Shown: positions 1 to 52,610 of the stretch, in pieces
How positions within the stretch are numbered: the first letter of the stretch is position 1
Layout of the letters: every line of letters begins with the position of its first letter
Origin: Deltaproteobacteria bacterium
Lineage (GTDB): Bacteria > Desulfobacterota > Desulfomonilia > UBA1062
Reading direction: 5' to 3'
Assembly: GCA_029547045.1 (NCBI GenBank)
Contig: JAKPQL010000016.1
Location: 1-52,610 of the forward strand
Length of the DNA: 52,610 bases
The notes under the pieces: generated by a model
Told to the model about the DNA's origin: nothing
Seen by the model: only the letters and a program-made list of their open reading frames with translations
Databases searched by the model: none
Made by a program: the position numbers and the translations under genes

Positions 1-787
1 CGGCATACCCCCGCTCCCTGAGAACCTTCCAGGCCTCCTGGTCGGTGAGGATGAACGACATCCGGTCGCCGCCGCACGAGAGCTGGGACGCCTTGGCAAG
101 GAGGTTCGCCATGGAGACCAGGGCTGCCATGTCCCGGTGCGTCGCCTGGGAGGGCTGGTGGTGCCAGAGGATCACGTCGGAGAGGTATGCCGGCAGGTTC
201 CACTTCTGGGCGATGAAGAACCCCACCTCCATATGGTTGGTCCCGCAGGTCTCCATCTCTGTTTCGTACATGGGCCTGTCCATGGCGATGGACATGTTGT
301 ACGCGTCCATGAACTCCTTGTGGAAGAACTGGTCCAGGATGATCTTTCCGATGTCGTGCAGGAGCCCTGCCACGAATTCCCTGCCCATGGTGCGCATGCC
401 GAGCCTGCGGTCGATGTGACGGGCGATGAGCCCGGTGGCCACGCTGTGGTCCCAGAAGCTCTCCCGAACGGACACCTCCTGGGCCTTGCGCGACTTCAGC
501 GCAGAGAAGACCGACAGCGAGGTGGTGATGTTGATGATCTCCGCAAGGCCGAGAAAGATGATGGCGTGGTGCAGGGTGTCCACCTTCCTGTCCCCCCTGC
601 GGTAGAAAACCGAGTTGGCCATCCTGAGGACCTTTGCAGCCAGCGGCGGGTCCCGGTGGATGCACTCGGCGATGCTCTGGATGGACACGTCAGCCTGGTG
701 GGCCAGGCTCAGGACCTCCAGGGCCACCGAGGGCATGGTGGGGAGGTCGTCGATGTTGCGTATCCGCTCGAGCACCTGGTCCTTCAT
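1..787 (-). CDS. HDOD-domain signalling protein (3' end outside window)
   Basis: The reading frame starts with ATG at 787 and is open to the left edge, so about 262 residues are visible. An opening DLPTMPSVALEVL is followed by an HD-like core (GLLHDIGKIILDQFF) and a WHHQPSQA segment, the arrangement of HDOD proteins. HDOD domains are non-catalytic relatives of HD phosphohydrolases found in signalling and motility proteins. The start lies 2 nt after the stop of the HEAT-repeat gene upstream, so the two are probably co-translated at the tail of the flagellar operon. A role in motility or chemotaxis signalling is inferred from position only. A C-terminal extension outside the window cannot be excluded. 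Confidence 0.85.
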   Translation of the reverse strand, partial: MKDQVLERIRNIDDLPTMPSVALEVLSLAHQADVSIQSIAECIHRDPPLAAKVLRMANSVFYRRGDRKVDTLHHAIIFLGLAEIINITTSLSVFSALKSRKAQEVSVRESFWDHSVATGLIARHIDRRLGMRTMGREFVAGLLHDIGKIILDQFFHKEFMDAYNMSIAMDRPMYETEMETCGTNHMEVGFFIAQKWNLPAYLSDVILWHHQPSQATHRDMAALVSMANLLAKASQLSCGGDRMSFILTDQEAWKVLRERGYA

Positions 788-789
788 CG

Positions 790-2694
790 CTAGAAGCTCA
801 CCCCCTGAAGCCTGTCGATGGCGTCAATGGCGGCGCGCGCCACGTCGGGGTTTGCGTCGTCCTGGTACGGCTCCAGCTCGGCGGCGAGGGCCTCGTCCTC
901 CCACCCGGCCAGCGTCCTGATGGCCGAGATCCGCAGGAAGTCCGACCCGGAGGCGATGATGCCCAGCAGCCGCTGCTTCGCCTCCCGGTCCCGGAACATG
1001 CCCAGGGACTCGATGGCGTGGGACGCGGCCCACATGTTGTCCCCGGCGATGGCGTCTTCGAGTACGGGCCTGAGATCCCCCATCCTCTTGAGCCCCACGA
1101 TGTCGATGGCGGCGAACCTGATCTGCTCGTGATCATCGACAAGGAGGTCCCTGACCGTGGACGGAGGGATGTCGAGGTCCCTGTCCCGGATGACGGCCAG
1201 GGCGGCGGCCCGGACCTCCCAGTGGGAGTCCTTCAGGAGCCTGAGGGCCATCTCGCCGAGGCGGGGGCTCCCCATGCGGTCCAGCCCGTTCAGGGCCGCG
1301 GTCATCACCGCAGGGTCGGCCTTGTCGAGCATGCGCACGAAGACCTCCTGGCCGCGCTCGGTCCCGATGCGGATGACGCTGTCCAGCGCCGCCTCGCGCA
1401 CGTCGGGGTACCGGTGACTCAGAAACGGCTCGATCACCCCGAGATCCTCGGGATCCCCGAACTTGGCCAGCGCCTGCATGGCTGCGGAGATCACATGGCC
1501 GTCGGTGTCCTCCAGGAGCCGGTGGAACTCCTCCCGCAGGGATGCCCCGCCGATGGCGGCCAGCGCGTCGGCCAGGGCCCTCTTCACGTAGCCCTGGGAG
1601 GAATGGATGATCTCGCATATGCGCCCCGCCTCACGCTCGGAGCCGATCCTGCCCAGTACGTCGGCGGCCAGAATCTTGAGCTTGTCTTCGCCGTCGAGCA
1701 GCTCCAGCATGGCGGAGGTGTCGCCCAGGGAGCACAGGGCGTCCGTCACTGCGGCGAGCCGCTCTGCCTGGGTATCGGGGTCAGTGGCCCGGGCGAGGTC
1801 GACCAGGGCCTGCACGCTGGCCCTGTCGCCGATGCGGGACAGGGCGGAGAGCATCTCGCCGAGCAGCTCATCATCGGCGTCCGCCAGGTGCATGTCAATG
1901 ACGGCCTTGATGGCATGGGACTGTCTCCGGGCAAGGCCTGCGATCTCTCCCGGGGAGAGGATCTTGAGCAGCGCCTTGACGATCTCTGTCTCCACATAGG
2001 CGCTGGCGTTCTCCAGCATGGCGACCAGGGGTTCCACGCACTGCTTCGCCCTGATCTTCCCGATGGTCTCCAGCAGGGCCGAGATCGTGAGCTCGTCGTG
2101 GCCCCACCTCTGGAGCTGTTCCAGCAGGAATGCCGGCAGGCCTTCATGGGGGAGGTGCGACATGGCCTCGATGGCGCTGAAACGGATCCACTCCTCGTCG
2201 TCGATGAGCGCCTTGAGGTGTTCGAAGGCTTTCGTGTCCCCCAGGAGACCCAGGGAGACGACCGCTGCGTTGCGGATGTTGGCATCGGCGTCACGGAGGC
2301 CCCCGATGAGCACGTCCACGCTTTCCGGATTGCCGATGGTGCCGAGGATGTCCAGCACGAAGAGCCTGATGTCGTCGTTTTCGTCAACGGCGAGCCGGTG
2401 CAGGACGTCGATGCCGTCATCCCCGATCTTGCGCAGGATATCGATGGCCGCGTTGCGCAGTCCCGGATCGATCTCGGCCACCAGGGGCGCGACGAGCTCC
2501 ACGGCCCTCTTCCCGCCCATGAGCATGAGGGAGCTCTGGGCGGCGTCCCGCACGCCGCTGTTGGAATCCTTCAGGAGCCTCACCAGGCGCTCGACGGCGG
2601 CATCGTCCCCGGACTCTCCCAGCATGGTCGCCGCCATGCGCCGGTCCGCGGACTCCTGTGAGGCCATCAGTGCATCGATCTCTGTATAGTCCAT
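790..2694 (-). CDS. HEAT-repeat protein
   Basis: A 634-residue protein built almost entirely of 30-35 residue helical repeats of HEAT/PBS-lyase type (for example NSGVRDAAQSSLMLMG, DANIRNAAVVSLGLLGD, YPDVREAALDSVIRIG, ANPDVARAAIDAIDRL). No enzymatic motif, signal peptide or membrane segment is visible. Such alpha-solenoids are usually protein-docking scaffolds. The chosen ATG (MDYTEIDALM) has AGAGGA just upstream; the frame stays open 37 codons further to 2805, but that stretch is low-complexity and overlaps the preceding gene. It lies between the FliL-like gene and the HDOD gene, so a scaffold role in flagellar or chemosensory assembly is a plausible inference. Confidence 0.85.
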   Translation of the reverse strand: MDYTEIDALMASQESADRRMAATMLGESGDDAAVERLVRLLKDSNSGVRDAAQSSLMLMGGKRAVELVAPLVAEIDPGLRNAAIDILRKIGDDGIDVLHRLAVDENDDIRLFVLDILGTIGNPESVDVLIGGLRDADANIRNAAVVSLGLLGDTKAFEHLKALIDDEEWIRFSAIEAMSHLPHEGLPAFLLEQLQRWGHDELTISALLETIGKIRAKQCVEPLVAMLENASAYVETEIVKALLKILSPGEIAGLARRQSHAIKAVIDMHLADADDELLGEMLSALSRIGDRASVQALVDLARATDPDTQAERLAAVTDALCSLGDTSAMLELLDGEDKLKILAADVLGRIGSEREAGRICEIIHSSQGYVKRALADALAAIGGASLREEFHRLLEDTDGHVISAAMQALAKFGDPEDLGVIEPFLSHRYPDVREAALDSVIRIGTERGQEVFVRMLDKADPAVMTAALNGLDRMGSPRLGEMALRLLKDSHWEVRAAALAVIRDRDLDIPPSTVRDLLVDDHEQIRFAAIDIVGLKRMGDLRPVLEDAIAGDNMWAASHAIESLGMFRDREAKQRLLGIIASGSDFLRISAIRTLAGWEDEALAAELEPYQDDANPDVARAAIDAIDRLQGVSF

Positions 2695-2746
2695 GCTGTC
2701 CTCTGTCGCTTGGGGCCGCAGGGCCCCTTTCCCCTCAATCCTCGGG

Positions 2747-3358
2747 CTACCTGGCGTTGTACTGGACGAACGCCACTTCCTGTATCGGGTAATCCATGAG
2801 ATCATCTGAGAGCATCAGCGTGATCTCGGTCTGGGAATACACGCTTGCCGCGGCACTCAGCCTCCGGAAGATGATGTGCCTGATGTCGTAGAGCCTGCTC
2901 TCGATGGAAGGGATCACGTCCGGGTCCACCTTCAGGCTCACCTGGGCGATGAGGATGCCTGATTTCCTCGGTGTCTTGGTTTCGTAGAAGACCATGAAGG
3001 GGTCAAGGACGAGGCCGTCCCCGCCGCTGATCGCAGCCTTCGGCGCCTGGGGGACGACCCCGGGTGTCTTCGGCGCCTCGGCGCCGCCCTTCAGGAGCAC
3101 GAACCCGATGACAACGAGCAGCACGACGAGGCCCGCTGCACCCCCTGCAGCCGCCATGACGAGCTTTCTCGAGTACCGGGGCCGTCCTTCGACCGGAGCC
3201 TCCTCGGGGGCGGCAGGGCTCGGGGGTCCTTCTGCATCGGCCTCGGGCTCCTGGCTCTCCAGGGAGATCCCGTCCTTGTCGAGCTCGGCCTTGCCGGCAT
3301 CGGCAAAGACGATGCCCTCCTTGTCGAGATCCGCCTTTCTCCCCGGCTGGTCCGCCAC
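2747..3358 (-). CDS. FliL-like single-pass membrane protein
   Basis: A 203-residue protein with an acidic cytoplasmic N-terminus, one membrane helix at about residues 66-89 and a periplasmic domain starting LDPFMVFY. That domain resembles FliL, the flagellar basal-body protein that associates with the stator. The tail has two similar copies of a KADLDKEGI-like segment (residues 9 and 23), an odd short repeat. The start is GTG, with TAGGTG in front that overlaps the end of the cheY-type gene 8 nt upstream. FliL sequences are weakly conserved, so this is a family-level call supported by position in a flagellar operon. Confidence 0.65.
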   Translation of the reverse strand: MADQPGRKADLDKEGIVFADAGKAELDKDGISLESQEPEADAEGPPSPAAPEEAPVEGRPRYSRKLVMAAAGGAAGLVVLLVVIGFVLLKGGAEAPKTPGVVPQAPKAAISGGDGLVLDPFMVFYETKTPRKSGILIAQVSLKVDPDVIPSIESRLYDIRHIIFRRLSAAASVYSQTEITLMLSDDLMDYPIQEVAFVQYNAR

Positions 3359-3366
3359 GCATGCAC

Positions 3367-3750
3367 CTACTTGTTGAATATCTGGTTGATCTTCTGACTG
3401 AGGGTCTCGGCGGTGAACGGCTTGACGATGTAGTTGCTGACCCCGGATTTCACCGCCTCTATGATATTCTCCTGCTGGGCCTCGGCAGTCACCATGAGGA
3501 AGGGTATGTGCTTGAGCGCGTCGTCCGCACGGACCGCCTTGAGCAGCTCGAGACCCGTCATCTTGGGCATGTTCCAGTCCGAGACCACCAGGTCGATCTT
3601 TTCCCGCTGGAGCACCTCGATGGCAGTGGCACCATCGTCGGCTTCGATGATATTGGCGAAGTTCAGCTGCCGCAGGATATTCTTCACGATCCTGCGCATG
3701 GTGGAGAAATCGTCGACGACGAGGATCTTCATGTTCTTGTCAAGTGTCAT
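3367..3750 (-). CDS. cheY: CheY-type single-domain response regulator
   Basis: A 127-residue stand-alone receiver domain. The acidic pair is D13/D14, the phosphorylation site D58 (in SDWNMP), the switch residues T88 and Y107, and the invariant lysine K110 (in VKPF). This is the complete CheY set, including the N and M after the phospho-Asp region that are typical of CheY. Phospho-CheY binds the flagellar switch FliM and changes rotation. It follows fliA by 56 nt and precedes the FliL-like gene in the flagellar operon. No cheA is in the window, so which kinase feeds it is unknown. Confidence 0.92.
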
Positions 3751-3806
3751 GGATACCTCCAGTACTCCTGCCTTTCCCTTCTCATCGTATCTTCGCGGTC
3801 AAATCT

Positions 3807-4577
3807 TTACATGCTGATCTCTTTGAGGATCTTCTGCATCTTGGATCTCAGCCGGAGCACGGCCTTGGTGTGGATCTGGCTCACCCGCGACTCGGTGAAC
3901 TTCAGGACATGGCCGATCTCCTTCATGGTGAGCTCGTCGTAGTAGTAGAGCGAGATCACCATGCGTTCCTTCTCCGGCAGCGACTGGATGGCCCTGGCCA
4001 CCATGGAGCCGACCTCGGCGTAGCGGAGCTTGTGCGAGGGCCAGTCCTTCTCGTCCTGGATGATGAACTCCAGGATGTTGCGCTTGGAGAGGTCGGCGTC
4101 GTCCTCGCCTAGGTCGTCGAGGCTGAGCAGCGACACCGAGGCGGTTTCGGAGAGCAGCCGGTAGAACGACTCCATGTCTATGTTCATCTCCCTGGCGACC
4201 TCCGCGTCGCTGGCGGGCCTGCCCAGGGCGTACTCCAGCTTCGCATACGCGTCCTCCACCTTGCGCGCCTTCTGTCGCACCGAGCGGGGCACCCAGTCCA
4301 TGGACCGGAGTTCGTCCAGGATGGCGCCACGGATCCTGAACTCCGCGTAGGTCTTGAACTTGATCTGCTTGCTGGCGTCGAACTTCTCGATGGCATCGAT
4401 GAGCCCGATGACGCCCGCGTTGATGAGGTCGTTCAGGTCGATGTGCGGAGGCAGCCGGATGGCGATTCGGCTCGCGATGTACTTGATCAGCGGGGCGAAC
4501 TCGTTGATGATCTTCGCCCGGATCTTCGGGTTGAGCTTCTGCTCCTCAGTAAGTTCCGTGTACACGATATCCTGCAT
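3807..4577 (-). CDS. fliA: Flagellar sigma factor sigma-28 (FliA)
   Basis: A 256-residue sigma-70 family protein of the FliA/WhiG type. Region 2 contains DLNDLINAGVIGLIDAIEKFD and FKTYAEFRIRGAILDELR. Region 3 begins at VPRSVRQKARKVE. Region 4 carries the helix-turn-helix around LTMKEIGHVLKFTESRVSQIH. The subfamily signature DWVPRSVR is present. Sigma-28 transcribes late flagellar and chemotaxis genes. The start overlaps the end of flhG by 32 nt, so translation is probably coupled. No FlgM anti-sigma gene is visible nearby. Confidence 0.96.
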   Translation of the reverse strand: MQDIVYTELTEEQKLNPKIRAKIINEFAPLIKYIASRIAIRLPPHIDLNDLINAGVIGLIDAIEKFDASKQIKFKTYAEFRIRGAILDELRSMDWVPRSVRQKARKVEDAYAKLEYALGRPASDAEVAREMNIDMESFYRLLSETASVSLLSLDDLGEDDADLSKRNILEFIIQDEKDWPSHKLRYAEVGSMVARAIQSLPEKERMVISLYYYDELTMKEIGHVLKFTESRVSQIHTKAVLRLRSKMQKILKEISM

Positions 4578-5445
4578 GGCTCGTTCCTTTCGCCTGGTTC
4601 AAGAGCATCTTCCGGAAGAAGAACTGGAGGTTCCCGCTCGTGGACGCCCGGGAGGTCTCCTCGAGCCTGTCCGCGATCCTGGCGAGCCTCTTCACGGCAT
4701 CGCCGTTCGGGTTGACCCCCACGAACGCCTTCTGCGCCTTGATGCACTCCGGAATGGATTTGTCATGCGGGATGGAGCCGAGCATCTCCAGGGCCACATC
4801 CCCGAGGAACCTATCACATACCAATGTCAGTTTCTCCGCCACGTGATCCCCCTCTGATTTCGATGTCACGTTATTCACAATGAGGTCGAACCTCTTGATT
4901 CCGTAGTGTTTCCGCAGCACCTTGATGAGTGCGTACGCGTCGGTGATGGACGTGGGCTCCGCGGTGGCCACCACGATGATCCGCTGGGATGCCGCGTTGA
5001 AGTACATGACGTTCCTCGAGATCCCCGCGCCGGTGTCCACGATCATGTAGTCGAAGTCCCCGTCGAAATGGTCCAGCGCGTTCACGAGGCTGATCTGCTG
5101 GGAGGGATTGAGGTCCGCGAGTTCCTGGATGCCCGACGACGCCGGGATGATCCTGATGCCCGACGGCCCCGTGAGCACGATGTCGTCGATGGAACACTCT
5201 CCGTCCAGCACGTGCTTGATGGTGAGCCGCGGCGCGATGCCCAGCATCACGTCCACGTTGGCCAGGCCGAGGTCAGCGTCCAGGACCAGCACCTTCTTGC
5301 CCTTGGAGGCGAGCAGGATGGCCATGTTCACCACGATGCTCGTCTTGCCCACACCCCCTTTGCCGGAGGTGACGGAGATGACCTCGGGGGTCCGCGCCGT
5401 GCCGTCCTTGAAGATCTTCCGTAAGGTATGTGCCTGATCTTTCAT
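4546..5445 (-). CDS. flhG: MinD-like ATPase FlhG (FleN/YlxH), flagellar number control
   Basis: A 299-residue MinD/ParA-type ATPase. The N-terminus has DQAHTLR (residues 3-9), the DQAxxLR motif by which FlhG stimulates FlhF GTPase. The deviant Walker A KGGVGKT is at 29-35, VLDADLGLANVDVMLG gives Walker A', and MIVDTGAG gives Walker B. A C-terminal membrane-targeting region is expected for the family. The ATG overlaps the flhF stop (ATGA), which fixes the start; the frame is open much further upstream, but only as a shadow of flhF. With FlhF it sets flagellar place and number. Confidence 0.95.
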   Translation of the reverse strand: MKDQAHTLRKIFKDGTARTPEVISVTSGKGGVGKTSIVVNMAILLASKGKKVLVLDADLGLANVDVMLGIAPRLTIKHVLDGECSIDDIVLTGPSGIRIIPASSGIQELADLNPSQQISLVNALDHFDGDFDYMIVDTGAGISRNVMYFNAASQRIIVVATAEPTSITDAYALIKVLRKHYGIKRFDLIVNNVTSKSEGDHVAEKLTLVCDRFLGDVALEMLGSIPHDKSIPECIKAQKAFVGVNPNGDAVKRLARIADRLEETSRASTSGNLQFFFRKMLLNQAKGTSHAGYRVHGTY

Positions 5446-6509
5446 CGTGCGTCTCCAAGCGTGCATGCTACGATCTTGTCCGGACAGGCCGGCTCGATGT
5501 CCTCGGGCACCCTCTGGCCGGTGGTGATGTGGGAGACCGGGGTGCGGTGGACCATGTTGTGGGTGACGATCCCGCCGAAGCTGTGTGCCTCGTCGGCCTT
5601 GGTGAAGATCATGCGGTCGATCTTCAGCGGCGAGAACGCCGTGGTGATGGTGTCCATCTCCCGGTCCCGGGTGGCGACCGGCATGAGGAGGAACCGGCAC
5701 GCCTTCACCCCGTCGAAGAACCCGATGAGCTGGCGCACGTGGTCCGCGCAGAAGGGCGAGCGCCCCACGGTGTCCACGAGGATGAGGTCGGTGGATTCGA
5801 GCTGGTTCATGGCCGTGGCGAACTCGGGAGGGGTCGTCACGGAAAAGAACGGTATGTTCAAAATTTTGGCGTATATCCGGCTCTGGTCCACCGCGCCGAT
5901 CCGGTAGCTGTCCAGCGTGACCAGCGCCACCCGCTTCCCCTCCGCCATCACGGCCCGGGCCGCCATCTTGGCGATGGTCGTGGTCTTGCCGACGCCCGTG
6001 GTGCCGAGGAAGATCCGGATCCGCTCGTTCGTGGGGGCCTCCACGCGCAGCAGCCTAGAGAGCAGGTTCTTCACCTTATCCTCCGTGACGCCATCCCCCA
6101 GCTTGGAGAGGATGAGGTCGACGATGCTCTCCCGGACGCCCCCGGCCAGGAGCTTGTCCCGCAGAGGGCTGTAGGGCGCGACCTTGCTCTGAGACATGAG
6201 GTGCTTGAGCATCTTCTTCAACTCGACGATCTCGTCGCCGATATGCCCAGATACCGGAAGCGGCGGGGCAGGGTGGTTCCTCGCCTCCGGTGTCCCGCTG
6301 TGAGCGTTCTTCCCCTGCATCTTCTTAATAAACGTGTCGCTGTCATAGTCAACCGCGGCCACCACCTCGATGAGCGGCTTGCTCATGAGCCCGTATCCGC
6401 TCTCCTTGATCTCCCGCGTGGATATGATGACCGCGTTCGAGCCCAGCTCGGACTTGATCTGCGTCAACGCATCCTTCATGGATACCGCCGTGTAGGTTCT
6501 AATTTGCAT
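5442..6509 (-). CDS. flhF: Flagellar SRP-type GTPase FlhF
   Basis: A 355-residue SRP-type GTPase that marks the flagellar site. The N-terminal B domain (MQIRTYTAVSMKDALTQIK) is followed by a variable linker rich in Pro and His. The NG domain has the P-loop GTTGVGKTTT at about 169-178, DSYRIGAVDQ, the G3 element DTVGRSP and the G4 element TKADE. The length is usual for smaller FlhF proteins. It overlaps flhA by 11 nt and flhG by 4 nt, the canonical flhA-flhF-flhG order. Confidence 0.95.
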   Translation of the reverse strand: MQIRTYTAVSMKDALTQIKSELGSNAVIISTREIKESGYGLMSKPLIEVVAAVDYDSDTFIKKMQGKNAHSGTPEARNHPAPPLPVSGHIGDEIVELKKMLKHLMSQSKVAPYSPLRDKLLAGGVRESIVDLILSKLGDGVTEDKVKNLLSRLLRVEAPTNERIRIFLGTTGVGKTTTIAKMAARAVMAEGKRVALVTLDSYRIGAVDQSRIYAKILNIPFFSVTTPPEFATAMNQLESTDLILVDTVGRSPFCADHVRQLIGFFDGVKACRFLLMPVATRDREMDTITTAFSPLKIDRMIFTKADEAHSFGGIVTHNMVHRTPVSHITTGQRVPEDIEPACPDKIVACTLGDAR

Positions 6510-8568
6510 CGATCCTCACCAGCCCCAGGTTCTTGATGGTCACCTCAGGAGGAATCTCGTTGTGGGACAGCACGACCAGGTCGGGCATGTACCGCTCCGT
6601 CAGCCGCTTCACGTAGGACCTGCTGATGGGAGAGGTGAGCAGGATCGGTACCAGTCCCTGTTTCCCCACGCTGTTTACCTCCTTGTTCAACGTCATCAGG
6701 ATCTTCTGTGATTTCTCAGGATCTAATGCAAGATACGAACCATGTTCCGTGTGCTGGATGGAACTCGAAATCAACCCGTCTATGGCCGGATCCAGGGCCA
6801 TCACGCTGATGACGTTGTTCTGGACGTAAGAGGAGCTGATGGTGCGCATGAGGGCCTGTCTGACATACTCCGTCAGAATGTCGGGGTCCTTGGTCATGTG
6901 GCCGAAGTCGGCGCAGGTCTCCAGGATGGTGAGGATGTTCTTCACAGAGACCTTCTCCTTCAGGAGGTTCCGCATGACGCGCAGGACCACTCCGGCCGGG
7001 AGCGTCCCGGGGATGAGGTCCTCCACCACCTTGGGGTGGGACCTGGACACCGCGTCCAGGAGCGCCTGGAGCTCCTGCCTGCCCAGCAGGTCGTGGGCGT
7101 TGCCCTTGATGGCCTCGGTGAGGTGCGTGGCCACCACGGTGGCGGCGTCCACCACGGTGAGACCAGCCACCTGGGCGCGCTCGCTGTCGGACTTCTTGAT
7201 CCAGAGGCCGGGCAGGCCGAAGGCGGGCTCCTTCACCGGGATGCCCGGGATGTCGATCTCGACATTTTCCGGGTTCAGCACCATGAGTCGGTCTGCGATG
7301 GCCTCGGCCCGGGCTATCTCGATCCCCTTGAGGAGCAGCCGGTACTCGTTGGGCTTGAGCTCGAGGTTGTCACGCACATGGATGGGCGGGACCACGATCC
7401 CCAGCTCGCCCGCCACCGACTTGCGCATGCCCTTGATCCGGGAGAGCAGCTCGCCGCCCTGGGCGGTGTCCACCAGCGGTATCAGGCCGTACCCCACCTC
7501 GAACTCGATGATGTCCATGGGCAGCAGGGCCTCGGCGGACACCTCCTCCGCCGGCGGAGGGGCCTCCTCCTCTTCCTTCTCCACGGCCTTGAACCGGAGG
7601 CTCACCCAGCCGACCCCGCCCATGATGGATGCCATGGTGAGAAAGGCGATGTGCGGCATGCCGGGCAGCAGGCCGAAGATGAAGATGATGCCGCCCGCGG
7701 TGAGGAGCGCCATGGGCTGGAACGAGAGCTGCTCGGAGAGCTGGGCGCCCACGGACTTGTCGGCGGCCGACTGGGTCACGATGATGCCGGCCGCCGAGGA
7801 GATGACGAGCGCCGGGATCTGGGTCACCAGGCCTTCGCCGATGGTGAGGATCGAGTAATTCATCAGCGCCTCGGTGAGCGGCATACCCTTCTGGAGCACG
7901 CCGATGATGATGCCGCCGAGGATGTTGATGAACACGATGATGATGCCCGCGATGGCGTCACCCCGGACGAACTTGGTGGCGCCGTCCATCGCGCCGTAGA
8001 ACTCCGCCTCCCTGGCGATGCGTTCGCGTCGGGCCCTGGCCTCGGCCTCGGTGATCATGCCGGCGTTCAGGTCGGCGTCGATGGCCATCTGTTTGCCGGG
8101 CATGGCATCCAGGGTGAACCGCGCGGTCACCTCGCCGATGCGGGTGGCGCCCTTGGTGATCACCACGAAATTGATGATGACAAAGATGCTGAAGACCACG
8201 AATCCCACCACGTAGCTGCCGCCCACCACGAACTGGCCGAAGGTGTGGATCACCCTCCCCGCAGCCAGCTCTCCCTCGGATCCGTGCAGCAGGATGATCC
8301 GGGTGGATGCGATGTTCAGCGCCAGCCGGTACAGGGTGATCAGCAGCAGGAGGGACGGGAATACGGAAAAGTTCAAAGGATTGGTTGTGTACATGCTCAC
8401 CATGAGGATGATGATGCCCACAGCGATGCTGAAGGTGAGCAGGATGTCCAGCAGGAAGGTGGGCAGCGGCACCAGCAGGATGATGAGCACTGCAAGGACG
8501 CCGGCGGCCATGAAGATATCGCCCCCGATCTTTTCGGTGAGCCGTACGGGAAGGGTCTGCGCTGCCAT
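6499..8568 (-). CDS. flhA: Flagellar type III export gate protein FlhA
   Basis: A 689-residue protein of full family length. The N-terminal half has the clustered membrane helices of the export gate, and the conserved cytoplasmic loop FTLDAMPGKQMAIDADLNAG lies in the middle of it (the FHIPEP family signature region). An acidic linker with EKEEEEAPPPAEE precedes the soluble C-terminal domain that docks chaperone-substrate complexes. The start lies 1 nt after the flhB stop. FlhA and FlhB form the proton-driven flagellar export gate in the inner membrane. Confidence 0.97.
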   Translation of the reverse strand: MAAQTLPVRLTEKIGGDIFMAAGVLAVLIILLVPLPTFLLDILLTFSIAVGIIILMVSMYTTNPLNFSVFPSLLLLITLYRLALNIASTRIILLHGSEGELAAGRVIHTFGQFVVGGSYVVGFVVFSIFVIINFVVITKGATRIGEVTARFTLDAMPGKQMAIDADLNAGMITEAEARARRERIAREAEFYGAMDGATKFVRGDAIAGIIIVFINILGGIIIGVLQKGMPLTEALMNYSILTIGEGLVTQIPALVISSAAGIIVTQSAADKSVGAQLSEQLSFQPMALLTAGGIIFIFGLLPGMPHIAFLTMASIMGGVGWVSLRFKAVEKEEEEAPPPAEEVSAEALLPMDIIEFEVGYGLIPLVDTAQGGELLSRIKGMRKSVAGELGIVVPPIHVRDNLELKPNEYRLLLKGIEIARAEAIADRLMVLNPENVEIDIPGIPVKEPAFGLPGLWIKKSDSERAQVAGLTVVDAATVVATHLTEAIKGNAHDLLGRQELQALLDAVSRSHPKVVEDLIPGTLPAGVVLRVMRNLLKEKVSVKNILTILETCADFGHMTKDPDILTEYVRQALMRTISSSYVQNNVISVMALDPAIDGLISSSIQHTEHGSYLALDPEKSQKILMTLNKEVNSVGKQGLVPILLTSPISRSYVKRLTERYMPDLVVLSHNEIPPEVTIKNLGLVRIDAN

Positions 8569-8569
8569 A

Positions 8570-9649
8570 TTACCTCGCTACCTTCGCCTTGAGGCGGTAT
8601 ACGTAGGCCAGTATCTCGGCCACTGCCTTGTAGAGCGACTCGGGGATGATTCCCCCGATGTCCACGGTCCTGAACAGGGCCTGGGCCAGGGGCTTGTTCT
8701 CCATCACCGGGACGCCCGACTTCCTGGCCACCTGCTTGATCCTCTCCGCCACCTCTCCCGCACCCTTGGCAACCACCGTGGGCGCGATCATCTTGCCGCG
8801 GTCGTACTGCAGGGCGACTGCCAGGTGGGTGGGGTTGGTGATGACCACGTCCGCCTTGGGCACTGCCCGCATCATCCTCCTCCTGGCCATGTGCATCTGG
8901 ATGGACCGGATGCGGCTCTTGATCATGGGGTTGCCCTCGGACTGCTTGAACTCGTCCTTGACCTCCTGCCTGGTCATCATGAGGTCCTCCCGGTACTGCC
9001 ACCGCTGGAAGGCATAGTCGGCCGCGGCGATGAGGACGAAGATCATCAGGATGTCCCAGAGGAGCCGGGTGGTGGAGCGATAGATCGTCAATACTATGAC
9101 GCTGACGTCAGTGCTCATGAGGGGCAGGAAATCCACGATCTCCCGCCGGATTGCCCGGTAGGAGACCCAGATGATGATGAGCATGATGATGATCGTTTTG
9201 ACGAGCTGTTCCAAGCCTTTTATGGACATGAACTTGTTCTTGAAACCCGTGAGCGGGTTGAGCTTGGAGAGCTTGGGCGTCATGGCCTCGGGACTCGCCT
9301 TGAACCCGACCTGCAGGATATTTGACGCAATTCCGATGATAAGGAAGAGCGCCAGCAGCGGCAGTACCAGCATACCGAGTTTCACCATGCCCTGCCTGAG
9401 GATGAAGACGGCACTCACCCCGGTCCCGTCCCACATGGATAGATCTGCCAGGTACGAGGCGACGACGGTTCCGAGCCGTTGCGCAACCGCCGGAATATAG
9501 AGATAGAATGCAATGATCATGGCGAGGAACAGCATGGCGGTGGAGACCTCCATGCTCTTGCAGACCTGCCCCTTTTCCCGGGCCTCGTCGATGCGTTTTT
9601 GGGTAGGGTCCTCTGTTCGCTCTTGACCGTTCTCGTTTTCCTTGGCCAT
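8570..9649 (-). CDS. flhB: Flagellar export switch protein FlhB
   Basis: About 359 residues. The start MAKENENGQ followed by ERTEDPTQKRIDEAREKGQ matches the family N-terminus. Four membrane helices follow, then a cytoplasmic domain with the self-cleaving NPTH motif (VVITNPTHLAVALQYD) that switches export from hook to filament substrates. An in-frame ATG at 9673 would add eight residues (MFFAYLVA); I prefer 9649 because family members begin there, although neither start has a strong Shine-Dalgarno. It is the first gene of the minus-strand flagellar block and is divergent from the XRE regulator gene. Confidence 0.95.
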   Translation of the reverse strand: MAKENENGQERTEDPTQKRIDEAREKGQVCKSMEVSTAMLFLAMIIAFYLYIPAVAQRLGTVVASYLADLSMWDGTGVSAVFILRQGMVKLGMLVLPLLALFLIIGIASNILQVGFKASPEAMTPKLSKLNPLTGFKNKFMSIKGLEQLVKTIIIMLIIIWVSYRAIRREIVDFLPLMSTDVSVIVLTIYRSTTRLLWDILMIFVLIAAADYAFQRWQYREDLMMTRQEVKDEFKQSEGNPMIKSRIRSIQMHMARRRMMRAVPKADVVITNPTHLAVALQYDRGKMIAPTVVAKGAGEVAERIKQVARKSGVPVMENKPLAQALFRTVDIGGIIPESLYKAVAEILAYVYRLKAKVAR

Positions 9650-9747
9650 GGCAACGAGGTATGCGAAAAACATACCAGACCGGGACCGCCGTCCCTGGAC
9701 ACAGGACCGACCACGGGGCGCTCCACGGCCTGGCCCTGTGGTTTCAT

Positions 9748-9785
9748 CTATACAGGACGCACATTTTGTGCAACATACTATACAG
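9748..9785. promoter_or_regulatory. Candidate operator between flhB and the XRE gene
   Basis: Two exact CTATACAG repeats (9748-9755 and 9778-9785) lie 30 bp apart, about three helical turns. Centred between them is a hairpin-type palindrome, GCACA-TTT-TGTGC (9759-9771). The whole element lies 50 nt before the GTG of the XRE regulator and about 100 nt from flhB. Such symmetry is typical of an autoregulatory operator, but no binding partner is shown. Confidence 0.35.
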
Positions 9786-9834
9786 ATGCGCGTTCCCTGA
9801 TCCCAGCAGACTGTGAAATGGAGGGATTCATTCG

Positions 9835-10266
9835 GTGATCACATTGAAAGAACTGCGGAAGTCCAAAGGACTCACCATGGGCAAGCTGGCGGAGCTCAGC
9901 GGGGTGTCGGCAAAGACCGTGTCCCAGTACGAGCAGGACCCTCCGGGCAGGCCGAGCAGGAAAGTGCTGGACAAGATCTCGGCCGCACTGAAGGTGAGCA
10001 CGGACGAGCTCATGGCATGCGTTTACCCTGCGCGCAGAGACCCCGGGGGACGGGGCGTCTCTGAGGCCGAGGGCACCATCATGCTGGAAGAGGAGCACGT
10101 GAACAGGGTCCTGCGGCTTGTCGACAAGGAGATCGAGGAACTCCGGTTCAGCCTCATGGACGGCGCTGAGCTTGCAGGGGAGTACCCGTCCCTCGCCCGG
10201 TGCATGGACATGATCAGCCGCGATATCGACCTGCTCATGGACATCAGGGACCGGTTCGGGGGATAG
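9835..10266 (+). CDS. XRE-family DNA-binding regulator
   Basis: A 143-residue protein. The first 60 residues form a Cro/C1-type helix-turn-helix (LKELRKSKGLTMGKLAELSGVSAKTVSQYE). The second half is charged and probably helical (EEHVNRVLRLVDKEIEELR), likely for oligomerisation. The start is GTG with GGAGGG about nine bases upstream. It sits 58 nt before ftsE on the same strand and may control the ftsEX-envC-ctpA unit or itself. The target is not known. Confidence 0.8.
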   Translation: MITLKELRKSKGLTMGKLAELSGVSAKTVSQYEQDPPGRPSRKVLDKISAALKVSTDELMACVYPARRDPGGRGVSEAEGTIMLEEEHVNRVLRLVDKEIEELRFSLMDGAELAGEYPSLARCMDMISRDIDLLMDIRDRFGG

Positions 10267-10324
10267 ACGCATCCACCATGCGAAACTCAGGACGTGGCGC
10301 GGTGGAGAAGGCCTGAAGCGCTCG

Positions 10325-10990
10325 ATGATCCGGTTCGAGAACGTCACCAAGATCTATCACGACACCGTCTATGCCGTCCGGGACATCACCCTGAGCATAG
10401 AAAAGGGCGACCTGTGCTTCATCGTGGGTCCCTCGGGGGCGGGAAAGACCACGCTGCTGAAGCTCATGTTCGGCATGGAGCGTCCGTCCCGTGGCACCGT
10501 GTCGCTGTTCGACCGCAGGACCGACGGGCTCGACGCATCCAGCATCCAGGCCATCAGGCGGCATACCGGATTCGTGTTCCAGGATTACCGGCTCATCGAC
10601 GACTGGACGGTGTACAACAACGCCGCCATCATGCTTGAGATCCTCGGGAAACCCGCCGTCTACATCCGGGGCCGAGTCTGGCGCATGCTCAAGTGGGTGG
10701 GACTCCAGCACAAGGTGTACGAGAGGGCCAGGAACCTCTCGGGAGGGGAGCGGCAACGTCTCGCCCTGGTGCGGGCCATCATCCACGACCCGGACATCCT
10801 CATCGCCGACGAGCCGGTGGGCAGCCTGGACGAGCCCATGGCCAGGTACATGATGAACATGTTCCTCAAGCTCAACAGGAAGGGAACCACCATCGTCATC
10901 GCGAGCCACCGGCAGGACACCCTCATGGAGTATGCGAAGGTGTTCCGCATGGAACACGGCTGCCTCGTTGAGCCCGGGTCCGATGCATGA
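10325..10990 (+). CDS. ftsE: Cell-division ABC ATPase FtsE
   Basis: A 221-residue ABC ATPase with Walker A GPSGAGKT (35-42), Q-loop (FVFQDYRLI), signature LSGGERQR (138-145), Walker B ILIADEP (about 158-164) and H-loop ASHRQD. The opening MIRFENVTKIY and the adjacent ftsX identify FtsE. FtsEX transmits ATP hydrolysis across the membrane to control septal peptidoglycan hydrolysis. Its stop overlaps the ftsX start (ATGA). GGAGAAGG precedes the ATG. Confidence 0.93.
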   Translation: MIRFENVTKIYHDTVYAVRDITLSIEKGDLCFIVGPSGAGKTTLLKLMFGMERPSRGTVSLFDRRTDGLDASSIQAIRRHTGFVFQDYRLIDDWTVYNNAAIMLEILGKPAVYIRGRVWRMLKWVGLQHKVYERARNLSGGERQRLALVRAIIHDPDILIADEPVGSLDEPMARYMMNMFLKLNRKGTTIVIASHRQDTLMEYAKVFRMEHGCLVEPGSDA

Positions 10991-11856
10991 TCAGGCTCTT
11001 CTACATCTTCAAGCTCATCGCGAGAGGCCTGCGGCTGCGGCCGGCGGGGAGCGCGCTGACGCTCGTGGCCTGCTGGTTCGCCATGAGCCAGCTCTCCCTG
11101 GCCTTCACCGTGGTGGACATTGCCGACCGTCTCAGCACCATGCCCGCCACCTCGGGGTCCATGGTGGCATACGTGAAGGAGGGCACCCCCCGCGAGAATG
11201 TCGCTGCACTGGGGAACACCCTCCGGTCCCGGCCCGAGGTGGCCAGGGCGCTGTTCATCCCCCGGGACAAGGGGCTCGAGAAGATGCGGAAGTGGCTCGG
11301 GGCGTCGAACCCGCTCGTGGAGGACGTTGATCCGGCGATCCTGCCCGATGCCTTCGAGATCACCCTGAACAGGGAGCACGCCCACGACGCCCCTCGCCTC
11401 GCCCGTGAGATCGCCGGGATCGACGGCGTGAGCGATGTACGGTACCGCACGGGCCTCATCGGGTCCATTGCCGGGTCCTTCACCCGGATCGTCATCGGCG
11501 CCTGCGCCTTCGGCGCGGTGGTGGTGATCTGCCTTATGCTGGTGATCTACCTGTCCATCCGGGTAGGCATCGTTTCCCGGAAGCAGGAGATCGAGGTCAT
11601 GAAGATGCTCGGCGCCACGGTGGCGTTCAGGTACTCCCCGTATCTGATCGAGGCCGCCGCGTACGGCCTTGCGGGCTCGGCGGCCGCGCTGTTCACGACC
11701 TCGGCGGCACTGGGGCATCTGTCCGGATATTCCGCGGCACTTCAGACGGTGATCCGCCCCATCGGCCTGAACCACGCGGCATCGGTGGTGTTCTTCTCCT
11801 GCTTCTGCAGCATGGCGGGCGCACTGCTCGCCGTCAGGAAGAGCATCGATGTCTAG
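10987..11856 (+). CDS. ftsX: Cell-division membrane protein FtsX
   Basis: A 289-residue FtsX-type permease. There is one membrane helix near the N-terminus (about 17-40), a periplasmic domain of about 120 residues that would bind the EnvC-like partner, and three C-terminal helices. The conserved cytoplasmic segment SRKQEIEVMKMLGAT between the helices is the FtsX hallmark. It overlaps ftsE by 4 nt and the envC-like gene by 8 nt, so the three are translated as one unit. Confidence 0.93.
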   Translation: MIRLFYIFKLIARGLRLRPAGSALTLVACWFAMSQLSLAFTVVDIADRLSTMPATSGSMVAYVKEGTPRENVAALGNTLRSRPEVARALFIPRDKGLEKMRKWLGASNPLVEDVDPAILPDAFEITLNREHAHDAPRLAREIAGIDGVSDVRYRTGLIGSIAGSFTRIVIGACAFGAVVVICLMLVIYLSIRVGIVSRKQEIEVMKMLGATVAFRYSPYLIEAAAYGLAGSAAALFTTSAALGHLSGYSAALQTVIRPIGLNHAASVVFFSCFCSMAGALLAVRKSIDV

Positions 11857-12922
11857 GGCGCTCCTCTTCCTGGTGCTGGCCTTCTTCCTGTGCCTGTCGC
11901 TGACGGCATGGGCGAAGGACGAATCCCGGAAGATCCAGGAACTCGGCCGGAAGGTCAAGGCCATCGACGAGAAACACCAGGCAGAACAGCAGCGCATCAG
12001 GGACATCGACAGGACCATCTCGCTCACCCAGGGCGAGATCTCGTCGGCGAGGGAAAAGGGCAGGACCATCAACGAGAAGATCATCGCCCAGAAGATCCAG
12101 ATCGGCCGGTACGAGAAGGCCCTCATGCAGTCGCAGGGAGCGCTGCGGCAGAAGTGGCTTGCCCTGTACAAGGGCGCCTACCTGGACATGGTGGATGTAC
12201 TCTCCACGCACACCGAGTACTCGGGATACATCGACGCCATCATTGCGAAGAACAAGGAGGAACTCGCCGAATACGCCCAGGCGAAGGAACGGCTGGTGGC
12301 GGCCAAGAATCGTCTCGACGAGGCATCCCGGGCACAGAGGGAGAACCTGCAGGAGCTGCAGGACAAGGTGACGGTGCTCAACAAGGAGCACGAGAAGAAG
12401 GCCGTGCTCCTCGCATCGCTCCGCAAGGAGAAACGGACCTATGAGGGACAGATCCAGAGCCTCCTCAAACAGCTCCAGGCCAGCAGGGCGAAGTCGCCCA
12501 GCCGGGGCATGGACAAGAGGATGGGTGACCTGCCCTGGCCGGTGAAGGGGACCATTGTCCGCGGGTTCGGCATTTCCACCCAGGACGGGTATGCGCAGAT
12601 CTCCAACGGCGTTGACATCGAGGCGGCCGAGGGCTCGCCCGTGAAGACCATACATGCGGGTACGGTGGCATACTACAACTACGTACCGAAGTTCGGCAAC
12701 ACCATGATCATAGACCACGGCGGCGGTCTTTTCTCCGTGTACGGGCATCTCCAGAAGGCCCTGAAGGCTTCCGGCGACCCCGTGGATGCCCGGGAGGACG
12801 TGGCCCTGGTGGGACAGAGCGGGGACGTGGATAGGCCGATACTGCATTTCGAAATCCGGCACAAGGACAAGCCGCAGGATCCGGTGAGATGGCTCTCCCG
12901 GATGAACCGCCAGAACCCCTGA
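11849..12922 (+). CDS. envC: EnvC-like murein hydrolase activator (degenerate M23/LytM domain)
   Basis: A 357-residue secreted protein with a signal peptide (MSRALLFLVLAFFLCLSLTAWA), a long coiled coil (about 25-215) and a C-terminal LytM/M23 domain. Two zinc-ligand positions are lost: the usual HxGxD motif reads SNGVD, and the usual HxH reads ILH in RPILHFEIR. This degeneracy is known from EnvC and NlpD, which activate amidases instead of cutting peptidoglycan. Overlap with ftsX supports an FtsEX-EnvC complex. Whether an AmiA/B/C target exists cannot be judged from the window. Confidence 0.88.
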   Translation: MSRALLFLVLAFFLCLSLTAWAKDESRKIQELGRKVKAIDEKHQAEQQRIRDIDRTISLTQGEISSAREKGRTINEKIIAQKIQIGRYEKALMQSQGALRQKWLALYKGAYLDMVDVLSTHTEYSGYIDAIIAKNKEELAEYAQAKERLVAAKNRLDEASRAQRENLQELQDKVTVLNKEHEKKAVLLASLRKEKRTYEGQIQSLLKQLQASRAKSPSRGMDKRMGDLPWPVKGTIVRGFGISTQDGYAQISNGVDIEAAEGSPVKTIHAGTVAYYNYVPKFGNTMIIDHGGGLFSVYGHLQKALKASGDPVDAREDVALVGQSGDVDRPILHFEIRHKDKPQDPVRWLSRMNRQNP

Positions 12923-12946
12923 CGGGCCCGTCCCCCGTGTGATGCC

Positions 12947-12972
12947 GCATGCAGGATATTTATCCCTCATGC
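12947..12972. promoter_or_regulatory. Imperfect 26-bp palindrome upstream of ctpA
   Basis: GCATGCAGGATA and its near-complement TATCCCTCATGC are separated by TT; 10 of 12 positions pair, with a perfect GGATA/TATCC core. It lies in the 112-nt gap between the envC-like gene and ctpA, and TATAGG at 12982-12987 follows it. It could be an operator or an mRNA hairpin. There is no U-tract, so a terminator is unlikely. Confidence 0.3.
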
Positions 12973-13034
12973 GCGATATGCTATAGGACGATGCAGTACA
13001 AAGAAGCACAGCATCTCTTCAAGAAAGGGTGTGT

Positions 13035-14324
13035 ATGAGAAACATGAAGACGATACTGCCCGGCATCCTGGTGGCGGTGTTCATGGGCCTGCTGTTCCTT
13101 CAGCATACGGATGCCCTCAACGCCGAAACCTCTTCCATCTTCCCCGAACTCCAGAAGTTCACCGACTGCCTCGACCTCATCGAGAAGTACTACGTGGACG
13201 AGGTGCAGCCCTCATCCCTCATCGAGGGCGCCATCAAGGGCATGACCTCGACACTGGACCCCCACTCCGCCTACCTCTCCAAGGAAGACTACAAGGAGAT
13301 GCAGATCAGCACCTCCGGATCCTTCGGCGGGCTCGGCATCGAACTCGGACTCCGCGACGGGCAGCTCACCGTCATCACCCCCATCGAGGGCACGCCGGCC
13401 TTCAAGGCAGGCATTCTCCCGGGGGACAGGATCCTCAAGATCGACTCCACCCCCACCCTGGACATGACCCTGGAAGAGGCGGTGAAGCTCCTCAGGGGGC
13501 CCAAGGGCACCAAGGTGACGCTCACCCTGGGCCGTGAGAACGCGGAGAAACCCATAGAGGTGACCATCACCAGGGCGATCATCCACATCCAGAGCGTCAT
13601 CTCCCAGACGCTCGAGCCCGGATACGGCTACATCAAGATCAGAAACTTCCAGGTGGACACCTCCGAGGCGGTGAGGAAGGTCATGCAGGGCATGCTGAAA
13701 TCCGGGCCCCTCAGGGGGCTGGTCCTCGACCTCAGATACAATCCCGGCGGGCTGCTCGACCAGGCCATCGCGGTGAGCGACCTGTTCCTGAGCGAGGGGA
13801 AGATCGTCTACACCGACGGCCGCAAAGCCGAGGACAGGGTGGAGTACACGGCCCGGAAGGAAGGCTCCTTCGACGGCTTCCCCATCGTGGTCCTCATCAA
13901 CGGCGGTACGGCCAGCGCCGCGGAGATCGTCTCAGGAGCCCTCCAGGACAACAACCGCGCCGTCATCGTGGGCGTGAGGAGCTTCGGCAAGGCATCGGTG
14001 CAGACCATCCGCCCCCTGAGCGACGGGTCCGCCCTGAAGCTCACCATTGCACGGTACTACACCCCCTCGGGCAGGTCCATCCAGGCAAAGGGCATCGAAC
14101 CCGACGTGCTGGTGGAGCAGCAGGTCACATCCCAGGATGGGGCCCAGCAGTTCATCCGGGAGAAGGACCTCAAGTCCCACCTGAGTCCGAAGCGCGAAGA
14201 GCCTGCGGACCCGGGCGAGGCGACGAGCGGCCCGGTGAATCTGGAAAGGGATTACCAGCTCAAGTACGGACTTGACCTGCTCAAGACCTGGGAGGTGTTC
14301 CACAGGGTGAAAAAGGCTGCATGA
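13035..14324 (+). CDS. ctpA: Carboxy-terminal processing protease (S41, CtpA/Prc type)
   Basis: A 429-residue protease with an N-terminal signal/anchor, the cap region (SSLIEGAIKGMTSTLDPHSAYL), a PDZ domain (about 85-170) and the S41 catalytic domain. The nucleophile is Ser294 in GTASAAE and the general base Lys319 in FGKASVQ, the usual 25-residue spacing. These enzymes trim periplasmic proteins and often control peptidoglycan hydrolases. I start at the ATG (MRNMKTIL) because AAAGGG lies 6-11 nt upstream; an in-frame GTG sits two codons earlier. The stop overlaps the next gene (ATGA). Confidence 0.94.
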   Translation: MRNMKTILPGILVAVFMGLLFLQHTDALNAETSSIFPELQKFTDCLDLIEKYYVDEVQPSSLIEGAIKGMTSTLDPHSAYLSKEDYKEMQISTSGSFGGLGIELGLRDGQLTVITPIEGTPAFKAGILPGDRILKIDSTPTLDMTLEEAVKLLRGPKGTKVTLTLGRENAEKPIEVTITRAIIHIQSVISQTLEPGYGYIKIRNFQVDTSEAVRKVMQGMLKSGPLRGLVLDLRYNPGGLLDQAIAVSDLFLSEGKIVYTDGRKAEDRVEYTARKEGSFDGFPIVVLINGGTASAAEIVSGALQDNNRAVIVGVRSFGKASVQTIRPLSDGSALKLTIARYYTPSGRSIQAKGIEPDVLVEQQVTSQDGAQQFIREKDLKSHLSPKREEPADPGEATSGPVNLERDYQLKYGLDLLKTWEVFHRVKKAA

Positions 14325-15418
14325 AGAGACCCCGGAAGAGGAAGACACCCCGGAAGAAGGTCATCGTCGCCGTCGCCGGCTCCCTGATCGTCCTGGCCCT
14401 CGTGGTGTCGGGCATCCTCCTGTACACCTCCAGGCCCTCCGGGCCCCCGGAGAGGCCAACCCGCCCCGAAACTCCGGCCGCTGCCGGACCGGTGATCGTC
14501 GGAGAGGAGCTCCTCATCAAGGGATGCCTGTTCGACCTCGGGGTACCCAGGGACCGTGTCCGCTTCGACGGCCGCACCGTGCACGTCTCGCCGGATAAGA
14601 CGCCGCCTGCGGAAAAGATCCGGAGGGCCTTTGCGGAACTGGGCAGGGAAGAGGGCGTCAGGGTGGCCGTGCAGGGACCCACCCGCATCTCGCTCACCAT
14701 GGACGGCCACGACTGGGACATCTTCTTCGAGGCTGCCGCACCGGTGAAGACCCGGGCCAGGATCGCCGTCATCGTGGACGACATGGGACAGGACATGGCG
14801 GTGGCGCGCAGGCTCGCGGCCATCCGGGCCGACCTCACCTTCGCCGTGATGCCCCACGAGCCCCACACCGCGGACGTCGCCCGCTACCTCCAGCGCCAGG
14901 GCAGGGAGGTCCTGCTCCACCAGCCCATGGAGGGAAGCGGCAAGAATCCCGGCCCGGCGGCCATCTACGGGTCCACCGATCCCCTGGAGGCGGCCGCCAT
15001 CCTGGAGGAGTCGCTGGAGCTGGTACCGCAGGCCAAGGGGGTGAACAACCACATGGGCTCGGTGGTCACCCGGGACAGGCAGATCATGGAGGCGCTGTTC
15101 ACGGTCCTGAAGGACAGGGGGCTCTTCTTCATCGACAGCCTCACCACAGGCTCTTCGGTGTGCCGCGAAACCGCACAGGCCGTAGACCTGCCCTTCGGGG
15201 CGCGCGACGTCTTCCTCGACAACGAGCCCTCGGCGGGCTACATCTCCGGCCAGATCGAGGACCTCGTCACGGTGGCGCTGCGCCGCGGGTGGGCCATCGG
15301 CATCTGCCACCCCCACGAGGCCACCGTGGAGACACTGTCCCGCGAGATCCCGCGGCTCGCGGCCAGGGGCATCGAGGTGGTGAGGGTATCCACCCTGGTG
15401 GACATGCCCGACCAGTAG
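14321..15418 (+). CDS. Divergent polysaccharide deacetylase (YibQ/DUF610 family)
   Basis: A 365-residue protein with an N-terminal membrane anchor (about 14-35), a Pro-rich linker, a small alpha/beta domain and a divergent polysaccharide-deacetylase barrel. The barrel carries IAVIVDDMGQD, FAVMPHEPHT, EVLLHQPMEG, GVNNHMGSVVT and WAIGICHPHEAT, the conserved blocks of the family. The family (YibQ in E. coli, encoded beside envC) is periplasmic and of uncertain substrate. Here it again follows envC-like and ctpA genes, by ATGA overlap, which supports a shared peptidoglycan role. Confidence 0.9.
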   Translation: MKRPRKRKTPRKKVIVAVAGSLIVLALVVSGILLYTSRPSGPPERPTRPETPAAAGPVIVGEELLIKGCLFDLGVPRDRVRFDGRTVHVSPDKTPPAEKIRRAFAELGREEGVRVAVQGPTRISLTMDGHDWDIFFEAAAPVKTRARIAVIVDDMGQDMAVARRLAAIRADLTFAVMPHEPHTADVARYLQRQGREVLLHQPMEGSGKNPGPAAIYGSTDPLEAAAILEESLELVPQAKGVNNHMGSVVTRDRQIMEALFTVLKDRGLFFIDSLTTGSSVCRETAQAVDLPFGARDVFLDNEPSAGYISGQIEDLVTVALRRGWAIGICHPHEATVETLSREIPRLAARGIEVVRVSTLVDMPDQ

Positions 15419-15489
15419 CCTCTCCCCGTCGCCGGCGTGACCGTGCACGCACCCATGCCGGAACCCTCTTTCTTCTGGTCCTGCCTCGA

Positions 15490-15519
15490 TTGACTCAGGA
15501 GCGCCCTTTGGGATATACA
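15490..15519 (+). promoter_or_regulatory. Sigma-70-type promoter for the NusG paralogue-hflX unit
   Basis: TTGACT (15490-15495) and TATACA (15514-15519) are separated by 18 nt. Transcription would start near 15526, about 20 nt before the NusG-paralogue start. It is the only good promoter match in the 127-nt gap after the yibQ-like gene. Confidence 0.6.
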
Positions 15520-15545
15520 CAGTCACACATGAAGGGCTCGAGACG

Positions 15546-16046
15546 ATGAAACAGTGGTTTGTGATCCAGACGAACCCCAAGGAAGAGCACCTGGCCACCC
15601 TCGTGCTGGGCCAGAACGGCATCACCATCTACCAGCCGTTCATGGAGAAGTACGTGTTCCATGCCAGGAAGAAGACCCTGAAGCGGTACCCGCTGTTCCC
15701 CAGCTACCTGTTCGTCCACATCACGCCCAGCGAGGAGGAGTTCCACAAGATCCGGTGGTGCCGGGGGGTCCGCAGGATCCTCATCGACAACTACCAGCCC
15801 ATCCCCATCGAGGACTCCTTCATCTCCTCCCTGCAGACGCTCCAGGATCAGGAGAGCGGGGTCATCAAGAAACCCGTGGACTACATGCCCGGGGACACGG
15901 TGAGGATCAGGTCGGGTCCCCTGAAGGACCTCGTGGGGATCTTCGAGGCCTGGGGATCCGACGAAGGCAGGGTGAAGATCCTCATCCAGATGGTGAACAA
16001 CCGCGCCAAGGTGGTCATGCACTCCTCGCTCATCGAAAAGGCCTGA
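15546..16046 (+). CDS. NusG-family transcription factor (RfaH/NusG paralogue)
   Basis: A 166-residue protein of NusG architecture: an NGN domain (MKQWFVIQTNPKEEHLA to about 105) and a C-terminal KOW domain (PGDTVRIRSGPLKDLVGIFE). The NGN hydrophobic core FPSYLFVHI is present. The surroundings are not those of housekeeping nusG (no secE, rplK or rplA), so this is a specialised paralogue of the RfaH/LoaP kind that would help polymerase through selected long operons. The targets are unknown. hflX begins 16 nt after its stop. Confidence 0.85.
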   Translation: MKQWFVIQTNPKEEHLATLVLGQNGITIYQPFMEKYVFHARKKTLKRYPLFPSYLFVHITPSEEEFHKIRWCRGVRRILIDNYQPIPIEDSFISSLQTLQDQESGVIKKPVDYMPGDTVRIRSGPLKDLVGIFEAWGSDEGRVKILIQMVNNRAKVVMHSSLIEKA

Positions 16047-16051
16047 TCGGC

Positions 16052-16065
16052 GGAGGGGGCCCATT
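16052..16065 (+). promoter_or_regulatory. Shine-Dalgarno and near-cognate ATT start of hflX
   Basis: GGAGG at 16052-16056 is followed after six bases by ATT (16063-16065) and then AAA AAA ATC. The spacing is optimal. AUU is the start codon of infC in E. coli, where IF3 discriminates against it. Here it is inferred from the absence of any better start and from N-terminal family similarity. Confidence 0.6.
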
Positions 16066-17685
16066 AAAAAAATCTTCGGCACCGCAAAGACGCTGAAGGC
16101 CGCCCAGGCAAGGGCCCTGGAGCGCCTCTACCGGAGACGCGTCCCGTTTAACGCCGTTCTCACCCATGAGCTCTGCACCGAGCTGTGCCGCATCTCGCAC
16201 GAGGCTGGCGTACAGATCGGCCTGCTCATCAACCGGCTGGGGGGCATCGAGTATGTCCTGGCAGGCACCTCGTCGGGGATATCCATCCCCGAGCTGCACC
16301 GTATGAGGACCCACCCCGGCAGGCTCCAGGGCCTCAGGCTCATCCACACCCACTTCCATGACGGCAGCCTCACCTTCGAGGACCTCACCGACCTCGCCAA
16401 GCTTCGCCTCGACATGGTGTACGCGGTCGAGGTGCGCGACGACGGATCCCCGGGTCTCGCCCACGGGGCCCACCTGATCCCCGCGGACGGATCGGGAACG
16501 CTGTGGAAGCTCCTGGAGCCGGTGCCCACCTACCGCATCGACATCCCCTTCGATGCCTTCATCGCATCCCTGGAGGGCGAGATCACCCGGAAGCAGAGCA
16601 CGCTGGTCAAGGGTTCCCCCGAGGACCGGGCCATCCTCGTGGTGGTGTCGTCCGCGTCCGGGGATGCCCTCCAGGACACGATCGCCGAGTTCCAGGCACT
16701 GGCCCGGGCCGCCGAGGTGACGGTGGTGGACACGGTGCTGCAGAAAAGGCCGAGGCCCGACCCCCGGTACGTGATCGGCAAGGGCAAGGTCAGGGACATC
16801 TACATCAGCGCCCTGGCGCAGGACGCCAACCTGCTCGTCTTCGACCACGAGCTTACCCCCTCCCAGGCCCGGTCCATCGCCGAGATCGCGGACATGCGGG
16901 TCATCGACAGGACCCAGCTCATCCTGGACATCTTCGCCCGCAGGGCGCGCTCCCGCGAGGGGAAGATCCAGGTGGAGCTCGCCCAGCTCAGGTACAACAT
17001 GTCCCGCCTCGTGGGAAGAAACCCGTCCCTGAGCAGGCTGGCAGGAGGCATCGGAACCCGGGGGCCCGGCGAGGCCAAGCTGGAGATCGACAGGCGCCGC
17101 GCCAAGGAGCGCATGGAGCGCCTGGAGCGGGAGACCCGAAGGATCAGCCGCAAGCGCCGCCTCACCCGGGCACGCCGGGGAAGGCAAGGGCTCCCCGTGA
17201 TCTCCATCATCGGGTATACCAACACGGGCAAGTCCACCCTCCTGAACTCCCTGACCGGGAGCAGCGTGCTCACCGCGGACATGCCCTTCGCCACCCTGGA
17301 CCCGGTGGGCAAGCGGCTCCGGTTCCCCCGGGACACCCAGGCCGTGGTCACCGACACGGTGGGCTTCATCCGCGATCTGCCCAGGGATCTCAAGGCAGCC
17401 TTCATGGCCACTCTTGAGGAGCTCGAGGACGCCCAGCTCCTCCTGGAGGTCATCGACCTCACCGACCCACACATGGATTACCGCATCCAGGCCGTCGACG
17501 AGATCCTCGCCGGACTGGGGCTGAACGACAGGCCGAGGCTCAGGGTGTTCAACAAGGCGGACCGGGTGGGACAGGAGACCGCCCGGGCATGGGCCGAGCG
17601 GTACGACGGGGTGGCCGTGTCCGCCCTGGACAGGTCGACGCTCACCGCCCTCATGGACCGGGTGGAGCGATTCTTCATCGATTGA
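16063..17685 (+). CDS. hflX: Ribosome-associated GTPase HflX, apparent ATT start
   Basis: A 540-residue HflX if started at 16063. Homology-type sequence (ALERLYRRRVPFNAV, EAGVQIGLLINRLGG) begins well before the first ATG, which is at 16303. The only well-placed start is ATT at 16063, preceded by GGAGG at 16052-16056. No ATG, GTG or TTG occurs in frame between the upstream stop (TGA at 15994) and 16303. The rest is typical HflX: RYVIGKGKVRDI, the glycine-rich GGIGTRGPGEAKLE, G1 GYTNTGKS (384-391), DTVGFIRDLP and NKAD. HflX splits stalled or hibernating ribosomes under stress. Confidence 0.92.
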   Translation: MKKIFGTAKTLKAAQARALERLYRRRVPFNAVLTHELCTELCRISHEAGVQIGLLINRLGGIEYVLAGTSSGISIPELHRMRTHPGRLQGLRLIHTHFHDGSLTFEDLTDLAKLRLDMVYAVEVRDDGSPGLAHGAHLIPADGSGTLWKLLEPVPTYRIDIPFDAFIASLEGEITRKQSTLVKGSPEDRAILVVVSSASGDALQDTIAEFQALARAAEVTVVDTVLQKRPRPDPRYVIGKGKVRDIYISALAQDANLLVFDHELTPSQARSIAEIADMRVIDRTQLILDIFARRARSREGKIQVELAQLRYNMSRLVGRNPSLSRLAGGIGTRGPGEAKLEIDRRRAKERMERLERETRRISRKRRLTRARRGRQGLPVISIIGYTNTGKSTLLNSLTGSSVLTADMPFATLDPVGKRLRFPRDTQAVVTDTVGFIRDLPRDLKAAFMATLEELEDAQLLLEVIDLTDPHMDYRIQAVDEILAGLGLNDRPRLRVFNKADRVGQETARAWAERYDGVAVSALDRSTLTALMDRVERFFID

Positions 17686-17693
17686 CCCGGCCC

Positions 17694-20600
17694 CTATTGC
17701 TTCTTGCCGTTGATGAGCTGCAACGATTCGTCAATGAGCCTGCCCGGGAGCCTGAGCGATCTCAGGAGCGATGCGGCCACCGTGTTCGACAGGGTGTCGA
17801 TGGGGGCCACCATGACCATGGGATCATCCAGGGTCCCTGACACCTTCATGCTGAGAACGATGAACCTGCCCTTGTCCCCGGCGAGGACCCACCCCACCAC
17901 CGGGATCATGCTCACGGCCCTGTCAATGGTCTCCAGGGGCTGCACGCCGATGGACGCGTCGATCTTTTTGGAACCCAGGGTGTACGTGCCCACTGCCGAT
18001 GCCTGGATGGAGTTGCTGTCCAGGGACAGGTCGTCGAAGTTCACCACATTGTCCCTGATGTTCAGTGTCGCATGGATGCGGTTGTAGGTGAAGTGCCTGC
18101 TGAGGAAGTCGATGTCCTGGGTCTGGGAGATCCGGTAGACGTTCAGCAGGGAGAAGATCTGGGACAGGAGCTTGTACCTGCGGATCTCGCCGTGTTTCGC
18201 GGTCACTGCCAGCGTCCCGTTCAGGCTGTCCGTACCGCCCCAGAGGCGGCCGTCCACATCCAGGAGCCCGTCCATGGCCATTGTGCCGCCCGAAGCCTCG
18301 AGGAGCTTCTTCAGATCCGAATCCTGCAGTTTGACGGTGACATCGAAGGATGAGGGGCCGTCCAGTGCGAGTTGCGCCGTGCCCCGGGCAGACCCCCAGA
18401 CGGTCTCCATGACGAGCCCCTCGAGCTTCAGAAGCCCCTGGTCCAGTGTTGCATCCGCTCTGGCCGACTGTACCGGAAGGCCGTAGATGACGCACTCATT
18501 GAAATGCATGCCGGCATCTGCCCTGATATCCTTGAGGAAGGAGAATCCCGCACCCTTGCCGTCGAGATGCAGCCCCTGCACGGTGACGTCGCCCGTGAAG
18601 AACGGCTGCTTCTCCCTGAGGACCTCTCCGCTCAGGGTGGCCAGAACCTCGCCTGAGCGCACCTGAAGCCCCGTGAAGGATATACGCGGGCTCCTCACCG
18701 TCATACTCCCGTCCAGGGTGATCATGTCGTCCTGCAGGGGCAGGGTGGCATGGTGCAGGGCGATGGCCCCGGAGGCACGGGGTTCGCTGCCCCACGCAAG
18801 CGCAAGTTCTCCTTCTGCTGAACCTCCCAGGACCCGCGTGCCGGTGGCGCCGTTCACGGACACGTCCCTCAGGTCGATCCTTCCGGTGAGCCGGGCAGAT
18901 CCGTCATCGCCCTGCAGGGCAACCGTCCCCTCCAGGCGTGATGACGGGGATCGGATCACCAGCCCTTCCAGAGAAGCGCCGTTCTTCTCTGCGAGGCGGA
19001 GCCTGAAATCCGCCGCCGCGCTCACGGACCGGACCCGCCAGGTGCGTTCCTCCTGGGCCACAGTGACCCCGGCTGCGCGCAGGTCCATGGCCCCCCTGAG
19101 GTCCCTGCCCTTCCCGGAGCCCTCCACCTTCAGGGCGGCATCATCCAGGGTGACCCTGCCCTGCGGCCTGAGCTGGTCCATGAGCAGGACAAACCGGGAC
19201 CGGCTCTCCCCGAAGGGGGCGCTCAGGCGTGCGTCCAGCCTCCTGATCCGTGACCGGTCGAACTGCCCGGCCAGGATGATGCGCAGAGGCGCCGAGAAGC
19301 TCTCTGCGCTGATGGTGCCGGACATGCCGGCGATCTCATGGGGGCCCCAGGTGCAGGTGCACCCGTCGAGCCGGACGTTGCCCCTGGCCATGAACGGGTT
19401 CTTCCTGGCCTCGTCATAGTAGGTCATCGCCTTGCCCTTGATGCGCCCCTCCTTCACCCGCGACACCGGGCCCAGGAGGCGGTGGGGCTCCCCGGGGACC
19501 ATGGACGCCCTCCAGGCCCTGAGGAAATCTGCTGCGGGCATGTCCAGCTCCACGTCCACCCCCACCCGCATGAGCGGCCTCACCGCACCGGGGAACACGA
19601 TGTCCACCCGTCCCAGCCGTGAATCGCCCACCTGGCCGGACAGGTTCCGGAAGCGGATGTCGCCCTTGCCGTAGATCACCTCGCCGGTGATGCCCGTCAC
19701 CCGGTCAGGGGTGTATCCCGCGCTGAAGCTCTGCCCCTTGAGTTCCTGGACCACATGGAGGTTGTCCAGCAGCTCGACCCCCGAGAAGAACCCGCCCAGG
19801 GGCCCCTGGTACCGGGCCGCGGAGAACCTCGATCTCCCGCCCCTGATCTGAGCGGTGAGGAGGTCCTTCAGCCAGGGGGGGAAGCTGTCCACCGGGAGCA
19901 GGGACACCACCTTCTCATAGTCGAACTCCCGGGAGGACGCCTCCAGGTCGAGCATGACCCCCGTCCACGAATCCAAGTCCGTGATGCCGCTGGCCGTACC
20001 CCTGCCCGAAATCTCTACCACGGGCGTCTTGATAGAGAGATCCCTGATCGTCATGCGCCCGTTCCCACTGCTCACCGAAGCAGAGGCGTTCAGCTGCTCA
20101 AGTGGTGCGCGCATCCAGGGGAGGCGCAGGCCCTTGATACGCAGCGAGCACGATCCCGCCCTGCCTTCCGGGGTGTCCTCCAGGTCCACGCCGACGTGAG
20201 CCACGCCTTCGAGCCTCCTGTCGAGCTGGCAGAGCTGCACGGCATGGGCATTGAAAGTCACCATGCCGGGCCGTGCCAGGTCCGCCTCCAGCAGTACACG
20301 TCCGCCCATGGTGCGTGCCCTGAGGTTGGCCCAGTCCGAGGTGACCCTGCCGCTCAGCTCGGTGAGCTGGAGGTCGACCCCCTGGTAGATGAGCTTGACC
20401 GTGCCCTTCCAGATCAGCACCGCCGGCCTGTCGCCTGTTTCATCCAGGATCTTGAGGTCCTTGAGGTTGTCCAGGTCGATGGTCCCCTTGGGCATGATGA
20501 GCCGGATCTTGCTCACGGCCACGTCTCCGAACACGAGCCTTATCAGGGAGATATAGGCGGTGATGCTGCTCATGTGGAGGTTGATCACACCGGGTGAGTC

Positions 20601-20825
20601 GATGTGCACCTGCGAGAGGATTACGCGGGGCCCCCGCTTCCATTCGAACCGTGCCGTGCCGATGGTGACCGGGACGCCGAGGTTCTTCTGCAGCTGGTGC
20701 TGCACCGTGGCCGTCACCCGTTCGGGGGAGCGGGCCGCGAGATACGTGACGAATGCGGCGACGCCCGCACCCAGGACCATGATCACAAGCAGTGCAACAA
20801 TGGCAATCTTCAGGGATTTCTTCAT
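17694..20825 (-). CDS. AsmA/YhdP-like large envelope protein
   Basis: A 1,043-residue protein with one N-terminal membrane helix ([25 protein letters not shown]). A very long beta-rich body resembles the AsmA-like/TamB superfamily, with repeated hydrophobic-glycine strands of the kind [22 protein letters not shown] and [16 protein letters not shown]. The C-terminus ends with the AsmA-like motif [29 protein letters not shown]. coli YhdP and relatives bridge the membranes and move phospholipid to the outer membrane. The start at 20825 has GAGGTCGC upstream; an earlier ATG at 20894 gives only a low-complexity extension. It converges with hflX, 8 nt apart. Confidence 0.85.
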
Positions 20826-20919
20826 GCGACCTCGTATCCCAATAGTACAGAGCACAGCGGAATTGCAAGCGTTCAGCGCAGGCCGGATTCCCAACCGGCC
20901 CCTGCATTCAGGGCGATCC

Positions 20920-20949
20920 TTGACGACACCGGGTACGAAATGCTACGGT
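20920..20949 (+). promoter_or_regulatory. Weak promoter candidate for serS
   Basis: TTGACG (20920-20925) and TACGGT (20944-20949) are 18 nt apart and end at the first possible serS ATG. If used, the transcript would begin about at the second ATG (20956) and be leaderless, which fits the absence of a Shine-Dalgarno. The -10 match is poor. Confidence 0.25.
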
Positions 20950-20955
20950 ATGTGC

Positions 20956-22227
20956 ATGTTAGACGTCAAATTTATAAGACAAAATGCGGACTTAGTAGCC
21001 ACATCACTGAGGAACAGGGGGGCTGCCCTCGGCATCGAACCGCTCATGGAAAAGGACCAGGAGCGCAGAGCACTCATCCAGAAGGCCGAGGAGCTCAAGG
21101 CCACCCGCAACCAGTTCTCCATGAAGATCGCCAAGGCCAAGGGCGCAGGCGGCGACATGGAGCAGGAGAAGGCCGAGATGCGCCGCATCTCCGACGAGAT
21201 CAAGTCTCTGGACGGCCTGATCCGGGATGTGGAGACCGCCATGGAGTCCCTTGCCATGGAGATCCCCAACATCCCGCACGAGAGCGTTCCCATCGGCTCC
21301 GGCTCCGACGACAACCAGGTGGTGCGCACCTGGGGCGAGAAACCCGCGTTCGACTTCACGCCCAGGGACCACTGGGACGTGGGGGAGGCCCTGGGTGTGC
21401 TTGACTTCAAGCGGGCCGCCAAGATCACGGGCGCCCGGTTCACCGTGAGCTGGGGCCTGGGCTCGCGCCTGGAGCGCTCGCTCATCAGCTTCATGCTCGA
21501 CGTGCACACGACAGAGCACGGGTGCACCGAGGTGTGGACGCCCTTCATGACCAACCGCGACAGCATGACCGCCACAGGCCAGCTCCCCAAGTTCGAGGAG
21601 GAGCTGTTCCGCACCGACGAATACTTCCTCGTGCCCACCGCCGAGGTGCCGGTGACCAACCTCTACCGGGACGAGACGCTCGCCGAGGAGGACCTGCCCG
21701 TCAAGTTGGTGGCCTACACGCCGTGCTTCCGGAGGGAGGCGGGATCTTACGGAAAGGACACCCGCGGGCTGATCCGCCAGCACCAGTTCAACAAGGTGGA
21801 ACTCGTGCGGTTCGCTCACCCGGACAGGTCGTTCACGGACCTGGAGGAGCTCACCGCGGAAGCGGAGGACATCCTGAAGAAGCTCGGCCTGCACTACCGG
21901 GTGGTGGTGCTCTGCACCGGCGACCTGGGGTTCTCGTCCGCCAAGACCTATGACCTGGAGGTCTGGATGCCCGCCCAGGGCGTATACCGCGAGATATCCT
22001 CATGCAGCAACTTCGTGGACTTCCAGTCCCGCCGGGGACAGATCCGGTATAAACCGAAGCAGGGGAAGAAGACCGAGCTCTGCCACACGCTCAACGGCAG
22101 CGGCCTGGCCGTGGGCAGGACCGTGGCCGCCATCCTGGAGAACTACCAGCAGAAGGACGGCACTGTGAAGGTCCCCGAGGCGCTCGTGCCCTACATGGGC
22201 GTTGACCTCATCGGCCCGGCACGCTAA
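20956..22227 (+). CDS. serS: Seryl-tRNA synthetase
   Basis: A 423-residue class II synthetase. The N-terminal tRNA-binding coiled coil covers about 30-100 ([24 protein letters not shown]). Class II motif 2 is in [21 protein letters not shown], and motif 3 is near the end ([19 protein letters not shown]). [13 protein letters not shown] and [13 protein letters not shown] are family signatures. The start [10 protein letters not shown] matches the family; another ATG lies two codons upstream at 20950. It is followed 15 nt later by a tRNA-Ser gene on the same strand, with no terminator between them. Confidence 0.97.
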
Positions 22228-22242
22228 GGACATTGCCCTGAC

Positions 22243-22328
22243 GGAGGGATGGCCGAGTGGCTTAAGGCGTCGGTCTTGAAAACCGATGTACCGTCAGGTA
22301 CCGTGGGTTCGACTCCCACTCCCTCCGC
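22243..22328 (+). tRNA. tRNA-Ser (anticodon UGA)
   Basis: The acceptor stem is GGAGGGA/TCCCTCC with encoded CCA (22326-22328). The D-arm TGGCCGAGTGG, an anticodon loop reading CTTGAAA (anticodon TGA), a long class II variable arm (ACCGTCAGGT region) and a T-arm with GGTTCGACTC are all present. It follows serS directly and is probably on the same transcript. Confidence 0.95.
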
Positions 22329-22355
22329 CATTTATCAGCCTGGCTGCAACTCCAC

Positions 22356-23159
22356 CTATTCGTCGCTCCTGGCGGGCTCGAACTCCATGGACCCGGTGTC
22401 GGAGCGGAACCAGATGGTAAGGCGGCCGTCCTTGAGCGTGCAGGCCGAGGCCTCCCGCAGGGCCTCGGTATACGGGTCGAAGAGCGAGTTTTCCGGGCAG
22501 ATCATGCGCGTGTAGGCAAAGTCCTTCATGTGCAGGGCCGTGCCCGCGACGAGGTAGGTGGCCATGCCCCGGTTGCAGTCCGCCACCACGGTCACGGTCC
22601 CGTCCTGAGACAGGATGAGCGCGTACCGTGAAGGGTTCTCCGGGGCCAGTGCCGTGTTGTCGGGGTAGCGGATCTGCATGAGCCTCCACACGGGCCCTGT
22701 CACCGTTGTGTTGCGGACTAGGATGAGGCCCTCATCGCCCCATTCCTCCCGGTCGTACCTCACCGCAGTGAGCCTTCCGGACTCCGCGGCAAAGATGATG
22801 ACCGACGGCTTCTCGTAGACCGCCCCCTCACGGCGGGTGAGCTTCACCCTCACCCTCCTGCCCATGATGTAGTCCCAGGTACCGGTCTCGATGACAGCGG
22901 GTGTGTCGTCGAGGAATACTGTGGTCAGCTCGCAGCGGTTTTCAGGGGCGAGCTTCAGCCGGACCAGGCGGGCAGCAGCGTCGGCGGCAGGCAGCTTCGT
23001 CCCGTACACGCCCATGGTGCCCTCTGGCACGACGGGACACACCCTGTCCGGGTCTTCGGGTGTGAACCAGGACACACATCCGGCAGCGGCCATGATGAAC
23101 AGTGCCGCCACCACCACGACAGCAGCCCTCTGTGCCGGGCCCGTTCCCGGCCGTGACAT
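22356..23159 (-). CDS. Lipoprotein with NlpE-like and META/HslJ domains
   Basis: A 267-residue lipoprotein whose signal peptide ends in the lipobox AAGC. The first domain is NlpE-like (GVYGTKLPAADAAARLVRL, FLDDTPAVIETGTWDYIMG), but the CxxC pair that NlpE carries at this point is replaced by ADAA. The second domain is META/HslJ-like (VWRLMQIRY, DCNRGMATY, AYTRMICPEN). Both occur in envelope-stress proteins, but a specific role is inference. Start 23159 has GGAGG eight bases upstream; an in-frame ATG at 23174 also has a purine-rich leader. The DUF1254 gene lies upstream, so the two may form an operon. Confidence 0.75.
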   Translation of the reverse strand: MSRPGTGPAQRAAVVVVAALFIMAAAGCVSWFTPEDPDRVCPVVPEGTMGVYGTKLPAADAAARLVRLKLAPENRCELTTVFLDDTPAVIETGTWDYIMGRRVRVKLTRREGAVYEKPSVIIFAAESGRLTAVRYDREEWGDEGLILVRNTTVTGPVWRLMQIRYPDNTALAPENPSRYALILSQDGTVTVVADCNRGMATYLVAGTALHMKDFAYTRMICPENSLFDPYTEALREASACTLKDGRLTIWFRSDTGSMEFEPARSDE

Positions 23160-23239
23160 CTTCGATACCTCCATACCTCTCCCCCTGCAGATACACCCCT
23201 GTCTTCCTCCCATGGACAGTGCATCGCGGTCAAGCCGTA

Positions 23240-24523
23240 TCATGGTGATGCCCTCTCCACCTCGGGATACCAGTTGCCTCCCCCGGCGCTGTCTTCGTTC
23301 CCCCGGGAGGACCTCAGCATCAGGGCGAAGTCCCCATCGGGAGCCTTCACCCAGACGCCCTGGGCATCCGTCCCGGGGTCAAGCTGCTGGATGAAGATCT
23401 TCATCGATCCGTCTGCAGCCTTTTGGAGGGCGTCCTGCCCCACCGTGACGCCGGGGTACTCCCGGCACGCCTTCCTGTCGAAGACCGACAGCGACCAGCA
23501 GGCCTGCGCAGGCGGGATGCGGTCCCGGTCGAACCGGATCAGATAGGAACCGGACCCTGTGAGGCCGTCACCCCGGGCATCGGTCGTTCTCACCAGCCAG
23601 ACACCGTCCCCGGAAGGCATCCCGCCAATCCCCAGGTAGGCTATCGCCGAACGCACCAGGTGGTCATCTCCAGGCCGGGGCCCGTGCGGTACCGCCATCC
23701 AGCCATCCCTCACGGGAAAGCCCGTGAACGCGTACCGTGCAATCCTGTCCATGCCCCTTCGCAGGCCCTGCTCCACCTCGGCGCGGGCGGCTGGCGTCAG
23801 CGCCGAGGTGTCGAAGAACCCTGTCTCGCGGTCAATGCCGATCCTGGCCATGCGGCCCAAGAGGGCACTGTCTGCTCCGGGCACCGGCGTGCGCTTCAGG
23901 AATGATGCGAGCCTGCCATAGAAGGCCTGCATGTCCATGAGGAGCACCTGCCGCAGAGGCGATGACCTGCCGGGGAACCCCTGCTCGGCGTTTTCCGGGG
24001 CATGTCGCTCCCCCTTGCCGTAGCGTGCCAGCGGGGTGAGCGAAAACAGTTTCTCCGGTACGCCGGTATTGCCGCATATCCAGAGACCACGGATGTACAC
24101 GATGTTTGTGGGAGAGTTCACCCGGCCAAGCCCCCCTGGCAGCGATCCATTCCATAGGGGGCCGCAGAGCGTAACACAGCCTTGGCCCGATACGGTAAGG
24201 GCATTCGTGCGGGCATCCATCACCTGGAAGGGAACCCGGCTCACCTGGGCATTGGGGCTGCAGAGAACCATGGGTTCCCGGGAGAGATCCAGGTACGCCT
24301 CGATCTCCTGCCCAGCGCCACCGTGGCTCACCAGGCGGTTCATGCCCACCTGGAGGCGCAGGAAGGCCTGGCGCTGTACCTCGAGGAGGACCGGAGCGAA
24401 TCCGTAAACGCAGGCCTCCTCGGCCACTGCACCCGCCTCAGCGGCTGTGACGCTGCCCGACGCGTGCGCCGCGGGCATGCACAGGAACACGCACAAGGAT
24501 ACCATGCCCACGATGCGACCCAT
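23240..24523 (-). CDS. Secreted DUF1254/DUF1214-domain protein
   Basis: A 427-residue protein with a signal peptide (MGRIVGMVSLCVFLCMPAAHA). The opening YGFAPVLLEVQRQ and the NSPTNIVYIRGLWIC block are typical of DUF1254. The end, with GSGSYLIRFDRDRIPPAQACWSLSVFD and LQQ-like IFIQQLDPG, is typical of the paired DUF1214 domain, so the usual two-domain order is intact. Biochemical function is not established for the family. The start is chosen by AAGGAAGGATC directly upstream and by the signal peptide. Confidence 0.85.
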   Translation of the reverse strand: MGRIVGMVSLCVFLCMPAAHASGSVTAAEAGAVAEEACVYGFAPVLLEVQRQAFLRLQVGMNRLVSHGGAGQEIEAYLDLSREPMVLCSPNAQVSRVPFQVMDARTNALTVSGQGCVTLCGPLWNGSLPGGLGRVNSPTNIVYIRGLWICGNTGVPEKLFSLTPLARYGKGERHAPENAEQGFPGRSSPLRQVLLMDMQAFYGRLASFLKRTPVPGADSALLGRMARIGIDRETGFFDTSALTPAARAEVEQGLRRGMDRIARYAFTGFPVRDGWMAVPHGPRPGDDHLVRSAIAYLGIGGMPSGDGVWLVRTTDARGDGLTGSGSYLIRFDRDRIPPAQACWSLSVFDRKACREYPGVTVGQDALQKAADGSMKIFIQQLDPGTDAQGVWVKAPDGDFALMLRSSRGNEDSAGGGNWYPEVERASP

Positions 24524-24674
24524 GATCCTTCCTTCCTTCCTGCCGTGACGATGCACCTTCGCTCCACCTATTCATGCGTCCATTGGGCCGAGGAGTCAAG
24601 CCCGCGCCTGGTGGGGCGGGACATATGAGCACTTGACTCCTGTGTGATAAGTGTTGTTAAGATGTGTCGTTCAT

Positions 24675-24767
24675 GGAGAGATGGCCGAGTGGACGAAGGC
24701 GTTCGCCTGCTAAGCGAATGTAGGGCCAAAAGCTCTACCGAGGGTTCGAATCCCTCTCTCTCCGCCA
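24675..24767 (+). tRNA. tRNA-Ser (anticodon GCU)
   Basis: The acceptor stem is GGAGAGA/TCTCTCC with encoded CCA. The anticodon loop reads CTGCTAA (anticodon GCT). The long variable arm (TAGGGCCAAAAGCTCTA) and the GGTTCGAATCC T-loop are those of a serine tRNA. It stands alone, divergent from the DUF1254 gene and next to a decayed region. Confidence 0.95.
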
Positions 24768-24841
24768 CCCTAATCGATTCTTTGCTGCCAGATAGATTCT
24801 CCATGGTCTACGAATAGCCTCGGGAAGAGATGTTGCCACTG

Positions 24842-25105
24842 CTATCGCCACCACTTCTTTCTGAGCCACATGGACACATTCACCAGGCTGATGAGTATAG
24901 AGACTTCCACTACTGGCCCTATGGCCGTGGCAAAGGCCTGGTTCGAGTGGATGCCGAATATGGCCACCGCCACGGCAATGGCCAATGGTATTGCCAGCAG
25001 GACCACATAGAGAGCAGGACGATGTATTGTCCCCTCAGCGAGAACATGATGATGGTGAAGAGCAGGGCGATGAGGGTGAGCGGTATAGTGGACCCCTCTC
25101 CACCA
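24842..25105 (-). pseudogene. Remnant of an ACR3-type arsenite efflux permease
   Basis: Reading the minus strand, one frame gives [21 protein letters not shown] frameshift near 25015-25030 leads to a second frame with [18 protein letters not shown], then [20 protein letters not shown] and [14 protein letters not shown]. These segments match the end of ACR3/ArsB-type permeases in order, but the step from LLAIP to [11 protein letters not shown] skips about 40 residues of the normal protein. Everything upstream of the third-last helix is missing. This is a truncated, frameshifted and internally deleted copy, presumably dead. Confidence 0.6.
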
Positions 25106-25216
25106 CTCTGTCACGACACCTTCCCCCATGCCCCCTTGTCCCTGCCTCCTGATTATGCAGGGCCCTCTTGAGCATCTCGCATTCCTTCCGATAAGAAGGG
25201 TACATCATCAGGGACG

Positions 25217-25345
25217 ATGAAAGGGAGATCAGGGATGACAAAGAGAGAGATCATTCGCAGCCTCATCCTGAGTCCGTGCTACCTGATGCTCAGGCTCAAG
25301 GACAGGGCGAAGCTGGTCAGAAGGCTTTCGTTCCAGCAATCCTAA
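25217..25345 (+). CDS. Possible small protein of 42 residues
   Basis: A short frame, ATG at 25217 (second ATG at 25235 preceded by AGGG) to TAA at 25345. It encodes a basic, probably helical peptide with IIRSLILSPCYLMLRLKDRA and LVRRLSFQQS. It lies between the acr3 remnant and priA. I do not recognise it. The amphipathic character and clean start favour a gene; the decayed surroundings argue against. It ends 9 nt before the convergent priA stop. Confidence 0.25.
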   Translation: MKGRSGMTKREIIRSLILSPCYLMLRLKDRAKLVRRLSFQQS

Positions 25346-25353
25346 GAAACCCC

Positions 25354-27495
25354 TTACATCATCGAGTAGGGGTCCACGTCCATGGCGAGGGCGACACCCG
25401 CGGGGCAGGGCACCTGACCGATGGCGTCTAGGGCTGCATGGAGGGCCCTCCTGCTTCGTGACCTGAGGAGCAGGTGCCACCGGTGGCGGTTCCGCAGCAG
25501 CGAGATGGGGGCGGGCGCCGGCCCGATGACCTCCACGTGGGAAGCGGCCACCGCCGATGCCACCTCCCGGGAGAAATCCCGGGCCGTCTTCTCAACTCCG
25601 GAACTCACCACGCACCTGGCCAGGTGCGAGAAGGGAGGAAATCCCGTGGCCCTGCGCACCTCGAGCTCCTGCTCCATCATGGCGCCGTAGTCGTGGCGGG
25701 CAATGGCCCCGATGAGCGGGTGTTCCGGGATCAGTGTCTGGATGACGACCCTGGTGTCTGACCTGCGCCTGCCCGCACGGCCCGCCACCTGGACGATCTG
25801 CTGGAAGGTCCGCTCGCCGCTCCTGAAGTCGGGCATGTACAGCAGCTGCTCCGCGTGCACCACGCCCACCAGGGTCAGAGAGGGGAAATCGTGCCCCTTG
25901 GCGATCATCTGGGTGCCCACGATGATGTCCACTCGGCCGGACCTGATGGCGTCCAGTGATGCGGAAAGCTTCTTCGCCGTGGTGATCTCGTCCGAGTCCA
26001 TGCGCAGCACACGCGTGCCGGGAAAGGCCCCCTCCACGGCGTGGAGCACCTTCTCGGTGCCCAGGCCCACGGGCCGCATGTCGAGGCACCCGCAGAACGG
26101 GCAGATCTCCGGCATCCTCATGGCGAAGCCGCACCAGTGGCACAGGGCCTCGCCGCGGGAGCGGTGGTAGGTGAGGCTCCGGTCGCACCTGTTGCAGCGA
26201 AGGACCTTGCCGCACCCCGGACACACGAGCGCTGCGGAAAAGCCCCTGCGGTTGATGAAGAGCAGTACCTGCTCTGACCTGCCCAGCGTCTCCTCCATCT
26301 CCCGGAGGAGGGTTCCGGACAGCGGCTCCTTCACGTTCCGCATGTCCACGACCTCCACCTCGGGCAGGGCGGCCGGGCCCACCCGCTCGGGCATGTCGAT
26401 GAGCCGGGAACGGCCGGAGCGTGCCCTCGCGAAGCTCTCCATGGACGGGGTCGCCGAGCCGAGGATCACGCAGGCACCGTTTTTCGCCGCTCGCATGATG
26501 CCAAGGTCCCGTGCGTTGTACGGCACCCCGTCGTCCTGCTTGTAGCTGTGATCGTGCTCCTCGTCCACCACGACAAGCCCGATGTCCACAAGGGGCGCAA
26601 ACACCGCGCTGCGGGTGCCCAGGACAAAGCGCGCCCCCCCGAGGGCCACCTTCATGAACTCCCGGGCGCGCTCTACGGCGGCAAGGCCGGAATGGAACAC
26701 GGCCACCTCCATGGGCACCCTGTTCCTCACCATGTCGATGGTCTGCGGGGTGAGCGCTATCTCTGGCACCAGGTAGAGCACCGATTTTCCGCGGCCCAGT
26801 GCCTCCATGGCGGCTGCCAGGTATACCTCGGTCTTTCCCGAGCCCGTGATGCCATGGAGTACGAAGCTCTCGAAGCCGCCGTTTGCGATGGCCCCGGTGA
26901 TCTGCTCAAGGGCCGAGCGCTGCCCCGGGGTGTATTCCAGAGGAACGGGGGTGAAGGGTTCCCGGGGAGGCATGGCCTCCCTGGCCTCGATGATCCCCCG
27001 TGCCACCAGAGACCTGATCCTCGGCAGGCTTCCCCTGACGAGCGCCGCGAGATGACTCATGCGGATGCCGGCCTCAGGGACAGCGTCCAGCACAGCACGC
27101 TGGAGCGGGGTGACCTTCTCCCCGGTGCAGGGGGCCCTCACCAGCAGGGGGTCCTCCCTGGGGGCCAAGACCCTGCCCTGCCTGAAATAAGGGGGGAAGG
27201 CCAGCGCCATGCACGAGCCGATGCCCGCGTGGTAGTAGCGGGCTGTCCACCTGACCAGATCGATGAGCTCGGGGGTGATGGCGGGGTTCTCGTCGAGGAC
27301 CGACCGGATCTCCTTGAGGTCCATGCCTTCCGGGGCCTCCCGCGCGAGGCCCACCACCACGCCGGTGCGCACCGAGTTCCGGACAGGCACCGAGACCCTG
27401 CAGCCCACCCTCGGGGATAGGCCCGGGGGAACCGAATAGGAGAGCACCTTGTCGATGTTGGAGAACAAGACCACTTCCGCGAAGATGCCTTCCAT
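25354..27495 (-). CDS. priA: Primosomal replication-restart helicase PriA
   Basis: A 713-residue superfamily 2 helicase. The N-terminal DNA-binding domain starts AEVVLFSNIDKVLSYSVP. The helicase core has Walker A GITGSGKTE, DEEH (VVVDEEHDHSYKQDDGVPY), LGSATPS, and the zinc-binding cysteine set CPGCGKVLRCNRC...CHWCG...CPFCG. Motif VI is QVAGRAGR. PriA reloads the replisome at collapsed forks. It is divergent from the HEAT-repeat/ParA gene set, and its length is usual. Confidence 0.97.
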   Translation of the reverse strand: MEGIFAEVVLFSNIDKVLSYSVPPGLSPRVGCRVSVPVRNSVRTGVVVGLAREAPEGMDLKEIRSVLDENPAITPELIDLVRWTARYYHAGIGSCMALAFPPYFRQGRVLAPREDPLLVRAPCTGEKVTPLQRAVLDAVPEAGIRMSHLAALVRGSLPRIRSLVARGIIEAREAMPPREPFTPVPLEYTPGQRSALEQITGAIANGGFESFVLHGITGSGKTEVYLAAAMEALGRGKSVLYLVPEIALTPQTIDMVRNRVPMEVAVFHSGLAAVERAREFMKVALGGARFVLGTRSAVFAPLVDIGLVVVDEEHDHSYKQDDGVPYNARDLGIMRAAKNGACVILGSATPSMESFARARSGRSRLIDMPERVGPAALPEVEVVDMRNVKEPLSGTLLREMEETLGRSEQVLLFINRRGFSAALVCPGCGKVLRCNRCDRSLTYHRSRGEALCHWCGFAMRMPEICPFCGCLDMRPVGLGTEKVLHAVEGAFPGTRVLRMDSDEITTAKKLSASLDAIRSGRVDIIVGTQMIAKGHDFPSLTLVGVVHAEQLLYMPDFRSGERTFQQIVQVAGRAGRRRSDTRVVIQTLIPEHPLIGAIARHDYGAMMEQELEVRRATGFPPFSHLARCVVSSGVEKTARDFSREVASAVAASHVEVIGPAPAPISLLRNRHRWHLLLRSRSRRALHAALDAIGQVPCPAGVALAMDVDPYSMM

Positions 27496-27549
27496 GCCGG
27501 TTAGGCTAACATGGAGCAGTTAGGGGTGGAACTCTTTTCTTTGACACCC

Positions 27550-27579
27550 TTGACGGAGAGCGCTCTTCCCATCTATATT
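27550..27579 (+). promoter_or_regulatory. Sigma-70-type promoter for the HEAT-ParA-coiled-coil operon
   Basis: TTGACG (27550-27555), 18 nt, TATATT (27574-27579). An overlapping TTGACA sits 9 nt earlier. Transcription would start near 27586. GGAGAGGGGGG follows, before the ATG at 27609. Confidence 0.6.
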
Positions 27580-27608
27580 CACACCAAGGAGAGGGGGGCC
27601 TCGTATCG

Positions 27609-28262
27609 ATGGGTGTCGGTTTGAACCAGATCCTGCGGGACTTGCATGACGAAGACCCTGAGATCAAGAAGCTTGCCGCAAAGGCGATCCTCAAGGAATC
27701 ATCCGACCCTGTCAAGGTCTTTTCCTCGGTGCTCAAGGATGCAGATCAGCAGACATCGGCGGCCATCTACGACATCCTCTTCGACGCCGAGGACGACTTC
27801 ACGCCCATCTTCCGGGCGGCCACGACGGACGAAGACCCCGCGGTGAGGGCCCGGGCCATCCGCTACCTGTTCCGCAGGGGCGCGTTCCGGCCGGAGGAGG
27901 GCGCCAGGTGGCTGTCCGACAGCGACCCGTACGTGCGCAGGAGGGTGATCAGCTACCTCTTCTGGATGAACGACACGAGCTCCCTGGAGACCGTCGCGGC
28001 CCTGTGCACCGATGATCCGGACGAGTCGGTGAGGAAGGACTGCCTGAGGCTGATGGCCATCTGGGGGTCGCCGGAAAACGTGGAGCAGGTCATCAGGGCC
28101 CTGGAGGATCCGTCCCACGAGGTGAGCGTGCAGGCCGTACACACCCTGAAGAAACTCACGGGAGAGGACTTCGGCGAGCCCACAGGGGCCTCGCCCGAGG
28201 AGTTCGAATGGATCGTGGCCAAATGGCAGGGATGGTGGGAGATCATGAGGGAGCGGGCATAG
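27609..28262 (+). CDS. Small HEAT-repeat protein, first gene of a ParA operon
   Basis: A 217-residue soluble alpha-solenoid with about five HEAT-type repeats (DPEIKKLAAKAILKE, DPAVRARAIRYLFRRG, DPYVRRRVISYLFWM, DESVRKDCLRLMAIWG, SHEVSVQAVHTLKKLTG). The C-terminal tail is rich in tryptophan (EFEWIVAKWQGWWE), which may be a docking segment. There is no signal peptide or enzymatic motif. It ends one base before the parA-like ATG, so the two are translationally coupled. By analogy with the HEAT-containing PomY of Myxococcus it could be an accessory factor of the ParA system; this is inference. Confidence 0.8.
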   Translation: MGVGLNQILRDLHDEDPEIKKLAAKAILKESSDPVKVFSSVLKDADQQTSAAIYDILFDAEDDFTPIFRAATTDEDPAVRARAIRYLFRRGAFRPEEGARWLSDSDPYVRRRVISYLFWMNDTSSLETVAALCTDDPDESVRKDCLRLMAIWGSPENVEQVIRALEDPSHEVSVQAVHTLKKLTGEDFGEPTGASPEEFEWIVAKWQGWWEIMRERA

Positions 28263-28263
28263 G

Positions 28264-29223
28264 ATGGAACAACCGGTATACACACCGAAGGACTTTGCAA
28301 CCCTGCTGGGCATCACGAAATCCACGCTGCTCAAGATGGAGACCGAGGGCAAGCTGCCGCAGCCCCAGGTGACAGACGGGATGCGGGTGTACTATCCCCA
28401 CGACATCCCGGAATACCTCAAGGCACTGGGCAAACCGCCCCTGGTCACGTCCCGTCGGAGGCAGATCTTCCTCAACTTCAAGGGCGGCACGGGAAAGACG
28501 AGCATCTCTGCCTTCTACGCCTTCCGCCTCGCATGTCTCGGCATGAAGGTGCTCCTCATAGACCTCGACCCCCAGGGCCACCTCACCCAGTGCCTGGGCA
28601 TCGACCACGAGTCCTTCGACGCCACCCTGTACAGCGTGCTCATCGAGAGGGCCGACATCCGGGACATCATCCTGTCCACCAGAATGAAGAACCTGCACCT
28701 CGTCCCCGCGAACCTCGACCTGTCGCCTGTGGAGCTCGCGCTCACCTCCATGAACGCGCGTGAGCAGCGCCTGAGAAAGAGCATCTCCTCCATCCAGGAC
28801 GACTACGACGTCATCGTCATGGACGCCTCCCCCTCCATAGGGCTGCTGAACCTGAACGGCATACTCGCCTGCAACGACCTCTTCGTGCCGGTCCTGGCCG
28901 ACTTCCTGTCGTACCACGGCCTGAAGATCCTCTTCGAGACGCTCTCCACCATCGAGGAGGATTTCGACTTCATCTTCGAGAACATCTACATCTTCCTCAA
29001 CAACTACAACGCCTCCCACAACATCTGCCAGCGGGCGAAGGAGGCCCTGGAGAAGCACTACGACGGCTACCTCATGAAGACCGTGATCCGCCAGGACATC
29101 AAGATCGCCGAGGCGGCGAGCGTGGGCACGCCCATCCACCAGTATGCGCCGAAGAACAGGGGGTCTACGGATCTGAACGAGTTCATCAAGGAAGTTTTTC
29201 CCAATCTGGGAATTGTGTTTTGA
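28264..29223 (+). CDS. Orphan ParA-type ATPase with N-terminal MerR-like HTH
   Basis: A 319-residue fusion. Residues 1-55 form a MerR-type winged helix (YTPKDFATLLGITKSTLLKMETEGKL, RVYYPHDIPEYL). Residues 66-319 are a ParA ATPase with deviant Walker A KGGTGKT (73-79, including the signature lysine), Walker A' LLIDLDPQGHLTQ and Walker B IVMDASPS. No parB or parS-like gene set accompanies it. Such orphan ParAs position cargo other than chromosomes (chemoreceptor arrays, carboxysomes, division sites) and need a partner with a basic N-terminal peptide; the downstream coiled-coil protein is the obvious candidate. Confidence 0.9.
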   Translation: MEQPVYTPKDFATLLGITKSTLLKMETEGKLPQPQVTDGMRVYYPHDIPEYLKALGKPPLVTSRRRQIFLNFKGGTGKTSISAFYAFRLACLGMKVLLIDLDPQGHLTQCLGIDHESFDATLYSVLIERADIRDIILSTRMKNLHLVPANLDLSPVELALTSMNAREQRLRKSISSIQDDYDVIVMDASPSIGLLNLNGILACNDLFVPVLADFLSYHGLKILFETLSTIEEDFDFIFENIYIFLNNYNASHNICQRAKEALEKHYDGYLMKTVIRQDIKIAEAASVGTPIHQYAPKNRGSTDLNEFIKEVFPNLGIVF

Positions 29224-29267
29224 ACGGTTTTATGGTTAACGTAATGCTCGGGTTCACCGGACGGTAC

Positions 29268-29284
29268 CACAGTCCAACACTGTG
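29268..29284. promoter_or_regulatory. Perfect 17-bp inverted repeat between parA-like and coiled-coil genes
   Basis: CACAGT-CCAAC-ACTGTG lies in the 91-nt gap after the ParA gene, 30 nt before the coiled-coil start. It could be an operator for the MerR-like domain of the ParA protein, a parS-like site, or an mRNA hairpin. No U-tract follows, so it is not a standard terminator. Confidence 0.4.
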
Positions 29285-29314
29285 CCAATAGATTGCTATG
29301 AGGAGCTGCTATCC

Positions 29315-30106
29315 ATGAAAGACGGATTTGACAGAAGCGTTGCCGAACGCATGCCCAAGATGCAGAAGCGCAGGCCGAACAGGCCGTGGAATGTAGACCC
29401 TGTACTGATACGGTCCCAGGAAGAGGTGAAGGAGGAGACCAAGGAACAGCCCCCAGCCAGGGCGAAGGCCGCACCTGAGCAAGCGGCGCAGGCTCCCGCG
29501 GCAGCCCCGGTGGTCCTTGGCATGGCCAACGATACCATCGCCAGGGCCGTGGAGACCATCGAGGACCTGCACTCTGAATTTTCCCACATCATCTTCGAGA
29601 AGAAGGACATCCAGCGCAAGCTCATGGAGCACGACCGGGTCATCGAAGAGGTGGGGCGCGAGAACAGCACCCTCAGGGAGAACCTCGCCGATCTGGAAAA
29701 GGCGGCGGGCGAGCGGATGCTCCTCCACAAGGAGATCACCTTCCTGAACGAGCAGATCGAGGACGCCGACCATTACATCAGGCACGTGGTGGGCATGCTC
29801 GAGGAGAAGACCGCGGGGTACGACTCCGAGGTGATGAAGAACAAGGCCCTCGAGGACAGGCTGGCGCGCTTTTCCAAGGACATCCAGGACAAGGCCAAGC
29901 TGGACGTCAAGGTGTCCATCCTTGAAAAGGACCTGACGCTGAGCACCACCCGCATCCGCGAACTGGAGACCTGCCTCGAGGAGGAGTTCAGAAAGAGAAA
30001 ACCCCTGGAAGACGAGATCTCCGAGCTCAAGAGCGCCCTGGACAGAGTGTACTCCTCCCTGTCCCACATCCGGCTCAAGGCCAAACGCGAGGTGTATGGA
30101 TCCTGA
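29315..30106 (+). CDS. Coiled-coil protein with basic N-terminal peptide, candidate ParA partner
   Basis: A 263-residue protein. The first 25 residues are basic and contain MKDGFDRSV and PKMQKRRPNRP. An Ala/Pro-rich linker follows (about 50-75), then a near-continuous coiled coil (about 80-258; for example LMEHDRVIEEVGRENSTLRE). The ATG at 29315 has GAGGAG nine bases upstream; an in-frame GTG at 29282 has no such site. The layout (short cationic N-terminus, linker, coiled coil) is that of PomX and TlpT, which stimulate ParA ATPases through the N-terminal peptide. The last bases overlap the next gene by 11 nt. Confidence 0.85.
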   Translation: MKDGFDRSVAERMPKMQKRRPNRPWNVDPVLIRSQEEVKEETKEQPPARAKAAPEQAAQAPAAAPVVLGMANDTIARAVETIEDLHSEFSHIIFEKKDIQRKLMEHDRVIEEVGRENSTLRENLADLEKAAGERMLLHKEITFLNEQIEDADHYIRHVVGMLEEKTAGYDSEVMKNKALEDRLARFSKDIQDKAKLDVKVSILEKDLTLSTTRIRELETCLEEEFRKRKPLEDEISELKSALDRVYSSLSHIRLKAKREVYGS

Positions 30107-30335
30107 TACCTCCAAAAAGGTCACTGACCTGCTGGGTATCATGGAAGGCATCTCTTCCGACATGGACATCAAGGCGGAGCTGGATGCCTTCACGTCGCGG
30201 ATCGCGACCCTGGAGAAGAAGGTGGAGGAGCTGACGCAGCGCCTCGACAGGATGGAAAAGGCCGGCCGGGAGAAACAGGAAGTGCTGAAGGCGCTGCGCA
30301 AAGAACTCAAGAACCTCTTCCCGGCCGGGGCCTGA
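30096..30335 (+). CDS. Short coiled-coil protein
   Basis: A 79-residue, highly charged protein. The centre is a coiled coil (LDAFTSRIATLEKKVEELTQ) and the end is basic (LKALRKELKNLF). The ATG overlaps the end of the preceding coiled-coil gene by 11 nt, so it belongs to the same operon. I do not recognise a family. It may co-assemble with the larger coiled-coil protein; this is inference from adjacency and heptad character. Confidence 0.65.
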   Translation: MDPDTSKKVTDLLGIMEGISSDMDIKAELDAFTSRIATLEKKVEELTQRLDRMEKAGREKQEVLKALRKELKNLFPAGA

Positions 30336-30366
30336 CCACCGGACGGATTCCCCGAAAGAGATCTCC

Positions 30367-30399
30367 CGCATGCATCCCCCTGCCCACCGGGGATATGCG
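30367..30399. terminator. Hairpin between convergent genes, possible bidirectional terminator
   Basis: CGCAT-GC-ATCCCC pairs with GGGGAT-ATGCG around a nine-base loop, leaving a two-base bulge. It lies in the 69-nt gap between the short coiled-coil gene (plus) and prsR (minus). The U-tract is weak on both sides. Confidence 0.4.
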
Positions 30400-30404
30400 T
30401 GCGT

Positions 30405-31760
30405 CTATTTCGATACCGCGATCCCGTGCTTCTTGATGAGGTCGTGCAGGGTCGGCCGGCTCACGTCGAGGTCCTGGGCGGCCCGGGAGATGTTCCCCCG
30501 GTGCCGGGCAAGGGCGTGCCTCACGGCCGTGATCTCCGCCTCGTCGCGGATCTCCCTGAGGGTCAGAACCGCGCCCTTCTCCGTCACCTCAAGGTCGAGA
30601 TCCTCTGCCGTGATGTAGTCGCCCTCGGCCATGACCACGGCCCGCTTGATCCTGTTCTGCATCTCGCGGACATTTCCCTGCCAGTCATGCCCCATCATCG
30701 CGTCCAGGGCATCCTGGCTGAACCCCTTGAACCTGGGGCCTATTTCCCTGCTGTACGCGTCGAGAAAATACCGCGCCAGCACGGGTATGTCATCGCGCCG
30801 TTCCCTCAGCGAGGGCATGGACAGGGGCACCACGTTGAGCCGGTAATAGAGGTCTTCCCGGAACCGCTTCTCGTCCACGGCACGTTTCAGGTCCACGTTG
30901 GTCACGGCGATGACCCGGGCATCGATGGCAAGCGGCTCCTTGCCCCCCACGCGCTCGATGGTGCCTTCCTGGATGAACCTGAGCAGCTTCACCTGCAGCT
31001 GCAGGGGCAGCTCGCCGACCTCGTCCAGCACCACGGTGCCGCCCTGGGCCCGCTCCACCTTGCCGATCTGCCGGGCATGCGCGCCGGTGAAGGATCCCTT
31101 CTCGTGGCCGAACAGCTCGCTCTCGATGAGGTTTTCGGGGATGGAGCCGCAGTCGATGATCACCAGCGGCATCTCGTTGCGGTCGCTCATGGCATGGATG
31201 GCCCGGGCGAGGCGTTCCTTGCCCGTGCCGCTCTCACCCTGGATGAGCACGGGGTAGTCGGTGCGGGCAACCTTCTTCGCCCGCTCGAAGAGCTCCATCA
31301 TGGGCCGGCAGGTAGCCACCATGCCGTGGAACTGGGAATCCACTCCCACCATGCCCTGGAGCTCCGTCACCTGGCGCTCGAGCCGCGAGAGATGGAAGGC
31401 CCGCTTGATAACTATACGGAGCTCCTCCAGGTCAACCGGCTTGGTGTGGAAGTCATAGGCGCCCAGGGAAACCGCCTTGACGGCATTGACCTTCTCCGTG
31501 TTGCCGGTGATGACGATCACCTTGAGGTGCGGGACCCTGCCGATCATCACCTCCAGCAGGCGCAGTCCTTCGGCGGCATTGTCCGGGTCGGGCGGCAGCC
31601 CGAGGTCCAGGAGCACCACCAGGGGGGATTGGCTGTTCAGGACATCCATGGCTCCCGCACCGTCTGACGCCGTGAGGATGTCATAGGCGTCGCTCAGGCC
31701 CCACTTGAGCTGCTTGGCCATGCTCGCTTCGTCTTCCACGATGAGTATCTTGTCTTTCAT
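30405..31760 (-). CDS. prsR: PEP-CTERM system sigma-54-dependent response regulator PrsR
   Basis: A 451-residue NtrC-type activator. The receiver domain (1-120) has the phospho-Asp in VVLLDLGLPPDPDNAAEGL, an insertion typical of PrsR proteins. The AAA+ domain has Walker A GESGTGKE, the sigma-54 contact loop GSFTGA (usually GAFTGA) and GTVVLDEVGEL. The end is a Fis-type helix-turn-helix (NISRAAQDLDVSRPTLHDL). PrsK and PrsR form the two-component pair of PEP-CTERM/exosortase loci. Here they stand beside two PEP-CTERM genes with -24/-12 promoters, the expected targets. Confidence 0.93.
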   Translation of the reverse strand: MKDKILIVEDEASMAKQLKWGLSDAYDILTASDGAGAMDVLNSQSPLVVLLDLGLPPDPDNAAEGLRLLEVMIGRVPHLKVIVITGNTEKVNAVKAVSLGAYDFHTKPVDLEELRIVIKRAFHLSRLERQVTELQGMVGVDSQFHGMVATCRPMMELFERAKKVARTDYPVLIQGESGTGKERLARAIHAMSDRNEMPLVIIDCGSIPENLIESELFGHEKGSFTGAHARQIGKVERAQGGTVVLDEVGELPLQLQVKLLRFIQEGTIERVGGKEPLAIDARVIAVTNVDLKRAVDEKRFREDLYYRLNVVPLSMPSLRERRDDIPVLARYFLDAYSREIGPRFKGFSQDALDAMMGHDWQGNVREMQNRIKRAVVMAEGDYITAEDLDLEVTEKGAVLTLREIRDEAEITAVRHALARHRGNISRAAQDLDVSRPTLHDLIKKHGIAVSK

Positions 31761-31827
31761 CTCTCAGGATTCCCCCTGTCTGATACAGCTCTGAGCGTCT
31801 CGCGAAAAACCCTGTACGAAGGCCGCG

Positions 31828-33918
31828 TCATCTTGTCTTCGCCCCCGGCTCCTGGGGTGCAGGCCGCTGGAGCCAGAGCGAAACGCTCACCCCGCGGGCC
31901 TCGTTCCCCTTCACCTCGATCCGCGCGCCGATCTGGTCCGCCATGTTCTTCACCTGCCACATGCCCAGCCCGGTGCCTTTCTTTTTCGTGGTCTGAAAGG
32001 GCTTGAACAGCCGATTCCGGATAAAGTCGTCCGTCATGCCGACCCCGTTGTCCTGCACCATGAAGAACGGTGCATTGCCGTCGCTGCGGGCCGTCACCGT
32101 GATGACCCCGTCATCGTCCACCGCCTCGGCGGCGTTCACGACAACGTTCTCCAGGATCTTGAAGAGCACCTCCGGGTCAGTGGTGAGACAGAGTCCCTCG
32201 TCGATGTCCCGGACGAGCCTGATCCCCTCCAGTCTCGGCCTGATTCGGGCGAGGAGATCCTGGAGAAAGGGGCCGGCGGCGAAGGTCTTCACGTGGAGTT
32301 CCTCACGCTCGGGGATCGCCTGGAGCTTGCCCATCACCTTGTCGATGCGTGCGAGGGCCTGTCCGATGGTGTCCAGCATGTCCGCGCGGAACTCCTCCCG
32401 GTCCATGTATTTGGGCGCGTTCTGGAGGACCAGGGATAGGTGTCCCGCAGCGTTCTTGAGGTCATGGAGCATGGTGGCCGACATGCGGTTGTAGGTGTCG
32501 AGCTCCATGTTCTCGGCGAGCCGCTCGGCGAACCACGCCTTGGTGAGGGCCGAGCCGGCCTGCGATGCGATGGCCGAGAGCAGGTCTATGTCGTCCTGGC
32601 CATACGGCGTGCCCGGGTTCTCCTTTCCCACTGCGATGAAGCCGATCAGATCGGTGCCGACCATCATGCCCACGGCGAGCTCGATCTTGTTCGCATCGAG
32701 GAACCCGGCCTGTCCCTTTATGATATCTTCCCAGTCCCGGTCACCGATCTTCTGGGGGGCCCTTCTCAGGAATGACGACTTCTGCCGCAGGTAGGAGATG
32801 AGGGGGTGATCTTCTGCCATGACAGGATCTCCAGCGGATGCATGGGGAAAGGAAAAGGCCCTCGTGTACCCCCCTGCCTTCTTCAACCACAGCGAGAGTT
32901 CCCGGATGTACATGCTGTCCAGGATGACCTGGGACGTGACGTGGATGATCTGGTTCTCCTTGTAGGCAATGGCGAGATACCCGCTCAGCTCGCCCCACTC
33001 CTTTCGGTAGTCGTATTTATTGGAAAAGAAGTGGGTGTTGATGAAGAACCTCAGCCGCGCCTTCGCGTCAGGGGAAAGGACGAGGATGGACAGGGCCACC
33101 AGGGCGAGGAAGACCAGGAAGCCCGTCACCACCAGGGGGGCCTTGACACCGAGGCGCTGGACCCAGAAGATGATGACCCCGGTGATGAGCAGGTAGCTGC
33201 CCATGCTGATGAAGGTGATGGAGTGGTACACCACGTACCGGGACACGAAGATGTCCATCTCGAAGAGCTTGAACCGGATGGAGAAGAAGATGAGGAATGC
33301 CATGCCCACCAGGAAGATCAGGGAGCACAGGGTAAGGACGTCGTGGGTGAGGGTGTTGGTGCTGAGCCGGTAGATGGAGGCGATGCACAGCGATACCCCC
33401 ACGGAGATGGAACCAAGGGCAGGGTATTTGAGGATCCTCCTGCCGGAACCCTCGGATGACTTGAGGATGTTCTCCATGATCCAGATGAACAGGATGGACC
33501 CCAGGAGCACCAGGATGGAATGGGCACGGCCGAGCCAGCCGACCACGACCGTTCCCTGCTCGCGGAGCGAGGCATATGCACCGGGAAGGACGGAGAGCAT
33601 GCCTGTATACAGGGCACAGCAGAGGATCAGGGTCCTGCGTGTCCAGAGGATGAGCCGGGTCTTCTTCGCAAGGCTCTTCTCCATGCTGATGACCGAGACG
33701 ATGAAGCAGCAGATGGTGGAAAGTTCGAACCACGACGCGATGCGGATGGCAACCAGCGAATCCTCGAGGAGGAACACCAGGTAGCCGAGTTCTGCCGCGC
33801 CGATGGAGAGAAGGCCCAGGGCGATGGCCCTGCCGTGGGAAGCCCCGCTCCGGGACAGGATGACCATGCCCCCGAGTATGCTCACCAGGGCCGTGACGCT
33901 GTATATGAAGAGGACCAT
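31828..33918 (-). CDS. prsK: PEP-CTERM system sensor histidine kinase PrsK
   Basis: A 696-residue kinase. The N-terminal third is membrane-embedded with about eight helices, then a GAF-type domain (about 340-460). The H-box is MLHDLKNAAGHL, and the ATPase domain has the N-box VVNAAEAVDD, G1 DNGVGM and G2 KGTGLGMWQVK. The H-box HDLKN is characteristic of PrsK. Start 33918 is preferred because GGAAGGG lies six bases upstream; ATGs at 33933 and 34014 are also in frame. prsR follows 67 nt downstream. Confidence 0.92.
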   Translation of the reverse strand: MVLFIYSVTALVSILGGMVILSRSGASHGRAIALGLLSIGAAELGYLVFLLEDSLVAIRIASWFELSTICCFIVSVISMEKSLAKKTRLILWTRRTLILCCALYTGMLSVLPGAYASLREQGTVVVGWLGRAHSILVLLGSILFIWIMENILKSSEGSGRRILKYPALGSISVGVSLCIASIYRLSTNTLTHDVLTLCSLIFLVGMAFLIFFSIRFKLFEMDIFVSRYVVYHSITFISMGSYLLITGVIIFWVQRLGVKAPLVVTGFLVFLALVALSILVLSPDAKARLRFFINTHFFSNKYDYRKEWGELSGYLAIAYKENQIIHVTSQVILDSMYIRELSLWLKKAGGYTRAFSFPHASAGDPVMAEDHPLISYLRQKSSFLRRAPQKIGDRDWEDIIKGQAGFLDANKIELAVGMMVGTDLIGFIAVGKENPGTPYGQDDIDLLSAIASQAGSALTKAWFAERLAENMELDTYNRMSATMLHDLKNAAGHLSLVLQNAPKYMDREEFRADMLDTIGQALARIDKVMGKLQAIPEREELHVKTFAAGPFLQDLLARIRPRLEGIRLVRDIDEGLCLTTDPEVLFKILENVVVNAAEAVDDDGVITVTARSDGNAPFFMVQDNGVGMTDDFIRNRLFKPFQTTKKKGTGLGMWQVKNMADQIGARIEVKGNEARGVSVSLWLQRPAPQEPGAKTR

Positions 33919-34041
33919 ATCTGCCCTTCCCATCGACAGATATAGCAGTTTTCTGGAGGGTTGTCGAAATTTTTTACAGGCTCGATGGAATGCCGGGGGA
34001 TTCGAGACAAGCATATTTATTGTTTAATATTATTAAGTTAC

Positions 34042-34061
34042 CTGCCATTCATGTCTGGCAG
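34042..34061. promoter_or_regulatory. Inverted repeat in the prsK-PEP-CTERM intergenic region
   Basis: CTGCCA, eight bases, TGGCAG. It lies about 155 bp upstream of the sigma-54 promoter, in an otherwise AT-rich 329-nt gap. It could be an additional regulator site or a hairpin; no function can be assigned. Confidence 0.25.
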
Positions 34062-34116
34062 CCAAGTATCTGCCGCTGTTCCCCAGGATTAGAACCTGCA
34101 CAACCTGCCCTATACC

Positions 34117-34133
34117 TGTCGAAAGATCTGACA
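34117..34133 (+). promoter_or_regulatory. Candidate PrsR enhancer site 1
   Basis: TGTCG-AAA-GAT-CTG-ACA. The pattern TGTCG-N3-GAT-N3-ACA recurs upstream of the second PEP-CTERM gene (35234-35250). The site starts 79 bp before the -24 element, a usual place for an upstream activator of sigma-54 promoters. It also has the imperfect dyad CTGTC/GACAG. Confidence 0.45.
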
Positions 34134-34195
34134 GTCTCGTGTGATCCTCGTCCAATGTGCATCATATATCCTTGATTTACCGATTTATTTATTGT

Positions 34196-34211
34196 TGGCA
34201 CCGGCTTTGCA
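34196..34211 (+). promoter_or_regulatory. Sigma-54 (-24/-12) promoter of PEP-CTERM gene 1
   Basis: TGGCAC-CGGCT-TTGCA matches the consensus TGGCAC-N5-TTGCW at all fixed positions. It lies 36 nt before the ATG at 34248, and AAGGAGAG precedes that start. Confidence 0.85.
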
Positions 34212-34247
34212 TTATAGGCGGCCATATCACGAATCAAGGAGAGCACC

Positions 34248-35030
34248 ATGAACCATTTATTCCGCATCGTGTTGTATCTTGTTGTGGCAGCAGTCTTCTC
34301 TGCATCCACCGCCTTTGCCATTCCCCTGGGCACGAACATCACCATTTCCGACAGGGTCTACTCGGGCACGGGATGGTACGGCAACCACGAGGACCAGGAG
34401 GTCGAGCCCAACTGCGTGACCGGTCAGGTCTGGGACATGGAGGGCTTCTTCCTCAACGGATATGTGCTGAGCATGGTGGGCGGCTATGACATGGTGAACG
34501 GCCGTGACGGGTTCAGCTCGGGCGACATCTTCATCGACATCAATGGCGACGCCATGTACGGCCCTGGTACGGGCGGCGGGTCCGGCAACACGACAGTACC
34601 GAAGACCTTCGGCTACGACTACGTCCTCGCCCTCGATTTCCAGACCATGACCTACGAGGTGTTCGCCCTCGTGAACGGGGTGACCACGGTGAATGTGTTC
34701 TACTCCCAGAACGACGAGTCCAACCCCTGGACCTACAATGACGGCGGAATCTCCTGTGGGTACAGTGACATCACCTACTCTGCCAACCTGACCGATGCAC
34801 AGGTGGGAAACGGCCTTGTGGGAGGTCTCCACAACGTGGCGCAGTTCGACCTGAGCTTCCTCTCCTTTGACCCGAACTTCACCGGCACCTTCCTTGCCCA
34901 CTACACCATGGAGTGCGGCAATGACAACCTCATGGGCCAGGGCACCGCACCGGTCCCCGAGCCTGCGACGCTCCTGCTGCTGGGCAGCGGCCTGCTGGGC
35001 CTTGCCGGGTTCCGCAGAAAGAACAGGTAA
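34248..35030 (+). CDS. PEP-CTERM sorting-domain protein 1
   Basis: A 260-residue secreted protein. The signal peptide is about 25 residues (VVAAVFSASTAFA). The body is polar and aromatic, rich in Gly, Asn and Tyr, with features of an adhesin-like or surface domain (SSGDIFIDINGDAMYG) and no recognised enzyme motif. The C-terminus is a full PEP-CTERM tail: VPEPATLLLLGSGLLGLAGF followed by basic residues. Exosortase recognises this tail during export, and such proteins usually accompany exopolysaccharide or biofilm loci. No exosortase gene is in the window. The terminator follows at 35058. Confidence 0.9.
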   Translation: MNHLFRIVLYLVVAAVFSASTAFAIPLGTNITISDRVYSGTGWYGNHEDQEVEPNCVTGQVWDMEGFFLNGYVLSMVGGYDMVNGRDGFSSGDIFIDINGDAMYGPGTGGGSGNTTVPKTFGYDYVLALDFQTMTYEVFALVNGVTTVNVFYSQNDESNPWTYNDGGISCGYSDITYSANLTDAQVGNGLVGGLHNVAQFDLSFLSFDPNFTGTFLAHYTMECGNDNLMGQGTAPVPEPATLLLLGSGLLGLAGFRRKNR

Positions 35031-35057
35031 CTGTTCAGCTTCATCTGAGCTGTAAAG

Positions 35058-35089
35058 AGGCCCGACAGCCCCAGGCTGTCGGGCCTTTC
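35058..35089 (+). terminator. Rho-independent terminator of PEP-CTERM gene 1
   Basis: A perfect 13-bp stem, AGGCCCGACAGCC and GGCTGTCGGGCCT, with a CCA loop and a short T run after it. It is placed 27 nt after the stop codon. Confidence 0.85.
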
Positions 35090-35233
35090 CATCACAGCAG
35101 GTCCGAGGAGCACCTCCCTCACGTCCCCCTTCTTCAATACATTCCGCAGTAATTCTTAAACATTATATCCCTCTACCGAGCGGGCAATGGAGAATCTGCT
35201 GTCATGATCGTATACGGGGCTGCAGGGGACAGG

Positions 35234-35250
35234 TGTCGGGTGATTTTACA
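35234..35250 (+). promoter_or_regulatory. Candidate PrsR enhancer site 2
   Basis: TGTCG-GGT-GAT-TTT-ACA, the second copy of the pattern at 34117. It starts 70 bp upstream of the -24 element, 9 bp (near one helical turn) closer than in the first promoter. The surrounding dyad is GGTGT/ACACC. Confidence 0.45.
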
Positions 35251-35303
35251 CCATCGGCGGGCACATAAAATATTTTCTAAATATATTCATTATGTTATAT
35301 GTC

Positions 35304-35319
35304 TGGCATGTCGCTTGCT
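35304..35319 (+). promoter_or_regulatory. Sigma-54 (-24/-12) promoter of PEP-CTERM gene 2
   Basis: TGGCAT-GTCGC-TTGCT keeps the invariant GG and GC at the correct spacing. It lies 35 nt before the ATG at 35355. Confidence 0.8.
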
Positions 35320-35354
35320 TTATATTAGTGAAATAAAGAAATCTGGAGGGCAGT

Positions 35355-35912
35355 ATGAAAAGGGCACTAACGATTCTCGCGGCAGTAATCGTGGTCAGCA
35401 TGTTTGCCTCGCCTGCCGGCGCGGTCCTGATCACACCGGACGTGGTGAGCTGGGTCAACGGGGTCAATCTGAACGAAGGCAGCTCGGTCAACTATACCCA
35501 CAACATCCTCGACAACGGCTTCAGCATCGGCGACGAGATCAACTGGGCAACCATCACCTTTGCCATCAATGATTACGAAGACGGCAGCGACTATCACGGA
35601 TGGTACTGGTTCTGGTATGTTGATTACAGGGAGTATGCCCGGCTGACCACGGACGGCATCCAGCAGACCTTTGAAATCGACAACGGGAGCGAAGTAACCC
35701 TCTCAGTGACCGCCTTGGCACGCCTGGAGACGGACGGGATCCTCAACGTGAACCTCCTCGCCACTGACGGGAACTTCCGCCTGTACAGCTCCACCCTGGA
35801 GGCCGACTACACCCCGGGCCAGGGGTCTGCTCCGGTCCCCGAGCCTGCCACGCTCCTGCTGCTGGGCAGCGGCCTGCTGGGCCTTGCCGGCTTCAGGAAG
35901 AAGAACAGGTAA
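35355..35912 (+). CDS. PEP-CTERM sorting-domain protein 2
   Basis: A 185-residue secreted protein with signal peptide MKRALTILAAVIVVSMFASPAGA. The beta-rich body (residues 24-155) shares no obvious similarity with PEP-CTERM protein 1. It has WYWFWYVDYREY and long polar strands, the look of a choice-of-anchor/beta-sandwich surface protein. The PEP-CTERM tail is nearly identical to that of protein 1 at DNA level (77 of 84 bases). It has its own sigma-54 promoter and terminator. TCTGGAGGGCAGT precedes the start. Confidence 0.9.
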   Translation: MKRALTILAAVIVVSMFASPAGAVLITPDVVSWVNGVNLNEGSSVNYTHNILDNGFSIGDEINWATITFAINDYEDGSDYHGWYWFWYVDYREYARLTTDGIQQTFEIDNGSEVTLSVTALARLETDGILNVNLLATDGNFRLYSSTLEADYTPGQGSAPVPEPATLLLLGSGLLGLAGFRKKNR

Positions 35913-35944
35913 CAAGCTGTCCTCCTATATCATAGCATCGCATC

Positions 35945-35976
35945 AGTCCGGCGGCCGAACAGGCTGCCGGACTTTT
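35945..35976 (+). terminator. Rho-independent terminator of PEP-CTERM gene 2
   Basis: AGTCCGGCGGCC and GGCTGCCGGACT form a 12-bp stem with one G-U pair and a GAACA loop, followed by TTT. It is 32 nt after the stop. Confidence 0.8.
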
Positions 35977-36048
35977 CCTGTCTTCAGGGCCTGATGACCC
36001 AGCACCCACCGGTCATGGGACTCCTGAATCCCGTCCCGTTCCCTCCCA

Positions 36049-38556
36049 TCACAGCGGGGCGCCGATCTGCAGCAGCACCAAGGGCCCCTCTTCATCCAGG
36101 TACCCGGGCTGTCTCACCGGCCACGCGACACCCAGCCTGAAGGACGACAGGTTTCCCCAGGCCACCTCGAAAGAGGTCACCAGTTCGACGCCGGCGCCTG
36201 CCACGGTTTCGCCTATGTCCATGGAGTCTGCACACAACCCCGCATCGATGAAGGTGCCGAGCCGTACCCGGTGGAGATACAGCGGCAGGGTCCCGTGGCC
36301 TTTCTGGATGTTCGCCAGGGGCCAGAACACCTCGATGCCCGTGGTAAGGGCCTTTTCCGCCTCCAGGAGGTTCGGCGCGAAGCCCCTCACCGGGAAGAGC
36401 CGGGAAGGCCTGGAGGTGAAGTAGCCCTCGGCCACGTTGCCCCCCACCCGGAACGACCCGTGCCCCGGTTCATACCCTCCCCAGGTCCTTCCGGCCTCGG
36501 CGTTCACCACCGCATAGATGTCTGAGCCGGTGATCCACCGGAGGCTGCCGAAGAGCGAGGTCCTGCCCCCGGAAAGGGCCTCCATACAGACCTTGTACGA
36601 GACCCCCTCATAGGACTTCCCGATGCCGAGACTGGCGGAGAGCTCCACATCCTCCTTTCCCGCCTCCTCCAGGGGTCCGTAGTCCAGCACCTCCACGGAC
36701 GCATCCAGCCATTCCGGCTCTTCCGGTGCAAAGGCGATGCGGTACGCCACCCGTGACTCCTCTGTCCTGGGGCTCAATGCCGGATCGCAGACAAAGGGAT
36801 AGCGGGTGACCTGGAGGCTGAATGCGTCCAGGCGGACGCCGGCCCGCAGGGCAAGGTAGTCATAGGCAAAGGAATAACGCGCACCTGCGTCCAGTCCATA
36901 GTCGCCCGTCACATCCTGCGCCCAGGTGGCAAGACCTGCCTGGACCTCGTCGAGCCCCACGTACAGGTCCGGGGTCATGAAATTCGGGTACAGGCTCTTC
37001 CAGGGCGTATAGGGACTCGAGGGGAGGTGCACCTGGGTTGCCGGGATCCTTAGGGCCGGCTCTCCCCCCATCGCTGGCCCTCCATCCACACCATAGGTGT
37101 CAAAGGTCCACCCGCTCCGGGTCAGGCAGAGGCACTTCCCGTCGCGGGGCAGGAACGCCCCCAGGGGGCACGCTGTAACGGGAGTCATGGACGCGGTGCA
37201 GATCTGGAAGGTGCCCCCTGCATTGGAAGTGAACACCAGGGTCTCCCCCGCCCACCACGGATCCGCCTCTACGGACGGCCCGGAGGTGACGCGCACCCAC
37301 GTCTTGTCGTAAACCCAGATGTCCCAGTTCCCCCCCGTGTTCCCGGCCACCGTGATGCGGCCTCTCTCGTCCATGACAGGTCCGGAAAGGGCGATGACGC
37401 CATTAGGCGCCTGTATGAGCCTGCCCCCGGTCACCCGGGTCTGGACAGCCCCCCTGCCCTTTTCGTACAGGATCAGGTGCGGCACGCTCCCCATCCGGGT
37501 GACCGCCACTGGCCCCGGACCCGGGTCCCACAGGTGGTCCATATCCAGGGCCGTGCCCGTGCCGCCGTCAGGGTACCCGATGATCCGCGATATCCCTTCA
37601 CGGTTGTATTCGGAGACCCACAGGGTGTCGTGGAACCCCCTGAATCCGTACCTGCCCCTGATGCGCACACGCTTGATGCCGGGGTGGATACCCGCATGGT
37701 CCCACGTGATGAAGGGCGCAGGGACATAACCCGTGACCGGCTCCATGTTCTGCGTCCCTGTGGCAAGCCCCCTGTCCCTGATGAAGTCCTTCCAGAGCCC
37801 TGCCCAGCTCCTGCCGAAAACCTTCTCTGCCTTGAGATCCACCTCGATGGGGATGATGCCTGCGCCGTGCACCTCCAGGAACCGCAGGATGAGTTCCCAC
37901 CCGTAGCGTTCCTGCATCCACGCCATGAACGGCCTGCCGTAGATACGGTACCCGTAATACCCGGGCCATGCCTCGGGATGGTTGCTCATGGGGGATATGT
38001 CGGCCGGTACCGGCACCGTGAGGAGGGCATCCTCGAGGGGATCGGTGGGCGCCTCGCCGAGATACTGCCGGGCAAGCAGGTCGCAGACCCCGTCCAGGAG
38101 CCATGGCGGGTTGATGAAGTTCGGCGACGAGATTTCGCCGAACACGTGATGGATCAGTGCGGGAAGCCCCCCGCGCCTTCCGTAGATCCCCTGCAGGCAC
38201 AGGCCCTTGAACAGGAAGAAGGACCAGGGGTCACCCGAGAGGTATGCCTCCTCGAAGACCCCCGGGGCCCTCAGCGGTATGCGCACCCTCCTGTGCGGGA
38301 TCACGCTCACCACAGCATCCGGGAGGTCGAGTTCGTCGTCCAGGAGGACATGGACCGGGGTCTTCACTGCAAGGCCCTTTCCCGCCAGGAACTCCAGCAT
38401 CTCCGGGACATGGGCGATAAGGCGGGATGCTATGGCTTCCTCGCCGGAGGGATAGCTGAGCTCGACGCCCGAGACAGAGACCGTCATGATCGTGCTGCCC
38501 GGGGCAGGGCTGCACCAGAGGAGCAGGACGAGGACGCAGGCGGCTGCCCGATTCAT
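36049..38556 (-). CDS. Large outer-membrane protein: degenerate peptidase, beta-propeller, beta-barrel
   Basis: An 835-residue secreted protein with signal peptide MNRAAACVLVLLLWCSPAPGS. The first third resembles gluzincin-type proteins (PWLLDGVCDLLARQYLG, WMQERYGWELILRFLEVHG), but the HExxH motif is degenerate (LIHHV). The centre has TolB-like propeller repeats (VSEYNREGISRIIGYPDGG, WWAGETLVFTSNAGGTFQI). The last 300 residues alternate like a surface-antigen beta-barrel and end LVLLQIGAPL. Partner and cargo are unknown. The start is set by the signal peptide; an in-frame ATG at 38589 adds 11 residues. Neither has a good Shine-Dalgarno. Confidence 0.75.
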   Translation of the reverse strand: MNRAAACVLVLLLWCSPAPGSTIMTVSVSGVELSYPSGEEAIASRLIAHVPEMLEFLAGKGLAVKTPVHVLLDDELDLPDAVVSVIPHRRVRIPLRAPGVFEEAYLSGDPWSFFLFKGLCLQGIYGRRGGLPALIHHVFGEISSPNFINPPWLLDGVCDLLARQYLGEAPTDPLEDALLTVPVPADISPMSNHPEAWPGYYGYRIYGRPFMAWMQERYGWELILRFLEVHGAGIIPIEVDLKAEKVFGRSWAGLWKDFIRDRGLATGTQNMEPVTGYVPAPFITWDHAGIHPGIKRVRIRGRYGFRGFHDTLWVSEYNREGISRIIGYPDGGTGTALDMDHLWDPGPGPVAVTRMGSVPHLILYEKGRGAVQTRVTGGRLIQAPNGVIALSGPVMDERGRITVAGNTGGNWDIWVYDKTWVRVTSGPSVEADPWWAGETLVFTSNAGGTFQICTASMTPVTACPLGAFLPRDGKCLCLTRSGWTFDTYGVDGGPAMGGEPALRIPATQVHLPSSPYTPWKSLYPNFMTPDLYVGLDEVQAGLATWAQDVTGDYGLDAGARYSFAYDYLALRAGVRLDAFSLQVTRYPFVCDPALSPRTEESRVAYRIAFAPEEPEWLDASVEVLDYGPLEEAGKEDVELSASLGIGKSYEGVSYKVCMEALSGGRTSLFGSLRWITGSDIYAVVNAEAGRTWGGYEPGHGSFRVGGNVAEGYFTSRPSRLFPVRGFAPNLLEAEKALTTGIEVFWPLANIQKGHGTLPLYLHRVRLGTFIDAGLCADSMDIGETVAGAGVELVTSFEVAWGNLSSFRLGVAWPVRQPGYLDEEGPLVLLQIGAPL

Positions 38557-38596
38557 GGGGCATGATCCCGAGAAAGGCGAACCGGGCATGCGGCCA

Positions 38597-39025
38597 TCAA
38601 CCAGGTGATTCCTGCAACGTCTCGGCCCTGATGTAGGCCGTGCCCTGACACAGGCAGAGCGCCTCCCCGGAGCCGTCGGTCACCTGCACCGTGTAGGTGG
38701 CGAGCCTGCGGTTCCTCGACACCTCCCGGGCCTCTGCGTGGATGACATCGGTCATGCCGGCCTTCATGAAGGACATGCTCGCGGTGACGGCCACAGCCGA
38801 CCTGCCCCTGCTGTGCGCAGCAGCCGCCAGGGCCATGTCCGCAAGGGTGAAGAGCACTCCCCCGTGGACCATGCCCAGGCCGTTCAGGTGCCTCGGCTCC
38901 ACCTTCAGGCTCACCCGGGCGCGACCCGGGCCGACCTCCTCTATCTCCACCCCGCAGAACTCGGCAAAGGCGTCCCTGGAAAAATATCTCCTCAGCTGCT
39001 CCAGGCTGAGATGAATGTCGTGCAC
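38597..39025 (-). CDS. PaaI-type hotdog thioesterase
   Basis: A 142-residue hotdog-fold acyl-CoA thioesterase. The signature HLNGLGMVHGGVLFTLADMALAAAA carries the family HGG core and the helix, followed by AVAVTASMSFMKAG. The start is GTG at 39025 with AGGGGGG five bases upstream; the frame is open further but overlaps the fdhD-like gene. It begins 2 nt after that gene. Substrates of the PaaI group are phenylacetyl-type CoAs, and the precise one here is unknown. Confidence 0.87.
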   Translation of the reverse strand: MHDIHLSLEQLRRYFSRDAFAEFCGVEIEEVGPGRARVSLKVEPRHLNGLGMVHGGVLFTLADMALAAAAHSRGRSAVAVTASMSFMKAGMTDVIHAEAREVSRNRRLATYTVQVTDGSGEALCLCQGTAYIRAETLQESPG

Positions 39026-39027
39026 GG

Positions 39028-39801
39028 CTACCCCCCTGTACCGCACTGGGCCGCCAGGCCCAGGATGCGCTCCGGGTGGGAATAGACGCAGAACCGTCCC
39101 TGCCTGACCCGGCACACCAGGGTCAGGCCGACCTGCCGGGCCAGTCGCACGCCCTCGTCGGTGGTGGCGGCCTTGCTCACCACGATGGGGATACCCGCGT
39201 TGGCAGCCTTGGACACCATGCCAGCTGGCTGCCTGCCCGTGCACCCGAGCACGCACCGGGACAGGTCGATCCCGCCGAGAACGGCATGCCCGATGACCTT
39301 GTCCACGGTGTTGTGCCTGCCCACGTCGCTGCTCTTGGCCACCAGTTCGTTGCCGGAGAAGAGCACCGAGCAGTGCGCCCCGCCCGTGCGCTCCCAGAGT
39401 TCGGAGACAATGGCGTCCATGACAGTGAAGATGTCCCGGGTCTCCATGGTGAGCTCGGAGCCCACCTGCTTCACGACCCTGCCCGAGGAGATCCCGCCGC
39501 TGGTCCCGGTGGTGACCTCCAGGGGCTTCTGCGTGGACCTTCCGTAGACCATGACCCTTTCCCCGAATACCTCCACCCTGTCCACCGATTCCGCAAGCCC
39601 CTCGCTGATCACGAACCCGGCCCCGAGCTCCCTGAGCTGGCCGGGGCTCGCCACCAGGCTGCCCATGGCTTCACCGTTGAGGTACAGCCGGATCACCCGC
39701 TCCCGGCAGACCTCCTCCGGCCCGGGCCCCGCAGAGCCGTCCTGCCGGCAGACCCCCTCCAGGGTGCTCAGCATGGACTCTATGTCTTCAGGCATATGCA
39801 T
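39028..39801 (-). CDS. fdhD: FdhD-family protein lacking the catalytic CxxC
   Basis: About 257 residues of FdhD type: RVIRLYLNGEAMGSLVASPGQLRELGAGFVISEG, TGGAHCSVLF, SSDVGRHNTVDKVIG and CVLGCTGRQPAGMVSKAA are all family blocks. The loop that in E. coli FdhD reads SSCGLCG, with the two cysteines that pass sulfur to the formate-dehydrogenase cofactor, reads TSGGISSGR here, so the pair is absent. It may be a cofactor-binding protein without sulfur transfer. The start is uncertain (GTG at 39843 or ATG at 39801 or 39795). No formate dehydrogenase gene is in the window. Confidence 0.8.
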   Translation of the reverse strand: MHMPEDIESMLSTLEGVCRQDGSAGPGPEEVCRERVIRLYLNGEAMGSLVASPGQLRELGAGFVISEGLAESVDRVEVFGERVMVYGRSTQKPLEVTTGTSGGISSGRVVKQVGSELTMETRDIFTVMDAIVSELWERTGGAHCSVLFSGNELVAKSSDVGRHNTVDKVIGHAVLGGIDLSRCVLGCTGRQPAGMVSKAANAGIPIVVSKAATTDEGVRLARQVGLTLVCRVRQGRFCVYSHPERILGLAAQCGTGG

Positions 39802-39861
39802 GTCATTGAGTATAGCATGGAATTCCCATCCGGGACCACACACCAGGCAGGGGCAGGAGGG

Positions 39862-40623
39862 TCACCTCCCCCGCACCGCCAGTTCGTACAGTGCTATGGC
39901 CGCTGCATGTGCCACGTTCAGGGAGTTGAATGTCCCCTGCATGGGGATGCGTGCAGCCATGTCCAGTTCTGAGGTCACCACCGGCCTGATGCCGCTGTCC
40001 TCACCCCCGAGCACCAGGCCGACCTTGTCGAACTTGGGGATGCTGCCGATGTCTTCGCGGGCATCCGCCTCGAGGCCCACCAGCCAGAAGCCGTTCTCCT
40101 TGAGCTTCTGCGCCGCGGCCCTCAGGTTCGTCACCCGGGCGATCTTCACGTGTTCGGTGGCACCCGAGGACGCCTTCACCACCGCAGGGGTCACCCCTGC
40201 AGCCCGGTGCTCGGGTATGACCATGCCCGCCCCGGCCAGGGCATGGGCGGTCCTGACGATGGATCCCAGGTTCTGGGGATCTTCCACGGAGTCGAGGAGC
40301 ACCACGACCCGGTACCGGAACAGCTCGTCCAGCCCGGCATACCGGTAGAGAGACACCCGGGCCGCCATTCCCTGGTGATGCTCAGTGCCCGCGATCCTCT
40401 CCATGTCCCGCCGCTGGAGCACCCGGACAGCCACAGGACCTGCGGTATCGAGGATTTCTGCCTCGTGCTGGGGGAGCACGAGGATCTCATGGATGGTCCG
40501 GCTCCCGGTGCGGACCGTCTCTAGTACCGCGTTCCTGCCGTAGATGACCTCGGTGCTGCCCGGTGTCCTGGGGGGCATGCGCAGGTTCTTGTCGGTTCCA
40601 AGGGTGCGGGGCTTCTCTCTCAT
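39862..40623 (-). CDS. rlmB: TrmH/SpoU-family RNA 2'-O-methyltransferase (RlmB-like)
   Basis: A 253-residue SPOUT methyltransferase. The N-terminal substrate domain starts EVIYGRNAVLETV. The knotted domain has motif 1 LLDSVEDPQNLGSIVRTAHALAG, motif 2 GLVLGGEDSGI and motif 3 ARIPMQGTFNSLNVAHAAAIALYEL. RlmB methylates G2251 of 23S rNA; TrmH paralogues are similar, so the exact target is inferred from the order and length. The start overlaps the nitroreductase stop (ATGA). Confidence 0.9.
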   Translation of the reverse strand: MREKPRTLGTDKNLRMPPRTPGSTEVIYGRNAVLETVRTGSRTIHEILVLPQHEAEILDTAGPVAVRVLQRRDMERIAGTEHHQGMAARVSLYRYAGLDELFRYRVVVLLDSVEDPQNLGSIVRTAHALAGAGMVIPEHRAAGVTPAVVKASSGATEHVKIARVTNLRAAAQKLKENGFWLVGLEADAREDIGSIPKFDKVGLVLGGEDSGIRPVVTSELDMAARIPMQGTFNSLNVAHAAAIALYELAVRGR

Positions 40624-41468
40624 GGGATCCAGCTTACCACATATTCGCCCATGAAGGGCAGGCCCCTGATGCCGGGATCGGCGATGCGCCATGCACCGCC
40701 ATGGCCCTGCTCCTGGATGGTGCGCTGGAAGTGGAACATGGCAATGCCCATGTCGATGCGCTGGAGATCGATCCCTTTGAAAAGGGAGGAGTACCCGATA
40801 GTCCGCACGAGGTAGAAGTGCAGCGCACCGTCCCGCATCACCACCCGCCAGGGCTGCCGGTTCGTGGCAGAGGGAGCGAGCCGGACCATCTCCAGGGCGG
40901 TGCCGTACGGTCCGGCATCGGGTTCCTGCAGCGGGGTCGAAAAGTCGTTCCTGAAGAAGAGGGTGGAGAAGGGCCTTCGGGAACGCGACCCCGCGGTGAG
41001 GGCGAACACACTGTCCACCAGCGAGCGCCTGGGCGCGGCATGACCCACCGGGCTGACGGCCGGGATCACCTCCCCCTCGCCCGGGTCGGCCACGTCCGCG
41101 AAATACCCCCGGTCAAAGGTACCACCCAACCAGCAGGTGCCCAGGCCCAGCGAGGTGATGTGGAGCACCGCCGCCTCGAAGAGGTAGCCGAAGTCCTCGT
41201 ACCCGCCCTCCGAGGGCCGCAGCACCCCCACGAGGAAGCTCGGCGCACCGGTGACGATGCCGTAGGTCCCCCTGACCTTTCCCGGCGCCCCACCCTGGGC
41301 ATCTGCCAGGACGAACCGCACGGCTGAACCGAAGGGCGGGCAGTCGAGGCTGTACAGGAAGGACTGGATGTGTGCCCTTTCCCCGTCATTCAGCGGTTCG
41401 TTCCGGTAGCTCCGCCAGGAGCGTCTCGTGCGGATGATGTCCGTTACGGGCCTGTCATACACGATCAT
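40620..41468 (-). CDS. Nitroreductase-like flavoprotein
   Basis: A 282-residue protein made of two nitroreductase-like halves (TM1586-type). The N-terminal half begins DIIRTRRSWRSYRNEPL and has GYLFEAAVLHITSLGLGTCWLGG. The C-terminal half has EMVRLAPSATNRQPWRVV, the flavin-binding motif of the family, and GIAMFHFQRT. The role is unknown; the family binds FMN. It ends in an ATGA overlap with the rlmB-like gene and starts 24 nt after the yjbQ-like gene. Confidence 0.85.
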   Translation of the reverse strand: MIVYDRPVTDIIRTRRSWRSYRNEPLNDGERAHIQSFLYSLDCPPFGSAVRFVLADAQGGAPGKVRGTYGIVTGAPSFLVGVLRPSEGGYEDFGYLFEAAVLHITSLGLGTCWLGGTFDRGYFADVADPGEGEVIPAVSPVGHAAPRRSLVDSVFALTAGSRSRRPFSTLFFRNDFSTPLQEPDAGPYGTALEMVRLAPSATNRQPWRVVMRDGALHFYLVRTIGYSSLFKGIDLQRIDMGIAMFHFQRTIQEQGHGGAWRIADPGIRGLPFMGEYVVSWIP

Positions 41469-41492
41469 ACAGCCTCCTCCATGCTGACAGCC

Positions 41493-41891
41493 TTACAGGA
41501 GCGTGACGATCACGGTCCTGGCCTGCCGGGGGCCGTCGAACTCGCAGAAGAAGATATTCTGCCAGGTGCTCAGGAGCAGCCTCCCGTCCTGGACGGGGAT
41601 CACCTCGGAGGGCCCCACGATGCCGGCCTTGATGTGGGCGTCGCCGTTGCCGTCCTCCGCGTCGTGGAGCCAGACCCCGCGTGGCGCCAGCGTTCTCAGG
41701 CATTTCAGGACATCGGTGCGGATGTTCGGGTCCCAGTTCTCCTGGACCATGACGGCCCCCGTGGCGCCCTGGGCGTAAAGCGCGCAGAGCTCGCTGTTCC
41801 GGCCGTGCTCCGCGGCGATGGCCCTGACCTTGTCGGTGATGTCCACGAGCTCCTCGCGCTCATGGGTGGGGAAGCTGATGGTGAATCGCAT
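41493..41891 (-). CDS. yjbQ: YjbQ/UPF0047 family protein
   Basis: A 132-residue protein with the family pattern ITDKVRAIAAEHG, CALYAQGATGAVMVQENWDPNI, LHDAEDGNGDAHIKAGIVGPSEVIPV and LSTWQNIFFCEFDGPR. The invariant H-x-E-D-G-N-x-D-A-H metal-type cluster is present. The family has weak thiamine-phosphate synthase activity, and its main role is unknown. Start 41891 has AGAAGG upstream; an ATG at 41924 abuts the coaE stop and is the alternative. Confidence 0.9.
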   Translation of the reverse strand: MRFTISFPTHEREELVDITDKVRAIAAEHGRNSELCALYAQGATGAVMVQENWDPNIRTDVLKCLRTLAPRGVWLHDAEDGNGDAHIKAGIVGPSEVIPVQDGRLLLSTWQNIFFCEFDGPRQARTVIVTLL

Positions 41892-41924
41892 GCCTTCTGG
41901 GTATACCACCTCGTGCGGCGGCAT

Positions 41925-42536
41925 TCAATCCCGGCGGGCCTTCGCCCTGAGCCCCGCGTGGGCCGCCTCCACCTGGGCTCGGGTCTCCTCCAGAGAGGCG
42001 CTGTTGTCGATGACCAGGCTCGCATACCGCCGCTTCTCCTCGATGGAGAGCTGGGCGCGGACCCTGGCGAGGGCCTCTTCCCGGCTGATGGCGTCGCGCA
42101 CCATGAGCCTGGTGATCTGCTGGTCCTCGGGGCAGTACACCACGATGACCTCGCTGAGCCCCCTGTGCATGCCCGTCTCTATGAGCAGGGGCACATCCAG
42201 GATCACCAGCGCGTCCGGAGAACCCTGCCGGATGGCCGAGACCTGCTCGTCCATGGCGCGCATCACCTCGGGGTGGACCACCTCCTCCAGCATGGCCCGC
42301 ATGGCAGCGTCGTTGAACACGATGCGGCCCAGGCGCTCCCGGTCGATCTCGCCGCCCGCATGCAGGACCTCGTCGCCGAAGATCCTCACGATGGCCTCCC
42401 ACGCCCTCGTGCCGGGACGCACCACCTCGCGGGCGGTCCAGTCTGCATCCACGATGAAGGCTCCCAGGTCCCTCAGGATGGCTGAAACGGTTGATTTTCC
42501 CGTGGCTATCGAGCCGGTAAGCCCGGCAACGAGCAT
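41925..42536 (-). CDS. coaE: Dephospho-CoA kinase
   Basis: A 203-residue P-loop kinase that phosphorylates dephospho-CoA in the last step of coenzyme A synthesis. MLVAGLTGSIATGKSTV carries the P-loop, FIVDADWTAREVV the substrate-binding DAD-like motif, and LVILDVPLLIETG the family LVxDVPLL element. RLMVRDAIS is the lid. The start overlaps the end of the pgeF-like gene by 31 nt. Confidence 0.95.
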   Translation of the reverse strand: MLVAGLTGSIATGKSTVSAILRDLGAFIVDADWTAREVVRPGTRAWEAIVRIFGDEVLHAGGEIDRERLGRIVFNDAAMRAMLEEVVHPEVMRAMDEQVSAIRQGSPDALVILDVPLLIETGMHRGLSEVIVVYCPEDQQITRLMVRDAISREEALARVRAQLSIEEKRRYASLVIDNSASLEETRAQVEAAHAGLRAKARRD

Positions 42537-43195
42537 GAGCGCCCCCCGATCACCGAGATGTTCCTGCCCGTGGACTCGCCGTCCCTCCGGTAGGAAAAGA
42601 ATGATGCATGGTTGCAGCACGTGCAGGACTGCACCTGGTGGATTCGCTCCCTGGCGATGCCCGCGGCCAGGGCCTGGTCACGGGCGATGCGGTGGAGATC
42701 CACGAAGTTCCTGCCTGCATGCCTGCGGTCGGGCTCCGCGCGCAGGGCGTGAAGGACCTCGGGTCCTACTGCATAGCAGCACGGACCTATGGAGGGCCCC
42801 ATGCTCACATGGATCTTCCGAGCGCCGCACCCTCCCATGAGCCGCACCGCCTTGGGGAGGATCCCGCCTGCCAGGCCCCTCCAGCCCGCGTGCACGGCGG
42901 CGATCACGGGTGAGTCGTCCGTCCACAACAGGACCGGAACGCAGTCCGCGGTCCGTATGCACAGTACAACGGCCGGGTCTTCGGAGATGACGCCGTCCGC
43001 CTCGGGAAAGGAGCCGTCGTCCACCTCCTCCACCCGGATGATGCGGTCCGAATGGACCTGGTTCAGGCAGACGATGCGGCTGCCCGGCAGCAACTCATGG
43101 AGTCGGGCCCAGGCCGTCTCGGGTCCCCGATGCAGTCCCTCGGTGACATCCCGTCTGCAGAACACCCCTGACATACGGGATGCTATAGCGTACAA
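42506..43195 (-). CDS. pgeF: Multicopper polyphenol oxidase/purine-nucleoside family (PgeF/YfiH)
   Basis: About 229 residues of the YfiH/PgeF family: CLNQVHSDRIIRV, ADGVISEDPAVVLCIRTADCVPVLL, VIAAVHAGWRGLAGGIL, IGPSI-like MGPSIGPCCYAV and CTCCNHASFFSYRRDG. Cys and His zinc ligands of the active site are present. The E. coli enzyme clears wrongly incorporated L-Ser from UDP-MurNAc during peptidoglycan synthesis. The start is unclear: I chose a TTG with a weak AGG upstream because the first strand (GLYAIASRMSG) is needed; ATG 43174 and GTG 43243 are alternatives. Confidence 0.85.
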   Translation of the reverse strand: MYAIASRMSGVFCRRDVTEGLHRGPETAWARLHELLPGSRIVCLNQVHSDRIIRVEEVDDGSFPEADGVISEDPAVVLCIRTADCVPVLLWTDDSPVIAAVHAGWRGLAGGILPKAVRLMGGCGARKIHVSMGPSIGPCCYAVGPEVLHALRAEPDRRHAGRNFVDLHRIARDQALAAGIARERIHQVQSCTCCNHASFFSYRRDGESTGRNISVIGGRSCSLPGLPAR

Positions 43196-43268
43196 GCCGG
43201 ATGCCTGACAAGGGGAAGCGTCCTCGGGAACACCTCTCGGCACGCCGCCCGGGCACGGCTTTTGTCCC

Positions 43269-43297
43269 TTGACATCGGCACAGGCGGCATGTAAATA
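43269..43297 (+). promoter_or_regulatory. Sigma-70-type promoter of rpmH-rnpA
   Basis: TTGACA (43269-43274), 17 nt, TAAATA (43292-43297). The -35 box is a perfect match. The start would be about 43304, and GAGGTAA precedes the rpmH ATG at 43334. No DnaA box is visible in the gap. Confidence 0.75.
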
Positions 43298-43333
43298 CTT
43301 ACCGCTTAAAAATACTTGTTTTTGAGGTAATAC

Positions 43334-43468
43334 ATGAAGCGCACATTTCAACCGCACAATACCAGGCGCAAACGCACGCACGGCTTCCTGGTCCGTATGC
43401 GCACCAAAGGTGGAAGGCTTGTCATCAACCGGAGGAGAGCCAAGGGAAGAAAACGCCTGTCCGTCTGA
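43334..43468 (+). CDS. rpmH: Ribosomal protein bL34
   Basis: A 44-residue, strongly basic protein. [20 protein letters not shown], then [21 protein letters not shown], is the standard L34 sequence at the standard length. The TGA overlaps the rnpA start (TGATG). L34 lies in the 50S subunit near the 23S rRNA core. The rpmH-rnpA-yidD-yidC-jag order is the common bacterial one. Confidence 0.97.
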
Positions 43469-43830
43469 TGCCCGACGAGAGATTCCCCCGAGGAGAACGC
43501 CTGCTCAAGCGGGTTGAATTCAAGAGGGCTGAAAAGGACAAGACCGTTCGGCTGGTCACCCGGCACCTGGTCATCATAGCCGCACCCAATGACACCCAGC
43601 ATACCCGGATAGGAATCACGGCGAGCAGGAAGATCGGCACAGCGGTCAGACGGAACAGGGTGAAGCGGCTCCTGCGTGAGATATACAGGAGAAACAAGGT
43701 GTTGTTCCCGAAGGGCCATGACCTTGTCCTCATCGCAAAGAACGACATGACGGATACCTCCTACCACGGGCTCCTTGCCGAGATCGCAAAGGCCATGGGA
43801 TCATGTACATGGGGAAAACCATTCTCATAA
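43468..43830 (+). CDS. rnpA: Ribonuclease P protein component
   Basis: A 120-residue basic protein. RNR motif: [28 protein letters not shown], which binds the RNase P RNA and tRNA leader. It starts [14 protein letters not shown] and has ITxSRKxGxAVxRNRxKR as in all family members. It overlaps rpmH by one base and yidD by 28 nt. The C-terminal tail after position 105 is variable. Confidence 0.95.
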
Positions 43831-44048
43831 CACTGATACGCCTCTACCAGAAGGTGGTGTCGCCCCTGCTGGCACCGGCCTGCAGGTTCCACCCCTCGTG
43901 CTCCGAGTACGCAGTACAGGCCATCACCGTCTACGGGCCGCTGCGCGGGCTGCTCAAGGCGGCCTGGCGGGTGCTCCGCTGCAATCCCTACTCCAAGGGT
44001 GGCTTCGATCCCGTGGAGAAAACCCTTGGGAGTATAAAAAATGGATGA
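43803..44048 (+). CDS. yidD: Membrane-protein insertion factor YidD
   Basis: An 81-residue protein. [30 protein letters not shown] contains the family's CRFxPSCSxYA cysteine cluster, and [13 protein letters not shown] the CNPxxxGGxDPV motif. It is a peripheral inner-membrane protein that helps YidC. The start lies inside rnpA; ATG 43809 (MGKTIL) is an alternative. It overlaps yidC by 8 nt. Confidence 0.92.
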
Positions 44049-45639
44049 AAAACAGAGAACTACACTCGCCCTTGCGCTCACGGCCATCATCCTGATCGTC
44101 TGGTTCGTGGTCTTCGACCAGACCAGACAACCCAAGGAACCGGCCGCCACCGAACAGAAAACCGCACAGGCGCAGCATAGCCTGCCAGCCCGGGAAGCCA
44201 AGCCCATCAGCGTGGCCCCGGTCCAGGCCACTCCCGCAGTCCAGGCGCCCGGCAGCAGCATCGTGGTGGATACCCCGCTCTACAGGGCAACCTTCACCAC
44301 CACCGGGGGCTGCCTCACATCCTTCAGGCTGAAGAAATACCTCACCACCATGAAGGCTGACGCTCAAGCCGAAGAACTCCTCACCGCACCCATGCCCACC
44401 CTCATGCTCGGCGCAGGAGCGACGGACGCAGGGCTGGCCTACGAGGCGTCACGACAGGGCAGGTTCTCCCTGGACAGGTCCGAGGCCATCGAGTTCAGGG
44501 CCGAGGCCGCACCGGGGGTGACGGTGAGGAAGATCTATTCCCTCGACCCGAACACCTACCTGCTGGGATACAGGACCGTGGTGGAGAACCACACCGCATC
44601 CCCCATGGCCGCTCCCACAGCGGTCGTCTTCGGCAGCACCTATCCCCTGGGCAAGAAGCTCGAGGGGTATGCCTTCCAGGGCCCGGTCCTGCTCAACGGA
44701 AAGCACCTGGAGGAGTTCAAGCTGGACAAGGTGAAGAAGCCGGATTCGTTCCGGGAGTTCACCGGTGCGGTCCAGTGGTTCGGGTACGAGGACAAGTACT
44801 TCCTCCAGGCCATCATCAACATGGATGCGCCGGAGACCACCCTCATGGTGAAGCGGGCCAGTGAGCGGACTGTGGAGCTCCACTACAAGACAGCCCCTGC
44901 CAGCATCCAGCCCGGCGCGGCATTGTCGCGGGACAGCCTCATCTTCCTCGGCCCCAAGGAGATCAAGACCCTGAAATCGGCAGGACACAACCTCTTCAAG
45001 GCCCTGGACTTCGGATTCTTCGACATCATCGCCAAGCCCCTGCTCATCTCCATGAACTGGATCTACCGCTATGCCGGGAGCTACGGATGGACCATCATCA
45101 TCCTCACCGTGATCATCAAGATCCTGCTCTACCCGCTCACCCTGAAGAGCTTCACCTCCATGAAGGAGCTCCAGAAGATCCAGCCCCTCATGAAGGAGAT
45201 CCAGCAGCAGTACAAGGACGACAAGCAGAAGATGAACCAGGAGCTCATGCGGCTCTACCAGGAGCACAAGATCAATCCCATGGGCGGATGCCTGCCCATG
45301 CTCCTGCAGATCCCCATCCTGTTCGCGCTCTACAAGGTGTTCTACCAGGCCATCGAACTGCGGCACACGCCATTCCATATCGTGGGGACCTGGCTTCCGG
45401 ACCTCTCGGCGGCGGACCCCTACTGGATCACCCCCATCCTCATGGGCGCCACCCAGTTCGTCATGCAGAAGATGACGCCAACCACCGGGGACCCCATGCA
45501 GCAGAAGGTCATGCTCATCATGCCGGTGGTGTTCACCGCGCTCTTCATCAACTTCCCCTCGGGACTGGTCATCTACTGGCTCGTGAGCAACATCCTCTCG
45601 ATCGTCCAGCAGGCCTACATCAACAGGAAGCACGCATAG
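44041..45639 (+). CDS. yidC: Membrane protein insertase YidC
   Basis: A 532-residue insertase. The N-terminal anchor ([15 protein letters not shown]) is followed by the large periplasmic beta-domain typical of Gram-negative YidC. The conserved C-terminal core begins [28 protein letters not shown], then the cytoplasmic hairpin ([36 protein letters not shown]) and [23 protein letters not shown]. It inserts membrane proteins alone and with Sec. Confidence 0.97.
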
Positions 45640-45648
45640 GAGAGAACC

Positions 45649-46428
45649 ATGGAAGAGGAGTACAGGGAGTTCGAAGCCAAGACGGTGGACGAGGCCATCA
45701 TCCTCGCCATGAAGACCTTTCATGCCGATTTCGAGGATCTCGACATCAAGGTGCTCTCGGAAGGATCCAAGGGGCTCTTCGGTCTCGTGGGGAGCAGGAC
45801 GGCGAAGATCCAGGCCAGGCACAGGCCCTCAGCAGAAGCAATGAAGACACCCCCGGCACAGGCCGAGAAGACCCCGGCCCCAGAGACGGTCAGGGGTCCG
45901 GCCCCTGCGGTCCCGAAGGGGAGCGGCAGCGCCCAGGCCGGAGCAGCCATGGAGTCGAGTGCCGTCGGCGCCCCCCCGGAGGAGGCGCTCGCCTTGGCCA
46001 GGGACATGACCGGAACCATCCTCGACCTCATGGGAATGCCGGCCGAGGTCAAGATACGTGAGGAGGGGGTGCTGGAAATAGTGGGCGACGGTTCCGGAAT
46101 CATCATCGGGAAGCGCGGGCAGACCCTGGACGCACTCCAGTTCGTCATCAACAGGATCGTCAACAAGTCCCGTACCGAGCCGGTGTACATCACCCTGGAC
46201 ACCGAGGGCTACCGGCAGCGTCACGTGAACCACCTCCGGACCATGGCACTGAAGATGGGGCAGAAGGCACGGCGCACGGGCCAGGCCGTATCCCTTGAAA
46301 AGATGAACCCCTACGACCGCCGGATCATCCACCTCGCCCTGAAGAACGAGAACGGCCTGAACACCAAGAGCATCGGCGAGGGCGTGTACAAGAAGGTGGT
46401 CATCGTGCCGAGGAAGTCATCGCGATAG
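45649..46428 (+). CDS. jag: Jag/KhpB RNA-binding protein
   Basis: A 259-residue protein with an N-terminal Jag_N domain (residues 1-55, GSKGLFGLVG), a Pro/Ala-rich linker, a KH domain with GIIIGKRGQTLDALQFVINR (variant GxxG), and an R3H domain with MNPYDRRIIHLAL. KH and R3H bind RNA. It is the usual partner gene of yidC. Its stop TAG shares bases with the apparent ATA start of mnmE. Confidence 0.93.
   Translation: MEEEYREFEAKTVDEAIILAMKTFHADFEDLDIKVLSEGSKGLFGLVGSRTAKIQARHRPSAEAMKTPPAQAEKTPAPETVRGPAPAVPKGSGSAQAGAAMESSAVGAPPEEALALARDMTGTILDLMGMPAEVKIREEGVLEIVGDGSGIIIGKRGQTLDALQFVINRIVNKSRTEPVYITLDTEGYRQRHVNHLRTMALKMGQKARRTGQAVSLEKMNPYDRRIIHLALKNENGLNTKSIGEGVYKKVVIVPRKSSR
46411..46427 (+). promoter_or_regulatory. 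Shine-Dalgarno and apparent near-cognate start of mnmE
   Basis: AGGAAG (46411-46416) is followed after eight bases by ATA (46425-46427), which overlaps the jag stop in an ATAG arrangement. ATC at 46419 is another candidate. No ATG, GTG or TTG is available in frame between the upstream stop (TGA at 46296) and 46518. Confidence 0.5.
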
Positions 46429-47741
46429 ACACGGACACCATTTATGCCGAGTCAACCCCGAGGGGTCGAGGCGGCATCAGCATCATCCGCATCAGCGGGG
46501 AGCATGCCCCTGAGATCGTGGGGCGCATCACCCCGCACGCCCGGCTTGAACCGCATGTCCAGGTCCCGGCCCTGGCCGGGGAGCCCTCCGGATCCTTCAT
46601 CGATCAGGTCATGGTGGTGTTCCACCCCGGGCCCCGCTCTTATACGGGCGAGGACCTGGTGGAGATCAGCTGCCACGGCAACCCCCTGGTGGTGGATGGC
46701 ATCCTCGGCCTCATCGGGGCCACCGGCCTGGCCAGGCTCGCCCACCGGGGCGAGTTCACCAGGCGGGCCTTCCTGAACCGGAAGATGGACCTGCTCCAGG
46801 CCGAGGCCGTGGGTGCACTCATCGGATCGACGAGCGCCACGGGCTGCGACATGGCCCGCTCCCTCCTCAAGGGCGAGCTGTCACACCGGGTCGGTGTACT
46901 GCGGGACGCACTGGCCGGCATCACCGCCGAAATTGAGTCCACCTTCATCACAGAGGAAGAGGGTGTCGACGCCCTGGACATCAGGGAGAGGATCCTTCCC
47001 GTGAAGACGGCCATCGACTCGCTCCTCGAGGGCGCGCAGGAATCGGCCAGGCTCTATGCGGGCATCAGCACCACCATCGCGGGGGCACCGAACGTGGGCA
47101 AGTCCTCCCTGTTCAACGCCATCATCGGGAGCGACAGGGCCATTGTCCATCACGAGGAAGGCACCACCCGGGACGTGATCAGGGAGCACCTGATCATCGA
47201 GGGGGTGGATTTCATCTTCCACGACACCGCTGGCATCAGGGAGACCGCCTCCGGCCCCGAGCAGATGGGCATCGAGAAGACCATGGAGGCCCTGGCGTCC
47301 TGCGACCTGCTCATCTACGTGGTGGACGCCAGGCGGGGAGTGGCGCCCTTTGAGCGAAGGTGGCTCTCCCAGGCGCGCCGGACCATCATTGCCATGAACA
47401 AGATCGACCTCCTCGAAGGCGAGCCCGTCTGTGAGTCCGGATACGAGACCGTGCCCGTTTCCGCCAGACTCGGCACCGGGGTCAGGGATCTCATGACGGC
47501 CATGGCGCGGGCGTTCTCCCAGGACCGGCCCCGGGTGTTCCTGGACAGGCATATCCTCCTGCTCAGGAAGGCGAGAAGGAGCCTCGACTCGTGCCTTGCG
47601 GCAGCCCGGGAGGGGCTCACCCCGGACGTGATGGCCATGGACATCCGGCAGGCGGCACAAGAACTGTCCCTGATGACGGGCGAAAACCTCGAGGGGGACA
47701 TCCTCGAGCAGGTCTTCAGCCGGTTCTGCGTGGGGAAATGA
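46425..47741 (+). CDS. mnmE: tRNA modification GTPase MnmE (TrmE), apparent ATA start
   Basis: About 438 residues if started at ATA 46425. The sequence just after it, DTIYAESTPRGRGGISIIRISG, is the family N-terminus, so the first standard start codon (GTG 46518) would delete an essential strand. The folate-binding and helical domains follow, then the G domain with G1 GAPNVGKS (220-227; E. coli 226-233), TTRD, DTAGIRE and NKID, and the C-terminal CVGK. MnmE with MnmG modifies U34 of tRNAs. mnmG is not adjacent. Confidence 0.93.
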   Translation: MDTDTIYAESTPRGRGGISIIRISGEHAPEIVGRITPHARLEPHVQVPALAGEPSGSFIDQVMVVFHPGPRSYTGEDLVEISCHGNPLVVDGILGLIGATGLARLAHRGEFTRRAFLNRKMDLLQAEAVGALIGSTSATGCDMARSLLKGELSHRVGVLRDALAGITAEIESTFITEEEGVDALDIRERILPVKTAIDSLLEGAQESARLYAGISTTIAGAPNVGKSSLFNAIIGSDRAIVHHEEGTTRDVIREHLIIEGVDFIFHDTAGIRETASGPEQMGIEKTMEALASCDLLIYVVDARRGVAPFERRWLSQARRTIIAMNKIDLLEGEPVCESGYETVPVSARLGTGVRDLMTAMARAFSQDRPRVFLDRHILLLRKARRSLDSCLAAAREGLTPDVMAMDIRQAAQELSLMTGENLEGDILEQVFSRFCVGK

Positions 47742-48283
47742 TGGACAGTCGCATCGTCGAGTGGATGAGGGAGATCGAACGCTTCAACCCCCGGCTCCAC
47801 CTCATGGGCCCGGCAATGCTGCAGAGGCTCGAAGGGGAACTGCAGGTCATGATCCCGCTGCTTGAGAGGATCGACGAGCCCGAGGTGGCGGACCTCGGAT
47901 CCGGGTCAGGGCTGCCTGCCATCCCCTTCAAGATACTCCACCCCGGGACACGGGTGGTGCTCATCGAGCGGAGTGCCGTGAAGTGCACCTTTTTGAGGCA
48001 TGTGGTCCAGGCCCTGAGGCTGGACGGCGCCGAGGTCCTGACCCTGGACCCGCTGCGCGCGCCTGCCGGACCGTTCGATGCAGTCCTTGCCCGGTCATTC
48101 TCCCCGCTGGAAACCCTTGAGGAGGTGTGCCTGAAGATCCTCAGGGACCAGGGAAGGCTCTACTACCTGTTCACCGGCACCCTGCCACGCCTGGGGGAGC
48201 GCTTCCGCCTGGACCGGACGGTTTCGCAGGCATCCCAGAGCCACCGGCTGAGCCTCGCGGTGTTCACCCGCCTTCCTGGATGA
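47738..48283 (+). CDS. rsmG: 16S rRNA m7G methyltransferase RsmG (GidB)-like
   Basis: A 181-residue class I methyltransferase. RFNPRLHLMGP at the start is the family equivalent of WNKAYNLTSV. The AdoMet-binding motif is EVADLGSGSGLPAIPFKI, followed by LIERSAVKCTFLRHV and FDAVLARSFSPLETL. It is about 25 residues shorter than E. coli RsmG, mostly N-terminally. The start overlaps the mnmE stop (ATGA); ATG 47741 is next. It converges with hsp20, overlapping by 20 nt. Confidence 0.88.
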   Translation: MMDSRIVEWMREIERFNPRLHLMGPAMLQRLEGELQVMIPLLERIDEPEVADLGSGSGLPAIPFKILHPGTRVVLIERSAVKCTFLRHVVQALRLDGAEVLTLDPLRAPAGPFDAVLARSFSPLETLEEVCLKILRDQGRLYYLFTGTLPRLGERFRLDRTVSQASQSHRLSLAVFTRLPG

Positions 48284-48710
48284 TGGGGATCTTCCTCGCC
48301 TTGGCCCTGACGGCCTTGGGCAGGACGACCTCCAGGACGCCTGCATGGAAGTTCGCCCTGACATGGTTCAGGTCAAAGCCTTCGGGCAGGTTGAACGACC
48401 GCTTGAACCGGCCGTACTGGCGCTCGATGACGTGGAAGCTCTCTGCCGCATCCTCGTGCTCGAAGGGCTTGTTCCCGCTGATGGTGAGCACCCCGTCGTT
48501 GATGTCCAGGGAGACCTCATCGCGCCGCACGCCCGGCAGTTCCACCTTGATGGTCAGGGAAACATCGTCCTCGTAGATGTCCACATGGGGGACGAACTGC
48601 CCGGGGCTGCGGGTAAGGCCGCTGTCCTTGAGGCTCTCCTCGAAAACCCTGTTCATCCGATCCTGCAGGAACATGAGATCACCGCTGGGGGAAATCTTCT
48701 GAATGGCCAT
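48264..48710 (-). CDS. Small heat-shock protein (Hsp20/alpha-crystallin)
   Basis: A 148-residue chaperone. The alpha-crystallin core covers about 42-135: HVDIYEDDVSLTIKVELPGVRRDEVSLDI, GVLTISGNK, ERQYGRFKRSFNLP and the terminal AxxxxGVLEVxLPK motif (ANFHAGVLEVVLPK). The I-x-I-like IPII near the end would dock between subunits. It binds unfolding proteins without ATP. It is just downstream of rpoH on the same strand, so probably part of the heat response it controls. Confidence 0.94.
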   Translation of the reverse strand: MAIQKISPSGDLMFLQDRMNRVFEESLKDSGLTRSPGQFVPHVDIYEDDVSLTIKVELPGVRRDEVSLDINDGVLTISGNKPFEHEDAAESFHVIERQYGRFKRSFNLPEGFDLNHVRANFHAGVLEVVLPKAVRAKARKIPIIQEGG

Positions 48711-48728
48711 GGATCCTCCGCCCGTTCC

Positions 48729-49586
48729 CTACGGCAGCATGAGTTCCACGTGGCCGGCCAGCGCCTTCTTCAGCTTGACCTTCACGCTGTTCTCGATCTG
48801 ACGCACCCGCTCCTTCGAAATGGCATACTGCCTGCCCAGATCCTCAAGGGTCAGGGGATTCTCCGCCATGAGGCGGTGCCGGGCGATGTCCCGCTCCCGG
48901 GGGGTCAGCTTTTCCAGGGCAGCGTCGATCTGCTTCTTCACGAAGGTCGCCCGCTGCGACTCCATGACCCTGTCTTCGGGGTTTGACCTCGTGTCCGCGA
49001 GGAAGTCCAGGAAACTCGTGTCTCCGCCCTCGGTCATGGGGCTGTCCAGGGACTGGTCCCGGTTGGTGAGCCGGGAGATGATCTCCTCGATCTGGTGAGG
49101 ATCGGCGTCGAGCCGTGCCGAGAGCGCCTGCGACTTGCCGGAGATATGCTCGTCCACGACGTCCTCTTCCGCCGACATCCTGTTGAGCCCGTAGAAGAGC
49201 CGCTTCTGGAGCTTGGTGGTTCCCAGCTTCACCTGGGAGAAGAACCTGAGGATATGGTCATGGATCATGGCCTTGATCCACCACACCGCATAGGTCATGA
49301 GCCGGTATCCCTTGGTCGGGTCAAACTTCTTCACCGCTATCATCAGCCCGATGGTCCCCTCCTGGATGATGTCCTCGAGGGGCAGGCCGTACCCGGCATA
49401 ATCCATGGCGATGCGGACCACGTTGCGGAGGTTCGCATTGATGAGCCTGTGAGCGGCATCGATGTCCCCGTACTCCCGCAGACGGACCGCTAGATCGAAT
49501 TCCTCCTCCTTGCTCAGGGCGGGAACCTTGTCGAAGGTCCCCATCATGGACGCAACCGCGCCGTTATACACAACTGGAAGCTGCAT
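48729..49586 (-). CDS. rpoH: Heat-shock sigma factor sigma-32 (RpoH)
   Basis: A 285-residue sigma-70 family factor. Region 2: LINANLRNVVRIAMDYAGYGLPLEDIIQEGTIGLMIAVKKFDP, and YRLMTYAVWWIKAMIHDHIL. The sequence QKRLFYGLNRM corresponds to the RpoH box (QRKLFFNLR) that distinguishes RpoH from other factors. Region 4 has LTLEDLGRQYAISKERVRQIEN. The start at 49586 is a normal ATG with GGAGAGG upstream. The Hsp20 gene follows. Confidence 0.93.
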   Translation of the reverse strand: MQLPVVYNGAVASMMGTFDKVPALSKEEEFDLAVRLREYGDIDAAHRLINANLRNVVRIAMDYAGYGLPLEDIIQEGTIGLMIAVKKFDPTKGYRLMTYAVWWIKAMIHDHILRFFSQVKLGTTKLQKRLFYGLNRMSAEEDVVDEHISGKSQALSARLDADPHQIEEIISRLTNRDQSLDSPMTEGGDTSFLDFLADTRSNPEDRVMESQRATFVKKQIDAALEKLTPRERDIARHRLMAENPLTLEDLGRQYAISKERVRQIENSVKVKLKKALAGHVELMLP

Positions 49587-49676
49587 CGTGGATTCCTCTC
49601 CTTTGCCAGAGTGATGTAAATCTTCAACAATACCGTGTTTCTATCAGCATTTCGTATTTTTAGATGAAAAAAAGGG

Positions 49677-49705
49677 TTGAAGGTTTCATCATATCCAGGT
49701 AAAAA
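49677..49705 (+). promoter_or_regulatory. Promoter of the mltD-like gene
   Basis: TTGAAG (49677-49682), 17 nt, TAAAAA (49700-49705). The start would be near 49712, 18 nt before the ATG at 49730. It shares a 140-nt intergenic region with the divergent rpoH gene, for which I find no clear promoter. Confidence 0.5.
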
Positions 49706-49729
49706 AACGGCAATTCGGAGATCCATGTG

Positions 49730-51301
49730 ATGAAATCCATGAGGGCGCTCATCCTTTGCATCCCTGTGCTGGCATTGCTCGGATGCTCACACACGATCCA
49801 CTATGCATATCCGCCCCCGAACCCTCCGGGACAGGTTCTGGACCTGAGCTCTGTCCAGGAACCGCCGGCAACCCCAGAGCAGCCCCTCACGGACACCAAA
49901 AGAATACAGACCCAGCCACCCACCCAGGAACCCATGGAAGAGGCCCCGCGCGTTGAACCGCCGGCCCCGAGCGAACCCGACCAGGAATCGTCCGAGAAGC
50001 TGATGGCCTCTCAGGGGCAGAAGCAACCCGCCGCCATGGGACATGGCCTCAACCCGCAGGTCCAGTACTGGATCGACAGGCTCTCCGGCAGGGAGAAGAG
50101 CACTTTCCAGAGCCAGCTGACCAGGCTCGACAGGATACGTCCCTCCATGGAGAGGATCTTCGACCAGCACGGCATACCGAGAGACCTCGTCTACCTCTGC
50201 CTCGTGGAGAGTGGTGCTAGAGCCAACGCGGTATCATGCTCCGGCGCGGCCGGGTACTGGCAGTTCATCCCGGACACGGCCAAGAAATTCGGCCTCCAGG
50301 TGAACCGCTACGTGGACGAGCGGAAGAACCTCGAAAAGTCCACCCGCGCGGCGGCTCTCTACCTGAAGCACCTTTACGGTCTCTTCGGCGACTGGTACCT
50401 CACCATAGCCGCATACAACGCCGGCGAGGGCGCGGTGATGAGGCTCATGAAGAACTCCGGGGTGAAAACCTTCTGGGACATCGACGATTCCATGGCCATC
50501 AAGATGGAAACCATCGAGTACGTGCCCAAGTATATCGCCACGGTCATCCTCGCGGGGAATCGCGAGGGCTACGGCCTGCCTCCCGCCCAGCCGACGCGTC
50601 CCGACACCATCGACGATGCGGGGTTCCTGGATACCCTTGCCGGAACGGGAAGCATCAGGGGCCCCCTGGCACAGACTGCTCCGGTGGTTGCCACGGATGC
50701 CGGCAATGCATCGCTGCCGGGCTCACGGGATCATCTCTGGAAAGAGGGCGGGTCGGAAACGGAATCAGCTGAAAGGGCCTCGGGCAAAAGGACCATCCGC
50801 TATACCGTACAGAAGGGCGACACCCTGTACTCCCTGGCACGACGGCACAAGACCACGGTGGACGCCATCTGCAGGGTGAATACGCTGCCCCTGAAGAAGG
50901 GGCTGAAGCCAGGCATGAAGATCAGCATCCCCTCGGGAATTCTCCATGCGGCAGGGAAGAGCCCGGAAGGGCAGTCCAGGACCCATGTGGTGGCCCAGGG
51001 CGAGAACCTGCAGGTCATTGCCAGAGACCACGACGTGTCGGTTCAGGAGATCATGGACGCCAACCGCATCAAGGACCCCGGCCTCCTCCAGCCCAAGACC
51101 GTGCTCGTCATCCCCAAGTCCAGGGGAGACGGGAAACCAGCCGAATCCAGGTCCTCGAAGTACATCGTCCGCAAGGGTGACACCATCTGGGGCATTTCCC
51201 GTCAGTTCGATGTACCCTCGGCGGACCTCATGCGCTGGAACAGACTCTCACCCACCGCCCAGCTCAGGCCCGGCGACAAGCTCACCATCCGCCATCAGTA
51301 A
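49730..51301 (+). CDS. mltD: MltD-type lytic transglycosylase lipoprotein with LysM repeats
   Basis: A 523-residue lipoprotein: signal peptide with lipobox LLGC (Cys19), Pro/Glu-rich linker, SLT domain (about 115-280) with the catalytic Glu in CLVESGARANAVSCSGAAGYWQFIP and AAYNAGEGAVMR. Three LysM modules follow (YTVQKGDTLYSLARRH, HVVAQGENLQVIARDH, YIVRKGDTIWGISRQF). It cuts peptidoglycan glycans at the outer-membrane face. The start 49730 has GGAG nine bases upstream; GTG 49727 is one codon earlier. Confidence 0.94.
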   Translation: MKSMRALILCIPVLALLGCSHTIHYAYPPPNPPGQVLDLSSVQEPPATPEQPLTDTKRIQTQPPTQEPMEEAPRVEPPAPSEPDQESSEKLMASQGQKQPAAMGHGLNPQVQYWIDRLSGREKSTFQSQLTRLDRIRPSMERIFDQHGIPRDLVYLCLVESGARANAVSCSGAAGYWQFIPDTAKKFGLQVNRYVDERKNLEKSTRAAALYLKHLYGLFGDWYLTIAAYNAGEGAVMRLMKNSGVKTFWDIDDSMAIKMETIEYVPKYIATVILAGNREGYGLPPAQPTRPDTIDDAGFLDTLAGTGSIRGPLAQTAPVVATDAGNASLPGSRDHLWKEGGSETESAERASGKRTIRYTVQKGDTLYSLARRHKTTVDAICRVNTLPLKKGLKPGMKISIPSGILHAAGKSPEGQSRTHVVAQGENLQVIARDHDVSVQEIMDANRIKDPGLLQPKTVLVIPKSRGDGKPAESRSSKYIVRKGDTIWGISRQFDVPSADLMRWNRLSPTAQLRPGDKLTIRHQ

Positions 51302-51356
51302 CTCCAGGCAATCCCTTTGGGGAGACCCCTCCTGCACCTCCGGAAAGCGAAACGAG

Positions 51357-51385
51357 TTGAACACCGCCTGCCAGGGAATTATAAT
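51357..51385 (+). promoter_or_regulatory. Sigma-70 promoter of the beta-propeller gene
   Basis: TTGAAC (51357-51362), 17 nt, TATAAT (51380-51385), the latter a perfect -10. It would give a leader of about 38 nt before the GTG at 51430. Confidence 0.8.
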
Positions 51386-51403
51386 GGTACATAACCCCCT
51401 GGC
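51370..51403. promoter_or_regulatory. Inverted repeat flanking the -10 box
   Basis: GCCAGGG (51370-51376) and CCCTGGC (51397-51403) are perfect complements 20 bp apart, enclosing the -10 box and predicted start point. Such placement fits a repressor operator or a looped leader. No regulator is identified. Confidence 0.35.
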
Positions 51404-51429
51404 CATCACATATTGAGAAAGGAACGGAT

Positions 51430-52610
51430 GTGAGACCCATTCATCCCTGCGTGACACTGATGCTTCTCGGCCTTCTCCTCATTCCCCTTTCCCCGGCGCG
51501 ATCCGCAGGGACCTGGTTCGAGATGGACACCGGATCCATCCATGATCTCCTGGCAGTCTGGGGGACTTCCGACGATGACCTCTTCGCGGCCGGAGAGGAG
51601 GGCACCCTGCTCCATTACAACGGCACGTACTGGCTGGACATCGACACCGGGGTCTTCAGTGATCTGAACTCCCTGTGGGGCATCCCCCTCGAGGTGGTCG
51701 TGGCCTGCGGCGAAGAGGGAAGCATGTTTCTCTATAACGGCTACCAGTGGCTGAAGCTGACCCCCACCATCAAGAATATCAACGCCGTCTGGGGGGCTTC
51801 CTCTTCGGATATCCATGCCGTGGGGTCATATGGCCTGTTCCTGCACTATGACGGTCTGCAGTGGAGGGTCCTCAACCCCGGCCCCACCGGCCTCAACCTG
51901 TACAGCCTCTGGGGGAGCGGCCAGAATGACGTCTATGCAGGGGGCGAACTGGGAACGATCCTGCACTACGACGGCGATGTGTGGTCTATACCCGATGATG
52001 CCGGAATTCCCACCTCCCAGACAATCAGGGCCCTGTGGGGCGCATCATCGACGGAGATCTTCGCCGCCGGCACCAACGGGGATATCTTCCGGTATGACGG
52101 GAGCACCTGGTCCCTGGTGGCAAACACCGGCTTCGAGCTCTACACCCTGTGGGGTTCAGGGACGGACAACGTGTTTGCCGCAGGAGAGGGCGGAAAGGTC
52201 TACCATTACGACGGGAACAGCGGAAACATCTGGGAAGAGATCACCGGATTCACCGGTCAGGGCGTCGAAGACATCCATGCATCGTGGGGCAGCACCTCTG
52301 GCAGGGTCTATTTCACGGGATCCGGGGGCAGGATCTTCCTGTACTCTGGCGAAGATCACATCCCGCCGCAGATCATCGCCGTGGAGCTGTCGAAGAACAA
52401 CGAGGGCAGGGCATATGTGCCGACAGAGGTAGTGTTCCACTTCTCGGAGGGGATGGATCCAGCGAGCATAACCGGTTCCACGGTCACCTTCATGCAGGGA
52501 TCCGACGTGGTGGGAGGCACTGTCAATCTTTCAGACAGCAACACCTCCGTCACCCTCACGGGCAGGCTCCAGTACGACACCGTCTACAAGGCGGTGGTCA
52601 GGGGCGGCGC
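51430..52610 (+). CDS. Secreted beta-propeller protein with Ig-like domain (3' end outside window)
   Basis: The open frame starts at GTG 51430 (AAAGGAAC seven bases upstream) and runs off the right edge, so 393 residues are seen. A signal peptide (LMLLGLLLIPLSPARS) is followed by seven or so repeats of about 43 residues with the pattern LWGSGxxDVYAGGExGTILHYDG, a propeller of the type found in secreted repeat proteins. After residue 315 an Ig-like Big_5 domain begins (PPQIIAVELSKNN, FHFSEGMDPASITGSTV). There is no membrane helix. Function is unknown; surface exposure or an anchor beyond the edge is likely. Confidence 0.8.
   Translation, partial: MRPIHPCVTLMLLGLLLIPLSPARSAGTWFEMDTGSIHDLLAVWGTSDDDLFAAGEEGTLLHYNGTYWLDIDTGVFSDLNSLWGIPLEVVVACGEEGSMFLYNGYQWLKLTPTIKNINAVWGASSSDIHAVGSYGLFLHYDGLQWRVLNPGPTGLNLYSLWGSGQNDVYAGGELGTILHYDGDVWSIPDDAGIPTSQTIRALWGASSTEIFAAGTNGDIFRYDGSTWSLVANTGFELYTLWGSGTDNVFAAGEGGKVYHYDGNSGNIWEEITGFTGQGVEDIHASWGSTSGRVYFTGSGGRIFLYSGEDHIPPQIIAVELSKNNEGRAYVPTEVVFHFSEGMDPASITGSTVTFMQGSDVVGGTVNLSDSNTSVTLTGRLQYDTVYKAVVRGG

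What the first reader, a model, noticed from the sequence alone, without database searches (positions are those of the whole stretch)
27609..30335. Candidate undescribed ParA-based positioning module (HEAT protein, MerR-ParA, two coiled coils)
Seen: four tightly packed plus-strand genes behind one promoter: a HEAT-repeat protein, a ParA with a full deviant Walker A, a coiled-coil protein and a second short coiled coil. No ParB is present. Known: PomX (coiled coil), PomY (coiled coil plus HEAT) and PomZ (ParA) of Myxococcus xanthus place the division site; PpfA/TlpT place chemoreceptor arrays; McdAB places carboxysomes. Inferred: this is a cargo-positioning system of the same logic in a lineage where the partner genes are not annotated. 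The cargo could be the division site, flagella or a chemosensory array, since flagellar place genes (flhF/flhG) are in the same window.
Basis: partly seen in the sequence, partly recalled or inferred. Interest (0 to 1): 0.8.

Follow-up and report, generated by a model that had tools for sequence, protein, structure and literature searches.

The report
PomXYZ-like positioning operon outside myxobacteria
A four-gene operon in an uncultured Thermodesulfobacteriota bacterium encodes a relative of PomX and a likely relative of PomZ, proteins that place the cell-division site in myxobacteria, so this way of finding midcell is probably not confined to myxobacteria.

Summary
CC is a PomX homologue: residues 1-16 align in register with PomX's ATPase-activating peptide, and a combined profile of its coiled coil matches 24 PomX orthologues to the C-terminus (score 42.7; maximum of 100 heptad-block shuffles 23.7). 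The ParA has the PomZ residue pattern: 14 of 23 published residues at one ungapped offset (next best 5). In 395 phylum genomes this ParA and the peptide motif occur in the same 25 genomes, in three families; one family has two motif-bearing coiled coils. The genome has a separate ParA-ParB. Some carriers lack flagella or chemoreceptors, so neither is the general cargo; the division site is inferred and untested. Against: K13 of the peptide is not kept, PomY is represented at most by a lone HEAT protein, PomZ and PomY sequences were not in hand. Verdict: a split PomXYZ variant outside myxobacteria.

The parts
27550..27579 (+). sigma-70-like promoter match (TTGACG, 18 bases, TATATT)
   Evidence: 1 found, 0.6 expected in shuffles, so weak
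27609..28262 (+). HEAT-repeat protein, 217 aa; possible counterpart of the HEAT block of PomY
   Evidence: HEAT_2 5.9e-20; model mean pLDDT 93.2, 13 helices read as six pairs plus one; next to the ParA in 21 of 22 loci, the 22nd cut
28264..29223 (+). MerR-ParA ATPase, 319 aa, PomZ-like
   Evidence: AAA_31 9.1e-45, MerR_1; 14 of 23 PomZ residues at one offset
28480..28500 (+). deviant Walker A motif, residues 73-79 of the ParA (KGGTGKT)
29101..29103 (+). K280, equivalent of the DNA-binding K268 of PomZ
   Evidence: K268 role from PMC13170346
29229..29239 (+). DNA element TTTTATGGTTA between parA and cc, conserved in f1 relatives; role unknown
   Evidence: 15 aligned loci; one place in the window
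29315..30106 (+). CC, coiled-coil protein, 263 aa, PomX homologue
29315..29380 (+). N-terminal peptide of CC (residues 1-22), PomX-type predicted activator of the ParA
29378..29404 (+). second conserved stretch of CC, NRPWNVDPV (residues 22-30)
   Evidence: PW within the first 60 residues in 0 of 120 PomX proteins
30096..30335 (+). CC2, short coiled-coil protein, 79 aa, conserved N-terminus MDPDTSKKV.DLL; role unknown
   Evidence: in 21 of 22 loci, the 22nd cut; alignment of 14

Best explanation
The operon encodes a MerR-ParA ATPase with the PomZ residue pattern, a PomX-homologous coiled-coil protein whose PomX-type N-terminal peptide is predicted to activate that ATPase, a HEAT protein and a short coiled coil, and together they likely place the cell-division site by a PomXYZ-type mechanism. 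Mechanism, inferred from PomXYZ: ATP-bound ParA dimers would sit on the nucleoid through the patch around K280; CC would polymerise through its coiled coil into a cluster with the HEAT protein and perhaps CC2; the N-terminal peptides of the cluster would bind the ParA dimer interface and trigger ATP hydrolysis, releasing ParA locally, so that the flux of ParA moves the cluster to the middle of the nucleoid, where it would promote FtsZ-ring assembly. Shown here: operon conservation, homology of CC to PomX, PomZ-type pocket residues in the ParA, co-occurrence of that ParA with the peptide motif in the same sampled genomes, a separate ParA-ParB in the genome, and carriers without flagellar or chemoreceptor matches. 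Inferred and untested: ATPase activation, nucleoid binding, cluster formation and the division-site cargo.
For: (1) Operon kept in 22 named loci: ParA in 22, CC in 22 by selection (L028 holds only its first 23 residues), HEAT in 21 (L019 cut), CC2 in 21 (L028 cut), same order. (2) CC against PomX: residues 1-16 on 1-16, hhalign P 1.2e-4 (reversed control P 0.0088), 121 of 1,000,000 shuffles as good; coiled coil, combined f1+f9+f6 profile, P 3.5e-5 over 168 columns, score 42.7 against a maximum of 23.7 in 100 heptad-block shuffles and 19-21 for reversed profiles. Same layout: peptide, linker of variable length (11 Ala and 5 Pro of 39 here), C-terminal coiled coil. (3) ParA against PomZ: 14 of 23 residues named in PMC13170346 and PMC7993993 identical at offset +12, next best 5; PomY-alpha5 pocket 6 of 8, PomX-peptide pocket 6 of 13 plus 4 conservative changes; five other ParA/MinD proteins of the genome 0-2 of 8 and 0-3 of 13. 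(4) 395 phylum genomes: ParA (E <= 1e-55) in 25, motif (E <= 1e-3) in the same 25. (5) mxan_0634-0635-0636 = pomY, pomZ, pomX: ParA in the middle as here. (6) Six HEAT pairs in the model; PomY is given six (PMC10307791) or seven (PMC13170346). (7) MinC_C in 0 of 42 genomes of the class.
Against: PomZ and PomY sequences were not in hand: PomZ was compared through 23 published residues only, PomY not at all. K13 of the PomX peptide, one of its two essential residues, is M or F in all 15 aligned rows; R15 is K/R in 12 of 15, and T in the f6 protein. f1 CC alone against PomX is not significant over the coiled coil (probability 0.9%, score 20.9, no better than reversed). The f9 short partner's N-terminus fits the PomX peptide weakly (10,475 of 1,000,000 shuffles), and in the f9 long partner the motif is some ten residues from the start. 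Lysine at the K268 position also occurs in two of the five control ATPases. MinC is rare in the phylum (29 of 395 over cut-off), so 0 of 25 carriers is not significant (Fisher P 0.24). No neighbouring gene that I identified points to division: priA, PrsR, PrsK in the window, ruvABC in f6, a glutamate-synthase-like gene in f9. HEAT lacks the coiled coil, disordered region and gD domain of PomY.
Confidence: 0.62

Rival explanations
1. A PomX/PomZ-type ParA system that moves a different cargo: the same nucleoid ratchet, but the CC cluster carries something other than the division machinery, for example an enzyme cluster or another large assembly.
For: Most of PomY, the partner said to form the condensate that enriches FtsZ (PMC10307791, passages), is missing; CC2 is unexplained; no identified neighbour is a division gene. 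Only two cargo classes, flagella and chemoreceptors, were tested by genome content.
Against: CC and ParA are related to division-site proteins; no other cargo gene travels with the operon across the three families.
Confidence: 0.22
2. It positions flagella or a chemosensory array, helped by the flagellar genes in the same window.
For: FlhF, FlhA, FlhB and a MinD-like ATPase are in the window; 21 of 24 f1 genomes have FlhA.
Against: 8 of 11 f9 carriers and G021 of f1 have no FlhA match; G021, G026, G270, G365 and G400 have no MCP match.
Confidence: 0.05
3. A DNA-partition system descended from a plasmid: the MerR-ParA would segregate DNA bound by CC or the HEAT protein.
For: The best NCBIfam match of the ParA is plasmid RepA (1.8e-36, far below its cut-off); plasmids carry distant MerR-ParAs with ParB (35% identity).
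Against: No ParB beside it, no CC match in 72,556 plasmid records or in viral contigs, pocket residues unlike the plasmid protein; CC shows no DNA-binding family over cut-off.
Confidence: 0.06
4. The likeness of CC to PomX is convergent: any short basic peptide plus a coiled coil would look alike, and the system is an independent ParA module.
For: K13 not kept; f1 CC alone gives no coiled-coil match; five unrelated ORFs among 2983 reach the window CC's peptide score.
Against: Combined coiled-coil profile far above 100 heptad-block shuffles, peptide in register from residue 1, and the ParA independently shows the PomZ pattern.
Confidence: 0.05

Closest known systems
PomX of Myxococcus xanthus (MXAN_0636)
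   Same: N-terminal peptide aligning at M1 K2 F5 (D/E)6 V9 P14 (K/R)15, Ala/Pro-containing linker of variable length, collinear C-terminal coiled coil
   Different: 263 aa against 404; K13 is M; NRPWNVDPV follows the peptide here, with no PW in the first 60 residues of 120 PomX proteins
PomZ of M. xanthus (MXAN_0635)
   Same: 14 of 23 published residues identical at one offset, including parts of both partner pockets, D90 and K268
   Different: F180, L210, F205, V229, L242, E256, F257, Q271 and E275 differ (six of them mildly); whether PomZ has a MerR domain was not tested
PomY of M. xanthus (MXAN_0634)
   Same: HEAT block of similar size (217 aa; residues 221-428 in PomY, PMC13170346), encoded beside the ParA gene
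   Different: No coiled coil, disordered region or gD domain; sequence homology not tested
ParABS and plasmid RepA/ParA-ParB
   Same: ParA with deviant Walker A; the plasmid form compared also aligns over the N-terminal domain
   Different: No ParB; partner is a PomX-type coiled coil; pocket residues differ
McdAB and PpfA/TlpT (recalled)
   Same: ParA driven by a basic peptide on the cargo adaptor (recalled knowledge)
   Different: Partners not compared by sequence; chemoreceptor matches absent from some carriers

Membership tests
PomXYZ | PomX: conserved N-terminal activating peptide | tested here: met
   1-16 on 1-16, P 1.2e-4, reversed control P 0.0088; 121 of 1,000,000 shuffles; in 2983 ORFs window CC scores 26, as do or better 20 other CC ORFs and 5 unrelated ones. 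Essential K13 not kept, so similarity is met, activity is untested.
PomXYZ | PomX: homologous C-terminal coiled coil | tested here: met
   Combined profile P 3.5e-5, 0 of 100 heptad-block shuffles as high; f1 alone not significant, f9+f6 alone P 0.0041
PomXYZ | PomZ: ParA with both partner pockets and the DNA-binding lysine | tested here: met
   6 of 8, 6 of 13, K268 and D90 equivalents; genome controls 0-2 and 0-3; five MerR-ParA controls 4 of 8 and 2-4 of 13 without the lysine
PomXYZ | PomZ: orthology by full-length sequence or tree | not tested
   No PomZ sequence could be fetched
PomXYZ | PomY: coiled coil, HEAT, disordered region and gD domain in one protein | tested here: not met
   HEAT stands alone, 217 aa; no PomY-length protein in the operon
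PomXYZ | Neighbouring genes with pomZ between pomY and pomX | tested here: met
   HEAT-ParA-CC in 21 of 22 loci, the 22nd cut; mxan_0634-0636 numbering
PomXYZ | Places the FtsZ ring at midcell | not testable with these tools
   Needs microscopy
ParABS | ParB beside the ParA | tested here: not met
   Only ParB_N match of the genome is on contig C21 behind another ParA
MinCDE | MinC present in the genome | tested here: not met
   0 of 42 genomes of the class, window's genome included; positive in 6 of 14 control genomes
PpfA/TlpT | Chemoreceptors present in carriers | tested here: not met
   No MCP match in carriers G021, G026, G270, G365, G400; present in the other carriers tested, the window's genome included (8 matches)
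McdAB | Carboxysome or other microcompartment cargo and McdB partner | not tested
   No microcompartment search was run

The most novel reading that the evidence does not exclude
PomXYZ-type midcell positioning is wider, and perhaps older, than the myxobacteria: three scattered Thermodesulfobacteriota families carry a split version with a lone HEAT protein in place of PomY, and in one family the PomX role is shared by two coiled-coil proteins bearing the same ParA-activating motif, so that one ParA is driven by two adaptors.
Probability: 0.55. Interest if true: 0.72.

Novelty: new variant of a known kind. Interest (0 to 1): 0.64.

Why it matters
How most Thermodesulfobacteriota choose their division site is open: MinC passed its cut-off in only 29 of 395 sampled phylum genomes. 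PomXYZ is described as a myxobacterial system (PMC7993993, PMC13170346, passages read). Relatives of PomX and, by residue pattern, PomZ with a much smaller partner set would give a natural minimal version of that system, show which residues of the activating peptide are shared (F5, V9, P14) and which are not (K13), and offer an N-terminal motif by which such systems can be found in other genomes.

Tried and rejected
Flagella or chemoreceptors as general cargo: rejected by genome content. Plasmid or viral origin: no CC match. CC2 as counterpart of the PomY alpha5 helix: scored against six published alpha5 residues, CC2 was no better than other stretches and the best stretch was inside the ParA, so dropped. 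f1 CC alone against PomX: no significant coiled-coil match. f9 short-partner N-terminus against the PomX peptide: weak. MinC anticorrelation: not significant. The f6 coiled coil as a query for wider relatives: only 4 proteins, one of them itself. Literature on PomXYZ outside myxobacteria: searches (and the broad, useless; one search gave one magnetosome paper, listing only) showed no such report; the library lacks most subscription journals. I saw passages of PMC7993993, PMC13170346 (plus part 1 of its section 13), PMC10307791, PMC11271474 and PMC4672049, and no whole text.

Limits: the phylum ParA search scored at most 5 candidates per genome, so distant MerR-ParAs can be missed there. The motif and ParA profiles (A3, A4) were built partly from f1 and f9 members that they then find; the f6 genome was not in the motif profile and was still found. 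PomX orthologues were picked by the peptide, so their N-terminal likeness to each other is by construction; their coiled coils are not. I aligned 24 of the 120 listed. P0154 of that list bears the tag COCOR_00544, which PMC7993993 names as PomX.
Full report
What is there. Spacings of 1 and 91 bases, an 11-base overlap and one weak promoter-like site make an operon likely. Pfam gives HEAT repeats for the first gene and AAA_31 plus a MerR-type N-terminal domain for the second; for the two coiled coils none of the listed families reaches its cut-off. The ParA model (AlphaFold2, 10 sequences, mean pLDDT 74.5, pTM 0.80, low around residues 74-77, 192-195 and 282-286) is closest to Soj/ParA structures. 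The HEAT model (17 sequences, mean pLDDT 93.2) has 13 helices, which I read as six HEAT pairs and a C-terminal helix.

A conserved operon. A scan of named genome contigs with 22 aligned CC proteins gave 22 loci, titled Deltaproteobacteria, Thermodesulfobacteriota or Syntrophaceae MAGs. ParA is in 22; CC in 22 by selection (L028 has only its first 23 residues); HEAT in 21 (L019 starts at the ParA); CC2 in 21 (missing in L028, truncated in L008); the order is the same. All 24 held genomes of the window's family (f1) have the ParA. A separate ParA-ParB pair is on contig C21, so the ParA studied here is an orphan by neighbourhood.

CC is a PomX homologue. The CC family has a nearly invariant N-terminus (MKDGFD.SVAE.MPK..K.RPNRPWNVDPV), a linker of variable length, and a coiled coil ending in LKAKREVYGS (22 of 137 proteins found). 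The PomX peptide that activates PomZ, printed in PMC13170346, is MKKAFEQNVSRAKPRLRLGALT. Against f1 N-termini 121 of 1,000,000 shuffles (Met fixed) score as high; against the f9 long partner 1,613, against the f9 short partner 10,475. A profile comparison of the first 33 residues of CC with the first 26 of 24 PomX orthologues aligns 1-16 on 1-16, P 1.2e-4, score 19.1 (reversed control 12.6, P 0.0088); f9+f6 gives P 0.0041. Among 2983 distinct ORFs of my loci, 26 hold a stretch scoring at least the window CC's 26: 21 CC ORFs, each from its own Met, and 5 unrelated ones. For the coiled coil, f1 CC alone gives nothing (probability 0.9%), f9+f6 P 0.0041, and the combined profile of 30 sequences P 3.5e-5 over 168 columns reaching the PomX C-terminus, score 42.7, against a maximum of 23.7 in 100 heptad-block shuffles, 19-21 for reversed profiles and 17.6 for CC2. 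I take CC to be homologous to PomX. The PomX proteins came from a search with the printed peptide (131 hits, 120 listed), named in Myxococcus, Corallococcus, Archangium, Cystobacter, Hyalangium and others; one, P0154, bears the tag COCOR_00544 that PMC7993993 gives as PomX.

The ParA looks like PomZ. I could not fetch PomZ. Papers name 23 of its residues used here: 21 in two predicted partner pockets, D90 and K268. On the window ParA they fit at one offset, +12, without a gap: 14 of 23 identical; the next best of 105 offsets gives 5. The PomY-alpha5 pocket keeps 6 of 8; the PomX-peptide pocket keeps 6 of 13 (F202, E219, E248, A249, Y254, S274), with F205Y, V229I, L242I and F257Y mild and E256, Q271, E275 changed. 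Ten family members score 5-6 and 5-6. The five other ParA/MinD proteins of the genome score 0-2 of 8 and 0-3 of 13, though two of them also have lysine at the K268 position (a second alignment agrees within one or two residues). Four f2 MerR-ParAs and one plasmid MerR-ParA score 4 of 8 and 2-4 of 13 and lack the lysine, so part of the alpha5 pocket is general to MerR-ParAs; the PomZ-like signal lies mainly in D221, F202, E219, A249, S274 and K268 (A147 is Ser in several members).

Distribution. In 395 genomes of the phylum, drawn evenly, the ParA subfamily (E <= 1e-55) is in 25: 13 of f1, 11 of f9, 1 of f6. The N-terminal motif profile is at E <= 1e-3 in the same 25; 13 further genomes at E 0.014-0.041 look like chance. 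In f9 two proteins behind the ParA carry the motif: a 110-aa one (DEFTNNVAQKFPN...PWDV) and a roughly 270-aa one (ADGFD.SVAEKMPK) homologous to CC (profile with f6: hhalign probability 99.2). Ten of the 11 f9 carriers show both; G365 shows only the longer. In f6 the order is HEAT-ParA-CC, beside ruvB, ruvA and ruvC; in the window the neighbours are priA, PrsR and PrsK. Flanks differ between families, which suggests that the operon is kept for its own function. Two f9 genomes of the sample, G085 and G249, have no ParA match.

Cargo. No FlhA match in 8 of the 11 f9 carriers and in G021, G028 and G040 of f1 (97, 77 and 80% complete). No MCP match in carriers G021, G026, G270, G365 and G400; G177 has one below the cut-off. 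Flagella and receptor arrays are therefore not the general cargo. MinC is in 0 of 42 genomes of the class and 0 of 25 carriers, but in only 29 of 395 phylum genomes over cut-off (Fisher P 0.24). FtsZ-ring placement is thus an inference from homology, not from genome content.

Mechanism. [quoted passage not shown] The weak points are the missing K13, the absence of most of PomY and the unexplained CC2. PomY is reported to form condensates through its coiled coil while its HEAT part alone forms none (PMC10307791, passages). If the system acts on FtsZ, HEAT or CC2 would have to supply that step in another way, or the cargo is different.

Novelty. [quoted passage not shown] PMC13170346 says the system is conserved in myxobacteria (passages). 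My searches listed no report outside that group. I rate this a new variant of a known kind: related to PomX by homology (shown) and to PomZ by residue pattern, failing the PomY definition. I do not call it a PomXYZ system proper.

Noticed in passing
L123 6058-7101 (-) and 5752-6051 (-); L124 6971-7936 (+) and 7975-8433 (+): 5 of 18 genomes of the sister family f2 have a more distant MerR-ParA (223-233 bits). In the two loci read in detail it is directly followed by a small protein with a basic N-terminus (KKPDY..F.K.PAPLS) and a DIPW stretch; in L123 it ends in a hydrophobic, by eye membrane-spanning, segment. Possibly a membrane-linked orphan ParA system.
   Followed up: partly
window 29229-29239: DNA element TTTTATGGTTA just behind the ParA stop codon, conserved in 15 aligned f1 loci, one place in the window, not found in L023 and L025. 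It could be an operator for the MerR domain or an internal promoter.
   Followed up: partly
window 29378-29404; L042 886-1218; L123 5752-6051: A PW stretch follows the basic peptide in CC (RPWNVDPV), in the f9 110-aa partner (PWDV) and in the f2 small partner (IPWAE); it is within the first 60 residues in none of 120 PomX proteins. It may mark partners of MerR-ParAs.
   Followed up: partly
window 790-2805 (-): A second, 671-aa HEAT-repeat protein (HEAT_2 8.4e-67) about 25 kb away, near flhF (5442-6509), flhA and flhB.
   Followed up: no
G000 C69:82145-82879 (L003): A further ParA (31% identical to the window ParA) in a 396-aa open frame, not near the only ParB_N match; partner unknown.
   Followed up: no
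G033 C69:17327-19281: FlhA of this relative is matched in two pieces, the first with two TGA codons inside: a broken gene or an assembly error.
   Followed up: no
L127 2971-4933: The closest plasmid MerR-ParA (Candidatus Manganitrophus, 35% identity) is followed by a ParB gene, so MerR-ParAs use unrelated partners.
   Followed up: yes
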